Shown here in pieces: positions 1 to 44,691 of a stretch of 44,691 bases of DNA. Origin of the DNA: Agromyces seonyuensis (GTDB lineage: Bacteria > Actinomycetota > Actinomycetes > Actinomycetales > Microbacteriaceae); assembly GCF_009789225.1 (NCBI RefSeq), contig NZ_WSTA01000025.1:1-44691 (forward strand), written 5' to 3'. Made by a program: the position numbers and the translations under genes. The notes below the pieces were generated by a model. That model was not told the origin of the DNA, searched no databases, and was given only the letters and a program-made list of their open reading frames with translations. The first letter of the stretch is position 1, and every line of letters starts with the position of its first letter.

Positions 1-88
1 GCTCGACCGGCGCGGCGGAGGCACCGCCGCGGCCGGGACGGAGCGGCCGGCCCGGCCGCGGCTCGGCCGGTGCGTGCACGGCGCTCAT
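1..88 (-). CDS. Partial FtsL-like/hypothetical protein, N-terminus only
   Basis: An ATG at 88 overlaps the rsmH stop codon in an ATGA arrangement, and the frame stays open to the window edge. The 29 visible residues are rich in Pro, Arg, Gly and Ala and look like a disordered cytoplasmic tail. In actinobacterial division clusters the gene directly after rsmH normally encodes a small FtsL-like single-pass protein followed by ftsI. That identity is inferred from position only, because no membrane segment or family motif falls inside the visible part. Translational coupling to rsmH is likely from the overlap. Confidence 0.55.
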   Translation of the reverse strand, partial: MSAVHAPAEPRPGRPLRPGRGGASAAPVE

Positions 89-1044
89 GTCGCGCTCCGG
101 ATGCGCTCGGCCGCTCGGAGCCGGACGGGCTTCGCACGCGGGTTCTCCTCCTGCTCGGCCTCGCTCGCCAGTTCGGCGCCGCGGACGAGCAGCTTGAACT
201 GCGGGCGGTGCTCGGGCAGCTCGATCGGCAGCTCGGGCGGCGCGCTCGAGGTGGTCGCCCGGGCCAGCTCGCGCTTGACGATGCGGTCTTCGAGCGACTG
301 GTACGCGAGCACGACGATGCGGCCGCCGAGGTTCAGCGTGCCGAGCGCGGCCGGGATCGCGCGATCGAGCACGGAGAGCTCCTCGTTGACCTCGATGCGC
401 AGCGCCTGGAATACCCGCTTGGCGGGGTGGCCCTGCCGCTGGATCGCGACGGGCGTCGCGGCCTGGAGGATCTCGACCAGGCGCCCGGAGCGTTCGATCG
501 GCGCCTCCTCGCGCGCGGCGACGATCGCTCGCGCGTAGCGCTGCGCGAGCTTCTCCTCCCCGTAGTCGCGGAAGATCTTCACGAGGTCCCGTTCGGTCGC
601 CTCGGCGAGCACGTCGGCGGCGGTGCGGCCCCGCGTGGGGTCCATGCGCATGTCGAGCGGCGCATCCTTCGAGTACGCGAAGCCGCGCTCGGCGCGGTCG
701 AGCTGCAGCGACGAGACGCCGAGGTCGAAGAGGATGCCGTCGACGGCGGTGAAGCCCTCGCTGCGGATCGCGCGGGCGATGCCGTCGTACACCGTGTGCA
801 CGAAGCGGGCGCGCGGCTCGAACGGTGCGAGCCGCTCGCCGGCGATCGCGAGCGCCTGGGTGTCGCGGTCGAGGCCGATCACCGTGAGATCGGGGAAGCG
901 GGCGAGCATCGCCGCCGAGTGGCCGCCCATGCCGAGCGTCGCGTCGACGACGACCGCGCCGGGCCGCGAGATCGCGGGCTCCAGCAGGTCGATCGTGCGC
1001 TCCAGCATGACCGGGGTGTGGATGCGTTCGATGTCGTCGTCCAT
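85..1044 (-). CDS. rsmH: 16S rRNA (cytosine(1402)-N4)-methyltransferase RsmH
   Basis: This 319-aa protein has the usual length for RsmH (MraW), which methylates N4 of C1402 in the decoding centre of 16S rRNA using S-adenosylmethionine. The N-terminal HTPVM motif (residues 9-13) and the SAM-binding DATLGMGGH motif (34-42) are clear, and a GILFDLGVSS segment follows near residue 105. The ATG at 1044 has a GGAGG ribosome site 7 nt upstream. It lies about 100 bp downstream of mraZ on the same strand and overlaps the next gene by 4 nt, so it is probably part of the mraZ-led division operon. Confidence 0.97.
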   Translation of the reverse strand: MDDDIERIHTPVMLERTIDLLEPAISRPGAVVVDATLGMGGHSAAMLARFPDLTVIGLDRDTQALAIAGERLAPFEPRARFVHTVYDGIARAIRSEGFTAVDGILFDLGVSSLQLDRAERGFAYSKDAPLDMRMDPTRGRTAADVLAEATERDLVKIFRDYGEEKLAQRYARAIVAAREEAPIERSGRLVEILQAATPVAIQRQGHPAKRVFQALRIEVNEELSVLDRAIPAALGTLNLGGRIVVLAYQSLEDRIVKRELARATTSSAPPELPIELPEHRPQFKLLVRGAELASEAEQEENPRAKPVRLRAAERIRSAT

Positions 1045-1146
1045 GCGTGCCTCCGGGATGTTCGTGGTCGTGGGTCCGGATCCCCATCCGGGGGCCGGTC
1101 GCCGGGGAAGTGGCGGCCGGATCCGGCTGGGAGTCCGAGCCCGCGA

Positions 1147-1578
1147 TCAGAAGAGTCCGGGGATCACCTCCTCCGCCGTCTCCGAGAACGCCGATTCCTG
1201 TTCGGCCAGGTACGTCTGCCAGGCCGACGCGTCCCAGATCTCGACTCGGGAGCCGGCGCCGATCACGGCGAGGTCCCGGTCGAGCCCCGCATAGCCCCGG
1301 AGGGCTGCAGGGATGGTCACGCGATGCTGCTTGTCAGGGGTTTCCGGAGTCGCCCCCGAGAGCAGGACGCGCACGAAGTCGCGGGCCTGCTTGCTCGCCA
1401 CGGGGGCTTGGCGGATCTTGTCGTGCATGTGCTCGAACTCGCGCGTCGTGAAGACGTACACGCAGCGCTCCTGCCCACGGGTCATGACGAGCCCGCCGGC
1501 CAGTTCGTCCCGGAACTTGGCCGGAAGAATGATGCGTCCCTTTTCGTCGAGCTTCGGCTCGTAAGTCCCGAGGAACAT
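1147..1578 (-). CDS. mraZ: Transcriptional regulator MraZ
   Basis: MraZ is the first gene of the division and cell wall (dcw) cluster and encodes a ring-forming AbrB-like DNA-binding repressor of its own operon. The 143-aa product has the family length and two SpoVT/AbrB-like halves. The first is marked by DEKGRIILP at residues 11-19. The second is DKQHRVTIP, where the usual Gly of DxxGR is His. The ATG at 1578 is chosen because it begins the conserved [11 protein letters not shown] sequence and follows a strong GGAGG site. The longer open frame reaching 1815 would add residues that the family lacks and would run through the operator repeats. Three candidate MraZ boxes lie upstream. Confidence 0.96.
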
Positions 1579-1612
1579 CACCACCCCCTTTCCTCCGGCC
1601 CGGTCCAGGTTG

Positions 1613-1645
1613 CTCCACTGTACTCCACTCTCATCCACCGGCCAA
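1613..1645 (-). promoter_or_regulatory. mraZ promoter overlapping three MraZ-box repeats
   Basis: Read on the minus strand, TTGGCC (1645-1640), a 17-bp spacer and TACAGT (1622-1617) form a sigma-70-type promoter. GTGGAT, GTGGAG and GTGGAG repeats complement positions 1633-1638, 1623-1628 and 1613-1618, giving an exact 10-bp period. Two repeats fill the spacer and the third abuts the -10. MraZ proteins are known to bind short tandem repeats with this period, so occupancy should block RNA polymerase. The repeats and spacing are seen directly. Repression is inferred. Confidence 0.8.
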
Positions 1646-1877
1646 TGTTCCGCAGCCCTTTTGTGAGGTTTACTCTCTTCACAGGCCCGGAATTCCGGGG
1701 CAGCACCGAGGTGGAGGGCGGTGGAGGACTCCGGACGCCCCCGCGTGTCCTCGCGACGATGCTCAGTTCCCGGCGCCGCCACGGGGTCGGTACGGCGACG
1801 ACGACGCCTCGACACCGGCGAGGCGGGGCATCCGCGGGATCACGCGGCGATCGTGCCCATCGCGCTGGACACGACGA

Positions 1878-1908
1878 AGCGGGCCGGTCCGATCAGGACC
1901 GACCCGCT
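1878..1908 (-). terminator. Hairpin after the DUF3040 gene
   Basis: Arms at 1878-1890 and 1896-1908 pair over 13 bp with a single G-U-type mismatch and a 5-nt loop. The hairpin lies 35 bp beyond the DUF3040 stop codon. There is no U-tract, which is common for GC-rich actinobacteria. Confidence 0.6.
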
Positions 1909-1942
1909 GCGTGGAAGTGGTGGGAAGTGGAGGCTTCGCCCC

Positions 1943-2329
1943 TCAGCGCTCGTCGCCCTCCTGGCGACGGTCCCACCGCTCGTTCAACTTGTCCATGAAG
2001 CCGCTCGATGAGGACGGGCGGCCGTGCTCTCCTCGGGCACCCGGGATCGGCTCGACCGGCGCCGCCGAACGCTTCGAGGGCGTCACCGCCAGCAGCACTC
2101 CGGCGAACATGATCACGAAGCCGAGGATGCCGACCACGAGCAGTTGCGTCGCGACGCCGGCGATCAGCGCACCGATGCCGACCACGGCGAGCAGCACGCC
2201 CAGCACGATCGATCGATACGCAGGTCGTCCTCGTCGGCCGCCGACCGCTTGGACGAAGTCCGCGTCGTTGCGGTAGAGGCTCCGCTCCATCTCATCGAGA
2301 AGGCGCTGTTCTTGTTCTGAAAGCGGCAT
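1943..2329 (-). CDS. DUF3040 domain membrane protein
   Basis: The 128-aa product begins MPLSEQEQRLLDEMERSLY, the hallmark N-terminus of DUF3040 proteins. A central double hydrophobic segment (about residues 40-82) should form two membrane helices, followed by a basic, serine-rich cytoplasmic tail. The function is unknown. The family is actinobacterial and often sits near mraZ, as it does here. The ATG at 2329 is used because it starts the family sequence and has a GAGGGGAAAGAG ribosome site. A longer frame upstream would run across the opposite prenyl synthase gene and is rejected. Confidence 0.85.
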   Translation of the reverse strand: MPLSEQEQRLLDEMERSLYRNDADFVQAVGGRRGRPAYRSIVLGVLLAVVGIGALIAGVATQLLVVGILGFVIMFAGVLLAVTPSKRSAAPVEPIPGARGEHGRPSSSSGFMDKLNERWDRRQEGDER

Positions 2330-2389
2330 CTCTTTCCCCTCGTCTCGGGATCGGCGCTTCTGCCTGAATACTAGTGCCCCGCGCGCCGG

Positions 2390-2395
2390 TAGGCT
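2390..2395 (+). promoter_or_regulatory. -10 element TAGGCT, leaderless start of the prenyl synthase gene
   Basis: TAGGCT ends 6 nt before the GTG at 2402, so transcription should begin at or next to the start codon. No ribosome site is visible. Confidence 0.6.
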
Positions 2396-2401
2396 AGGCG
2401 G

Positions 2402-3484
2402 GTGAGCCAGCCGCCGCGCCTCGTCGATCAAGTGCAGTCCCGAATCGACGGGTTCCTCGACGGGCGTGCAGCAATTCTCCGCTCCGTCTCCCCCGATCTG
2501 GCTCCGCTCGACGCCATCTCCCGGCGCTTTCTCAGCGGCGGCAAGCGGTTCCGCGCGCGCTTCTGCGACGCCGGGTGGCGCGCGTTCGCGCCGACGACGG
2601 CGGAGAACGCTCCGGCGGTCACCGCCGGTGCGGCGCTCGAGCTCTTCCACGCCGCCGCGCTCGTCCACGACGACCTCATCGACAACTCCGACACGCGCCG
2701 AGGCGCGCCCGCGGCGCATCGTCGGTTCGAGGCGCTCCATGCCGAGTCCGGCTGGGCCGGCGACGCGGACGCGTTCGGCCGATCGAGCGCCATCCTGCTC
2801 GGCGATCTGCTGCTCGGCTGGAGCGACGAGCTGTTCGACGAGGGGCTCGCGGGGCTTCCCCGCGCCGGCGCACGGGCGGCACGCGACGAGTTCCAGCGCA
2901 TGCGCACCGAGGTGACGGCCGGGCAGTACCTCGACATCTTCGAGGAGCACGCCTGGCTCGCCTACCCCGAGGCGGATGCCCGTCGCCGCGCCGAGCTGGT
3001 CGTCGTCTACAAGTCCGCGAAGTACTCCATCGAGGCTCCACTCGCCATCGGGGCCGCGATGGCGGGCGCGGATGCCGCCGGCATCGAATCGCTCCGGGCA
3101 TTCGCGCTGCCCCTCGGCATCGCCTACCAGTTGCGGGACGATCTGCTGGGCGTCTTCGGCGATCCCGCCGTGACCGGCAAGCCCGCGGGCGACGACCTCC
3201 GCGAGGGCAAGCGCACCATGCTCATCGCCATGGTGCGCGAGCGGCTGGAGGCGTCTGCCCGCGAGGTGCTCGACGCACGGCTCGGAGATCCGACGCTCGA
3301 CGCGCACGACGTCGCGGAGCTGCAGTCGGCACTCCGGGAGACGGGCGCCGTCGACGAGCTCGAGGCCGTCATCACGGCGCGGACCGCGGAGGCCCGGACC
3401 GCGCTGGCGGCGGCGCCGATCGCCGAGGACGCCCGGGAATCGCTGACCGAACTGACCGAAGCGGTCACCCGTCGCGCGGCCTGA
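2402..3484 (+). CDS. Polyprenyl (geranylgeranyl-type) diphosphate synthase
   Basis: This trans-isoprenyl diphosphate synthase of 360 aa condenses isopentenyl diphosphate with an allylic primer. The first aspartate-rich motif DDLID is at residues 90-94 and the second, DDLLGVFGD, at 246-254. A KxxxY stretch and a GK-R lysine region (KRF near 48-50) complete the fold. The length and the spacing between motifs fit the IdsA/GGPP-synthase group. It may supply chains for menaquinone, carotenoids or lipid carriers, but chain length cannot be read reliably from sequence here. Gene order (mraZ, DUF3040, prenyl synthase, Rv2175c-like, kinase) matches the mycobacterial idsA2 neighbourhood. The start is GTG and appears leaderless. 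Confidence 0.92.
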   Translation: MSQPPRLVDQVQSRIDGFLDGRAAILRSVSPDLAPLDAISRRFLSGGKRFRARFCDAGWRAFAPTTAENAPAVTAGAALELFHAAALVHDDLIDNSDTRRGAPAAHRRFEALHAESGWAGDADAFGRSSAILLGDLLLGWSDELFDEGLAGLPRAGARAARDEFQRMRTEVTAGQYLDIFEEHAWLAYPEADARRRAELVVVYKSAKYSIEAPLAIGAAMAGADAAGIESLRAFALPLGIAYQLRDDLLGVFGDPAVTGKPAGDDLREGKRTMLIAMVRERLEASAREVLDARLGDPTLDAHDVAELQSALRETGAVDELEAVITARTAEARTALAAAPIAEDARESLTELTEAVTRRAA

Positions 3485-3520
3485 ACCCGCGCCGAGTGGC
3501 GGCGCCGCGCGACGCGGCGA

Positions 3521-3859
3521 TCAGAGCGACTGGGCGACCCGTCGGACTTCGCTCTTGCGGCCGGCGAGGAGCGCGTCGATGGGCCGTGCGCCGAGCGAAT
3601 CGTCGACGGAGAGCAGCCACACGATCGCCTCGTCGTCGGTGAAGCCGACATCGCCGAGGAGGATGATCGTCCCCCGCAGCTCGGGCAGCGGCGCGTCGTC
3701 GCGCAGGAAGCTCGCGGGGATCTTCAGCACCCCGTCGACCTTGGCGCCGAGCAGTTGACGATCGTCGATCAGCCGGCGGATGCGGCTCGGCGTCTGCCCC
3801 GTCCGCTCGACGAGATCGGGGACGGTGACCCATTCGGTTTCCGCGAAGACATCGCTCAC
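3521..3859 (-). CDS. Rv2175c-family DNA-binding protein
   Basis: The 112-aa product has an N-terminal helix-turn-helix-like segment (VPDLVERTGQTPSRIRRLI) and a C-terminal half ending in AGRKSEVRRVAQSL, matching the Rv2175c family of small winged-helix DNA-binding proteins. In Mycobacterium tuberculosis Rv2175c is phosphorylated by PknL, which inhibits DNA binding. Here the gene likewise lies close to a PASTA kinase gene, so the same regulatory pair is likely. It converges on the prenyl synthase gene with a 36-bp gap. The start is GTG. CAATGT ends 6 nt upstream, a weaker version of the leaderless pattern. DNA targets are unknown. Confidence 0.87.
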   Translation of the reverse strand: MSDVFAETEWVTVPDLVERTGQTPSRIRRLIDDRQLLGAKVDGVLKIPASFLRDDAPLPELRGTIILLGDVGFTDDEAIVWLLSVDDSLGARPIDALLAGRKSEVRRVAQSL

Positions 3860-3915
3860 GGTTCAACATTGCCACACCGACCGTCCCGACTCGACCGCCC
3901 GGGCGGCGCGGGTCG

Positions 3916-3944
3916 TTGACCCGGCACCCGCGCCCTGCCAGCGT
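3916..3944 (+). promoter_or_regulatory. Candidate promoter for the LysM gene
   Basis: TTGACC (3916-3921), a 17-bp spacer and CAGCGT (3939-3944) form a plausible promoter about 31 nt before the ATG at 3976. This favours the ATG over the TTG at 3916, which would lie in the -35 itself. Confidence 0.45.
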
Positions 3945-3975
3945 GGCCGTCAGTTCGGAGTTCGGGGGCGGCACC

Positions 3976-4560
3976 ATGGCGGAGATCGGGTCGGGCGGCG
4001 GGCGGCGCCGGCGCAACGGCCTCCGCACCATCCCCGTCGCCGTCGCCTCGGCGATCGCCGCCGTCATCCGCGTCGGTCCCGAGCCCGAGCGCCGCACGCC
4101 GGGGCGCACCGCGTCCGCCGGATCGGAAACGAGCGGCGCGTCTCGGACTGGACGGCGCGACCGGTCCCGCCACGGCGACGACGCCGACTACGTCGTCGCG
4201 CCGGGCGACACGGCAGCCGGGATCGCCGAGCGGTTCGGGCTGCGCATCGCCGATCTCCTGGCGCGGAACGGCCTGAGCTGGTCCTCCGCCGTGCATCCCG
4301 GACAGCGGCTCGACCTCGGCGCCCCGTCGACCTCGCCCGGCGCGCAGCCCGGCTGCGACGAGATCCGACGCCACCTCGTCGTCGACGGCGATACCGCCGC
4401 ATCCGTCGCCGCCCGCTACGGGCTGCCCGTGCGGGAGGTGCTCGCCGCGAACGGGCTCGGCCCGACGAGCGCGCTCTTCCCGGGCGAGCAGCTCTCGCTG
4501 CCCGGCGCCGTCGATCCTCTCGCGGACTCCGACACGGCCGCCGGCGCCGGCGCCGCGTAG
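3976..4560 (+). CDS. Protein with two LysM peptidoglycan-binding domains
   Basis: From the ATG at 3976 the product is 194 aa. A basic N-terminus (GRRRRNGLRT) precedes a short hydrophobic stretch (VAVASAIAAVI) that could be a signal anchor. Two LysM repeats follow, each opening with (Y/H)xVxxGDTAA and closing with HPGQRLDL or FPGEQLSL. LysM modules bind N-acetylglucosamine-containing glycans such as peptidoglycan. No catalytic domain is attached, so this is probably a wall-tethered accessory protein. It sits directly upstream of the PASTA kinase gene on the same strand, about 100 bp apart, suggesting a link to wall sensing. Export is uncertain because the hydrophobic stretch is short. Confidence 0.82.
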   Translation: MAEIGSGGGRRRRNGLRTIPVAVASAIAAVIRVGPEPERRTPGRTASAGSETSGASRTGRRDRSRHGDDADYVVAPGDTAAGIAERFGLRIADLLARNGLSWSSAVHPGQRLDLGAPSTSPGAQPGCDEIRRHLVVDGDTAASVAARYGLPVREVLAANGLGPTSALFPGEQLSLPGAVDPLADSDTAAGAGAA

Positions 4561-4648
4561 GCGCCGTCGGGACGAACGTCCGCATCACGAAGGGGTTGCG
4601 ATCGCGCGGCGCTGCGTGGCGCGCAGGCGCCGTTCGGGCTCCGTTTCC

Positions 4649-4654
4649 TAGAAT
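4649..4654 (+). promoter_or_regulatory. -10 element TAGAAT, leaderless start of the kinase gene
   Basis: TAGAAT ends 6 nt before the GTG at 4661 and no Shine-Dalgarno sequence lies between them. This is one of the best -10 matches in the window. Confidence 0.65.
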
Positions 4655-4660
4655 CACGGG

Positions 4661-6595
4661 GTGACCACTGCGCAAGCCGACCCGATGATCGGACGTCTCG
4701 TCGACGGCCGGTATCAGGTGCGCTCGCGCATCGCCCGCGGCGGCATGGCCACGGTGTACCTCGCGACCGACCTGCGCCTCGAGCGCCGGGTCGCGATCAA
4801 GATCATGCACGGGCACCTCGCCGACGACAACACGTTCAAGACCCGCTTCGTGCAGGAGGCCCGCTCGGCCGCCCGGCTCGCGCATCCGAACGTCGTCAAC
4901 GTCTTCGACCAGGGCCAGGACGACGACATGGCCTACCTCGTCATGGAGTACCTGCCCGGCATCACCCTGCGCGACCTGCTGAAGGACTACAAGCGCCTCA
5001 CCGCCGTCCAGACGGTCGACATCCTGGATGCGGTGCTCGCCGGACTCGCCGCCGCCCATCGCGCCGGCATCGTGCACCGCGACGTCAAGCCCGAGAACGT
5101 GCTCCTCGCCGACGACGGCCGCATCAAGCTCAGCGACTTCGGGCTCGCCCGCGCGGCGTCGCAGAACACCGCGACCGGGCAGGCGCTGCTCGGCACGATC
5201 GCCTACCTCTCCCCCGAGCTCGTCACGCGCGGCGTCGCGGACGCCCGCAGCGACGTCTACGCGCTCGGCATCATGCTCTACGAGATGCTGACCGGCGAGC
5301 AGCCCTTCGTCGGCGAAGCGCCGATGCAGATCGCCTACCAGCACGCCAACGACCAGGTGCCCGCCCCCTCGTCCCGGGTGCCGTCCGTGCCCCGCGCGCT
5401 CGACGAACTCGTCGAATGGGCGACACGACGCGACCCCGAGGAGCGCCCCGCGAACGCCGGCGAGCTGCTCGAGCGCCTGCGGGAGATCGAGTCCGAGTTG
5501 CGAGGCGGCGCCTCCGGCGCCCAGCCGACCCTCGTCCTCGGCGACCTCTCCCCCGCCGCGGCGGCCACGGCCGAGACCACGGTCCTCGGCCCGCGCCGCG
5601 TGAACCGCACCGCGGCCGTCGCGCTCATCGCCGACGAGGACGACGTTCCGGAGCCCGTCGCGCGCCTCCGGAACGACGCGCAGCGACGCCGCGCCCGAGG
5701 CTGGTGGCTGTTCGCGCTCGTCCTCCTCATCGCCGGGGCGGCGGGCGGTACCGGCTGGTACTTCGGCGCGGGCCCGGGGGCCTTCTCGGCAGTCGAGAAC
5801 GTCACGGGCGTCGCGCCGGACGAGGCGCAGCAGACGCTCGAGGCCCAGGGCTTCGTCGTCGATCGCGGCGAGGAATCGAGCATCGACGTGCCCGACGGCG
5901 CCGTGTCGTCGACCGACCCGCCGGCGGGCACGAACCTCAAGAAGGGCGCGAAGGTCACCCTCCTCGTCTCCACCGGTCCGCAGCTCATCGCGGTGCCGGA
6001 CGTCGCCGGGGCCGCGGTCGACGACGCGAAGGCGCAGCTCACCTCGTTCGCGCTGGGCGCCGACGATGAACGGATCTCCTACGAGGCCGCCGCCGGCACC
6101 GTCATGGCGGTGCTCGACGGCGACGGCAACCCGATCGAGGCCGGCACGGAGTACCCAGAGCAAGGGGCGATGACGCTCGTCGTCTCGCTCGGACCGATCC
6201 CGGACGTGGCCGGCCAGTCGGAGGAGCAGGCGAAGCAGACGCTCGCCGACTTCGGCTTCAGCGACGTGAACGTCAACGCCGAAGGCAAGTACGACGACAC
6301 CGGCGCGGTCCCCGCCGGAGCAGCGCTCAGGGCGGGCTCCGACGAGGAGATCATCCGCAAGGACACCCCGATCTGGATCACGCTCTCGCTCGGCATCCAG
6401 ATGGTCGAGGTGCCGAACGTCATCACCGGTCAGACGGTCGCCGCCGCGCGCGACCAGCTCGAGGCGCTCGGGCTCGTCGTGACGTCGAACGTGCCCGACC
6501 TCTTCGTCGGGGTCATCATCCCGACCACGCAGAGTCCCGCCGCCGGCGAATCGGTGCAGATCGGCTCGACCGTCGAGGTCAACTACGTCCCGTGA
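4661..6595 (+). CDS. pknL: Serine/threonine protein kinase with four PASTA domains, PknL-like
   Basis: This 644-aa transmembrane kinase has a complete catalytic domain: glycine loop IARGGMATVY (residues 24-33), ATP lysine K47, HRDVKPEN (139-146, catalytic D141), DFG (159-161) and a Thr-rich activation loop up to about 179. A single membrane helix lies near 350-372. Four extracellular PASTA repeats fill about 380-644. PASTA modules bind muropeptides or lipid II, so the kinase should sense cell-wall state. The name PknL rests on neighbours (Rv2175c-like gene and class II DAHP synthase). The mycobacterial protein is shorter and lacks PASTA repeats, whereas corynebacterial PknL has them. Plausible substrates in this window are the Rv2175c-like and GarA-like proteins. 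Confidence 0.93.
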   Translation: MTTAQADPMIGRLVDGRYQVRSRIARGGMATVYLATDLRLERRVAIKIMHGHLADDNTFKTRFVQEARSAARLAHPNVVNVFDQGQDDDMAYLVMEYLPGITLRDLLKDYKRLTAVQTVDILDAVLAGLAAAHRAGIVHRDVKPENVLLADDGRIKLSDFGLARAASQNTATGQALLGTIAYLSPELVTRGVADARSDVYALGIMLYEMLTGEQPFVGEAPMQIAYQHANDQVPAPSSRVPSVPRALDELVEWATRRDPEERPANAGELLERLREIESELRGGASGAQPTLVLGDLSPAAAATAETTVLGPRRVNRTAAVALIADEDDVPEPVARLRNDAQRRRARGWWLFALVLLIAGAAGGTGWYFGAGPGAFSAVENVTGVAPDEAQQTLEAQGFVVDRGEESSIDVPDGAVSSTDPPAGTNLKKGAKVTLLVSTGPQLIAVPDVAGAAVDDAKAQLTSFALGADDERISYEAAAGTVMAVLDGDGNPIEAGTEYPEQGAMTLVVSLGPIPDVAGQSEEQAKQTLADFGFSDVNVNAEGKYDDTGAVPAGAALRAGSDEEIIRKDTPIWITLSLGIQMVEVPNVITGQTVAAARDQLEALGLVVTSNVPDLFVGVIIPTTQSPAAGESVQIGSTVEVNYVP

Positions 6596-6628
6596 TCCGC
6601 TTCCCGCCCGATCGGGCGGCGGAACACG

Positions 6629-6664
6629 AACGGCGCCGCACCCCCGAGGGGATGCGGCGCCGTT
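6629..6664. terminator. Bidirectional terminator between the kinase and DAHP synthase genes
   Basis: Perfect 12-bp arms AACGGCGCCGCA (6629-6640) and TGCGGCGCCGTT (6653-6664) lie between two convergent genes, so the hairpin can serve both strands. Only a short T-run follows. Confidence 0.75.
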
Positions 6665-6679
6665 TCCGCGTTGCACGGC

Positions 6680-8050
6680 TCAGTGCGCCGAGAGCTTCTC
6701 CGCCACGAGGAACGCGAGTTCGAGCGACTGCATGTGGTTCAAGCGCGGATCGCACAGCGACTCGTAGCGCGTCGCGAGGGTCGCCTCGTCGATGTGCTCG
6801 CTGCCGCCGAGGCACTCGGTGACGTCGTCGCCGGTGAGCTCGACGTGGATGCCGCCGGGGTGCGTGCCCACGGCGCGGTGCGCTTCGAAGAACCCCTCGA
6901 CCTCGTCGACGACGTCGTCGAAGCGGCGCGTCTTGTACCCGGTGGGCGTCGTGATGCCGTTGCCGTGCATCGGGTCGGTGACCCACACCGGGTTCGCGTC
7001 GCTCGCCTTGATCGCCTCGAGGAGGGGAGGCAGCGCGTCGCGGATCTTGCCGGCGCCCATGCGGGTGATGAACGTGAGCCGTCCGGGCTCGCGGTTCGGG
7101 TCGAGCTTCTCGACGAGCTCGAGCATCGTCTCGGGCGTCGTCGACGGGCCGAGCTTGACGCCGATCGGGTTGCGGACGCGCGAGAGGAAGTCGACGTGCG
7201 CGCCGTCGAGGTCGCGCGTGCGCTCGCCGATCCAGATGAAGTGGCTCGACGTGTCGTACGGGGTGCCCGTCCGCGAGTCGATGCGCGTCATCGGGCGCTC
7301 GTAGTCCATGAGCAGACCCTCGTGGGCGGTGTAGAACTCGACGTGCTTGAGCGCGTCGAAGTCGGCCCCGCAGGCATCCATGAACTTGACGGCGCGGTCG
7401 ATCTCGCGGGCGAGCGACTCGTACCGGGCGTTCGCCGGGTTCGACGCGAAGCCCTGGTTCCACTGGTGCACCTGGCGGAGGTCGGCGAAGCCGCCCTGCG
7501 TGAACGCGCGGATGAGATTCAGCGTCGACGCGGCCGTGTGGTAGCCGCGGACGAGCCGGCCGGCGTCCGCCTCGCGCGACTCCGGGGTGAAGTCGTAGCC
7601 GTTGACGATGTCGCCGCGGTAGGCCGGCAGCGTCACGTCGCCGCGCGTCTCGAAGTCGCTCGAGCGGGGCTTGGCGAACTGGCCCGCCATGCGGCCCATC
7701 TTCACGACCGGCATCGACGCGCCGTACGTGAGGACGACCGCCATCTGCAGCACCGTCTTGACGCGGTTGCGGATCTTGTCGGCCGTCGCGCCCTCGAAGG
7801 TCTCGGCGCAGTCGCCGCCCTGGAGGACGAAGGCCTTGCCGGCAGCGGCATCGGCGAGCCGGTCGCGGAGGTTGTCGACCTCGCCCGCGAAGACGAGCGG
7901 CGGCAGCGCCGCGAGCTCCGCCGACGCCCGGGCGACGGCGTCCGCATCCGGCCACGCCGGCTGCTGCTTGATCGGCAGCTCCCGCCAATAGTCGAGGCCC
8001 GCGAGCACGGCTGCATCGGGGATCACGACGGGTTCGGCGGGGATGGTCAC
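6680..8050 (-). CDS. aroG: Class II 3-deoxy-7-phosphoheptulonate (DAHP) synthase
   Basis: This enzyme joins phosphoenolpyruvate and erythrose 4-phosphate in the first step of aromatic amino-acid synthesis. The 456-aa length and the motifs LQGGDCAETF (metal ligand C81), MPVVKMGRMAGQFAKPRS and MHGNGITTPTGYKTR identify the plant-like class II (AroA-II) type used by actinobacteria. The GTG at 8050 begins the usual MTIPAEPVV region, with AGGA upstream. It is about 31 kb from the remaining shikimate genes and, as in mycobacteria, follows the kinase gene in the opposite orientation. Class II enzymes are commonly feedback-inhibited by aromatic amino acids and may complex with chorismate mutase. Neither can be tested from this window. 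Confidence 0.96.
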   Translation of the reverse strand: MTIPAEPVVIPDAAVLAGLDYWRELPIKQQPAWPDADAVARASAELAALPPLVFAGEVDNLRDRLADAAAGKAFVLQGGDCAETFEGATADKIRNRVKTVLQMAVVLTYGASMPVVKMGRMAGQFAKPRSSDFETRGDVTLPAYRGDIVNGYDFTPESREADAGRLVRGYHTAASTLNLIRAFTQGGFADLRQVHQWNQGFASNPANARYESLAREIDRAVKFMDACGADFDALKHVEFYTAHEGLLMDYERPMTRIDSRTGTPYDTSSHFIWIGERTRDLDGAHVDFLSRVRNPIGVKLGPSTTPETMLELVEKLDPNREPGRLTFITRMGAGKIRDALPPLLEAIKASDANPVWVTDPMHGNGITTPTGYKTRRFDDVVDEVEGFFEAHRAVGTHPGGIHVELTGDDVTECLGGSEHIDEATLATRYESLCDPRLNHMQSLELAFLVAEKLSAH

Positions 8051-8131
8051 GGGAGCGTCCTGTCACTCGGGCGCGCGAGCGCGCGCATGGGGATACGGGA
8101 AACGCGCCGGAAACGGCGCTGACGGACCAGC

Positions 8132-8854
8132 TTATCGCGCGAGCGAGGCGCGCTGCTCCTTGACCGAGCTCGCATAGACGTCGACGTAGTCCTGGCCGGA
8201 GAGCTCGCGCATCGTGTAGACGAGTTCGTCGGTCACACTGCGCAACACGAAGCGATCGCCCTCGAGCCCGGCGAAGCGGGAGAAGTCGAGCGGCTCGCCG
8301 ATGACGATGCCGACGCGTCGCACCTTCGGCAGGCGCGTGCCGATGGGCATGACCTTGTCGGTGTCGATCATGGCCACCGGGATGACCGGGACGCCGGACT
8401 CGAGCACCATGCGGGCGACTCCGGTGCGGCCGCGGTACATCTTGCCGTCGGGGCTGCGGGTGCCCTCGGGGTAGATGCCGAGGAGCTCGCCCTGGCCGAG
8501 CACGCGGAGACCGGTGATGAGCGAGGCCTCGGACGCCTTGCCCCCGGAGCGGTCGATCGGCAGCTGGCCGGAGGCCTGGAAGAACAGCCGCGTCGCCCAG
8601 CCCTTGAGCCCGCGACCGGTGAAGTACTCGCTCTTGGCGAGGAACGAGACCCGTCGCTCGAGCACGAGCGGCAGGAAGATCGAGTCGATGAAGCTGAGGT
8701 GGTTCGACGCGAGGATCGCGGCGCCCTCTTTCGGGATGTTCTCGAGCCCGACGATCCACGGCCGGAAGATCGAGAGCAGGATCGGACCGACGACGACGTG
8801 CTTCATGAACCAGTAGAACGACGCCGAACCGCCGGATGCCTGTCGCCGTGACAT
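8132..8854 (-). CDS. plsC: 1-acyl-sn-glycerol-3-phosphate acyltransferase family protein (PlsC)
   Basis: The 240-aa product carries the acyltransferase signatures NHLSFID (H52 and D57 of the HX4D catalytic pair) and YPEGTRS (E130 onward), followed by a VPVIPVAM block. PlsC enzymes add the second acyl chain to lysophosphatidic acid at the membrane. An N-terminal hydrophobic segment (WFMKHVVVGPILLSIF) fits membrane association. The ATG at 8854 has a TAGGCT -10 six nucleotides upstream. Its position between class II DAHP synthase and the glucokinase/FadD15-like genes resembles the corynebacterial and mycobacterial order. Which acyl acceptor it uses cannot be proven from sequence. Confidence 0.9.
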   Translation of the reverse strand: MSRRQASGGSASFYWFMKHVVVGPILLSIFRPWIVGLENIPKEGAAILASNHLSFIDSIFLPLVLERRVSFLAKSEYFTGRGLKGWATRLFFQASGQLPIDRSGGKASEASLITGLRVLGQGELLGIYPEGTRSPDGKMYRGRTGVARMVLESGVPVIPVAMIDTDKVMPIGTRLPKVRRVGIVIGEPLDFSRFAGLEGDRFVLRSVTDELVYTMRELSGQDYVDVYASSVKEQRASLAR

Positions 8855-8860
8855 TCCCTC

Positions 8861-8866
8861 AGCCTA
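8861..8866 (-). promoter_or_regulatory. -10 element TAGGCT, leaderless start of plsC
   Basis: Read on the minus strand, TAGGCT is separated from the ATG at 8854 by 6 nt (8855-8860). Confidence 0.6.
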
Positions 8867-8890
8867 ACCGTTCGTGCGCGGGCCCCCGCT

Positions 8891-9838
8891 TCAGCGGGCG
8901 CGCTCCGCGAGGTGGATGCGGGCGAGGTCGGCCGCACCGACGACGCCGGCGTCGTTGACGAACTCGGCGATCACGAAGTCGGGCTCGGGGTGGTAGCCGC
9001 GCGCCGGGAGGTGCTCCAGGAACGCCTCGCGCACGGGCTCGAGCAGCAGCTCGCCGGCCGCCGCGACGCCGCCGCCGATGACGAAGCGCTGCGGGTCGAG
9101 GACGGCGGCGAGACTGGCGCTCGCGGTGCCGATGGCGTGGCCGAGGCGGCGCAGGGCCGCGAGCGCGCCAGGGTCGCGGGCGAGGATGAGGTCGCCGATG
9201 ACCTTGCCGTCGAGGCCGCCGGCCTCGCGCGCCGCGTTGAGGCGCAGGCCGATGCCGCCCTGATCGGCGATCTCATTGGCGTAGCGCTGGAGCGCGCGGC
9301 CGGACCCGTACTGCTCGAAGCAGCCGTACTGCCCGCAACCGCACGGCAGGCCGTCCGGCACGAGCCGGAGATGGCCGATCTCGGCACCGGCGCCGAAGCC
9401 GCCGCGGAAGAGGCGGTCACCGGCGACGATCGCCCCGCCGACGCCCGTGCCGATGGTGAGCATCACCATGTCGCTCACGAGCTGTCCCGACCCGAAGCGG
9501 AACTCCGCCCAGCCGGCGGCATTCGCGTCGTTGTCGATGACGACGCTCGCGCCGGTGCGGGCCTCGAGCTTCTCGCGCAGCGGCTCGTTGCGCCAGTCGA
9601 TGTTGGGTGTGTAGTAGACGTTCGACTGCGCGGCGTCGATGAAGCCGGCGGCCGCGACGCCCACGACGGCATGCTCGCCGCCGGAGAGCTCGGCGATCAT
9701 CTCGGCGACGACGTCGACGAGCGCGTCGCCGTCCCGTGCGGGCGTCGGTCGACGGCTCGAACGGACGATGCCGCCGTCCTCGTCGACGATCGCTCCCGCG
9801 ACCTTCGTTCCGCCGATGTCGATGCCGATGGCCTGCAC
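8891..9838 (-). CDS. glk: ROK family glucokinase
   Basis: The 315-aa product starts VQAIGIDIGGTKVAGAIVD, the ROK phosphate-binding loop. It has the catalytic DNDANAAGW stretch, a GTGVGGAIV loop and the zinc-binding motif CGCGQYGCFE typical of ROK sugar kinases. These enzymes phosphorylate glucose with ATP to feed glycolysis. The GTG at 9838 is chosen because it directly precedes the conserved IGIDIGG and has a GGAAAGGA site. The upstream extension of the frame is not conserved family sequence. The leader contains a GACGGCC/GGCCGTC hairpin (9863-9884) and a possible TACACT -10 (9911-9906). ROK repressors are excluded because there is no helix-turn-helix domain. Sugar specificity is inferred. 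Confidence 0.92.
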   Translation of the reverse strand: MQAIGIDIGGTKVAGAIVDEDGGIVRSSRRPTPARDGDALVDVVAEMIAELSGGEHAVVGVAAAGFIDAAQSNVYYTPNIDWRNEPLREKLEARTGASVVIDNDANAAGWAEFRFGSGQLVSDMVMLTIGTGVGGAIVAGDRLFRGGFGAGAEIGHLRLVPDGLPCGCGQYGCFEQYGSGRALQRYANEIADQGGIGLRLNAAREAGGLDGKVIGDLILARDPGALAALRRLGHAIGTASASLAAVLDPQRFVIGGGVAAAGELLLEPVREAFLEHLPARGYHPEPDFVIAEFVNDAGVVGAADLARIHLAERAR

Positions 9839-9986
9839 CTGCCGCCGTCCTTTCCCCGCTCGGACGGCCGGCCGGGCGGCCGTCGCCCGTTGCGCAACGA
9901 AGTAGAGTGTAGCCACCCCCCACTACGCCGAGGTCCGCTCGATCATTCCCGCCGCGCGCGTCCTGTTCGGCACCGAAGGAGCTGCC

Positions 9987-11819
9987 GTGATCGAATCCCA
10001 CACTCCCGCCGTCGTCGCCGCCGATCCCGGTGCCAACGCGACCGCGCTGCTCGAGGGCCGCCTGGCCGCGAGCCCGGACCGCGAGCTGTTCGCCCTGCCG
10101 ACCGAGTCGGGAGGCTGGACCCCGGTCACGGTCCGGGAGTTCCACAGCCAGGTGATCGCGCTCGCGAAGGGCTTCGTGGCCGCGGGCGTCGAGCCGGGCC
10201 AGAAGATCGGCATGATGTCGCGCACCCGCTACGAGTGGACGCTCGTCGACTTCGCCGTCTGGTACGCGGGCGCCTTCCTCGTCCCGATCTACGAGACGAG
10301 CTCCCCGGCGCAGGTCGCCTGGATCCTCGGCGACTCCGGCGCGACCTCGGTCATCGTCGAGACCGCCGATCACTTCGCGCGCTTCGACGAGGTGCACCCC
10401 GAACTCCCCCAGGTCTCGACCGTCTGGCAGATCGGCCTCGGCGACCTCGACAAGCTCGTCGCGGCGGGCGTCGACGTGCCGGATGCCGAGATCGAGCGCC
10501 GCCGCGACCTCGCGTCCGGCTCCGACGTCGCGACCCTCATCTACACCTCGGGTTCGACCGGCCGCCCCAAGGGCACGATCATCACCCACTCCAACTTCGT
10601 CGAGCTCTCGCGCAACACGGCGATCGCCCTCGAGGACGTCGTCCTCGACCCGCGCGGCGCTTCGACGCTCCTGTTCATCACCACGGCCCACGTCTTCGCG
10701 CGCCTCATCGCGGTGCTCTGCGTGCACGCCGGCGTGCGGGTGGGCCACCAGCCCGACACCCGCAACCTCATGCCGGCGATGCAGTCGTTCCGGCCGACCT
10801 TCCTGCTCGCCGTGCCGCGCGTGTTCGAGAAGGTCTACAACGTCAGCGAGCAGAAGGCCGAGACCGGCGGCAAGGGCAAGATCTTCCGGGCCGCCGCGGC
10901 CGTCGCGGTCGAGTACTCGAGCGCCCTCGAGGCCGGTTCGGTGCCGCTCGGCCTGCGCCTGAAGTTCGCCGTCTACGACCGTCTCGTCTTCGCGAAACTC
11001 CGCGCGGCCCTCGGCGGTCGCGTGAAGTTCGCCGTGTCGGGCTCCGCGCCGCTCGGCGTCCGCCTCGGCCACTTCTACCACGCGCTCGGCATCCACATCC
11101 TCGAGGGCTACGGCCTCACCGAGACGACGGCGCCCGCCTCCGTGAACCTGCCGAAGCATTCGAAGATCGGCACCGTCGGACCGGCCCTGCCCGGCGTCGG
11201 CTTCCGCATCGCCGAGGACGGCGAGATCGAGATCCAGGGCCTCAACGTCTCCCCCGGCTACTGGAACAACCCGACGGCCACCGCCGACTCGTTCGTCGAC
11301 GGCTGGTTCAAGACGGGCGACCTCGGCACGCTCGACGCCGACGGCTACCTCACCATCACGGGCCGCAAGAAGGAGATCATCGTCACGGCCGGCGGCAAGA
11401 ACGTCGCGCCCGCCGCGCTCGAGGACCGCATCAACTCGAGCCCCGTCATCGCGCAGTCCGTCGTCGTCGGCGACCAGCAGCCGTTCATCGCCGCGCTCGT
11501 CACGCTCGACCGCGAGATGCTGCCGACGTGGCTCGCCAACAACGGGCTCGACCCGAAGCTCACCCTCGAGGAGGCCCGCGCGAACCCGACCGTCCGCGCC
11601 GAGGTGCAGCGCGCCGTCGACGCGGCGAACGACTCGGTCTCGCGCGCGGAATCCGTGCGCAAGTTCACGATCCTGCCCGTCGAATTCACGGAGGACTCCG
11701 GCCACCTCACGCCGAAGCTCTCCATCAAGCGCAACGTGATCCTGAGCGACTTCGCCGAGGACATCGCGGCGCTCTACTCGGGCGCACCGGTCACCGAGGG
11801 CACGAGCGCCCTCGCCTGA
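9987..11819 (+). CDS. fadD15: Long-chain fatty-acid--CoA ligase (FadD15-like)
   Basis: This 610-aa AMP-forming acyl-CoA synthetase activates fatty acids through an acyl-adenylate. The adenylate-forming P-loop IYTSGSTGRPKGT lies at residues 185-197, GYGLTETTAP is the A5 motif, and FKTGDLGTLDADGYLTITGRKKE is the hinge region with the catalytic C-terminal lysine in GGKNVAPAALE. The GTG at 9987 is preceded by a strong GAAGGAG site 6 nt upstream. It is divergent from glk and ends at a strong hairpin. The large-subfamily architecture and the location next to glk and plsC resemble fadD15 of mycobacteria and corynebacteria. The acyl chain range is unknown. Confidence 0.93.
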   Translation: MIESHTPAVVAADPGANATALLEGRLAASPDRELFALPTESGGWTPVTVREFHSQVIALAKGFVAAGVEPGQKIGMMSRTRYEWTLVDFAVWYAGAFLVPIYETSSPAQVAWILGDSGATSVIVETADHFARFDEVHPELPQVSTVWQIGLGDLDKLVAAGVDVPDAEIERRRDLASGSDVATLIYTSGSTGRPKGTIITHSNFVELSRNTAIALEDVVLDPRGASTLLFITTAHVFARLIAVLCVHAGVRVGHQPDTRNLMPAMQSFRPTFLLAVPRVFEKVYNVSEQKAETGGKGKIFRAAAAVAVEYSSALEAGSVPLGLRLKFAVYDRLVFAKLRAALGGRVKFAVSGSAPLGVRLGHFYHALGIHILEGYGLTETTAPASVNLPKHSKIGTVGPALPGVGFRIAEDGEIEIQGLNVSPGYWNNPTATADSFVDGWFKTGDLGTLDADGYLTITGRKKEIIVTAGGKNVAPAALEDRINSSPVIAQSVVVGDQQPFIAALVTLDREMLPTWLANNGLDPKLTLEEARANPTVRAEVQRAVDAANDSVSRAESVRKFTILPVEFTEDSGHLTPKLSIKRNVILSDFAEDIAALYSGAPVTEGTSALA

Positions 11820-11837
11820 GCGGACTCCCACGACGAG

Positions 11838-11872
11838 GAAGCGGCCCGGGCGATGATCGCCCGGGCCGCTTC
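11838..11872. terminator. Bidirectional hairpin terminator
   Basis: Perfect 16-bp arms at 11838-11853 and 11857-11872 enclose a 3-nt loop, between the convergent acyl-CoA ligase and peptide deformylase genes. No U-tract follows on either strand. Confidence 0.8.
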
Positions 11873-11919
11873 GCACGTTCCGGCAGACATGGCGCCAGGA
11901 TGACTCCGGCCCCGGTCGC

Positions 11920-12411
11920 TCAGAACCAGGTCGACTCGCGCACCTGCCGCATCGCCTCGCGGCGCTCGGGCTTGTCGAGCTTGTCGAGATAGACGAACCC
12001 GTCGAGGTGGTCCATTTCGTGCTGGAGTGCCTGTGCGAGCAGCCCGGAACCCTCGATGACGAGCTCGTCGCCGTCGAGGTCGATGCCGCGGACCTTCGCG
12101 TAGGAGTATCGCGGCGTCTTGAACCACAGATCCGGAACGGAGAGGCATCCTTCGTCGATCTTCTCGACTTCGCCGGAGACCTCGACGAGCTCGGGGTTCA
12201 GGATGTACCCGACCACGCCGTCCACGTTGTAGCTGAACGCCCGCAGGTTCACGCCGATCTGCGCCGCGGCGACCCCGGCCCGGCCGGGCACTCTGACGCT
12301 GTCGACGAGGTCGTCGACGAGGCCGCGGATGCGGTCGTCGATCTCGCCGATGGGTGCGGACACGGTCTTGAGGACCGGATCGCCGAAGATCCGGATGGGG
12401 CGTACTGGCAC
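11920..12411 (-). CDS. def: Peptide deformylase
   Basis: Peptide deformylase removes the formyl group from nascent N-terminal methionine. The 163-aa product has motif 2 EGCLS (87-91, metal ligand C89) and motif 3 HEMDH (131-135, ligands H131 and H135 with catalytic E132). Motif 1 reads GVAAAQIG (46-53) rather than the usual GLAAPQIG, but the catalytic Gln is kept. The start is GTG with an AAAGGG site. It follows the MinD-like gene by 25 bp on the same strand, suggesting co-transcription. The metal centre is intact, so activity is expected. A second def gene elsewhere in the genome is common in actinobacteria. Confidence 0.93.
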
Positions 12412-12436
12412 GGTGCCCTTTCAGCAAACAGCAGAG

Positions 12437-13816
12437 TCAGTGGCCGCGTTCGATGGGGATCCCCTCGACGACCAGTGCGGCCAGCTCTCGGGCGGCGTCG
12501 CGGGTGATGGGACGCAGTTCGTCCCAATGGACGGCGGATCCGGCCGCCAGTCGAGGATCATACGGGACGCGCACGATCTCACGGACCCGCGAGGCGAAGT
12601 GCGCCTCGATCTCGTCGAGCTTGACGAGGTGCGTCCCCTGCGTGGCCAGGTTGATCGCGACGATCGCATTGCGCACGAGCTCGCCGAAGCCGTTGGCCTC
12701 GAGCCAGGTCAGGGTCTCGGAGGCGAGCCGCGCCTCGTCCACGCTCCCGCCCGAGACGATCACGATCGAGTCGGCGCGCTGCAGCGTCGCCCGCATGACC
12801 GAGTGCACGATGCCCGTGCCGCAATCGGTGAGGACGATCGAGTAGTAGCGGGCCGCGAGCGCGGCGACGACGTTGTAGTCGTCGTCGTTGAATGCCTCGG
12901 AGAGCAGCGGGTCGGTGTCCGAGGCGAGGACGTCCAGACGCGTCGCATCGCGCGACACGAACTCCGAGAAGTCGGTGTAGCCGCCGATGGAGGAGGCGCG
13001 CTGCACGACGTCGCGCACCGTCTCGCGGGTGTGGCGCTCGACGCGCTCGGCGAGCGTTCCCCGGTCGGGGTTGGCGTCGATCGCGATGATGCGGTCGTCG
13101 CGCGCGTCCGCGAGCGCCATGCCGAGCAGCGTCGTCACGGTCGTCTTGCCGACGCCGCCCTTGCGGGTGAGCACCGGCACGAAGCGCGCGCCGCCCTCGA
13201 ACTTGCGACCGATGCGCGCGTTCATGGCCTTGTGCGCGCGCACCTTGGCCGAGTCGCCGAGGTTCACCGCGTGGAACGAGACCTCGTAGAGGAAGCGGTT
13301 GAACGCGCCCTGCGGCACCGGCTTGCCGGTGCGCGAGACGTCGATGAGGCGGTCTGCCGTGAGCGAGTCGGCCGACTCGGGGCCGTCGCCGCTGAGCGGG
13401 GCCTCGCTCGACTCGATGGCGTCGACGGGCACGTCGACGATCGCGACGTGGCTGCCCGTATCGGTGCGCACCCGTTCCCGCCGCGTGCGCAGGCGGTCGG
13501 CGGCGAGCATCGCCGCGTACGGCGACTCGCTCCGAGCCGCGAGGTAGGCGGCCTGCGCCTGCGGCGTGACGATCGGCACCGACGACGTGGTGACGCCGTC
13601 GACGATGCCGGGATTCACCGCGACGTCGTCGATGGCAACGGCCACCTCGTCATCGGGCATCTCGTGCACCGGCCCCGCCGGCAGCTCGACGTGCAGGCTC
13701 AGACGGTCGGCGACGCTCGTGTCGACGACCCCCGACGTCTGCCCCCCGTCGATGCCGTCGGCACGCCCCTCGCCGTCGAAGTTCTCCGTACTGGAATTCG
13801 AGTTTCCTCCGGTCAC
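12437..13816 (-). CDS. MinD/ParA-family ATPase with long N-terminal extension
   Basis: The 459-aa product has a deviant Walker A motif KGGVGKTT at residues 219-226, followed by IAIDANPDRGTL (switch I) and VLTDCGTG (Walker B), which identify a SIMIBI-class MinD/ParA ATPase. About 210 residues precede the ATPase core. They are acidic, low in complexity and without a recognised domain, then become more ordered near FNRFLYEVSFHAVNLG. Such extended MinD-like ATPases occur near secretion or polar-localisation genes in actinobacteria, but no partner such as ParB, MinE or a type VII component is present here. The GTG at 13816 has an AGGAGGGG site 7-8 nt upstream, and TAGAGT (13857-13852) is a likely -10. 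The cellular cargo is unknown. Confidence 0.82.
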   Translation of the reverse strand: MTGGNSNSSTENFDGEGRADGIDGGQTSGVVDTSVADRLSLHVELPAGPVHEMPDDEVAVAIDDVAVNPGIVDGVTTSSVPIVTPQAQAAYLAARSESPYAAMLAADRLRTRRERVRTDTGSHVAIVDVPVDAIESSEAPLSGDGPESADSLTADRLIDVSRTGKPVPQGAFNRFLYEVSFHAVNLGDSAKVRAHKAMNARIGRKFEGGARFVPVLTRKGGVGKTTVTTLLGMALADARDDRIIAIDANPDRGTLAERVERHTRETVRDVVQRASSIGGYTDFSEFVSRDATRLDVLASDTDPLLSEAFNDDDYNVVAALAARYYSIVLTDCGTGIVHSVMRATLQRADSIVIVSGGSVDEARLASETLTWLEANGFGELVRNAIVAINLATQGTHLVKLDEIEAHFASRVREIVRVPYDPRLAAGSAVHWDELRPITRDAARELAALVVEGIPIERGH

Positions 13817-13867
13817 CGAACACCCCTCCTGATCGATGCGAACGTTGCGCCACTCTAGCGCAGGAGG

Positions 13868-16800
13868 TCAGCGGGGCCGCACCACCACGAGGAGGTCGCC
13901 GGCTTCCACCTGCTGCGTCTTCGGGATCGCGACGCGCTCCACGATTCCCGCGACGGGCGTCGTGATGGCCGCTTCCATCTTCATGGCCTCGATCGAGGCG
14001 ACGGCCTGTCCAGCGGCGACCTCGGCGCCCTCGTCGACCTGCAGCGTGACGACGCCGGAGAACGGCGCCGGAACGTGGCCGGGCTGGGAGGCATCCGCCT
14101 TCTCGGCCGCCTTCGACTCGACGGCGACCGAGCGATCGCGCACGTAGACCGGCCGGAGCTGGCCGTTCAGCACGGTCATGACCGTGCGGATGCCCTTCTC
14201 GTCGGCCTCGCTGATGGCTTCGAGCCCCGCGTAGAGGCGCACGCCCTTGTCGATCTCGACGACGTGCTCGGCGCCGGGTCGCAGCCCGTAGAGGTAGTCG
14301 GCCGTGTCGACCGGCGAAAGGTCGCCGAACAGCTCGCGGAGCTGCTCGAACTGGCGGGTCGGCGCCGGGAAGAGCAGGGTGTTGAGCGTGCTGCGGCGCG
14401 TCGCGCTGTCGCTCTCGAGCCCCGCGCGGTCGTCCGGCGTGAGCTCGTTGACGCCGACGCGGACGTCGCGGCCTGCGAGCACCTTGGTGCGGAACGGCTC
14501 CGGCCAACCGCCCGGCAGGTCGCCGAGCTCGCCGGCCATGAAGCCGATGACGGAGTCGGGCACGTCGTAGCGCTCGGGGTTCGCGGCGAAGTCGGCGGGG
14601 TCGGCCTTGACCGCGGCGAGGTGCAGGGCGAGGTCGCCGACCACCTTCGAGGACGGCGTGACCTTCGGCACGCGGCCGAGGATCTCGTTCGCCGCGGCGT
14701 AGAGGTCCTCGATGAGCTCGAAGTCGTCGGCGAGGCCGAGGGCGATGGCCTGCTGACGCAGGTTGGAAAGCTGCCCGCCGGGGATCTCGTGCTTGTAGAC
14801 GCGGCCGGTCGGGCCGGGCAGCCCCGATTCGAACGGACGGTAGAGGTGGCGGACCGCCTCCCAGTACGGTTCGAGGTCGCACACCGCGGCGAGCGAAAGA
14901 CCCGTGTCGCGCTCGGTGTGGGCGAGCGCGGCGACGAGGGCCGACGCGGAAGGCTGGCTCGTCGTGCCCGCCATCGGCGCGGAGGCGACGTCGACCGCAT
15001 CGACGCCCGCCTGGCTCGCCGCGAGCAGGGTCGCGAGCTGGCCGCCCGCGGTGTCGTGGGTGTGCAGGTGCACCGGCAGATCGAATCGCTCGCGCAGCGC
15101 CGTGACGAGCTTCGCCGCGGCGCTCGGGCGCAGGAGGCCCGCCATGTCCTTGATGGCGAGGATGTGCGCGCCGGCGTCGACGATCTGCTCCGCGAGGCCG
15201 AGGTAGTAGTCGAGCGTGTAGAGCGACTCGGCGGGGTCGAGCAGGTCGCCGGTGTAGCAGAGCGCGACTTCGGCGACCGCCGCATCCGTCGCGAGCACCG
15301 CGTCGATGGCGGGCCGCATCTGGGAGACGTCGTTGAGCGCGTCGAAGATGCGGAAGACGTCGACGCCGGTCGCCTGCGCCTCGCGCACGAACGCGTCGGT
15401 GACCTCGGTCGGGTACGGCGTGTAGCCGACCGTGTTGCGGCCGCGCAGCAGCATCTGGATGGCGATGTTCGGCAGCGACTCCCGGAGCGCCGCGAGGCGC
15501 TCCCACGGGTCCTCGCCGAGGAAGCGGAGGGCCACGTCGTAGGTCGCGCCGCCCCAGGCCTCGACCGAGAGCAGCCCCGGGGTGAGGCGTGCGACGTACG
15601 GGGCGACCGCGACGAGGTCGCGGGTGCGCACGCGGGTCGCGAGGAGCGACTGGTGGGCGTCGCGGAAGGTCGTCTCGGTGACGGCGAGCTCGGTGCGAGC
15701 GCGCAGATCGGCGGCGAAGCCGGCCGGGCCGAGCTCGAGGAGGCGCTGGCGCGACCCCGACGGCGCCGGGACCGAGAGGTCGATCGCAGGGAGCTTGGCG
15801 GCCGGCGAGACGGTCGTCGGCGCGGCGCCGTGCGGCTGGTTGACGGTGACGTCGGCGAGCCAGTTGAGGATCTTCGTGCCGCGGTCCTTGGAGACCCGGC
15901 CTTTGAAGAGCTGCGGGCGTTCCTCGATGAACGCGGTCGAGAGGTCGCCGACGGCGAAGTCGGGGTCGTCGAGGACGGCCTGCAGGAACGGGATGTTGGT
16001 GGCCACGCCGCGGATGCGGAACTCGGCGAGCGAGCGCTTGGCGCGCGCCACCGCGGACGGGAAGTCGTGCGCGCGGCACGTGAGCTTCGCGAGCATCGAG
16101 TCGAAGTGGGGGCTGATCTGGGCGCCCGGGTTGATCGTGCCGCCGTCGAGACGGACGCCCGCGCCGCCCGGCGACCGGTACGTCGTGATGCGGCCGGTGT
16201 CGGGGCGGAAGCCCGCGGTCGGGTCCTCGGTCGTGATGCGGCACTGCAGGGCTGCGCCGCGCAGGCGCAGCTCGGACTGCACCAGCCCGAGCTCGGCGAG
16301 GGTCGCGCCGGCGGCGATGCGCATCTGGGAGAGCACGAGGTCGACGTCGGTGACCTCCTCGGTCACCGTGTGCTCGACCTGGATGCGCGGGTTCATCTCG
16401 ATGAAGACGTGCTCGCCGGCCCGCTCCCCCGCGGTGTCGAGGAGGAACTCGACGGTGCCCGCGTTGACGTAGCCGATCGACTTCGCGAAGGCGATCGCGT
16501 CCCGGTAGAGGGACTGCCGGATCTCGTCGGACAGGTTCGGGGCCGGCGCGATCTCGACGACCTTCTGGTGGCGGCGCTGCACCGAGCAGTCGCGCTCGAA
16601 GAGGTGCATCGTGTCGCCCGTGCCGTCGGCGAGGATCTGGACCTCGATGTGGCGCGGGCGCAGCACGGCCTGCTCGAGGAACATGGTCGGGTCGCCGAAG
16701 GCGCTGTCGGCCTCCCGCATCGCCTCCTCGAGCGCCGGGCGGAGCTCGTCAGGCGTGTTCACCCGTCGCATGCCGCGGCCGCCGCCGCCGGCGACGGCCT

Positions 16801-17272
16801 TCGCGAAGATCGGGAAGCCGATCGCCTCGGCGCCCGCGAGCAGTTCCTCGATGTCGCGCGAGGGCGGCGTGGAACGCAGCACGGGCACGCCGGCGGCGAT
16901 CGCGTGCTCCTTCGCCGTGACCTTGTTGCCGGCCATCTCGAGGACCTCGGCGGACGGCCCGATGAAGGCGATGCCGGCGTCGGCCGCGGCACGGGCGAGG
17001 TCGGGGTTCTCGGAGAGGAAGCCGTAGCCGGGGTAGATCGCGTCCGCACCGGACTCCTTGGCCACTCGGACGATCTCGGCGACATCGAGGTAGGCGCGCA
17101 CCGGGTGCCCCGGCTCGCCGATCTGGTACGCCTCGTCGGCCTTCAGACGATGCAGCGAGTTGCGATCCTCGTACGGGTAGACCGCGACCGTCTTGGCTCC
17201 GAGCTCGACGGCCGCACGGAATGCGCGGATCGCGATCTCACCGCGGTTGGCGACCAGGATCTTCTCGAACAT
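13868..17272 (-). CDS. pyc: Pyruvate carboxylase
   Basis: This 1134-aa biotin enzyme makes oxaloacetate from pyruvate, bicarbonate and ATP, the main anaplerotic step. The full single-chain architecture is present. A biotin carboxylase domain starts at KILVANRGEIAIRAFRA and includes the GGGGRGMR ATP-grasp loop. A carboxyltransferase domain follows, with FRDAHQSLLATR and MADTTSQPS-like segments (here PMAGTTSQPSASAL). The C-terminal biotinyl domain carries EAMKMEA with biotinyl-lysine K1098. Length and order are typical. The ATG at 17272 follows GAGAGGACG. It is divergent from a ParA gene about 100 bp away and is followed on the same strand by the MinD-like gene. Confidence 0.97.
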   Translation of the reverse strand: MFEKILVANRGEIAIRAFRAAVELGAKTVAVYPYEDRNSLHRLKADEAYQIGEPGHPVRAYLDVAEIVRVAKESGADAIYPGYGFLSENPDLARAAADAGIAFIGPSAEVLEMAGNKVTAKEHAIAAGVPVLRSTPPSRDIEELLAGAEAIGFPIFAKAVAGGGGRGMRRVNTPDELRPALEEAMREADSAFGDPTMFLEQAVLRPRHIEVQILADGTGDTMHLFERDCSVQRRHQKVVEIAPAPNLSDEIRQSLYRDAIAFAKSIGYVNAGTVEFLLDTAGERAGEHVFIEMNPRIQVEHTVTEEVTDVDLVLSQMRIAAGATLAELGLVQSELRLRGAALQCRITTEDPTAGFRPDTGRITTYRSPGGAGVRLDGGTINPGAQISPHFDSMLAKLTCRAHDFPSAVARAKRSLAEFRIRGVATNIPFLQAVLDDPDFAVGDLSTAFIEERPQLFKGRVSKDRGTKILNWLADVTVNQPHGAAPTTVSPAAKLPAIDLSVPAPSGSRQRLLELGPAGFAADLRARTELAVTETTFRDAHQSLLATRVRTRDLVAVAPYVARLTPGLLSVEAWGGATYDVALRFLGEDPWERLAALRESLPNIAIQMLLRGRNTVGYTPYPTEVTDAFVREAQATGVDVFRIFDALNDVSQMRPAIDAVLATDAAVAEVALCYTGDLLDPAESLYTLDYYLGLAEQIVDAGAHILAIKDMAGLLRPSAAAKLVTALRERFDLPVHLHTHDTAGGQLATLLAASQAGVDAVDVASAPMAGTTSQPSASALVAALAHTERDTGLSLAAVCDLEPYWEAVRHLYRPFESGLPGPTGRVYKHEIPGGQLSNLRQQAIALGLADDFELIEDLYAAANEILGRVPKVTPSSKVVGDLALHLAAVKADPADFAANPERYDVPDSVIGFMAGELGDLPGGWPEPFRTKVLAGRDVRVGVNELTPDDRAGLESDSATRRSTLNTLLFPAPTRQFEQLRELFGDLSPVDTADYLYGLRPGAEHVVEIDKGVRLYAGLEAISEADEKGIRTVMTVLNGQLRPVYVRDRSVAVESKAAEKADASQPGHVPAPFSGVVTLQVDEGAEVAAGQAVASIEAMKMEAAITTPVAGIVERVAIPKTQQVEAGDLLVVVRPR

Positions 17273-17373
17273 GTCGTCCTCTCGGGCATTTCGGGGGGCG
17301 GCCGCTGCGACGATGCATTCGGCTCAGGCAACGCTGAGCATCCGACCGGCTACTCAAGGTAACGTATCTGCTC

Positions 17374-18219
17374 GTGCATGTATTGAGCGTCAGTTCGCTG
17401 AAAGGCGGCGTCGGAAAGACCACGGTGACCCTGGGTCTCGCGTCCGCCGCGTTCGCACGGGGCATCCGGACGCTCGTCGTCGACCTCGACCCGCAGTCGG
17501 ATGTCTCGACGGGCATGGACATCCAGGTGGCCGGTCATCTCAACGTCGCCGACGTCCTCGCCTCGCCGAAGGAGAAGATCGTCCGTTCGGCGATCGCGCC
17601 GAGCGGCTGGACCCGGTCGATTCCGGGTTCCACCATCGACGTCCTGATCGGCAGCCCGTCCGCGATCAATTTCGACGGTCCGCATCCTTCGATCCGCGAC
17701 ATCTGGAAGCTCGAGGAGGCGCTCGCCAACGTCGAGGCCGACTACGAGCTCGTGCTGATCGACTGCGCCCCCTCGCTCAACGCGCTCACGCGCACCGCGT
17801 GGGCTGCGAGCGACCGCGTCGCCGTCGTCACCGAGCCCGGACTCTTCTCCGTCGCCGCGGCCGACCGAGCGCTGCGCGCCATCGAGGAGATCCGACGCGG
17901 ACTCTCCCCCCGGCTCCAGCCCCTCGGCATCATCGTGAACCGCGCCCGCGTGCAATCGCTCGAGCACCAGTTCCGCATCAAGGAGCTGCGCGACATGTTC
18001 GGCCCCCTCGTGCTCTCGCCCCAGCTGCCCGAGCGCACGTCGCTGCAGCAGGCGCAGGGCGCGGCCAAGCCGCTGCACATGTGGCCCGGCGAATCGGCCG
18101 AGGAGATGGCGCGCAACTTCGATCAGCTGCTCGACCGGGTGCTGCGCACGGCGCGCGTCGGCGAGTACGCCGGCCTCGACCCGCTCTACGAGCCGGCCTC
18201 CGACTACCTCGGTCTCTGA
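17374..18219 (+). CDS. ParA family ATPase
   Basis: This 281-aa ATPase opens with HVLSVSSLKGGVGKTT, the Walker A of ParA/Soj proteins (KGGVGKTT at residues 10-17). DLDPQSDVSTGM (Walker A') and LVLIDCAPSLNALT (Walker B) follow. There is no N-terminal helix-turn-helix, so it resembles chromosomal or orphan small ParA proteins that position cargo on the nucleoid. No parB or parS-like element is next to it. The gene in front of the MerR/GarA cluster in other actinobacteria is sometimes such a ParA, and the pattern is repeated here. The GTG at 17374 is used. TAACGT ends 8 nt upstream. A strong terminator follows. Confidence 0.85.
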   Translation: MHVLSVSSLKGGVGKTTVTLGLASAAFARGIRTLVVDLDPQSDVSTGMDIQVAGHLNVADVLASPKEKIVRSAIAPSGWTRSIPGSTIDVLIGSPSAINFDGPHPSIRDIWKLEEALANVEADYELVLIDCAPSLNALTRTAWAASDRVAVVTEPGLFSVAAADRALRAIEEIRRGLSPRLQPLGIIVNRARVQSLEHQFRIKELRDMFGPLVLSPQLPERTSLQQAQGAAKPLHMWPGESAEEMARNFDQLLDRVLRTARVGEYAGLDPLYEPASDYLGL

Positions 18220-18224
18220 CCGAA

Positions 18225-18261
18225 CCGACGGCCCGCGGCACCCGATGCCGCGGGCCGTCGG
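18225..18261 (+). terminator. Hairpin terminator after the ParA gene
   Basis: Perfect 16-bp arms at 18225-18240 and 18246-18261 surround a 5-nt loop, beginning 5 nt after the ParA stop codon. There is no U-tract. The following 150 bp to the MerR gene shows no feature I can support. Confidence 0.8.
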
Positions 18262-18414
18262 CGTACCCCGGTCGGGTAGAAGCCGACAGGACGACTCGAC
18301 GCGCCGCACGGAACGACCGGCGCCCGGCCGACCGACGGCGCCGCGATCGCGGCGCGGGCGTCATCCTCGACGCGATCGCACTGCACCGCAGCGCCCGCGT
18401 CGGTCGAGCCGATG

Positions 18415-18975
18415 TCAGGAGATGCGGCGCGCCCGTTCAGTGCGGCGGAGCGCGAGCTCGTCGTGCGGGTGCGGCTCGGCCGCGTTCGCATCGAGTTCGA
18501 CGAGCGTCGACTCGACTTCGCGGAGGACCTTGCCCACGGCGATGCCGAAGACGCCCTGCCCGCGGTTGACGAGATCGATGACCTCGTCGTCGGAGGTGCA
18601 GAGGTAGACGCTCGCGCCGTCGCTCATGAGCGTCGTCTGCGCCAGATCCTGGATGCCGAGCTCGCGCAGCCGCGTGACGGCGACCCTGATCTGCTGAAGC
18701 GAGATGCCGGTGTCGAGGAGGCGCTTCACGAGCTTCAGCACGAGGATGTCGCGGAACCCGTAGAGCCGTTGCGACCCGGAACCGGCGGCGCCGCGGACCG
18801 TGGGTTCGACGAGCTCGGTGCGGGCCCAGTAGTCGAGCTGGCGATAGCTGATCCCGGCCGCTCGTGCGGCGACGGCGCCGCGGTAGCCCTCGTGCTCGTC
18901 GTACTCGGGCATCCCGTCGGTGAAGAGCAGTCCGAGGTCGTAGCGGGACTGGTCGCGGCGGCTGAGTTCGCTCAT
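18415..18975 (-). CDS. MerR family transcriptional regulator (Rv1830-like)
   Basis: The 186-aa product has a MerR helix-turn-helix (ARAAGISYRQLDYWARTELVEPT) followed by the wing GSQRLYGFRDILVLKLVKRLLDTGISLQQIR. The dimerisation helix and a C-terminal half (SDGASVYLCTSDDEVIDLV) match the Rv1830 group rather than metal-sensing MerR proteins, and no cysteine pair is present. It lies downstream of the GarA and FtsR-like genes on the same strand, as Rv1830 does in mycobacteria, but has its own promoter. The ATG at 18975 has a GGGGGAG ribosome site. A perfect palindrome overlaps the predicted transcription start, so autoregulation is likely but not shown. Confidence 0.9.
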   Translation of the reverse strand: MSELSRRDQSRYDLGLLFTDGMPEYDEHEGYRGAVAARAAGISYRQLDYWARTELVEPTVRGAAGSGSQRLYGFRDILVLKLVKRLLDTGISLQQIRVAVTRLRELGIQDLAQTTLMSDGASVYLCTSDDEVIDLVNRGQGVFGIAVGKVLREVESTLVELDANAAEPHPHDELALRRTERARRIS

Positions 18976-18998
18976 CCGCTCCCCCTCTGCTCTCTGGA

Positions 18999-19024
18999 AA
19001 ACGTCGACCGATCGGTCGACGTTT
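18999..19024 (-). promoter_or_regulatory. Perfect 26-bp palindrome in the MerR gene leader
   Basis: The half-site AAACGTCGACCGA (18999-19011) is mirrored exactly by TCGGTCGACGTTT (19012-19024). It starts 24 bp upstream of the MerR ATG and lies immediately downstream of a TAGCGT -10, so it overlaps the predicted transcription start. It could be an operator for this or the neighbouring MerR protein, or an RNA hairpin in the leader. Confidence 0.75.
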
Positions 19025-19026
19025 CA

Positions 19027-19032
19027 ACGCTA
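19027..19032 (-). promoter_or_regulatory. -10 element TAGCGT of the MerR gene
   Basis: TAGCGT on the minus strand would place the transcription start near 19020, inside the palindrome, with a leader of about 45 nt. Confidence 0.5.
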
Positions 19033-19090
19033 CCCACCGTCGGCGGGGCGATCAAACACATCCGGTCGAAGGGCCCGGCGTGTCGGACGA

Positions 19091-19771
19091 TCAGCGCGCG
19101 ATGCGGCCGACGGCGCTGCGCAGGAGGAGCGAATGCACCGCTTCGAGGTGCGTGCCGAGTTCGCGGGCGTGCTCGGCTGCCCGGGCACGGCCGGCGGCGT
19201 CGGCGCGCTTCGCGAGCGGCGAGACGGCGGCCTCGACGATGCCGGCTTCCCGGTCGACGGCGCCGCGCACACCGCGGAGGTGGCGCGGTTCGACGCCCGC
19301 AGCCGCGAGTCCGGCGAGGGCGCGCAGCATCGCGAGCGAGTCGTCGCCATAGTGCTCGGCCGGAGGCAGGAGCGAAGCGGAGACGGCCTGATCGAGCAGC
19401 GCCGTCGTTGCGCCCGCGGCTTCGACGAGTTGCGACCGCGTGTAGCGCGCGGCGGGCGGCGCCGCCGTCGCACCGGGCAGGGCCGGAGTCGAACCGTCGT
19501 CGACGGCATCGAGCTGGGCCCGGATGACCTTGAGGGGCAGATAGTGGTCGCGCTGCATCGCGAGGATGTGCGCGATGCGCTCGACGTCGCCGTCGGAGAA
19601 CTTGCGGTAGCCGGACGCCGAGCGCGCCGGCGTCACGAGCCCCTGCTCCTCGAGGAAGCGCACCTTCGACCCGGTCAGTTCCGGGAACTCCGGCTGCAGC
19701 CGCGCCAGCACGGCACCGATGGAGAAACGGTGCTCAGGACCGCGCGCGTTCGCCGAAGCGGTGGCGGTCAC
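19091..19771 (-). CDS. ftsR: MerR family regulator, FtsR (Rv1828)-like
   Basis: The 226-aa product has an N-terminal MerR-type winged helix: SIGAVLARLQPEFPELTGSKVRFLEEQGLVTPARSxSGYRKF. AHILAMQRDHYLPLKVIRAQLD follows, characteristic of the Rv1828/FtsR group. Corynebacterial FtsR activates ftsZ transcription, so a role in division control is inferred. The remaining C-terminal part is alanine-rich. The GTG start overlaps the stop of the GarA-like gene by 4 nt (GTGA), so the two are translationally coupled. In mycobacteria a bifunctional nuclease gene lies between the Rv1828- and Rv1830-like genes. No such gene fits in the 115 bp present here. Confidence 0.88.
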   Translation of the reverse strand: MTATASANARGPEHRFSIGAVLARLQPEFPELTGSKVRFLEEQGLVTPARSASGYRKFSDGDVERIAHILAMQRDHYLPLKVIRAQLDAVDDGSTPALPGATAAPPAARYTRSQLVEAAGATTALLDQAVSASLLPPAEHYGDDSLAMLRALAGLAAAGVEPRHLRGVRGAVDREAGIVEAAVSPLAKRADAAGRARAAEHARELGTHLEAVHSLLLRSAVGRIAR

Positions 19772-20265
19772 GCCTGGCTGCCCACCGGTACCAGGTCGAG
19801 CCGGGAGGCGTAGAACGTGAGGCGGTACTTGCCGACCTGCACCTCGGCGCCGTCGGAGAGCAGCGCCGTCTCGATGCGCACGCCGTCGAAGTAGGTGCCG
19901 TTCAGGGAGCCGAGGTCTTTCACCTCGAACGCGTTGCCGTGGCGCAGGAACTCGGCGTGCTTGCGCGAGACCGTGACGTCGTCGAGGAAGATGTCGGCGT
20001 CGGGGTGGCGGCCCACCGTCGTCAGATCGGCGTCGAGCAGGAAGCGCGCACCGGCGTTCGGACCGCGTCGCACGATCAGCAGTGCGGATCCGCTCGGCAG
20101 CGCCGCGATCGCCTCCTGCTCCTCGGGCGTGACGGTGCTGTCGAATCCAGCGAGCTGTGCGGCCGCCTCTCGGCTGAAGCCGATCGTCGAGTCCGTGCCG
20201 TCGCTGATCGGCGCCGGCGTCGTGCTCGGATTCGCCTGCTCGTTCTCGAAATCGGGTTCGACCAC
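19768..20265 (-). CDS. garA: FHA domain protein, GarA/OdhI-like
   Basis: From the GTG at 20265 the product is 165 aa. A C-terminal forkhead-associated domain is complete, with GRHPDADIFLDDVTVSRKHAEF (phosphothreonine-binding Arg, Ser and His) and SLNGTYFDG. The preceding SALLIVRRGPNAGARFLLD is diagnostic of GarA/OdhI. In relatives a kinase phosphorylates an N-terminal TT motif and the protein inhibits 2-oxoglutarate dehydrogenase. Here the matching position reads DSTIGF, with one Thr. The GTG at 20265 is preferred over upstream TTG or ATG because AGGAGG sits 6 nt before it. It follows pgsA by 13 nt and overlaps ftsR, forming an operon. Confidence 0.9.
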   Translation of the reverse strand: MVEPDFENEQANPSTTPAPISDGTDSTIGFSREAAAQLAGFDSTVTPEEQEAIAALPSGSALLIVRRGPNAGARFLLDADLTTVGRHPDADIFLDDVTVSRKHAEFLRHGNAFEVKDLGSLNGTYFDGVRIETALLSDGAEVQVGKYRLTFYASRLDLVPVGSQA

Positions 20266-20278
20266 GGTGACCTCCTGT

Positions 20279-20890
20279 TCATTCAAGCGTATCCGATACG
20301 GACGACGATCCGCCGACCGGAATCCGGATGGAGCGGGCGGTTTCGACCGCGTAGACGATTCCCGACCACCAGTAGAGGAACGCGCCCCAGAGCGTCACGG
20401 CCCAGCCGACGGGCTCCGCGATCGCCGCGGTGGCGGGCACCGCGACGGCGAGCAGCATGAGCGGCACGCCGCAGAACAGCGCGAACGTCGCGATCTTCCC
20501 GAGCCGGTGCACCGCCGGCGGGCCGTAGCCGTGCCGGGCGAGGATGACGCCGAGGACGATGAGCATGACGTCCCTGCCCACGATGACGACGAAGATCCAC
20601 CACGGGACGAGGCCGCGGACGGCGAAGCCGATGAGCGCGGCGAGGATGTACAGGCGGTCGGCAGCGGGATCGAGGAGCTGTCCGAGCCGGGTGACCTGGC
20701 CGAAACGACGCGCGATCCAGCCGTCGGCGAGATCCGTCAGGCTCGCGATCACGAGGACGACGAGCGCGGCGACGTCCGATCCCTGCACGATGAGCGCGAG
20801 GAAGACGGGGACGAGGAGGAGCCGGAGCAGGCTCAGCGCGTTCGGCACCGTCCAGATCCGCGTACTCGGCGCGGCGCTCTCCCCACCCAC
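20279..20890 (-). CDS. pgsA: CDP-alcohol phosphatidyltransferase (PgsA family)
   Basis: The 203-aa integral membrane protein contains the complete CDP-alcohol phosphotransferase motif: DLADGWIAR, then G and D positions in RLGQLLDPAADR, matching D-x2-DG-x2-AR-x8-G-x3-D-x3-D. Such enzymes make phosphatidylglycerol phosphate, phosphatidylinositol phosphate or cardiolipin, and the exact acceptor is not resolved here. About four to five hydrophobic helices are visible. Its place directly upstream of the GarA gene matches mycobacterial pgsA2 (Rv1822). The GTG at 20890 lies 6 nt after TAGACT. The promoter is back-to-back with that of the DUF1295 gene. Confidence 0.9.
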   Translation of the reverse strand: MGGESAAPSTRIWTVPNALSLLRLLLVPVFLALIVQGSDVAALVVLVIASLTDLADGWIARRFGQVTRLGQLLDPAADRLYILAALIGFAVRGLVPWWIFVVIVGRDVMLIVLGVILARHGYGPPAVHRLGKIATFALFCGVPLMLLAVAVPATAAIAEPVGWAVTLWGAFLYWWSGIVYAVETARSIRIPVGGSSSVSDTLE

Positions 20891-20896
20891 ACGGGG

Positions 20897-20916
20897 AGTC
20901 TAGCCAGCCCTAGAAT
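20897..20916. promoter_or_regulatory. Divergent leaderless promoters of pgsA and the DUF1295 gene
   Basis: On the minus strand TAGACT (20902-20897) ends 6 nt before the pgsA GTG. On the plus strand TAGAAT (20911-20916) ends 6 nt before the ATG at 20923. The two start codons are only 32 bp apart, so the promoters must overlap. Confidence 0.65.
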
Positions 20917-20922
20917 GCCGCC

Positions 20923-21759
20923 ATGAATCCCCTGTTCGTGTGTCTCGCACTCTGCGCCGTCGTGATCGTGGGCACCTGGATCGCGTCGGTCGTGACGAAC
21001 GAGCACTCCTGGGTCGACCGCATCTGGTCCATCGCACCCATCGCCTACGTCTGGATCTTCGCGGGCGCGGCCGGGCTCGCCGATCCCCGGCTGAACCTCA
21101 TGGCGCTGCTCGTGACGCTCTGGGGCGTGCGGCTCACCTTCAACTTCGCGCGCAAGGGCGGGTACCGGCCGCACCAGGGCGAGGACTACCGCTGGGCGAT
21201 CCTGCGGGCGCGCCTGACGCGCGGGCAGTTCGCGGCGTTCAACGTCCTCTTCATCACGATCTACCAGAACCTGCTGATCCTTGGGATCACGCTGCCGGCG
21301 CTGACGGTCTACACGGCCGGCCGGAGCCCCCTCGGCGTCTGGGACTTCGTGCTCGCGGCCCTGTTCCTCGTCTTCCTCGCCGGCGAGACCGTCGCCGACC
21401 AGCAGCAGTGGGACTTCCACCGTCGGAAGGCCGCGGAGACCGCCGCCGGCCGCACGCCCTCGCCCCGATTCCTGCAGACCGGCTTGTTCCGGTTCTCACG
21501 CCACCCCAACTTCTTCTGCGAGCAGGCGCAGTGGTGGGTGCTCTACGGCTTCGCGATCGCGGCGACGGGCGTCTGGCTGCACTGGACGCTCGCGGGCGCC
21601 GTGCTGCTGACCCTCCTCTTCATCGGCTCGACGGTGTTCACCGAGTCGATCACCCGATCCCGTTACCCCGAGTACCGCGCGTACCAGGCGCGCACCTCGA
21701 TGCTCGTACCGTGGCTGCCCGGCCGTCAGGACGAGCACTCGGAGCCGGTCGAGGCCTGA
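20923..21759 (+). CDS. DUF1295 domain integral membrane protein
   Basis: The 278-aa polytopic protein has about six membrane helices and the C-terminal signature GLFRFSRHPNFFCEQAQWW, typical of the DUF1295/steroid 5-alpha-reductase-like and isoprenylcysteine-methyltransferase-like fold. An N-terminal EHSWVDRIWSIAPI segment fits DUF1295. Members may be NADPH-dependent reductases or lipid-modifying enzymes, but the substrate is unknown and I do not assign one. The ATG at 20923 starts directly at a hydrophobic helix and appears leaderless. The gene converges on the NUDIX gene with a 10-bp gap. Confidence 0.88.
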   Translation: MNPLFVCLALCAVVIVGTWIASVVTNEHSWVDRIWSIAPIAYVWIFAGAAGLADPRLNLMALLVTLWGVRLTFNFARKGGYRPHQGEDYRWAILRARLTRGQFAAFNVLFITIYQNLLILGITLPALTVYTAGRSPLGVWDFVLAALFLVFLAGETVADQQQWDFHRRKAAETAAGRTPSPRFLQTGLFRFSRHPNFFCEQAQWWVLYGFAIAATGVWLHWTLAGAVLLTLLFIGSTVFTESITRSRYPEYRAYQARTSMLVPWLPGRQDEHSEPVEA

Positions 21760-21769
21760 CCGAGGGTCG

Positions 21770-22228
21770 TCAGCCTTCGGCCAGTGCGGCGGCGAGCTCG
21801 GGCCACGACTCGGCGAACCGCGGATGCAGGTCGAGGTCGCCGACTTCGGCGATCGGCACCCAGCGCAGCTCGAGCGACTCCTGGTCGCTCACGACGGGGT
21901 CGAACGCCCGGCGGGTCCGTGCGATGACCGTGGTGTAGCTCCAATAGCCGAGGTCGAGCACTCGCGTGCCTCGCACGTCGACGACGCCGGCGGGCACCCC
22001 GGCTTCCTCGCCCGCCTCGCGGAGCGCGGCGTCGATCGCGGGTTCGCCCTCGTCGCGTGCGCCGCCCGGGATGCCCCAGGTGCCGCCGAAGTGGCTCCAG
22101 TGCGCCCGGTGCTGCAGCAGGATGCCGCGCTCGCGGTCGTGCAGGAGGAGGCCTGCGGCGCCGAAGCGCCCCCAGTACCGCTCGCCCGACGGCCCCTCGA
22201 CCCAACCGTCTCCCGTGCGAACTCCCAT
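21770..22228 (-). CDS. NUDIX hydrolase
   Basis: The 152-aa product has a perfect Nudix box, GARDEGEPAIDAALREAGEEAGV, matching GX5EX7REUXEEXGU. A WGIPGG stretch precedes it and a YWSYTTVIA strand follows. NUDIX enzymes cleave nucleoside diphosphates linked to another moiety. Substrate cannot be read from the box. The ATG at 22228 begins MGVRTGDGWVEG. CATGCT ends 6 nt upstream, a weaker example of the leaderless spacing. It is divergent from the S4-domain gene, 60 bp away. A longer frame is open upstream but would overlap that gene. Confidence 0.88.
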   Translation of the reverse strand: MGVRTGDGWVEGPSGERYWGRFGAAGLLLHDRERGILLQHRAHWSHFGGTWGIPGGARDEGEPAIDAALREAGEEAGVPAGVVDVRGTRVLDLGYWSYTTVIARTRRAFDPVVSDQESLELRWVPIAEVGDLDLHPRFAESWPELAAALAEG

Positions 22229-22275
22229 GGCACCAGCATGCCAGCCGCAGCGCCCGCGGACCGGGCTCGATCGCG

Positions 22276-22281
22276 TAGCGT
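22276..22281 (+). promoter_or_regulatory. -10 element TAGCGT, leaderless start of the S4 gene
   Basis: The hexamer ends 7 nt before the ATG at 22289. No ribosome site is visible. Confidence 0.5.
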
Positions 22282-22288
22282 GACGTGG

Positions 22289-22660
22289 ATGAGCGCGAGC
22301 GTGCGGACCGATGCCTGGCTGTGGGCGGTGCGGCAGTTCAAGACCCGTTCCGCGGCGACGGCCGCATGCCGGGCCGGACACGTGCGCGTGAACGGCGAGC
22401 GCGCCAAAGCCGCGCAGCCGCTCCGCATCGGCGACGAGCTGCGGGTCCGGGTCGAGGGCTTCGACCGCATCCTCGTCGTGAAGGCGCTCATCGCCAAGCG
22501 CGTCGGCGCGGCGCCCGCCGCCGAGGCGGTCGACGACCGTACGCCGCCGCGACCGCCGCGGACCCTCGCCGGCGACGTGCCGATGCGCGACCGCGGCGCC
22601 GGTCGGCCGACCAAGCGCGAACGCCGCGACCTCGAACGGCTGCGCGGCCGAGACGCCTGA
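22289..22660 (+). CDS. S4-domain RNA-binding protein (HslR-like)
   Basis: The 123-aa product opens with an S4 RNA-binding domain (RTDAWLWAVRQFKTRSAATAACRAGHVRVNGERAKAAQPLRIGDELRV) followed by a basic tail ending in TKRERRDLERLRG. This is the organisation of heat-shock protein Hsp15/HslR, which binds stalled 50S subunits carrying peptidyl-tRNA. Ribosome rescue is therefore likely but inferred. The ATG at 22289 starts the conserved domain. TAGCGT (22276-22281) ends 7 nt upstream, so the mRNA is probably leaderless. The frame extends further upstream, antisense to the NUDIX gene, but that part is not conserved. Confidence 0.88.
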   Translation: MSASVRTDAWLWAVRQFKTRSAATAACRAGHVRVNGERAKAAQPLRIGDELRVRVEGFDRILVVKALIAKRVGAAPAAEAVDDRTPPRPPRTLAGDVPMRDRGAGRPTKRERRDLERLRGRDA

Positions 22661-22682
22661 GCGCTCGGCGCCGAAGCGCGCG

Positions 22683-22688
22683 TACGCT
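22683..22688 (+). promoter_or_regulatory. -10 element TACGCT, leaderless start of the GNAT gene
   Basis: The hexamer ends 6 nt before the ATG at 22695, although the gene is only 34 bp downstream of the S4 gene. Confidence 0.5.
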
Positions 22689-22694
22689 GACGGC

Positions 22695-22988
22695 ATGGCC
22701 CACGTCCTCGCCCACGAACCGGATGCCCGCCGCTACACGCTGCACATCGGCGATCGCCTCGCGAGCGTGCTCGACTACCGGGTGCTCGGCGAGGCCGTGT
22801 CGTTCGTGCACACCTTCACCGCGCCGCCGTACCGGGGCACCGGGCTCGCGGGCGAGCTCGTCGAGTTCGCCGTCGACGACGTCGAGTCGCGGACCGGCTA
22901 CCGCATCGTGCCGAGCTGCTGGTACGTCGCCGAGTGGTTCGAGCGCCACCCGGAACGAGCGTCGCTGCTGTCGCGTCGGGCGGGTTGA
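22695..22988 (+). CDS. Small GNAT-like N-acetyltransferase (YjdJ type)
   Basis: The 97-aa product matches the short Acetyltransf_CG/YjdJ group: VSFVHTFTAPPYRGTGLAGELVEFAVDD contains the acetyl-CoA-binding RGTGLA loop, and PSCWYVAEWFERHPE is the conserved C-terminal signature. Such proteins bind acetyl-CoA through a minimal fold. The acceptor is unknown. The ATG at 22695 follows TACGCT by 6 nt. It lies 34 bp after the S4 gene in the same direction and may also be co-transcribed. A terminator hairpin follows. Confidence 0.87.
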   Translation: MAHVLAHEPDARRYTLHIGDRLASVLDYRVLGEAVSFVHTFTAPPYRGTGLAGELVEFAVDDVESRTGYRIVPSCWYVAEWFERHPERASLLSRRAG

Positions 22989-23007
22989 ACCGCCCGGCCG
23001 GATGCAC

Positions 23008-23042
23008 GCGAGGGACGCGCCGGAATCGACGCGTCCCCCTCG
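23008..23042. terminator. Bidirectional hairpin between the GNAT gene and the first lytic enzyme gene
   Basis: Arms near 23008-23019 and 23030-23042 pair as CGAGG-GACGCG with CGCGTCC-CCTCG with a single bulge. The hairpin lies between two convergent genes. Confidence 0.65.
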
Positions 23043-23052
23043 TGGGTGCTGA

Positions 23053-23919
23053 TCAGTACCAGTTCACGGACTGCGAGTGGCCCCAGGCCGCGCACGGCGT
23101 GCCGTAGGCGCGGGAGATGTAGTCCAGGCCCCAGCTGATCTGGGTCGAGGCGTTGCTCTGCCAGTCCGAACCGGCCGAGGCCATCTTCGAACCGGGCAGC
23201 GCCTGCGGGATGCCCGTCGCGCCGCTGCCGGCGTTGTACGCCTGGTAGTTCCAGCCGGACTCCTTGCTCCAGAGGCTGACGAGGCAGGAGAACTGGTCGC
23301 CGCCCCAGCCGTACTTCGAAGCGGCCATGCTCTGCGCGGTGGCCTTGGCGCCCTCGACGGTGTTCGCCGCGGCCTGCGCCGCCGCAGCGTCCGCCGCCGC
23401 CTTCGCTGCTGCCGCTGCGGCGGCCTCGGCCGCCTGGCGGTCGTGCTCCTCGGTCGCGGCGCGGGTCTTCTCGGCCTCGGCCTTCGTCTCGGTGGTGAGT
23501 TCGGTGATGTCGGCGACCGACATGGTCGCGTAGTCGCCGAGCGAGGCGACGGAGGTCTGGAGGGCGGAGGCATCCACCTTGCCGTCCGCGGCGGCGATGA
23601 CGCCGTTTGCGGCGGAGATGGTGTCGCGCGCGTCCTTGCCGGCGCGCGCTTCGGAGATGTTCGAATATGCGCCCAACTGCGAGGAGTCGTACGCGCCGGC
23701 CTGCCCGTTGGCGGTGGTCTCGGCGATGGACGCCTGCGTGTCCACGGACGCCTGCACGGTGAAGCCGGTGCCGACGGCCACGGCGACCGCGGCGATGGCA
23801 GCGGCGCCGAACATGAGGCGGCGGTGTCCGACTCGAGCGCGTCGGGCGGCCTTGCGGGTCGGCTCGGGGAGGATTGCGAGCGTGGTGGAGGGGGTGGGAA
23901 CCGGAGTCTGTTCGTTCAT
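23053..23919 (-). CDS. Secreted lytic transglycosylase-like protein (aggregation-promoting-factor C-terminal type), copy 1
   Basis: The 288-aa product has a basic cytoplasmic N-terminus, a membrane/signal segment at about residues 36-56, a long alanine-rich helical region with AAAAAAAKAAADAAAAQ near 160-190, and a C-terminal lysozyme-like domain. Candidate catalytic E220 lies in KESGWN. TGIPQALPGSKMASAGSDW is the family signature, and C212 and C276 could form a disulfide. Proteins of this type act on peptidoglycan at the cell surface. The ATG at 23919 begins MNEQTPVPTPST, and GGGGG lies just upstream. A paralogue with the same layout is at 30300-31256 on the same strand. Confidence 0.87.
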   Translation of the reverse strand: MNEQTPVPTPSTTLAILPEPTRKAARRARVGHRRLMFGAAAIAAVAVAVGTGFTVQASVDTQASIAETTANGQAGAYDSSQLGAYSNISEARAGKDARDTISAANGVIAAADGKVDASALQTSVASLGDYATMSVADITELTTETKAEAEKTRAATEEHDRQAAEAAAAAAAKAAADAAAAQAAANTVEGAKATAQSMAASKYGWGGDQFSCLVSLWSKESGWNYQAYNAGSGATGIPQALPGSKMASAGSDWQSNASTQISWGLDYISRAYGTPCAAWGHSQSVNWY

Positions 23920-24185
23920 GGGGGAAGAGGCGGCTTGGCGGGTTTCGAGTTCGCTGCGTCTCCGCGGCGCACGGCACGGCCGGTCTGGGCCGAACGGCGC
24001 GACGGAGTGGATCGGGTTGATCTCGGGTTGCACCCCCAAGCCCGGGGCGCGACGTCAACGACAGTCGCCCTCCCTGGACGAATGGGGTCGAGAACCTGAC
24101 AGAACCCTCAACTGCGGCCCGCGACGCCCGGAACGGCGCGGATCGCGGGGCGGCTCAAGAGTTGCGCAGGAAGCTCAAGTTCCGC

Positions 24186-25718
24186 CTAAGCACGCGGTTT
24201 CGGCGACTTCGGCGTCCGTCCGCGCGGGGCCGGGGCGTCGCGCTCCGGGGCTTCGCCGGCGTCGTCGGCGTCGCTCGTGGGGGCCTCCTCGACGACGACT
24301 CCGACGAGGACTTCGGACGGCTCCTCGTCCTCGGCATCCTCGACGACGTCCTCCGGCGTCGTGTCGGCGTCCTCGTCCGGCGTGTCCTCGACGACGGTCT
24401 CGCCGCGGGGACGCTGCACCAGCTCGAGGATGACGACCGCGAGGAGCGCGAGCACGAGCGTCCAGACGACGAGCCCGACCGAGAGCGGGCGCACGAACAG
24501 GATGACGGCGGAGGCGGCGAGGATGACGAGGAGGCGCAGCTCCCGGATGTGCCGTCCGATCCACTCGCCCCATCGACCGGTGCCGATGCCGCGTCGGTCG
24601 CCCGCGGCGCGCAGCGCGGCCGTCTGCTCGCGCCAGCCGGAGCGGATCGCGCGCGAGGCCTCGAACGGTCCCGAGTACCAGGCGACGAGGGCGAGCAGCA
24701 GTCCGAGCACGATGCCGACGATCGCGGTCTCGCGCATCCGTTCGATGAGGCCGCCGTAGAGCGCGGCGAGCGCGTCGCCGGGCACGACGTCCGCGGGGAT
24801 CGCCGCGGCGAGCACGGCGTAGGCGATGCCGAACCCGGCGAGGAGGATCGCCATGATCGCGGCGAAGACGAGGGCGACGACGACGAGCATCCGGAGCGGT
24901 CGGCGCGCGATGAGGACGGCGCCGGCGAGGAGCGCGACCGCGACCCAGGGCAACCAGGTGCCGACGGCGGTGGCCACGCCGTAGAGGACCCGGATCTGGG
25001 CGAGCGCGGCGGCCTGGGCGATCGTCACCTCGACGTCGACGACCGGGATCTGCGCCGCGATCCCGATGCCGCGGGATTCGAGCTGCGCCTTGATCTCCTC
25101 GATCACCGGGCCCAGATTGATCGAGAGCGTGCCGCTCGAATCGAGCTGCAGGCCGGAATCCGTGTCGCCCTGGAGCGCCGCGATGGCCTGGGCATGGCTG
25201 AGCCGGAGCGATTCGGTCCAGATCGTCTCGAACGCCTCCGAGGCGACGAAGCGCTCGATGGTGTTGCGCACCACGGTGCGCAGGCCGTCGGCCGCCGGAC
25301 CGGCGAGGGCTTGGAGCGCGGCCGTCGCCCGCGGCCCGGTGCCGAGATCCACGATGCCCTCGACGATCGAGTTCGTGAGCTCGTCGTAGTCGACGTGGTT
25401 CTCGATCGCCGTGGCGGCCTGGTCGACGACCAACTCCTGCACGGCGGGGTCCTCCGCGAGCGAGGCGAACGTCGCGACGAACGCGTCGGTGTCGGTCAGC
25501 TGCACCCGCGCCCACGCCGAGACGACGGCGACGGGCGCCAGCAACGTACCGACGACGATGAGCACCACGGCGACGACGGTGCGCCACCGTCCGGTGCGTC
25601 CTCGCGGACCTGCTGCTGCGTCCGGCGCGACCCGGGCGGTGTCGAGCTCGGCCCGCAGCCTGGCGTTCTCGGCTTCGAGCACTGCCAGCTTCGCTGCGGT
25701 GTCAACGGCGTCAGACAT
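24186..25718 (-). CDS. Large integral membrane protein of unknown function
   Basis: The 510-aa product begins with a short coiled-coil segment (KLAVLEAENARLRAELDTAR) and then a membrane helix (about residues 46-71). A soluble region follows, of about 170 residues with TDTDAFVATFASLAEDPAVQELVVDQ, and then about five more helices near 250-440. The C-terminus is a highly acidic, proline-containing tail. The extracytoplasmic loop resembles that of actinobacterial membrane proteins of unknown role. I cannot name a function. The ATG at 25718 has a GGGGGG site. The frame is clean over its whole length, with codon use like its neighbours. Confidence 0.8.
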   Translation of the reverse strand: MSDAVDTAAKLAVLEAENARLRAELDTARVAPDAAAGPRGRTGRWRTVVAVVLIVVGTLLAPVAVVSAWARVQLTDTDAFVATFASLAEDPAVQELVVDQAATAIENHVDYDELTNSIVEGIVDLGTGPRATAALQALAGPAADGLRTVVRNTIERFVASEAFETIWTESLRLSHAQAIAALQGDTDSGLQLDSSGTLSINLGPVIEEIKAQLESRGIGIAAQIPVVDVEVTIAQAAALAQIRVLYGVATAVGTWLPWVAVALLAGAVLIARRPLRMLVVVALVFAAIMAILLAGFGIAYAVLAAAIPADVVPGDALAALYGGLIERMRETAIVGIVLGLLLALVAWYSGPFEASRAIRSGWREQTAALRAAGDRRGIGTGRWGEWIGRHIRELRLLVILAASAVILFVRPLSVGLVVWTLVLALLAVVILELVQRPRGETVVEDTPDEDADTTPEDVVEDAEDEEPSEVLVGVVVEEAPTSDADDAGEAPERDAPAPRGRTPKSPKPRA

Positions 25719-25787
25719 CGATTCCCCCCGGTCGTCGTCCTGCTGGCATTCTGCCGTGCCGAACGTCCCGAAGGGAAGACGCCGGGC

Positions 25788-26684
25788 TCAGGCGGCGAGG
25801 TATCGGACACGACGCCCGAGCATCCCGTCGCCGAAACGCTTCGCCATGACCTCGACGGCATCGGGATGCTCGTCGATCATCACGAACCGGCGTTCGAGGC
25901 GGCGGGCGGCATCGCCCGCGGTGCCGCTGCCGGCGAACGGATCGAGCACGAGGTCGCCGGGCTCGGTGAGCGCCCCGATGAGCCGGCGCAGCACGCCGAT
26001 GGGCTTCTGGGTGGGGTACCCGGTCTTCTCCCGGCCCGTCGTCGACACGATCGTGTGCCACCAGACGTCGCTCGGCAGGGCGCCGGCATCGCGATCGGAC
26101 TCGGTCGACAGGCCGGGGGCCGTGAACCGCTCCGCGGCCGCGGCGGCGCCGTCGAAGCGGAAGCGCCGGGCGTCCTTCGCGTAGACGAGCAGGTTGTCGT
26201 GCTTCGCGGGCCAGCGCTTGGTCGAGCGGGCGCCGTAGTCGTAGGCCCAGACGATCTCGGCGACGAACTGCTCGGCACCGAAGAGGGCGTCGAGTGCGAG
26301 CCGGGCGTAGTGCACCTCCCCCGCGTCGAGATGGAGCACGAGGACGCCGTCGGCGGCGAGCAGCCGGTGCAGCTCGGCGATGCGCGGCTCGAGGAAGCCC
26401 CAGTAGTCGTCGAAGCGGTCGCGGTAGCTGAGCGCTCGGCCCTTCACGACCTCGTACGAGCGGCCCTGGAAGCCGATGCGCGTGCCGGCGTCCGAGCGGA
26501 TGTGCGTGATCGACTGCCGCGTCTGCACGCGCCCGGAGTTGAACGGCGGGTCGAGGTAGACCAGCCGGAAGGCCTCGTCCGGCAGATCGCGCAGGACCGG
26601 CAGATTGTCGCCCGCGACGACGAGATCCCATGCGTCGTCGAGCGCGATCGGTCCGGGGGTGCGCGGTTCGGGCTGGACGGTCAC
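25788..26684 (-). CDS. Site-specific DNA methyltransferase, beta class (orphan)
   Basis: The 298-aa product has the N6-adenine/N4-cytosine methylase motif IV DPPF at residues 45-48 (YLDPPFNSGR) before the target-recognition region. The SAM-binding motif I, DLVLDPFAGSGT, lies near the C-terminus. That order defines the beta class. TGYPTQKP is another conserved segment. It transfers methyl groups from S-adenosylmethionine to DNA. No restriction endonuclease or specificity subunit lies nearby, so it looks like an orphan methylase that may mark the chromosome for regulation or replication control. The GTG at 26684 starts the ordered sequence. TAGGGT ends 8 nt upstream. It is divergent from the alarmone synthetase gene. 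Confidence 0.9.
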   Translation of the reverse strand: MTVQPEPRTPGPIALDDAWDLVVAGDNLPVLRDLPDEAFRLVYLDPPFNSGRVQTRQSITHIRSDAGTRIGFQGRSYEVVKGRALSYRDRFDDYWGFLEPRIAELHRLLAADGVLVLHLDAGEVHYARLALDALFGAEQFVAEIVWAYDYGARSTKRWPAKHDNLLVYAKDARRFRFDGAAAAAERFTAPGLSTESDRDAGALPSDVWWHTIVSTTGREKTGYPTQKPIGVLRRLIGALTEPGDLVLDPFAGSGTAGDAARRLERRFVMIDEHPDAVEVMAKRFGDGMLGRRVRYLAA

Positions 26685-26745
26685 GGTCCTCGACCCTATC
26701 GGTCGTTGCATCGGAGGGTCCGAGCGGATCACCAGACTGCCCGGA

Positions 26746-26751
26746 TAGCGT
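26746..26751 (+). promoter_or_regulatory. -10 element TAGCGT, leaderless start of the alarmone synthetase gene
   Basis: The hexamer ends 7 nt before the GTG at 26759. Confidence 0.5.
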
Positions 26752-26758
26752 CGATGCC

Positions 26759-27607
26759 GTGAACACCCCCCACGCCGTCGACGCCTCGACCGGTCCGGAT
26801 CCCGAGGGCCGCGCGCCCGAGGCATCCGAACCCGAGACCTCGACCGCGCCCGCCCTGCTCACCCCCCATGCCCAGCGGTCGCTCGACGCGCTCGACGCGC
26901 CGACCCTCGACGAGATGCGCCGCCTCCGCGACGAGACCGACCGATTCTTCGCGCGGTATCGCTACGGCATGGAAGAGGTGCTGACGAAGCTCGAGATCCT
27001 GCGCGACGAGTTCAGCCGCACCTTCGACTACAACCCCATCGAGCATCTCGGCAGCCGGCTCAAGTCGGTCGACTCCGTCGTCACCAAGCTCGAGCGCAAG
27101 GGCATCGAGGCGACGTTCGAATCGATCGCGACGGCCATCACCGACATCGCGGGCGTCCGCGTCACCTGCAGCTTCATCTCGGACGTCTACCGGGTGTTCG
27201 ACCTGCTCGTCAGCCAGCCCGACCTCACCGTCCGCAAGGTCAAGGACTACATCGCGGACCCGAAGCCGAACGGCTACCAGAGCCTGCACGTCATCGTCGA
27301 GGTGCCGGTATTCCTCTCGACGGGGCCGCACCAGGTGCCCGTCGAAGTCCAGATCCGCACGAGCGCCATGGACTTCTGGGCGAGCCTCGAGCACAAGATC
27401 TACTACAAGTACGACCGCCAGGTGCCGGCCGAGCTCCTCGACGGGCTCACCGAGGCAGCCCGCACCGCGTCCGAGCTCGACGAACGCATGGAGTCGCTGC
27501 ACCGGTCCGTGCACGGGATGCCCGCGCCGCTCGCGCTCGAGCCGCCGATCGGCGCCGCGCGGCGGCCCGGCGCCGTCGACCCGCGGACCGGTCCGATCGC
27601 GGTCTGA
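26759..27607 (+). CDS. Small alarmone synthetase (RelA/SpoT synthetase domain)
   Basis: The 282-aa product carries only the (p)ppGpp synthetase fold: LGSRLKSVDSVVTKLERKG (substrate-binding), DIAGVRVTCSF, PKPNGYQSLHVIVE and EVQIRTSAMDFWASLEHKIYYK. There is no HD hydrolase, TGS or ACT domain, so this is a stand-alone small alarmone synthetase of the YjbM/YwaC type. It would transfer pyrophosphate from ATP to GTP or GDP in the stringent response. About 45 disordered residues precede the fold, and the C-terminus is proline-rich. The GTG at 26759 appears leaderless. It converges on the LigD-type polymerase gene. Confidence 0.93.
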   Translation: MNTPHAVDASTGPDPEGRAPEASEPETSTAPALLTPHAQRSLDALDAPTLDEMRRLRDETDRFFARYRYGMEEVLTKLEILRDEFSRTFDYNPIEHLGSRLKSVDSVVTKLERKGIEATFESIATAITDIAGVRVTCSFISDVYRVFDLLVSQPDLTVRKVKDYIADPKPNGYQSLHVIVEVPVFLSTGPHQVPVEVQIRTSAMDFWASLEHKIYYKYDRQVPAELLDGLTEAARTASELDERMESLHRSVHGMPAPLALEPPIGAARRPGAVDPRTGPIAV

Positions 27608-27619
27608 GCCGGTCGGGTC

Positions 27620-28636
27620 TCACTCGGCCTTGCGGCGGCTCGGCTGCACCCGCGGCGGCTCGCCCGGCATCTTCGGGAAGTCCGGCGGGAACGGCAGTTC
27701 GCCGAGACCGGCGGACAGATCCGCCTCCCACGCCTCGAGCAGTGGCGCAAGCACGCCGGGGCGCGCCGCCGCGAATCCCTCCCACGCGTCGCCGCGCTCG
27801 CGCAGGCGCGCCGGCACCGTGCGCACGGAGAAGGCCGACGGGTCGAGCCCCTCGAGCTCGTCCCAGGCGACCGGGCAGGAGACCGGCGCTCCCGGCCGGG
27901 CCCGTGGGCTGTACGCGCCCGCCATCGTGCGGTCGCGGTTCGCCTGGTTGTAGTCGAGGAAGATCCGCTCGCCGCGCTCCTCCTTCCACCACGCCGTCGT
28001 GACCCGATCGGGCATCCGCGCTTCGAGCCGTCGGCAGAGGGCGATGACGCCGTGCCGGACGTCGAGGAACTCGTGCTCGGGCGCGAGCGGAGCGAAGACG
28101 TGCAGGCCGCGGCCGCCGCTCGTCTTCACGAACGGGTCGAACCCGAGCTCGACGAGCAGCGTCTGCAGCGCCCGGGCGACGTCGACCGCGTCGCCGAAGT
28201 CGGTGCCGGGCTGGGGATCGAGGTCGATGCGCAATTGGTCGGGGAGGTCGCTCGCCGCGGCCCGCGACGGCCACGGATGGAAGACCACCGTGTTCATCTG
28301 CACCGCCCACACGAGGGAGGCGGGCTCGTCGAGCACGAGCTGCGGATGCGACCGGCCGCTCGGGTAGGTCACCTCGCTCGCACGGACCCACTCCGGCGTG
28401 CCCTTGGGCGGGTTCTTCGAGAAGAAGGTCTCATCCTGGATGCTCCCTCGCACGCGTTCGAGCGAGACGGGACGGTCGCCGATCGCCCGCAGCATGGGTT
28501 CGGCGACCGCCTCGACGTAGTCGGCCAGTTCGCCCTTCGTGACCCCGGCATCCGGCCAGATCACCCGCTCGGGGTGGGTCAGCCGCACCTGTCGGGGCCC
28601 GTCGGGGCCGTCGAGTTCCCGCAGCTCGCCGTCCAT
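27620..28636 (-). CDS. LigD-type DNA polymerase/primase domain protein (stand-alone)
   Basis: The 338-aa product corresponds to the polymerase domain of bacterial LigD, an archaeo-eukaryotic primase-type fold used in non-homologous end joining and gap filling. The metal-binding aspartates are D138 and D140 (RIDLDP), with D228 in IFLDYNQANRDRT. SGGRGLHVFAPL carries the conserved His. These positions nearly match M. tuberculosis LigD. There is no ligase or phosphoesterase domain and no ku gene nearby, so it is a stand-alone PolD1/D2-like enzyme, possibly in repair. The ATG at 28636 is 9 nt from the upstream oxidoreductase gene, and TAGCCT precedes it. It may share an SOS promoter. Confidence 0.92.
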   Translation of the reverse strand: MDGELRELDGPDGPRQVRLTHPERVIWPDAGVTKGELADYVEAVAEPMLRAIGDRPVSLERVRGSIQDETFFSKNPPKGTPEWVRASEVTYPSGRSHPQLVLDEPASLVWAVQMNTVVFHPWPSRAAASDLPDQLRIDLDPQPGTDFGDAVDVARALQTLLVELGFDPFVKTSGGRGLHVFAPLAPEHEFLDVRHGVIALCRRLEARMPDRVTTAWWKEERGERIFLDYNQANRDRTMAGAYSPRARPGAPVSCPVAWDELEGLDPSAFSVRTVPARLRERGDAWEGFAAARPGVLAPLLEAWEADLSAGLGELPFPPDFPKMPGEPPRVQPSRRKAE

Positions 28637-28642
28637 GCCCGG

Positions 28643-28648
28643 AGGCTA
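28643..28648 (-). promoter_or_regulatory. -10 element TAGCCT before the LigD-type polymerase gene
   Basis: On the minus strand TAGCCT ends 6 nt before the ATG at 28636. It overlaps the TAG stop of the upstream oxidoreductase gene, so a chance match is possible. Confidence 0.4.
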
Positions 28649-29233
28649 CCCGACGTGGGCGCCCGCCGCGACGGCGGCGAGCGACGCGGGCGCCGGTTCA
28701 TCGACGGGCCGGAGGAGGAAGAGCCGCACGGCGCGGCCGGACTCCCGCTCATAGCCGCGGTAGCCGGGCCATTGCGCCTCGATGCGCCGCCAGGCGGCGT
28801 CGCGCTCGGCCTCCGGGATGCGAGACGCCCGGACCGTGAGCAGGCGCCCGCGGACGTCGATGACCGCGACGGGATGCGCGGCGAGATTGGCCGTCCACGC
28901 GGGATGGCGCTCGCGGGCGAAGCTCGTGCCGGCGACGATCGCGCGGCCCTGCCCGTCGGGCGTGTACATGAGGTGGGCGGAGCGGACGACGCCGCTGTGC
29001 GCACCGACCGTGTGCAGGACGAGCGACGGGACGAGGAGCCCGGCGATCTGGAGCCGGCCGCCGGAGAGCCGGCCGAGCAGCCGCTCGAACACCGGGAGAA
29101 GCCGGGGGGCGCCGGCACGGAAGAGGCGAGTTCGGGTGAGCGGCGCGACGACCGCGCGCACTGCTCGGACGACGACGGGAGTGCCGGTCGGATCCGGTGG
29201 CAGGATGCGCTCGGGCGCGTCGTCGTGGCTCAC
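28646..29233 (-). CDS. Deazaflavin-dependent nitroreductase-family protein (Ddn-like)
   Basis: The 195-aa product has a flavin-reductase-like split barrel with HTVGAHSGVVRSAHLMYTPDGQGRAIVAGTSFARERHPAWTANLAAHP. The glycine-rich strand, the SF...HPAWTANL segment and the NL-AHP turn are typical of F420-dependent Ddn-family proteins. These use the deazaflavin F420 to reduce nitro compounds, quinones or other electrophiles. Here the substrate is unknown. It lies between the DUF6504 and LigD-type genes with gaps of 18 and 9 bp. The GTG at 29233 follows TAGCCT by 7 nt. The F420 requirement is inferred from family. Confidence 0.85.
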   Translation of the reverse strand: MSHDDAPERILPPDPTGTPVVVRAVRAVVAPLTRTRLFRAGAPRLLPVFERLLGRLSGGRLQIAGLLVPSLVLHTVGAHSGVVRSAHLMYTPDGQGRAIVAGTSFARERHPAWTANLAAHPVAVIDVRGRLLTVRASRIPEAERDAAWRRIEAQWPGYRGYERESGRAVRLFLLRPVDEPAPASLAAVAAGAHVG

Positions 29234-29240
29234 GGGGGCG

Positions 29241-29246
29241 AGGCTA
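29241..29246 (-). promoter_or_regulatory. -10 element TAGCCT before the Ddn-like gene
   Basis: On the minus strand TAGCCT ends 7 nt before the GTG at 29233. It lies in the 18-bp gap after the DUF6504 gene. Confidence 0.45.
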
Positions 29247-29251
29247 GCGGA

Positions 29252-29521
29252 TCACCGGTACACCCGATCGATGCGCCACTCGCCGCCCTCGGTCGCCACG
29301 ACGTCGACCACGACGCTCTCGCCGTCGTCGACGGCCGTCGCCTGGAAGCGCCACCCGATGCGGGGCTCGGGCGCGTGCGTGAGCATGGGCGGCAACCACT
29401 CGGCCCGCTGGTGCAACGGCGTCGGCTGATCGCTGACCCGCCACCGCCGGCCGCCCCAGACGAGGCGCGCCGGACGGTCGTCGACGAGCCAGAGTGCGAC
29501 TTCCTCGCCGGTCGAGATCAT
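29252..29521 (-). CDS. DUF6504 family protein, SOS-box controlled
   Basis: The 89-aa product is a small, tryptophan-rich protein ([36 protein letters not shown]) matching DUF6504. I recall this family beside ImuB/DnaE2-type mutagenesis genes in actinobacteria, so a damage-response role is plausible, but no biochemical function is known to me. The ATG at 29521 has an AAGGAG site 6 nt away. A canonical LexA site lies 21 bp upstream. It appears to be the first gene of a three-gene run ending with the LigD-type polymerase. No imuB or dnaE2 gene is visible here. Confidence 0.75.
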
Positions 29522-29542
29522 CCGCCGCTCCTTCGATCCATT

Positions 29543-29556
29543 CGAACATACGTTCG
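29543..29556 (-). promoter_or_regulatory. LexA SOS box upstream of the DUF6504 gene
   Basis: CGAACATACGTTCG (plus-strand reading) matches the Gram-positive/actinobacterial LexA box CGAAC-N4-GTTCG perfectly and extends to a longer imperfect palindrome, TCGAACATACGTTCGA. It ends 21 bp before the ATG, where it can cover the promoter. The half-sites are seen directly. LexA control is inferred. Confidence 0.85.
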
Positions 29557-29948
29557 ACTGCTCCGAGGATACGTCACGGCTCCCCGCCGGCCAAGCGGCC
29601 GTGGACGTCGGCGTCGTTCCGGGCGTGTCACGATTCGGTGACGAACGCTCGTCCGCCTGCCACCGGGCGACCGATGTGTGGTTTTCTCAGGCTGGAGACC
29701 CGGCAGCACCGGGTCTTCGCAGCACCAGGCGAGCCGCACCACCCGAACCGGGCAGAACGATCCGCCGAGTCCGGGCGTCCCGCGTCCGGAGGCCGCCCGC
29801 GGCCGCCCGACCCCCGATCCACCGACCGCGGCGCTCGTCGATACCGGCACGAGCGACCGCACCCCCGACCTCGCGGTCGGAGCAGCGCCGACAGCGGCGC
29901 AGGAGCGCAACCGGCGTTCCGAGGAACAACGAAGGAAAGACACACCCA
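29557..29948 (+). other. Intergenic leader of the cold shock gene
   Basis: This 392-bp region lies between the SOS box and csp. It contains AGACCCGG/CCGGGTCT (about 29697-29716) and CCGACC/GGTCGG (about 29866-29882) hairpins and a GAAGGAAAG ribosome site before the ATG. It probably holds a long 5' untranslated region, as is usual for cold shock genes. I could not fix the promoter. Confidence 0.5.
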
Positions 29949-30152
29949 ATGGCCACTGGCACCGTCAAATGGTTCAACGCCGAAAAGGGCTTCGGCTTCA
30001 TCTCCCCCGACGACGGCAGCGACGACGTCTTCGCCCACTTCTCGGCGATCTCCGGCAACGGCTACCGCAACCTCGTCGAGGCCCAGAAGGTCGAGTACGA
30101 CGTCGAGCAGGGCCCCAAGGGCCTGCAGGCGGCGAACATCCGCGCCCTCTGA
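29949..30152 (+). CDS. cspA: Cold shock protein (CspA family)
   Basis: The 67-aa single cold-shock domain begins [20 protein letters not shown], with RNP1 KGFGFI and RNP2 DVFAHF (VFAHFSAI). These aromatic residues bind single-stranded RNA or DNA, so it acts as an RNA chaperone or antiterminator. Length and sequence are typical, and the acidic [27 protein letters not shown] tail is the actinobacterial form. The ATG at 29949 has GAAGGAAAG upstream and a long leader. A 13-bp stem terminator follows. Confidence 0.96.
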
Positions 30153-30167
30153 GCAGTTGATCCCGGC

Positions 30168-30216
30168 ACGCGCCGGGCGGCCGTGCGGCGTCCCCCGCAC
30201 CGACCGCCCGGCGCGT
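30168..30216 (+). terminator. Terminator of the cold shock gene
   Basis: ACGCGCCGGGCGG (30168-30180) pairs perfectly with CCGCCCGGCGCGT (30204-30216). The 23-nt interval contains a secondary CCGTGCGG/CCGCAC stem. It begins 16 nt after the csp stop. Confidence 0.75.
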
Positions 30217-30252
30217 CCGCGTTTCCCGCCGGTCGAGATCGGCCGAGAACGC

Positions 30253-30283
30253 CGAAGGGCGCCGGGTCCCCCGGCGCCCTTCG
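30253..30283. terminator. Hairpin between csp and the second lytic enzyme gene
   Basis: Perfect 13-bp arms at 30253-30265 and 30271-30283 with a 5-nt loop lie 17 bp past the end of the minus-strand gene. The hairpin can also serve as a second stop for csp. Confidence 0.75.
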
Positions 30284-30299
30284 CGTCCTCGTGCGGTGC

Positions 30300-31256
30300 T
30301 CAGTACCAGCCGTTGGCGCTGAAGCTGTTCCACGCGTTGCAGGGCGAGCCGTAGCGGCCCTGCACGTACCCGAGGCCCCAGCGGATCTGGGTGGCCGGGT
30401 TCGTCGCCCAGTCGGCGCCCGCGGACGCCATCTTCGACGCCGGCAGCGCCTGCGGAATGCCGCCCGCACCGGACGACGCGTTGTACGCGTTCGCGTTCCA
30501 GCCGGACTCGTGGTTCCAGAGTTCGACGATGCAGCCGAACTGGTCGTCGCCCCAGCCGAACGAGGCGAGCATGTCGCGGGCGATCTGCTGGTTCGCGCTC
30601 GGGTTCGACGGCGCGTTCGGACGCGTGGCCGTCGACTGGTTCGCGGTCGACTGGTTCGCGGTCGACTTCGCAGCCTGCTTCGCCGCAGCCTCGGCGGCGG
30701 CCTGTTCGGCGGCGGCCTTGGCGGCAGCCTCCGCGGCGGCCCGCTCGGCGGCGACCCGCTCGGCTTCCTTGCGGTCGAACTCGGCGACGGCGGCGTTGAG
30801 CTCGCCCACGGCGGCGTCGGATCGCTCGATCGTGTCGTAGATGGCGGCGACCCCGAGCTGAGCGCGCTGGGAGAACGGCTGGACGGCGGTGGCGACCTTC
30901 GTCGAGTCGGCTTTGCCCTTCGCCGCCGCAATGGCGGTGTTCGCGCGCTCGACGGCGGCGTCGGCCGCCTGGGACGCGTGCGCCATCGAGATCGTGGCGT
31001 AGGCGTCGAGCTGTTCGTGCTTGACGTCGGACGTCTGGTTGATCGAGGCGACGAGGGCGATATCGGCCTGCTGCTGCGCAGCGAAGGACGATTGCACGAC
31101 GAAGCCGGAACCCGCGAGAGCGCCGGCGGCGACGACTGCGCCCACCGCGAGCATCCGCCGCGTGAGCGGCCGGCGCCTTGCCTTCCGGGTCGCGGCTTCG
31201 GTCGGTTCGAGGACGTCGAGCGTCTGCGGTCGGGTTTCAGGAGTCGGGATCTGCAT
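30300..31256 (-). CDS. Secreted lytic transglycosylase-like protein, copy 2
   Basis: The 318-aa product mirrors the copy at 23053-23919: a basic N-terminus with RKARRRPLTRR, a membrane segment at about residues 36-58, a long alanine-rich helical region with many ERV/AERAAAEAAAKAAAEQ repeats, then the same C-terminal domain with GIPQALPASKMASAGADW. Candidate catalytic E250 is in HESGWN and the cysteines are C242 and C306, with E and C in identical spacing to copy 1. A NQSTANQSTAT linker is extra. The ATG at 31256 begins MQIPTPETRP. An upstream GTG at 31316 is possible but lies ahead of the family sequence. It probably remodels peptidoglycan. Confidence 0.86.
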   Translation of the reverse strand: MQIPTPETRPQTLDVLEPTEAATRKARRRPLTRRMLAVGAVVAAGALAGSGFVVQSSFAAQQQADIALVASINQTSDVKHEQLDAYATISMAHASQAADAAVERANTAIAAAKGKADSTKVATAVQPFSQRAQLGVAAIYDTIERSDAAVGELNAAVAEFDRKEAERVAAERAAAEAAAKAAAEQAAAEAAAKQAAKSTANQSTANQSTATRPNAPSNPSANQQIARDMLASFGWGDDQFGCIVELWNHESGWNANAYNASSGAGGIPQALPASKMASAGADWATNPATQIRWGLGYVQGRYGSPCNAWNSFSANGWY

Positions 31257-31746
31257 GGCTTCCGGATTCGGGTGCGGGGCGCCCCAGGGGCGCTGTCCTT
31301 CGGTCAGGTAGCCCACGCGCGGAGTGCCGTGCGGGCGAGCAGCCCCGAGTCTGCAATCGGCATCTGGGCGGCCCGTGGCGGAATACTGAGAGATCCCCGC
31401 AATTCCCGCCGCTCGTGCGAATCCGGTGTATTGGAGGAATCCTCAGCCTGATATCCGCGAAGATCCGCATGATTCCGGGCGACCGAGGGGACGTCGAACA
31501 CCGGCGGGTACGCAGAACGCCCCCGGAACGACCCCGAAATCTCTCATCCGATTATTTGAACGGAATCGTCACGTAACGGCGTGTCGCGCATCGAAACGAT
31601 CACGATCGGCGTGTCGAGGTGACGCGAACCACTATGCGAAGTCCGACGTCGGACCCGCTCGGACGCCGTCGACCGAGCACGACGACCGTGCCGATGCTGA
31701 GCGGCGTCGACGGCGTCATCCGCTGACGTGCGCACACCGCCGTCGA
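31257..31746. other. Long intergenic region upstream of lytic enzyme copy 2 and the ECF lipoprotein
   Basis: About 490 bp with no plausible gene. Positions 31381-31620 are noticeably less GC-rich than the rest of the window, with words such as GATTATTTGAACG, and may hold promoters for both flanking genes. I looked for cobalamin (B12-box) and c-di-AMP riboswitch signatures on both strands and saw none. Confidence 0.55.
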
Positions 31747-31752
31747 TACGCT
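31747..31752 (+). promoter_or_regulatory. -10 element TACGCT, leaderless start of the ECF lipoprotein gene
   Basis: TACGCT ends 6 nt before the ATG at 31759. Confidence 0.55.
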
Positions 31753-31758
31753 GAGCGG

Positions 31759-32298
31759 ATGCGCCGTTCACCCGCCTCCGCACTCCTGCCCGCCGGTCTC
31801 GCCCTCGTCGCCGGCCTCCTCCTCGCCGGCTGCACAGCCGCCGACTCCCCCGCTCCCGCTTCCGCCGAGGCGACCGCCTCCGACGCTGCGTCCGCCGAGT
31901 GCGCCGGCGTTCGCGTGCTCGTCGACTTCGGAGGGCTCGACGCCGACCCCATCGACGAGTGCGTCGACGCCGACGGCACGATCGCCGCGACCGACGTGCT
32001 CGACGAGGCCGGCGTGACGGTCGAAGGGTCGGCCGAGTACGGCGACCAGATCCTCTGCCGCGTCGACGGACGTCCTGCCGCCGACGAGACCGTCGAGGTC
32101 GACGGCGAGGAGCCGTTCGTCGAGAGCTGCGCGAGCATGCCGCCCGCCTACGCCTACTGGGCGCTGTGGCAGCGCACGGAGCCCGACGCGGAGTGGGGCT
32201 ACGCGCAGGAGGGCGTCGGCACCCTCCAGGTCGAGCCCGGCCAGTCCCTCGGCATCGTCTGGACGACGGGCACCGAGACGCCGACGCCCGAGGACTGA
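31759..32298 (+). CDS. Lipoprotein with transcobalamin-like (DUF4430/SCO2322-type) domain
   Basis: The 179-aa precursor has a lipoprotein signal peptide with lipobox LLAGC (lipidated C25). The mature part shows DFGGLDADPIDECVD, ILCRVDG, a cysteine near ESCASMPPAYAYW and ALWQRTEPDAEWGYAQEGVGTLQVEPGQSLG. That Trp/Tyr and PG-rich arrangement resembles transcobalamin-like C-terminal domains. It would be anchored outside the membrane and is likely to capture a ligand for the transporter encoded next, 14 bp downstream. Ligand identity is not shown. Cobalamin is suggested by the fold and by the neighbouring cobalamin-dependent metH. Confidence 0.75.
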   Translation: MRRSPASALLPAGLALVAGLLLAGCTAADSPAPASAEATASDAASAECAGVRVLVDFGGLDADPIDECVDADGTIAATDVLDEAGVTVEGSAEYGDQILCRVDGRPAADETVEVDGEEPFVESCASMPPAYAYWALWQRTEPDAEWGYAQEGVGTLQVEPGQSLGIVWTTGTETPTPED

Positions 32299-32312
32299 CT
32301 CCCCGCGATCCC

Positions 32313-34430
32313 ATGCGGTTCGATCCGGCGCCACTGCGTACCGCGGCCATCGCGGCTGCGGCGTTCCTGGCGCTCCGGATCGTCTACCGACTGGTCTTCG
32401 GCGGGCTCGGCGGGCGCATCGTGCTCGTCGACCTGCCGACGCTGCGCCTCGGCGGGCCGTTCGCGATGGTCCGGCTGTTCGGTCCCGTCTCGCTCGACGG
32501 GATCGGCGGCGCCGTCGTCGGCGCACTGCCGTTCGCCGCGCTCATCCTCGCGTTCGGCGTGCTGGCCGCCGTCGTCGACCTGCGCCGGCTGCTCGCCGCG
32601 TGGGCCCGACGCGGTCCGGGCCGCTCGATCGCCCGCGCGCTCGGCATCGCCGTCGCGACGATGCCGTCCCTCGCCGCGTCGTTCCACGACGCCCGCCGCG
32701 CCGCCGCCCTCCGCGGCGAGCGCGGCGGGCCCGCACTCCTCGTCCCCGTCTTCGAGCGCACGATCGAACGGGCGCTCGCGCTGGCTGCGTCCCTCGAGGT
32801 GCGCGGCTTCGGCGCTCGGCGCCGGCTGGACGGCCGGTGCGAGGCGCCCGTGCGGCTCGCGGGTGCCGCTTTCGCCCATGAACCGGGCGGCGTACCGGTC
32901 CTGCACGACGTGACGTTCGCCCTCCCGCCGGGCCGGCTCGTCCTCGTCACCGGCCCGACCGGGTCGGGCAAGTCGACGCTGCTGCGCGCCGTGAACGGCC
33001 TCTTCGGGCACTTCGACGGCGGCGCCCAATCCGGGGTCGTCGAGGTCGGCGGCCTCGACCGTGCGAGTGTGCCGCCACGTGAGTGCGCGGGCTTCGTCGG
33101 CGCCGTCGGCCAGTTCCCCCGTGACGGTTTCGCCGGACGCACCGTGGCGGGGGAACTCGGTCTCGCGCTCGCGCTCCGCGGCGTCGATCCGGTGATCGTC
33201 GCGGCCCGCGCCGCCGAGGCCGCCGCGGCGGTCGGCGTCGCAGGGCTCCTCGAGCGCCTCGTCGACGAACTCTCCGCCGGCGAGGCCGTGCGCGTCGGCA
33301 TCGGCGCCGCGATCCTCGAACGGCCGATCGTGCTCACCGTCGACGAGCCGCTCGCCGAACTCGACGCCGTAGGCCGGGCGCTCGTCGTCGATCTGCTCGA
33401 CCGCCTCGCGCACGAGGCCGGGGTCTGCGTGCTCGTCGCGGAGCACCGCGTCGAGGCGCTCGCGCGGGTCGCGGACCTCGAACTCGCGATCGACGCCGGT
33501 CATGTCGTCGAGCGGATGCCGCAGGGGGCGGTCGGCGACCCCCTTCCGCCGGCCGCGACTGCTCCGTCGACGGGCGGGACGATTGCGAGCGGGTCGGGGC
33601 CCGTGAACGCGACGGCGCCGACGAGCGCGGCGGACTCCGACGCACTCTCGGACACCGTGCCGGGGCTCGCCGAGCCCGCCCCAGCCCGCCTCGAGGTCGA
33701 CGGCGTCGACCTCCGCCGAGACGACCGGGTCGTCGTGGCCGGGGCTCGCTTCGCGGTCTCGGCCGGCGAGGTGCTCGCCGTCACCGGTCCGAACGGCGCG
33801 GGCAAGTCGAGCCTGCTCGACGCGATCGCCGACGGCGTCGACGGCGTGCGCATCGACGGCGAGCCCCTGCCCCGACGTGTGCGGGAGCGCAGGGAGCGCG
33901 TCGCGCTCGTGCCCGAACGCCTCGACACCTTGTTCACGACCGATTCGGTCGCCGCGGAGTGCCACCGCGCCGACCGCCGTCATCGCCGACCGGGCGGGTC
34001 CGGCACCGGTCCGGATACCTTCGCCCGGTTCGCCGGCCTCCTCGGCGAGGCGGCGGGGACCACGTCGCTCGTCGGCGGCCTCCCCGGTCGGCCCGACCGA
34101 CCGGGGTCGGCCGACCGGCTCGACCGCCTCGCGGCCGCGCATCCGCGCGACCTGTCCGGCGGCGAACGGCTCTGCCTGGCGCTCGCGATCCAGACAGCGG
34201 GCGCCCCGCACGTGCTCCTGGTCGACGAGCCGGCGCGCGGGCTGGACGCCGCCGCCCGGTCGCTCGTCGCCCGCGCGCTCGGCCGGCTCGCCGCGGACGG
34301 CACCGCCGTGGTCCTCGCCACCCACGAGACGGGCTTCGCGCGCTCCGTCGCCACGTCTGCGCGCCGGATCGAGCAGGGCGCCCTCGGCCCGGCCGTCGCG
34401 GTCGTCGACGCGATGGGGACGAGCCGATGA
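32313..34430 (+). CDS. ECF-type transporter: fused T-like domain plus two ATPase domains
   Basis: The 705-aa product joins three parts. Residues about 1-190 hold two or three membrane helices and an EcfT-like coupling segment (ERALALAASLEVRGFG). ATPase 1 has Walker A GPTGSGKST (214-222) and an altered signature LSAGE (320-324). ATPase 2 has Walker A GPNGAGKSS (from 492), signature LSGGE (614-618) and VDEPARGLD. A charged linker of about 60 residues separates the ATPases. In energy-coupling-factor transporters EcfT couples ATP hydrolysis to the substrate-binding S component, usually with separate A and A' proteins. The T-like part is shorter than normal. The ATG at 32313 starts 14 bp after the lipoprotein gene, and the stop overlaps the next start (ATGA). 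Confidence 0.82.
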   Translation: MRFDPAPLRTAAIAAAAFLALRIVYRLVFGGLGGRIVLVDLPTLRLGGPFAMVRLFGPVSLDGIGGAVVGALPFAALILAFGVLAAVVDLRRLLAAWARRGPGRSIARALGIAVATMPSLAASFHDARRAAALRGERGGPALLVPVFERTIERALALAASLEVRGFGARRRLDGRCEAPVRLAGAAFAHEPGGVPVLHDVTFALPPGRLVLVTGPTGSGKSTLLRAVNGLFGHFDGGAQSGVVEVGGLDRASVPPRECAGFVGAVGQFPRDGFAGRTVAGELGLALALRGVDPVIVAARAAEAAAAVGVAGLLERLVDELSAGEAVRVGIGAAILERPIVLTVDEPLAELDAVGRALVVDLLDRLAHEAGVCVLVAEHRVEALARVADLELAIDAGHVVERMPQGAVGDPLPPAATAPSTGGTIASGSGPVNATAPTSAADSDALSDTVPGLAEPAPARLEVDGVDLRRDDRVVVAGARFAVSAGEVLAVTGPNGAGKSSLLDAIADGVDGVRIDGEPLPRRVRERRERVALVPERLDTLFTTDSVAAECHRADRRHRRPGGSGTGPDTFARFAGLLGEAAGTTSLVGGLPGRPDRPGSADRLDRLAAAHPRDLSGGERLCLALAIQTAGAPHVLLVDEPARGLDAAARSLVARALGRLAADGTAVVLATHETGFARSVATSARRIEQGALGPAVAVVDAMGTSR

Positions 34431-35266
34431 GCGCCGGCGACCAGCTCCTGACGCGGACCGTGATCGAGCGCGACCGGCCGACGCGGCGGCGACGGCTCCT
34501 CGGGCGGATCGCACTCGTCCTCGGCAGCATCCTCGCCCTCGCCGGATTCGGCTGGCCGCTCCTCGCCCCCGCCGTTCCCGACCAGGCCCAGGCCGCCGCG
34601 CCCGCCCTCGCCCTGTCCCTCGTACCCGCCCTGCTCGTCCTCACCGCGCTCGCGCTCGACGGCGCCGTCGCGTCCGCGAAGTCCGTCGCGCTCCTCGGCG
34701 TGCTCGCCGCGATCGGCACGGCCGTCCGCGTCGCGAGCGCGGGCGTCGCCGGCGTCGAGGCCGTGTTCATCCTGCTGGTGCTCGCCGGACGCGCGTTCGG
34801 CGCGCGGTTCGGGTTCCTGCTCGGGGTGCTCACGATCGCCGCCTCGTCGCTCGTGTGGGGCGGCATCGGCCCGTGGACGCCGTTCCAGGCGTTCGCCGCC
34901 GGCTGGATCGGCGCGGGCGCGGGCCTGCTCCCCCGTCTCGGCGCCGCTCGCGCCGGCGGTGCGCCGCCCGGCCGATCCGGGCGCCTCCTCGAGCTCGGGA
35001 TGCTCGCCGCCTACGGCGCGATCGCCGCCTACGGCTTCGGGCTCGTCATGAACCTCTGGTTCTGGCCGTTCGCCGTGGGGACGGGCACGGGAATCTCCTA
35101 CGACGGTGCCGCGCCCCTCGGCGACAACCTCGCCGCGTTCGGCCTCTACTCCCTCGTCACCTCGACGGCGACGTGGGACACCGTGCGCGCTGTGACGACC
35201 GTCGTCGGCGTGCTCGTCGTCGGCCGGCCCGTGCTCGCCGCGCTCCGCCGAGCGAAACTGCGCTGA
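34427..35266 (+). CDS. ECF transporter S-component-like membrane protein
   Basis: The 279-aa product has a basic N-terminus and about eight hydrophobic segments (for example SLVPALLVLTALAL, VEAVFILLVLAGRAFGARFGFLLGVLTIAASSLVW, PWTPFQAFAAGWIGAGAGL). GPWTPFQ and FGLVMNLWFWPFA are typical of vitamin S components in ECF systems. It would bind the substrate within the membrane and pair with the T-A-A' protein encoded directly upstream, whose stop overlaps this ATG. Substrate is unknown, with a vitamin such as cobalamin favoured by the metH neighbour. The assignment as S component is from position and membrane pattern more than from a firm motif. Confidence 0.72.
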   Translation: MSAGDQLLTRTVIERDRPTRRRRLLGRIALVLGSILALAGFGWPLLAPAVPDQAQAAAPALALSLVPALLVLTALALDGAVASAKSVALLGVLAAIGTAVRVASAGVAGVEAVFILLVLAGRAFGARFGFLLGVLTIAASSLVWGGIGPWTPFQAFAAGWIGAGAGLLPRLGAARAGGAPPGRSGRLLELGMLAAYGAIAAYGFGLVMNLWFWPFAVGTGTGISYDGAAPLGDNLAAFGLYSLVTSTATWDTVRAVTTVVGVLVVGRPVLAALRRAKLR

Positions 35267-35276
35267 GCGGGCATCC

Positions 35277-38200
35277 TCACACCGAGAAGTACTTCGCCTC
35301 CGGGTGGTGGAAGACGAAGGCGTCGGTCGACTGCTCGGGATGGAGCTGCAGTTCCTCGCTCAACTCGACGCCCATGCGCTCTGGGCGCAGCAGCTCGATG
35401 ACCTTCGTGCGGTCCTCCATGTCGGGGCACGCCGGGTACCCGAGGGAGAAGCGGGCGCCGCGGTACTCGAGTTTGAACAGCCCCTGCACGTCGTCCGGGT
35501 CCTCGCCGCCCAGTCCGAGCTCCTCGCGGATGCGCGAGTGCCAGTACTCGGCGAGCGCCTCGGTCAACTGCATGGCGAGCCCGTTGAGCTCGAGGTAGTC
35601 GCGGTACCGGTTCGCCGCGAAGAGCTCGGCGGTCGCCTCGGAGACCCGGGCGCCCGCGGTGACGAGCTGCACGGGCAGCACGTCGACCTCGCCGCTGCCG
35701 CGCGAGCGCACGAAGTCCGCGAGGTCGAGGTGGCGGTCGCGCCGCTGACGCGGGAACGTGAAGCGCAGCCGCTCGGTGCCGATCGGCCCCCCGGAGCCGC
35801 CGTCGGGCGCCAGCAGACCGGGCACGCCGAGGACGCCCTCGGGGTCGTCGCCGTGGTGGAGCACGATGAGGTCGTCGCCCTCGGAGGCCACCGGGAAGTA
35901 GCCATAGGCGACGGAGGCGTCGAGCAGGCCCTCGCCGAGGATGCGGTCGAGCCAGTAGCGCAGTCGCGGGCGGCCCTCGGTCTCGACGAGCTGCTCATAG
36001 GAGGCGCCGTCGTCGCCGCGACCGGGCTTCAGCCCCCACTGGCCCATGAACGTCGCCCGCTCGTCGAGGTAGGCGGAGTACTCGGCGAGCGCGATGCCGC
36101 GCACGATGCGGGTGCCCCAGAACGGCGGCGCCGGGATCGGATTGTCGGCGGCCACGTCGGAACGGGCCGGCAGGTCCTCGGGCTCGGTGAGGGTGAGCAG
36201 TCCCTCTCGGTGGATGCGCTTCTTCAACGGCGGCAGGCCGACCGCGTCGGGCTCGGCTCCGCGGGAGATCGCGACGAGCGGCTCCATGAGCGAGAGTCCT
36301 TCGAAGGCGTCTTTCGCGTAGCGGACCTCGCCGTCGAACTGGCCCGCGAGGTCGTCCTCGACGAATGCGCGCGTGAGTGCCGCGCCGCCGAGGATGATCG
36401 GCCAGCGCTTCGCGAGCCCGCGCGACTGGAGTTCCTGCAGGTTCTCCTTCATGACGACGGTCGACTTCACGAGCAGACCGCTCATGCCGATGACGTCGGC
36501 TCCGTGCTCCTCCGCGGCGGCGATGATGTCGGCGATCGGCTGCTTGATGCCGAGGTTCACGACCTCGTAGCCGTTGTTGGAGAGGATGATGTCGACGAGG
36601 TTCTTGCCGATGTCGTGCACGTCGCCGCGCACGGTCGCGATGACCATCTTCCCCTTGCCGCCAGCGGACGACCGCTCCATGTAGGGCTCGAGGAGGGCCA
36701 CGGCCTGCTTCATGACCTCGGCGGACTGCAGCACGAACGGCAGCTGCATCTCGCCGGAGCCGAAGCGCTCGCCGACGATGCGCATGCCCTCGAGCAGGTG
36801 CACGTTGATGATGTCGAGCGGCGCCATGCCCTCCGCGCGCGCGAGTTCGAGGTCGGCTTCCAGTCCCTTGCCGGCGCCGTCGATGATGCGGCGCTCCAGA
36901 CGCTCGCCGGTCGGCAGCGCCTCGAGCTCGGCGGCGCGGCGCTCGCGGAGCGCGGCGGTGTCGACCCCGGCGAAGAGGTCGAGCATCCTCGCCAGCGGGT
37001 CGTAGGAGACGGTGCCGTCGTCGTCGTAGCGGCGGCGATCCCAGACGAGGTCGAGCGCGGTCTCGCGCTGCTCCTCGGTGAGCGAGGCGAGCGGCACGAT
37101 CTTCGCGGCGTCGACGATCGCGGAGTCGAGGCCGGCGGCGACCGCCTCGTGCAGGAACACCGAGTTGAGCACGGAGCGCGCCGCCGGGTTGAGGCCGAAC
37201 GAGACGTTCGAGACGCCGAGCGTCGTGTGGATACCCGGGTACTTCGCCGTGATGCGCCGGATCGCCTCGATCGTCTCGACGGCGTCGCGGCGGGTCTCCT
37301 CCTGGCCGGTGGCGATGGGGAAGGTGAGGGCGTCGACGACGAGGTCCTCCACGCGCATGCCCCAGTCGCCGACGAGGGCGTCGACGAGGCGCGAGGCGAT
37401 GCGCACCTTGTCGTCGGCGGTGCGGGCCTGGCCCTGCTCGTCGATCGTCAGCGCGATGACGGCCGTGCCGTGCTCCTTCACGAGCGGCATGATGCGGTCG
37501 TAGCGCGAGCCCGGGCCGTCACCGTCCTCGAAGTTGACCGAGTTGACGACGGGGCGGCCGCCGATGAGCTCGAGGCCCGCCCGCAGCACGGCGGGCTCGG
37601 TCGAGTCGACGACGAGCGGGAGCGTCGACTGCGAAGCGAATCGCGACACGACCTCGCGCACGTCGGCGACGCCGTCGCGGCCGACGTAGTCGACGCACAC
37701 GTCGAGCAGATGGGCGCCGTCGCGGACCTGCTCGCGTGCGATCTCGACGCACTCGTCCCAGGCGCCGGCGAGCATCGCCTCCCGGAAGCGCTTCGATCCG
37801 TTGGCGTTGGTGCGCTCGCCGATCGCGAGGTACGAGGCATCCTGGTCGAAGGCCACGTGCTGGTAGAGGCTCGCGACGCCGGCCTCGCGCTCGATGCGAC
37901 GCTCCGTCGGCACGCCGCCCCGGAGCCGCTCGACGACGGCGCGCAGGTGCTCGGGCGTCGTGCCGCAGCAGCCGCCGACGAGGCCGAGCCCGAACTCGCG
38001 CACGAACTGCTCGTGCGCCCGGCCGAGCTCGTCGGGGGCGAGCGGGTAGTGCGCGCCGTCGGCGGTGAGCACCGGGAGGCCGGCGTTCGGCATGCACACG
38101 ACGGGTACCGAGGAGTGCTTGGCGAGGTGGCGGAGGTGCTCGCTCATCTCGGCGGGGCCGGTCGCGCAGTTCAGGCCGATCGCATCGACGCCGAGCGGCT

Positions 38201-38894
38201 CGAGCGCGGTGAGCGCGGCGCCGATCTCCGAGCCCATGAGCATGGTGCCCGTCGTCTCGACGGTGACCTCGACGAAGATCGGGAGGCGCACCCCCGTCTC
38301 GGCCGCGGCGACCTTGCACGCGTTGACGGCGGCCTTGGTCTGCAGCAGGTCCTGCGACGTCTCGATGAGGAACGCGTCGGCGCCGCCCGAGACGAGACCC
38401 GCCGCCTGCTGCGCGAACGTCGACTTCAAGTGCGCGTACGTGGTGTGGCCGAGGCTCGGCAGCTTCGTGCCCGGGCCCATCGAGCCGAGCACCCAGCGCA
38501 CGCGGCCGTCGGCGGCCTCGAACGCGTCGGCGCGCTCGCGCGCGATGCGGGCGCCGGCCTCGGCGAGCTCGAAGATGCGGTCGTCGATGCCGTAGTCGGA
38601 GAGGTTCGACCAGTTCGCGCCGAACGTGTTGGTCTCGACCGCATCGATGCCGACCGCCAGGTAGGCGTCGTGCACGCCCCCGATGAGGTCGGGGCGGGTG
38701 ACGTTCAGGATTTCGTTGCAGCCTTCGAGCCCGACGAAGTCGTCGAGCGAGGGCTCGGCATCCTGGATCATCGTGCCCATCGCACCGTCGGCGATGACGA
38801 CGCGCGAGCGCATGGCGTCGACGAGCGCCTGCGATCGGTCCGGGAACGGGCGCTGGTCGGGTGCGAAGGGCGAGCGGATGGCTTCGTGCGGCAC
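35277..38894 (-). CDS. metH: Cobalamin-dependent methionine synthase
   Basis: The 1205-aa enzyme transfers the methyl group from 5-methyltetrahydrofolate to homocysteine by way of methylcobalamin. Domains in order are: the zinc-binding homocysteine domain with C243, C309 and C310 (GLNCATGP and GGCCGTTPEH), the folate-binding domain (about 360-640), the B12-binding domain with DVHDIG (758-763, cobalt ligand H760), and the activation domain. The three Cys residues lie near the E. coli positions. The GTG at 38894 begins PHEAIRSP. TAGCAT ends 6 nt upstream. No cobalamin riboswitch is seen. It converges on the ECF S-component gene with a 10-bp gap. Confidence 0.97.
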   Translation of the reverse strand: MPHEAIRSPFAPDQRPFPDRSQALVDAMRSRVVIADGAMGTMIQDAEPSLDDFVGLEGCNEILNVTRPDLIGGVHDAYLAVGIDAVETNTFGANWSNLSDYGIDDRIFELAEAGARIARERADAFEAADGRVRWVLGSMGPGTKLPSLGHTTYAHLKSTFAQQAAGLVSGGADAFLIETSQDLLQTKAAVNACKVAAAETGVRLPIFVEVTVETTGTMLMGSEIGAALTALEPLGVDAIGLNCATGPAEMSEHLRHLAKHSSVPVVCMPNAGLPVLTADGAHYPLAPDELGRAHEQFVREFGLGLVGGCCGTTPEHLRAVVERLRGGVPTERRIEREAGVASLYQHVAFDQDASYLAIGERTNANGSKRFREAMLAGAWDECVEIAREQVRDGAHLLDVCVDYVGRDGVADVREVVSRFASQSTLPLVVDSTEPAVLRAGLELIGGRPVVNSVNFEDGDGPGSRYDRIMPLVKEHGTAVIALTIDEQGQARTADDKVRIASRLVDALVGDWGMRVEDLVVDALTFPIATGQEETRRDAVETIEAIRRITAKYPGIHTTLGVSNVSFGLNPAARSVLNSVFLHEAVAAGLDSAIVDAAKIVPLASLTEEQRETALDLVWDRRRYDDDGTVSYDPLARMLDLFAGVDTAALRERRAAELEALPTGERLERRIIDGAGKGLEADLELARAEGMAPLDIINVHLLEGMRIVGERFGSGEMQLPFVLQSAEVMKQAVALLEPYMERSSAGGKGKMVIATVRGDVHDIGKNLVDIILSNNGYEVVNLGIKQPIADIIAAAEEHGADVIGMSGLLVKSTVVMKENLQELQSRGLAKRWPIILGGAALTRAFVEDDLAGQFDGEVRYAKDAFEGLSLMEPLVAISRGAEPDAVGLPPLKKRIHREGLLTLTEPEDLPARSDVAADNPIPAPPFWGTRIVRGIALAEYSAYLDERATFMGQWGLKPGRGDDGASYEQLVETEGRPRLRYWLDRILGEGLLDASVAYGYFPVASEGDDLIVLHHGDDPEGVLGVPGLLAPDGGSGGPIGTERLRFTFPRQRRDRHLDLADFVRSRGSGEVDVLPVQLVTAGARVSEATAELFAANRYRDYLELNGLAMQLTEALAEYWHSRIREELGLGGEDPDDVQGLFKLEYRGARFSLGYPACPDMEDRTKVIELLRPERMGVELSEELQLHPEQSTDAFVFHHPEAKYFSV

Positions 38895-38900
38895 GGTCCG

Positions 38901-38906
38901 ATGCTA
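38901..38906 (-). promoter_or_regulatory. -10 element TAGCAT, leaderless start of metH
   Basis: On the minus strand TAGCAT ends 6 nt before the GTG at 38894. No Shine-Dalgarno is visible. Confidence 0.6.
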
Positions 38907-39001
38907 GTGCCGCGCGGGGCCGTCGCACCCGGCCGACGTCGCCATTGGTCGTCCCCCGCTCCGGGCCCCGCCGGTCGGCCCGAACGGCCCGCCGCGGACG
39001 C

Positions 39002-39439
39002 TCAGGCGACCAGGCGCAGCACTTGTTCGACGGCCAATCGGTACGAGTCGCGCCCGAACCCGGCGATGACGCCCGAGGCGACGCCCGAGATCACGCTCGT
39101 GTGCCGGAACGTCTCGCGGGAGTGCGGGTTCGAGAGGTGCACCTCGACGAGCGGCACGCCCGCCGTCTTCAGCTGGGCCGCGGCATCCCGCAGCGCGTAG
39201 CTGTAGTGCGTGAACGCCGCCGGGTTGAGCACCACCGGGATGCGCCGGTCGACGGCCTCGTGGATCCAGCGGACGAGCTCGGCCTCGTCGTCGGTCTGGC
39301 GCAGCTGCACGTCGGCGCCCGGCACCGTCTCGGCCAGGTAGGCGCCGATGTCGGCCAGCGACTCCGAGCCGTACACCTCGGGCTCGCGCGTGCCGAGCCG
39401 GCCGAGGTTCGGGCCGTTGAGCACCAGGATGTCCGTCAT
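39002..39439 (-). CDS. aroQ: Type II 3-dehydroquinate dehydratase
   Basis: The 145-aa type II enzyme converts 3-dehydroquinate to 3-dehydroshikimate, step 3 of the shikimate pathway. Motifs are VLNGPNLGRLGTREPEVYG (catalytic Tyr region), VLNPAAFTHYS and EVHLSNPHSRETFRHTSVIS, with the loop Arg and His intact. Length is typical. It follows aroB on the same strand with a 43-bp gap that carries TAGGCT 6 nt before the ATG, so it may be both operon-linked and separately transcribed. Confidence 0.96.
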   Translation of the reverse strand: MTDILVLNGPNLGRLGTREPEVYGSESLADIGAYLAETVPGADVQLRQTDDEAELVRWIHEAVDRRIPVVLNPAAFTHYSYALRDAAAQLKTAGVPLVEVHLSNPHSRETFRHTSVISGVASGVIAGFGRDSYRLAVEQVLRLVA

Positions 39440-39445
39440 GCCGCG

Positions 39446-39451
39446 AGCCTA
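39446..39451 (-). promoter_or_regulatory. -10 element TAGGCT, leaderless start of aroQ
   Basis: On the minus strand TAGGCT ends 6 nt before the ATG at 39439, in the gap after aroB. Confidence 0.55.
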
Positions 39452-39482
39452 GCGATCCGCTCTGCGGGGCCGATTCCGCCGG

Positions 39483-40571
39483 TCACGAGCCGATCTCCTG
39501 GTAGGCGGCGAAGAGCATGGCCGCCTCGGGCGCCTGCATGACCGTCGGCTTGGCGAGGTCGTCGAGCACGATGAAGCGGAGCTGTCCGCCGCGCGCCTTC
39601 TTGTCGCGCTGCATCGTCGCGTAGAGGGTGTTCCAGCGGCCGACCGGGTAGGAGGTCGGCAGGTGGAGCAGTTCGAGCACGCGCCGGTGCCGGTCGGCGA
39701 CGTCGTCGGAGAGACGGCCGCTGAGGCGCGCGAGCTCGGCGACGAAGACCATGCCGATCGAGATCGCCGCGCCGTGGCGCCACTGGTAGCGCTCCGCGTG
39801 CTCGATCGCGTGGCCGAGCGTGTGGCCGTAGTTGAGGATCTCGCGCAGCCCCTGCTCGGTGAAGTCCTCGCCGACGACGTCGGCCTTCATCGTGATCGCG
39901 AGCTCGACGACGCGACGGAACTCGGGCGTCGTCGGGTCGGTCGCGCGCGCGGGGTCGGCCTCGATCGTGTCGAGGATCTCGGGGTAGCGGATGAACCCGG
40001 CCTTCACGATCTCGGCGAAGCCCGCGAGGATCTCGTTCTCGTCGAGGGTGTCGAGCGTGTCGAGGTCGCAGAGCACCGCGGCCGGCGCCCAGAACGCGCC
40101 GACGAGGTTCTTGCCCTCGTTCGTGTTGATGCCGGTCTTGCCGCCGACGGCCGCGTCGACCATGCCGAGCACGGTGGTCGGGATCTGGACGACCCGAACC
40201 CCGCGCAGCCACGTCGCCGCGACGAAGCCCGCGAGGTCGGTGACGGCGCCGCCGCCGAAGCCGACGATCGCATCGGTGCGGGTGAAGTCGGCCTGGCCGA
40301 GGATCTGCCAGCAGAACGCGGCGACCTCGACCCGCTTGCCCGATTCGGCATCCGGGATCTCGGCGAGGATCGCCTCGTAGCCGGCCTCGACGAGCGTCGC
40401 CCGGAGCGCGTCGGCGGGCGCGGTCAGGGTCGGCGGGTGCACGAGCAGCACCTTGCGCACCTTCGGGCCGAGGCGCTCGGGCAGTTCGGCGAGGACGCCG
40501 CGGCCGACGACGACGTCGTAGCCCGGGTCGCCGGCGACGTGGATGACCGTGGATGCGGTTGCGTCCGCCAT
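39483..40571 (-). CDS. aroB: 3-Dehydroquinate synthase
   Basis: The 362-aa enzyme makes 3-dehydroquinate from DAHP with NAD and a divalent metal. Motifs include FGGGAVTDLAGFVAATWLRGV, QIPTTVLGMVDAAVGGKTGINTNEGKN and the metal-binding NYGHTLGHAIEH (with GAAISIGM), all intact. The ATG at 40571 starts just 2 nt after the aroK stop and is preceded by GGAAGGGAAC. A longer frame upstream would overlap aroK and is rejected. Confidence 0.97.
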   Translation of the reverse strand: MADATASTVIHVAGDPGYDVVVGRGVLAELPERLGPKVRKVLLVHPPTLTAPADALRATLVEAGYEAILAEIPDAESGKRVEVAAFCWQILGQADFTRTDAIVGFGGGAVTDLAGFVAATWLRGVRVVQIPTTVLGMVDAAVGGKTGINTNEGKNLVGAFWAPAAVLCDLDTLDTLDENEILAGFAEIVKAGFIRYPEILDTIEADPARATDPTTPEFRRVVELAITMKADVVGEDFTEQGLREILNYGHTLGHAIEHAERYQWRHGAAISIGMVFVAELARLSGRLSDDVADRHRRVLELLHLPTSYPVGRWNTLYATMQRDKKARGGQLRFIVLDDLAKPTVMQAPEAAMLFAAYQEIGS

Positions 40572-40573
40572 GT

Positions 40574-41116
40574 TCAGTTCCCTTCCGAGCCGGTGGATGA
40601 CCCCGGCTGCGCCGGGCGCAGCCGCCCGACGAGTTCTGCGACGATCGCCTCGACGCTGCGGCCGCTCGTGTCGATGCGGAGGGTCGCGACCTCCGCGTAG
40701 CGCGGACGCCGTGCTTCCATGATGCGCTCCCACTCGGCGATGCCGCCGCCCGCGAGGAGCGGTCGTCGGCCGCCGACGAGGCGTGCGGCGACCGTCTCGC
40801 GGTCGACCTCGAGGAGGACGACCACGGCGTCGTGCTCGCGGAGCCCGGCCGCGGTGCCGTCGTGCAGCACGGCGCCGCCGCCCGGGGCGATGACCCCGCC
40901 CGCGGCGAGCGCCTCGGCGACCGCCTCGGCCTCGCGCTCGCGGAACCAGGGTTCGCCGTGCTCGGCGAAGATGGCCTCGATCGGTCCGTGCGCGGCGACG
41001 ATCGCTTCGTCGGTGTCGCGGAACGGCAGCCCGAGCTTCGTCGCGAGCCGCTTGCCGACGGCAGTCTTGCCGGCCCCCATCGGACCGATCAGCACGACCG
41101 GTCGTTCGGCGCTCAT
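40574..41116 (-). CDS. aroK: Shikimate kinase
   Basis: The 180-aa kinase phosphorylates shikimate at O3 with ATP. Motifs are the P-loop [11 protein letters not shown], the shikimate-binding DTDEAI and the FREREAEA segment, [11 protein letters not shown], and the LID GRRPLL. The ATG at 41116 overlaps the aroC stop (ATGA), so translation is coupled. Length is typical. Confidence 0.96.
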
Positions 41117-42318
41117 TCGACCCCGCTCGCCCCCGCGGTGCGGAGGGCGTCGGGGATCGCGGCGAGGTAGCCCTCGAGGTTGCGCTTGGTCTCGGTCACC
41201 GAGTCGCCGCCGAACTTCTCGAGCACGGCGTTCGCGAGCACGAGCGCGACCATGGCCTCGGCCACGACGCCGGCCGCGGGCACCGCGGAGACGTCGGAGC
41301 GCTGGTGGTGCGCCGCAGCGACCTCGCCCGTGGCGACGTCGATGCTCGCGAGTGCGTGTGGCACCGTCGCGATGGGCTTCATTCCGGCACGCACCCGGAG
41401 GATCGTGCCCGTGGACATGCCGCCCTCGGTGCCGCCGGCGCGGTCGGACGTGCGCTCGATGCCGTCGGCGCCGGGCACGAGTTCGTCGTGCGCGGCAGAC
41501 CCGCGGCGGCGGGTCGTCTCGAAACCGTCGCCGACTTCGACGCCCTTGATCGCCTGGATGCCCATGAGCGCGGCCGCGAGCTGCGCGTCGAGCCGGCGGT
41601 CCCAGTGGACGTGCGAACCGAGCCCCGGCGGTACGCCGTAGGCGAGGACTTCGACGACGCCGCCGAGGGTGTCGCCCGTCTTGTGCGCGTCGTCGACCTC
41701 GGCGACCATCGCGGCGGACGTCTCCGGGTCGAAGCAGCGCAGCGGGTCGGCGTCGATCACGGCGAGGTCGGCGGGCGTCGGCAGCGCCGCATCCTCGGGC
41801 ACCCGGACGGGCCCGATCGAAAGCGTGTGCGCGACGGTCGTGATGCCGAGCTCGGCGAGGAACGCTTTGGCGACGGCGCCGAGGGCGACGCGGGCCGCGG
41901 TCTCGCGGGCGCTCGCGCGCTCCAGCACCGGGCGGGCCTCGTCGAAGCCGTACTTCTGCATGCCGACGAGGTCGGCGTGCCCCGGGCGCGGACGGGTGAG
42001 CAGCGCGCCGCGACCGCGGCCGAGCTTGGCGGGGTCGATGGGTTCCGGACTCATGACCTCCTGCCACTTCGGCCACTCGGTGTTGCCGACGCGGATCGCG
42101 ACGGGGCTGCCGAGGGTGAGGCCGTGGCGCACGCCGCCGGAGAACGTCAGCTCGTCCTGCTCGAACTTCATGCGCGCGCCGCGACCGTAGCCGAGCTTGC
42201 GGCGGGCGAGGTCCTCGCGGACCGTGTCGAGCGAAATGGGGATACCGGCGGGAAGACCCTCGAGGATCGCGACGAGCTCCGGCCCGTGCGATTCGCCGGC
42301 GGTGAGCCAACGGAGCAT
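41113..42318 (-). CDS. aroC: Chorismate synthase
   Basis: The 401-aa enzyme makes chorismate from 5-enolpyruvylshikimate 3-phosphate with reduced FMN. Motifs are [19 protein letters not shown] near the N-terminus, [18 protein letters not shown], and [18 protein letters not shown] further in, all conserved. The ATG at 42318 begins [12 protein letters not shown], the family start. It lies 47 bp after aroE, with a GGGAGG site, and overlaps aroK. Confidence 0.97.
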
Positions 42319-42365
42319 GGGCTCAATCCTCCCATACGGCCGGCGGCCGCTCCGCCGTGTGACGA

Positions 42366-43208
42366 CTAGCGCCCGGCGACCTCGCGGAGCGCGATGCGCA
42401 TCGCCTCGAGCACCCGCCCCTCGTCGGGCAGCGGCGTGTTCGGCTCGCCCCCGACGAAGATGCGCACCTGCAGCACCGCCTGGTGCAACAGCATCAGGAT
42501 GCCGTCGACGACGGGCGAGCCGGCATCGGACCACTGGGCGGCGAGCGTCGTCGGCCACGGGTCGTAGGCGACGTCGAACAACGTCGAGGCGAGCAGTGCC
42601 TCGGAGGGCCGGAGCCCGAGATCCGTGCCGCCCGGGAGCGCGCCCACGACGACGTCGGCGGCCGGGGCGTCCTCGATCCCGTCGATCGGATGCGCGGACA
42701 TGCGCAGGCCCAACTCGCGGCCGATGCGCAGCACCTCGGCGGCGCGCTCGGGCGAGCGGACGTGCACGCGCACGGCCTCCGCGCCGAGTTCCGCGAGGGC
42801 GGCCACTGCCGAACCCGCCGTCGAGCCACCGCCGATGAGCACGCCCTCGCGGACGCGCTCGAGCCCGGACTCGCGCAGCGCTGCGACGATGCCGCCGACG
42901 TCGGTGTTGAAGCCGATCCGTCGCCCCTCATCGCTGAAGCGCAGCGTGTTCACGGCGCCCGTCGCGCGCGCCACCGGGCCGACCTCGTCGAGCAGCGGGA
43001 TGACCTCGGCCTTCAGCGGCATCGTGAGCGAGAGACCGCGCCACGAGGCATCCAGGCCGTCGAGGAAGGCCGCCAGCTCGCCGGAACCGACCTCGGCGCG
43101 CCCGTACTCCCAGTCGAGGCCGAGCACGCCGTACGCGGCGGCGTGCAGCACGGGCGACTTCGAGTGCCGGATGGGCGAACCGAGCACCGCGAGACGGGCC
43201 GCGCTCAC
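42366..43208 (-). CDS. aroE: Shikimate dehydrogenase
   Basis: The 280-aa NADP-dependent enzyme reduces 3-dehydroshikimate to shikimate. The N-terminus [25 protein letters not shown] carries the substrate-binding SxS, and [10 protein letters not shown] holds the catalytic Lys. NTDVGG follows, then the [16 protein letters not shown] nucleotide-binding loop. Length is typical. The GTG at 43208 overlaps the mltG stop (GTGA), giving translational coupling. It begins the mltG-aroE-aroC-aroK-aroB-aroQ run. Confidence 0.94.
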
Positions 43209-44674
43209 TCTCCGTACCCGGGATTGGCGCGCAGCCACGCCTGATACTGCTCCACCGCCGCCTCGTGCTCGGCGAGCGTCGTCGAGAAGACGGTCTCGCC
43301 GGTGTCGAGGTTCACCGTGACGAAGTAGATCCAGGTGCCGTCCGCCGGATGCAGCGCCGCGTCGATCGCGAGATCGCCGGGGTTGCCGATCGGACCGGGC
43401 GGGAGCCCGGGGTGCACGTAGGTGTTGTAGACGTTCGCCGGGTCGTTGCGCTGGGCGTCGGTCGTCGTGATGACGGTGTCGTCGCCGAGGCCGTAGTGCA
43501 CGGTGGAGTCGAACTGCAGGAGCCCGCTCGGGAACTGCGCCGGGTCGAGGCGGTTCTGGATGACGCGCGACACCTTGTAGTAGTCGTCGCGCAGTCCGGC
43601 CTCGCGCTCGAGCATGGACGCGATGATCGCCGTCCGCCAACGGTCGGCGGGTGCGACGCCCGCGGCGTCGTACGCCTGCATGCTGCGATCCACCATCGCG
43701 CCGACGACCTCGGCGGCCGTCGCGTCCGGTCCGAACGAGTACGTCGCCGGGAACAGGAAGCCCTCGACGTTCGTCGCCTCTGCCGGCAGCCCGAGTGCGG
43801 CGGGGTCGGCCGCGGCGGCCTGCAGTTCCTCGATCGGGATGCCCGTGCCCTCGGCCGCGAGCGCGAGCGCGTCGCGGGCCCACATCCCCTCGGTGACGAC
43901 GAACGTGTTCTCCATGCGGTTCGCGTCGTCGAGCAGGGCATCCAGCGCGGATCGCGCGCTCATCTCGTTCGCGAGACGGAACACGCCCGGGTAGAACGTC
44001 GGATTCTCCTGGGCGACGAGGTCGTAGAACGCGTCGTAGGAGGCCGTGACGCCCTGCTCGTAGAGGTTCGTGGCGATGGTGCCGCCGTCGTCGCCCGACT
44101 CGATGGTGAAGTCCACCTCGCCCGTGCCGGCGCCCGTGTAGTCGGCCGCCGGTTCGAACTGGGCCATGAAGTCCTCGACCGGGCCCTTGAGCATGAAATA
44201 CCCGACGACGCCGAGGGCGAGAATGACGAGCAGCGCAACGAGGCAGCCGACGGGGCCGCGTCGCGACTTCTTCGGCGGTGCGCCGTAGCCGTCGCCGTAC
44301 ACCGCGTCGTAGGCCTCGCGCTCGCGGTCGCGATCGCGCGCCGGGCGAGCCTCGGCGCTCCGGCCGCCGCGCGGCGGTGCGTCGCCGGCCGAGAGCAGCG
44401 CCTCGAACCCGGTCACCGCGTCGTCGGTCTCGCGTGCGAGGGGTTCGTCCCGCTCGTCGCGCTCGTCGCGCCGGGGGGCCCCGCTGCGGGCGAGCGCCCA
44501 CTCGTCGACGCCGGCATCGACGTCGTCGTCCAGGGCGGTCCGAGCGACGACGGGCCGCGTCGGCAGCGCAGACGGGCCGGTCGCGCTCGCGCGAGGCGCG
44601 TCGCCGCGGGCGGCGGCGGTGGCCTGCGAGCGCTGCCGCCAGACTTCGGCGATCTGCGCCTCGGCGGCGCTCAT
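43205..44674 (-). CDS. mltG: Endolytic transglycosylase MltG (possibly 5'-incomplete)
   Basis: From the ATG at 44674 the product is 489 aa. A long charged cytoplasmic tail is followed by a membrane helix at about residues 141-162, a LysM-like segment, and the YceG/MltG catalytic domain with SMLEREAGLRDDYYKVSRVIQNRL (catalytic Glu in the 356/358 pair) and the conserved NTYVHPGLPPGPIGNPG. MltG cuts nascent glycan strands and helps set their length. The frame remains open beyond the ATG to the window end, so the true start may lie upstream. A ruvX-like gene usually precedes it, but is outside the window. Its stop overlaps aroE. Confidence 0.93.
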   Translation of the reverse strand: MSAAEAQIAEVWRQRSQATAAARGDAPRASATGPSALPTRPVVARTALDDDVDAGVDEWALARSGAPRRDERDERDEPLARETDDAVTGFEALLSAGDAPPRGGRSAEARPARDRDREREAYDAVYGDGYGAPPKKSRRGPVGCLVALLVILALGVVGYFMLKGPVEDFMAQFEPAADYTGAGTGEVDFTIESGDDGGTIATNLYEQGVTASYDAFYDLVAQENPTFYPGVFRLANEMSARSALDALLDDANRMENTFVVTEGMWARDALALAAEGTGIPIEELQAAAADPAALGLPAEATNVEGFLFPATYSFGPDATAAEVVGAMVDRSMQAYDAAGVAPADRWRTAIIASMLEREAGLRDDYYKVSRVIQNRLDPAQFPSGLLQFDSTVHYGLGDDTVITTTDAQRNDPANVYNTYVHPGLPPGPIGNPGDLAIDAALHPADGTWIYFVTVNLDTGETVFSTTLAEHEAAVEQYQAWLRANPGYGE

Positions 44675-44691
44675 GGCCTCGGCGCCGGCCG

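Follow-up and report, generated by a model that had tools for sequence, protein, structure and literature searches.

The C-terminal domain of ImuB (ImuB-C) belongs to the translesion mutasome, where published predictions have it binding DnaE2 and ImuA (PMC6511836, PMC12926913), and is described as the least characterised of the mutasome's modules (PMC6511836). If the gene considered here, gene D, encodes such a domain on its own, it would bear on the way in which damage-induced mutagenesis engages DnaE2 and holds it back. In mycobacteria, the LexA consensus is of the TCGAAC-N4-GTTCGA type. Streptomyces LexA sites include sequences such as TCGAACATCCATTC (PMC9380542); neither DUF6504 nor imuA appears in the main text of that paper.

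Gene D lies in the window (the whole stretch of 44,691 nucleotides of Agromyces seonyuensis DNA that was analysed), ahead of a ddn-type gene and a gene for a stand-alone LigD-type polymerase (Table 1); a preliminary description had proposed the three as one SOS-controlled unit. Comparison with relatives leads us to favour, with moderate confidence, a different reading as a whole: that LexA controls gene D, whose product would be a stand-alone, ImuB-C-like mutasome accessory acting in trans and moved together with its operator, and that the SOS unit would consist of operator, promoter and gene D alone.

Table 1. Coordinates of the features discussed, in window numbering.
Feature	Coordinates	Strand	Basis
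Putative -35, TTGGCC	29589..29594	-	Sequence only; position matches TTGGCG of several other genera
Putative -10, TATCCT	29566..29571	-	17-bp spacer, 8 bp before the box; sequence only
LexA operator (SOS box) TCGAACATACGTTCGA, perfect 16-bp palindrome	29542..29557	.	Exact sequence and conservation ahead of relatives
Gene D, 89-aa stand-alone protein, divergent DUF6504 / ImuB-C-like	29252..29521	-	Profile comparison, alignment, tree
TAGCCT, possible -10 of a leaderless ddn transcript	29241..29246	-	7 nt before GTG; sequence
ddn-type F420/deazaflavin-dependent oxidoreductase	28646..29233	-	PF04075 69.2 bits (cut-off 22), TIGR00026 72.8 (cut-off 46.35)
TAGCCT, probable -10 of a leaderless ligD-polymerase transcript	28643..28648	-	6 nt before ATG; TANNNT conserved
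Stand-alone LigD-type primase-polymerase	27620..28636	-	PF21686 305.7 bits (cut-off 27.4), TIGR02778 243 (cut-off 214.7)

Operator and putative promoter of gene D

The perfect LexA box first described 21 bp ahead of the gene is confirmed: the 14-mer CGAACATACGTTCG (29543-29556, 0 mismatches) lies at this distance from the ATG at 29521 and forms the core of the 16-bp palindrome TCGAACATACGTTCGA, whose distance is 20 bp. The box sits between the promoter-like pair TTGGCC-17-TATCCT and gene D. Perfect TCGAACN4GTTCGA sites occur twice in the 3.9-Mb genome, once ahead of gene D and once ahead of imuA', 9 bp before its called start. This is more than chance: the number expected per genome ranges from 0.06 with independent bases up to 0.49 with a first-order Markov model of the window composition. 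Sites with at most one mismatch number 59 for the forward and 6 for the reversed pattern, and by themselves are no evidence.

The box is kept with the gene. At the 38 family loci (the window, the 29 best relatives after it, and 8 picked by hand further down the list) it is always found with at most three mismatches (22 perfect, 12 with one, 3 with two, 1 with three), as compared with no perfect box and 0.24% one-mismatch boxes in 7224 random windows. It occurs with at most one mismatch at all 29 same-genus loci, a set of the top-ranking matches after the window rather than every place in the genus, two of which (G079 and G142) are counted in the family set as well; with at most two mismatches at all 32 named loci, 16 of which share DNA with loci already counted; and with at most one mismatch in seven of nine further regions. 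Two very divergent copies of D (L228, L230) show no box at this last threshold. Genes of the comparison loci were called with a simple script rather than an annotation pipeline. In a search of the phylum, D is found in only 5 of 396 genomes, and two of these five are weak matches (L089, L090) that proved to be DUF6504 proteins.

The genome also encodes LexA (PF01726, 79.1 bits at C134; cut-off 23.7), imuA', dnaE2, and an ImuB-type gene ahead of dnaE2. Because the box is conserved with the gene and these proteins are encoded in the same genome, damage control of gene D by LexA is supported as a prediction. A PafBC-type motif was considered as a further promoter feature and rejected, being present at 1 of 81 D promoters (79 different); it does occur 23-35 nt before the box in 7 of 14 DUF6504 loci and in the bridging locus L226.

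Kinship of the gene D protein

The D protein of the window matches neither PF20114 in Pfam, even at E 10, nor DUF6504 in NCBIfam at E 0.001, and a PF20114 search of the whole genome returns nothing; the name DUF6504, under which the gene had initially been described, is therefore withdrawn from the protein itself and kept for its family. At that level, 13 of 38 D proteins match PF20114 at E ≤ 1 (best 1.4e-4), and the profile-profile comparison of D with DUF6504 (14 rows, all matching PF20114 and including L089 and L090) gives 98.4% with E 4.8e-15, homologous over 91 columns. With 12 of the 14 rows, leaving out two that had been found by the D profile, the value is 97.8%; the best of 60 column-shuffled controls reach 2.2% and 2.5%. 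By profile comparison, the D family is a divergent DUF6504 branch. The two are nevertheless distinct: the WW motif is present in 14/14 DUF6504 proteins and 4/38 D proteins, D-x-P-T/I in 38/38 D and 0/14 DUF6504, and they lie on separate sides of a 99/94 branch. All 14 DUF6504 genes carry a LexA-like box with at most two mismatches near the start (7 perfect). A search of PDB sequences with the D profile yields three matches at chance level (best E 0.42). In a phage collection, two unannotated records match at 72% and 67%.

The D family also resembles ImuB-C, weakly. A joint profile of D and DUF6504 aligns to ImuB-C with 82.5% (score 34.4; best of 60 shuffles 21.3), the D profile alone with 55.3% (score 29.3; best of 60 shuffles 22.9), and the DUF6504 profile alone with 7.9%; removal of two of the 14 DUF6504 rows (L089 and L090) lowers the joint value to 55.9% (score 29.0), and the link is called weak because it hangs on few rows. 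None of 30 ImuB C-termini matches PF20114 at E ≤ 1. The conserved C-terminal Trp and the two or more conserved basic residues given for ImuB-C in PMC3765255 are found in D, with W82, R19 and R26 in at least 90% of the proteins and R58 invariant. Kinship of D with ImuB-C would be more distant, and is less sure, than that with DUF6504.

The same conserved Arg and Trp residues could also serve a DNA-binding damage sensor or an autoregulator of the D promoter, rather than a partner of DnaE2 or ImuA; Aravind and colleagues have proposed damage sensing via DNA for ImuB-C (PMC3765255). Consistent with self-control, the -10 is preceded by an 11-bp element, TTGGCGTGTCG, in the D promoters of several other genera, and all 10 exact matches of this element in 20 genomes, most of them picked for having it, lie at D. 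This element has no exact match in the window genome or in two other genomes of the genus that were searched, though a copy differing at one position is present in one of these two, G142 (L073), and ImuB-C has been modelled as a protein-binding barrel (PMC12926913); we regard a sensor or autoregulator as unlikely.

The genes downstream of gene D

The annotation of the downstream genes as Ddn-like and LigD-type is borne out by scores above all cut-offs (Table 1), and the layout stands as preliminarily described: the three genes lie on the same strand with gaps of 18 bp between D and ddn (29234-29251) and 9 bp between ddn and the ligD-polymerase gene (28637-28645), no terminator-like site is found in 27400-30000, and both internal TAGCCT elements are present. 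A cold-shock gene, named by eye, adjoins D.

With the LexA box ahead, this arrangement would suit a single LexA-controlled transcript, by which end-joining or primase-type synthesis and an F420 enzyme become damage-induced in this genome. The gene order, however, is seen only here: neither ddn nor the ligD-polymerase gene stands beside D in any of three overlapping sets of 29, 29 and 32 other loci, and in the 51 other genus genomes that list both D and ligD-polymerase, the two are on separate contigs or, where they share one, no less than about 60 kb from each other (coordinates read by eye). Further, the ligD-polymerase gene appears to have its own signal: 52 of 58 loci, the window among them, show TANNNT at its start codon, versus 77 of 8612 start-like triplets. 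Its orthologues show no box with at most one mismatch upstream in any of 29 genus loci. The -10-like element at the ddn start is seen only in the window, and is absent from the other 15 ddn loci. A shared damage-induced transcript in this genome seems decidedly unlikely to us, and a conserved three-gene SOS operon is rejected, since the order is unshared and the ligD-polymerase gene has no box at the genus loci and mostly a -10-like signal of its own. What survives of the proposed SOS unit is the box, its placement at the promoter and the predicted control of D; conservation extends to the box and not to the gene order, and the notion of a conserved LigD-polymerase operon under SOS control, attractive as it is, is unsupported. 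The ddn and ligD-polymerase genes are probably bystanders of D, outside the conserved SOS unit, with perhaps some read-through from the LexA promoter in the window genome.

Role of gene D and comparison with known systems

Most D genes examined stand away from any recognised polymerase gene, and in the window there is no translesion polymerase gene beside D. In one genome (G003, L226), a D-side protein is encoded immediately before a DnaE-type polymerase gene, and lexA is close by. Three more relatives (G055, G028, G103), placed by the tree outside the D-side core, lie a few kb from imuB/dnaE2-type genes. At no fewer than 5 of 14 DUF6504 loci, the DUF6504 gene immediately precedes one for a DnaE-type polymerase. 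Of the genomes with D, 38 of 42 also carry an ImuB C-terminus, whereas DUF6504 outside D is almost exclusive with it (both in 2 of 15 genomes). A functional co-occurrence of D with ImuB (Fisher p 1.3e-4 in 100 genomes, from presence lists and genome sizes compiled by hand from tables) is not used as evidence, because the association vanishes once the comparison is restricted to genomes no smaller than 2.9 Mb (p 0.46).

This setting bears on two further alternatives. SulA, YneA and DivS are small LexA-controlled inhibitors of cell division, the YneA/DivS type having a membrane segment. D is likewise small and usually stand-alone, and in 26 of 29 genus loci the upstream gene belongs to a single sepH-like (septation) cluster (the name sepH was tested only on the same-family L227); but this neighbourhood is not common to the wider family, D has no membrane-like stretch (maximal 19-residue mean hydropathy 0.70 for D, 1.32 for the family), and its homologue DUF6504 adjoins DnaE-type genes, so that a division inhibitor is very improbable. 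That D serves mobile elements as a plasmid SOS function and is only a chromosomal passenger might be suggested by its varying neighbours across the family and by plasmid-borne copies in Microbacterium hominis and in Gryllotalpicola protaetiae, where an operon that includes an SOS-response-associated peptidase gene diverges from it. This is similarly improbable: D is carried by 54 of the 60 genus genomes, and 26 of the 29 genus loci have it at one common site, which speaks for a gene resident in the host.

In the mutasome-accessory reading that we favour, LexA bound just downstream of the -10 would repress D, and DNA damage would relieve the repression. The protein would then most likely act in trans on the mutasome also encoded in the genome, binding DnaE2 (or ImuA') via the face used by ImuB-C, and would thereby help or limit error-prone synthesis. 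The gene would have left a polymerase operon and would move as an operator-plus-gene cassette; in the window genome it lies ahead of ddn and the ligD-polymerase gene, at least the latter with its own promoter-like signal. If D is a free ImuB-C, non-model soil bacteria offer this domain as a natural protein of roughly 90 residues under LexA control, testable apart from ImuB by simply removing the gene. Tentatively, D may even represent a class of orphan ImuB-C proteins, LexA-controlled and apart from polymerase genes in ImuA'-ImuB-DnaE2 genomes, mobile as a cassette of operator and gene, whose trans-acting subunit competes with or replaces the C-terminal domain of ImuB on DnaE2 and sets SOS mutagenicity; this extension is possible but doubtful. 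Were it true, the private second promoter element in several genera would point to control at a second level, or by D itself.

Among known systems, the box of D is of the same TCGAAC-N4-GTTCGA palindromic type as in the LexA/SOS regulon of Actinobacteria. To the C-terminal domain of actinobacterial ImuB (ImuB2), D aligns collinearly, and the RFQ motif is present in 32/38 D, 20/30 ImuB-C and 0/14 DUF6504 proteins; D is instead a separate protein with its own operator, and the similarity is weak and row-dependent. DnaE2B systems are described from genomes without ImuA/ImuB, whereas most genomes with D have an ImuB C-terminus. Another likeness is to the stand-alone ImuB-C proteins (Aravind 2013; Timinskas and Venclovas 2019; DnaE2-[ImuB-C] in PMC12926913; Deinococcus lexA-imuY-imuB-C-dnaE2): like D, they are free-standing, of about 80-90 aa and SOS-linked, and they have in common with it the C-terminal Trp and conserved Arg, D being a probable relative of ImuB-C; but the described genes lie in operons with polymerase or other repair genes, whereas D usually stands apart.

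The LexA box of gene D and its conservation

Gene D is preceded on the minus strand by TTGGCC, 17 bp, TATCCT, 8 bp, the LexA box, 20 bp and its ATG at 29521; because of this order of promoter, box and start codon, the box would span the likely transcription start. The box, a palindrome, is perfect, as the preliminary description had it, and is one of two perfect TCGAACN4GTTCGA sites in the genome (3,917,119 bases, 169 contigs; chance expectation 0.06 to 0.49), the second ending 9 bp ahead of the called imuA' start. Damage control of D is predicted from the box with high confidence.

Elements at D and related genes
Feature	Position or loci	Strand	Basis
LexA box palindrome TCGAACATACGTTCGA	29542-29557		pattern search of sequence
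Promoter-like TTGGCC ahead of D	29594-29589	minus	by sequence
Promoter-like TATCCT ahead of D	29571-29566	minus	by sequence
TTGGCGTGTCG before the LexA box of D	L046, L047, L052, L054-L057, L060, L072, L082 and others
P1/PafBC-like motif	L092, L095-L100, L226
Cold-shock-type gene	29949-30152		by eye
LexA-like box TCGAACATACCTTCGA, one mismatch	L085 (own genome, C127:6519-6534)

D was found by search in 63 of 150 Microbacteriaceae genomes. At 38 family loci (the window and 37 others, searched within about 130 bp upstream), the best box has no mismatch at 22, one at 12, two at three and three at one; by comparison, perfect boxes are absent from 7224 random windows, 0.24% of which have a one-mismatch box, and from 557 other gene starts, of which one has a one-mismatch box. 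Within Agromyces, 54/60 genomes have D, and a box with no more than one mismatch is present at every one of the 29 loci read, perfect in 11 (genomes G079 and G142 count in both sets). A further set from Agromyces, Leifsonia, Cryobacterium and Glaciibacter has a box with at most two mismatches at 32/32 D loci, 16 of which overlap earlier ones (15 Agromyces loci with the genus set, and Leifsonia flava, the same place as L081). At locus L265 the D match is partial and the box 154 bp off. Among nine further D regions, seven show a box that is perfect or has one mismatch; no such box was found at L228 and L230, very divergent copies. On the mobilizable plasmid NZ_CP032625.1 (L233), D and an operon that includes an SOS-response-associated peptidase gene are divergently oriented, and the stretch between them holds a LexA-like box with one mismatch.

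In several other genera, an 11-bp element lies ahead of the D -10; TTGGCGTGTCG with up to two mismatches occurs in 23/81 promoters (79 different) and 1.2% of random windows, its TTGGCG usually 17-18 bp from TANNNT. Among 20 genomes searched, most picked because they have it, 10 hold one exact match each, all at D, and the exact element with a -10 occurs only there. The window's D promoter has TTGGCC only, the rest of the element being absent.

Gene D and its neighbours

Comparison does not support a conserved SOS set of D, ddn and the stand-alone ligD-polymerase gene: D stands without either partner at 29 family and 29 genus loci (1.5-kb flanks) and at 32 loci of Agromyces, Leifsonia, Cryobacterium and Glaciibacter (4 kb), three samples that share some places. 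In the other 51 genus genomes listing both D and a close ligD-polymerase, the two lie, judged by eye, on separate contigs or, where they share a contig, at least about 60 kb apart. The ddn gene recurs within 1.5 kb upstream of ligD-polymerase at 15/29 genus loci, and none of these 15 has a box upstream of the polymerase gene; SOS control of the pair as a conserved design is unlikely.

A TANNNT ends 5-8 nt ahead of an in-frame ligD-polymerase start codon at 52/58 loci, window included (background 77/8612 start-like triplets of the same DNA), a rule somewhat biased in its favour by its freedom to pick among several in-frame starts. TANNNT close before a start codon matches the arrangement of a leaderless promoter in actinobacteria. 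Since the signal recurs, the earlier remark that internal TAGCCT elements could be extra promoters was right for the polymerase, whose own TAGCCT, as a putative promoter, counts against its expression depending on the LexA promoter. At ddn starts such a TANNNT occurs in 1/16 loci, the window itself.

Family-wide, D neighbours vary almost everywhere. In Agromyces, one upstream cluster, sepH-like, recurs at 26/29 D loci, with a convergent clpX downstream in most (both named by eye, sepH being tested, with NF040712, only at the same-family locus L227). G079, sharing part of the window's gene order, has a membrane-protein gene (by eye) at D's position. In an unrooted tree built on few columns, with many forks open, a 99/96 branch separates the window's D, which falls in the D-side core, from the fixed-place type of Agromyces (L076) and from L081, a relative of that type; the window's D was therefore probably acquired or moved separately. 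The cold-shock-type gene, on the opposite strand, starts slightly less than 400 bp past the box, and sequences judged csp-type by eye are also present close to D at L225 and L229.

Comparison of D with DUF6504 and ImuB-C

The window's D protein has no match in Pfam or NCBIfam, and 13 of the 38 D family members match DUF6504 (best E 1.4e-4). The D profile matches that of 14 DUF6504 proteins, all of which match PF20114, at 98.4% (E 4.8e-15, over 91 columns), or 97.8% without two DUF6504 rows found by a D profile; the best of 60 column-shuffled controls reaches 2.2% and 2.5%, respectively. The D-DUF6504 link is firm, and D is likely a DUF6504-type protein. A LexA-like box with at most two mismatches lies near the start of all 14 DUF6504 genes, perfect in seven, and at 5/14 loci or more the next gene encodes a DnaE-type polymerase, flank or simple gene calling being too limited to show the arrangement at the others.

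When compared with the last 110 residues of 30 ImuB proteins, the joint D and DUF6504 profile scores 34.4 (82.5%, E 1e-5; best of 60 shuffles 21.3), collinear with ImuB to the C-terminus, and 29.0 (55.9%) without the two rows; D alone scores 29.3 (55.3%; best of 60 shuffles 22.9) and DUF6504 alone reaches 7.9%. The RFQ motif occurs in 32/38 D, 20/30 ImuB-C and 0/14 DUF6504 proteins, the WW motif in 4/38, 30/30 and 14/14. That D is an ImuB-C-type protein is probable, not proven.

The mycobacterial LexA-independent P1/PafBC motif reads tTGTCRgtg-8 nt-TannnT (quoted in PMC5656591). A similar motif lies 23-35 nt before the LexA box at 7/14 DUF6504 loci and the bridging locus L226 (genome G003), which suggests that DUF6504-type promoters may be under double damage control.

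Mutasome genes and comparison with known systems

The genome encodes LexA, an imuA' (NF058630, 169.9 bits, cut-off 65) and DnaE2 (NF004225, 1448 bits, cut-off 939); dnaE2 directly follows an ImuB-type gene, truncated by the contig end and named from this position and weak Y-family matches. About 260 bp ahead of the segment coding for the LexA DNA-binding domain (L277, C134) there is a two-mismatch box, TCGAAGATACGTTCGG, possibly the autoregulatory site. At L085 the box coincides with the beginning of a short open frame containing MGQNRRYG; vaguely similar small genes occur beside D at L231 and divergent to it on a Microbacterium hominis plasmid (L234; TNRRY near the start).

In genome G003, a one-mismatch box accompanies the gene of a D-side protein, and the next gene encodes a DnaE-type polymerase (NF004225 557.6 bits, below the cut-off of 939; TIGR00594 472.6, above that of 434.35); lexA is nearby (TIGR00498, 193.7 bits). 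In G055, G028 and G103 (the last by eye), a few kb separate imuB/dnaE2-type genes from D-side genes that have perfect boxes. In the tree, a 99/94 branch puts all DUF6504 rows on one side, the G003 protein is the first to join on the D side, and those of G055, G028 and G103 fall outside the 99/96 D core. From these placements and the tree, it is proposed that the D subunit may have originated beside dnaE2 and later become independent. A role for D on the mutasome is a tentative candidate, a reasoned guess.

Literature searches found no publication for DUF6504 or for LexA with Microbacteriaceae and 'SOS box', nor 'ImuB-C' in the main text of PMC10421592; no account of an orphan D was found in the library searched, which does not prove that there is none. 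Published work describes ImuB-C, named by Aravind and colleagues, as found alone and in repair operons, with DNA binding proposed (PMC3765255); as the main candidate, proposed by Timinskas and Venclovas, for DnaE2 binding (PMC6511836); and as a modelled barrel contacting the DnaE2 PHP domain and ImuA, with DnaE2-[ImuB-C] systems occurring in genomes without ImuA/ImuB (PMC12926913). Deinococcus has a lexA-imuY-imuB-C-dnaE2 arrangement (PMC8072749). Among 100 genomes, a canonical ImuB C-terminus accompanies D in 38/42 and DUF6504 outside D in 2/15. Genome size confounds the D figure, the association vanishing at 2.9 Mb and above (p 0.46); the separation of DUF6504 from ImuB-C persists in this size class (p 5e-4).
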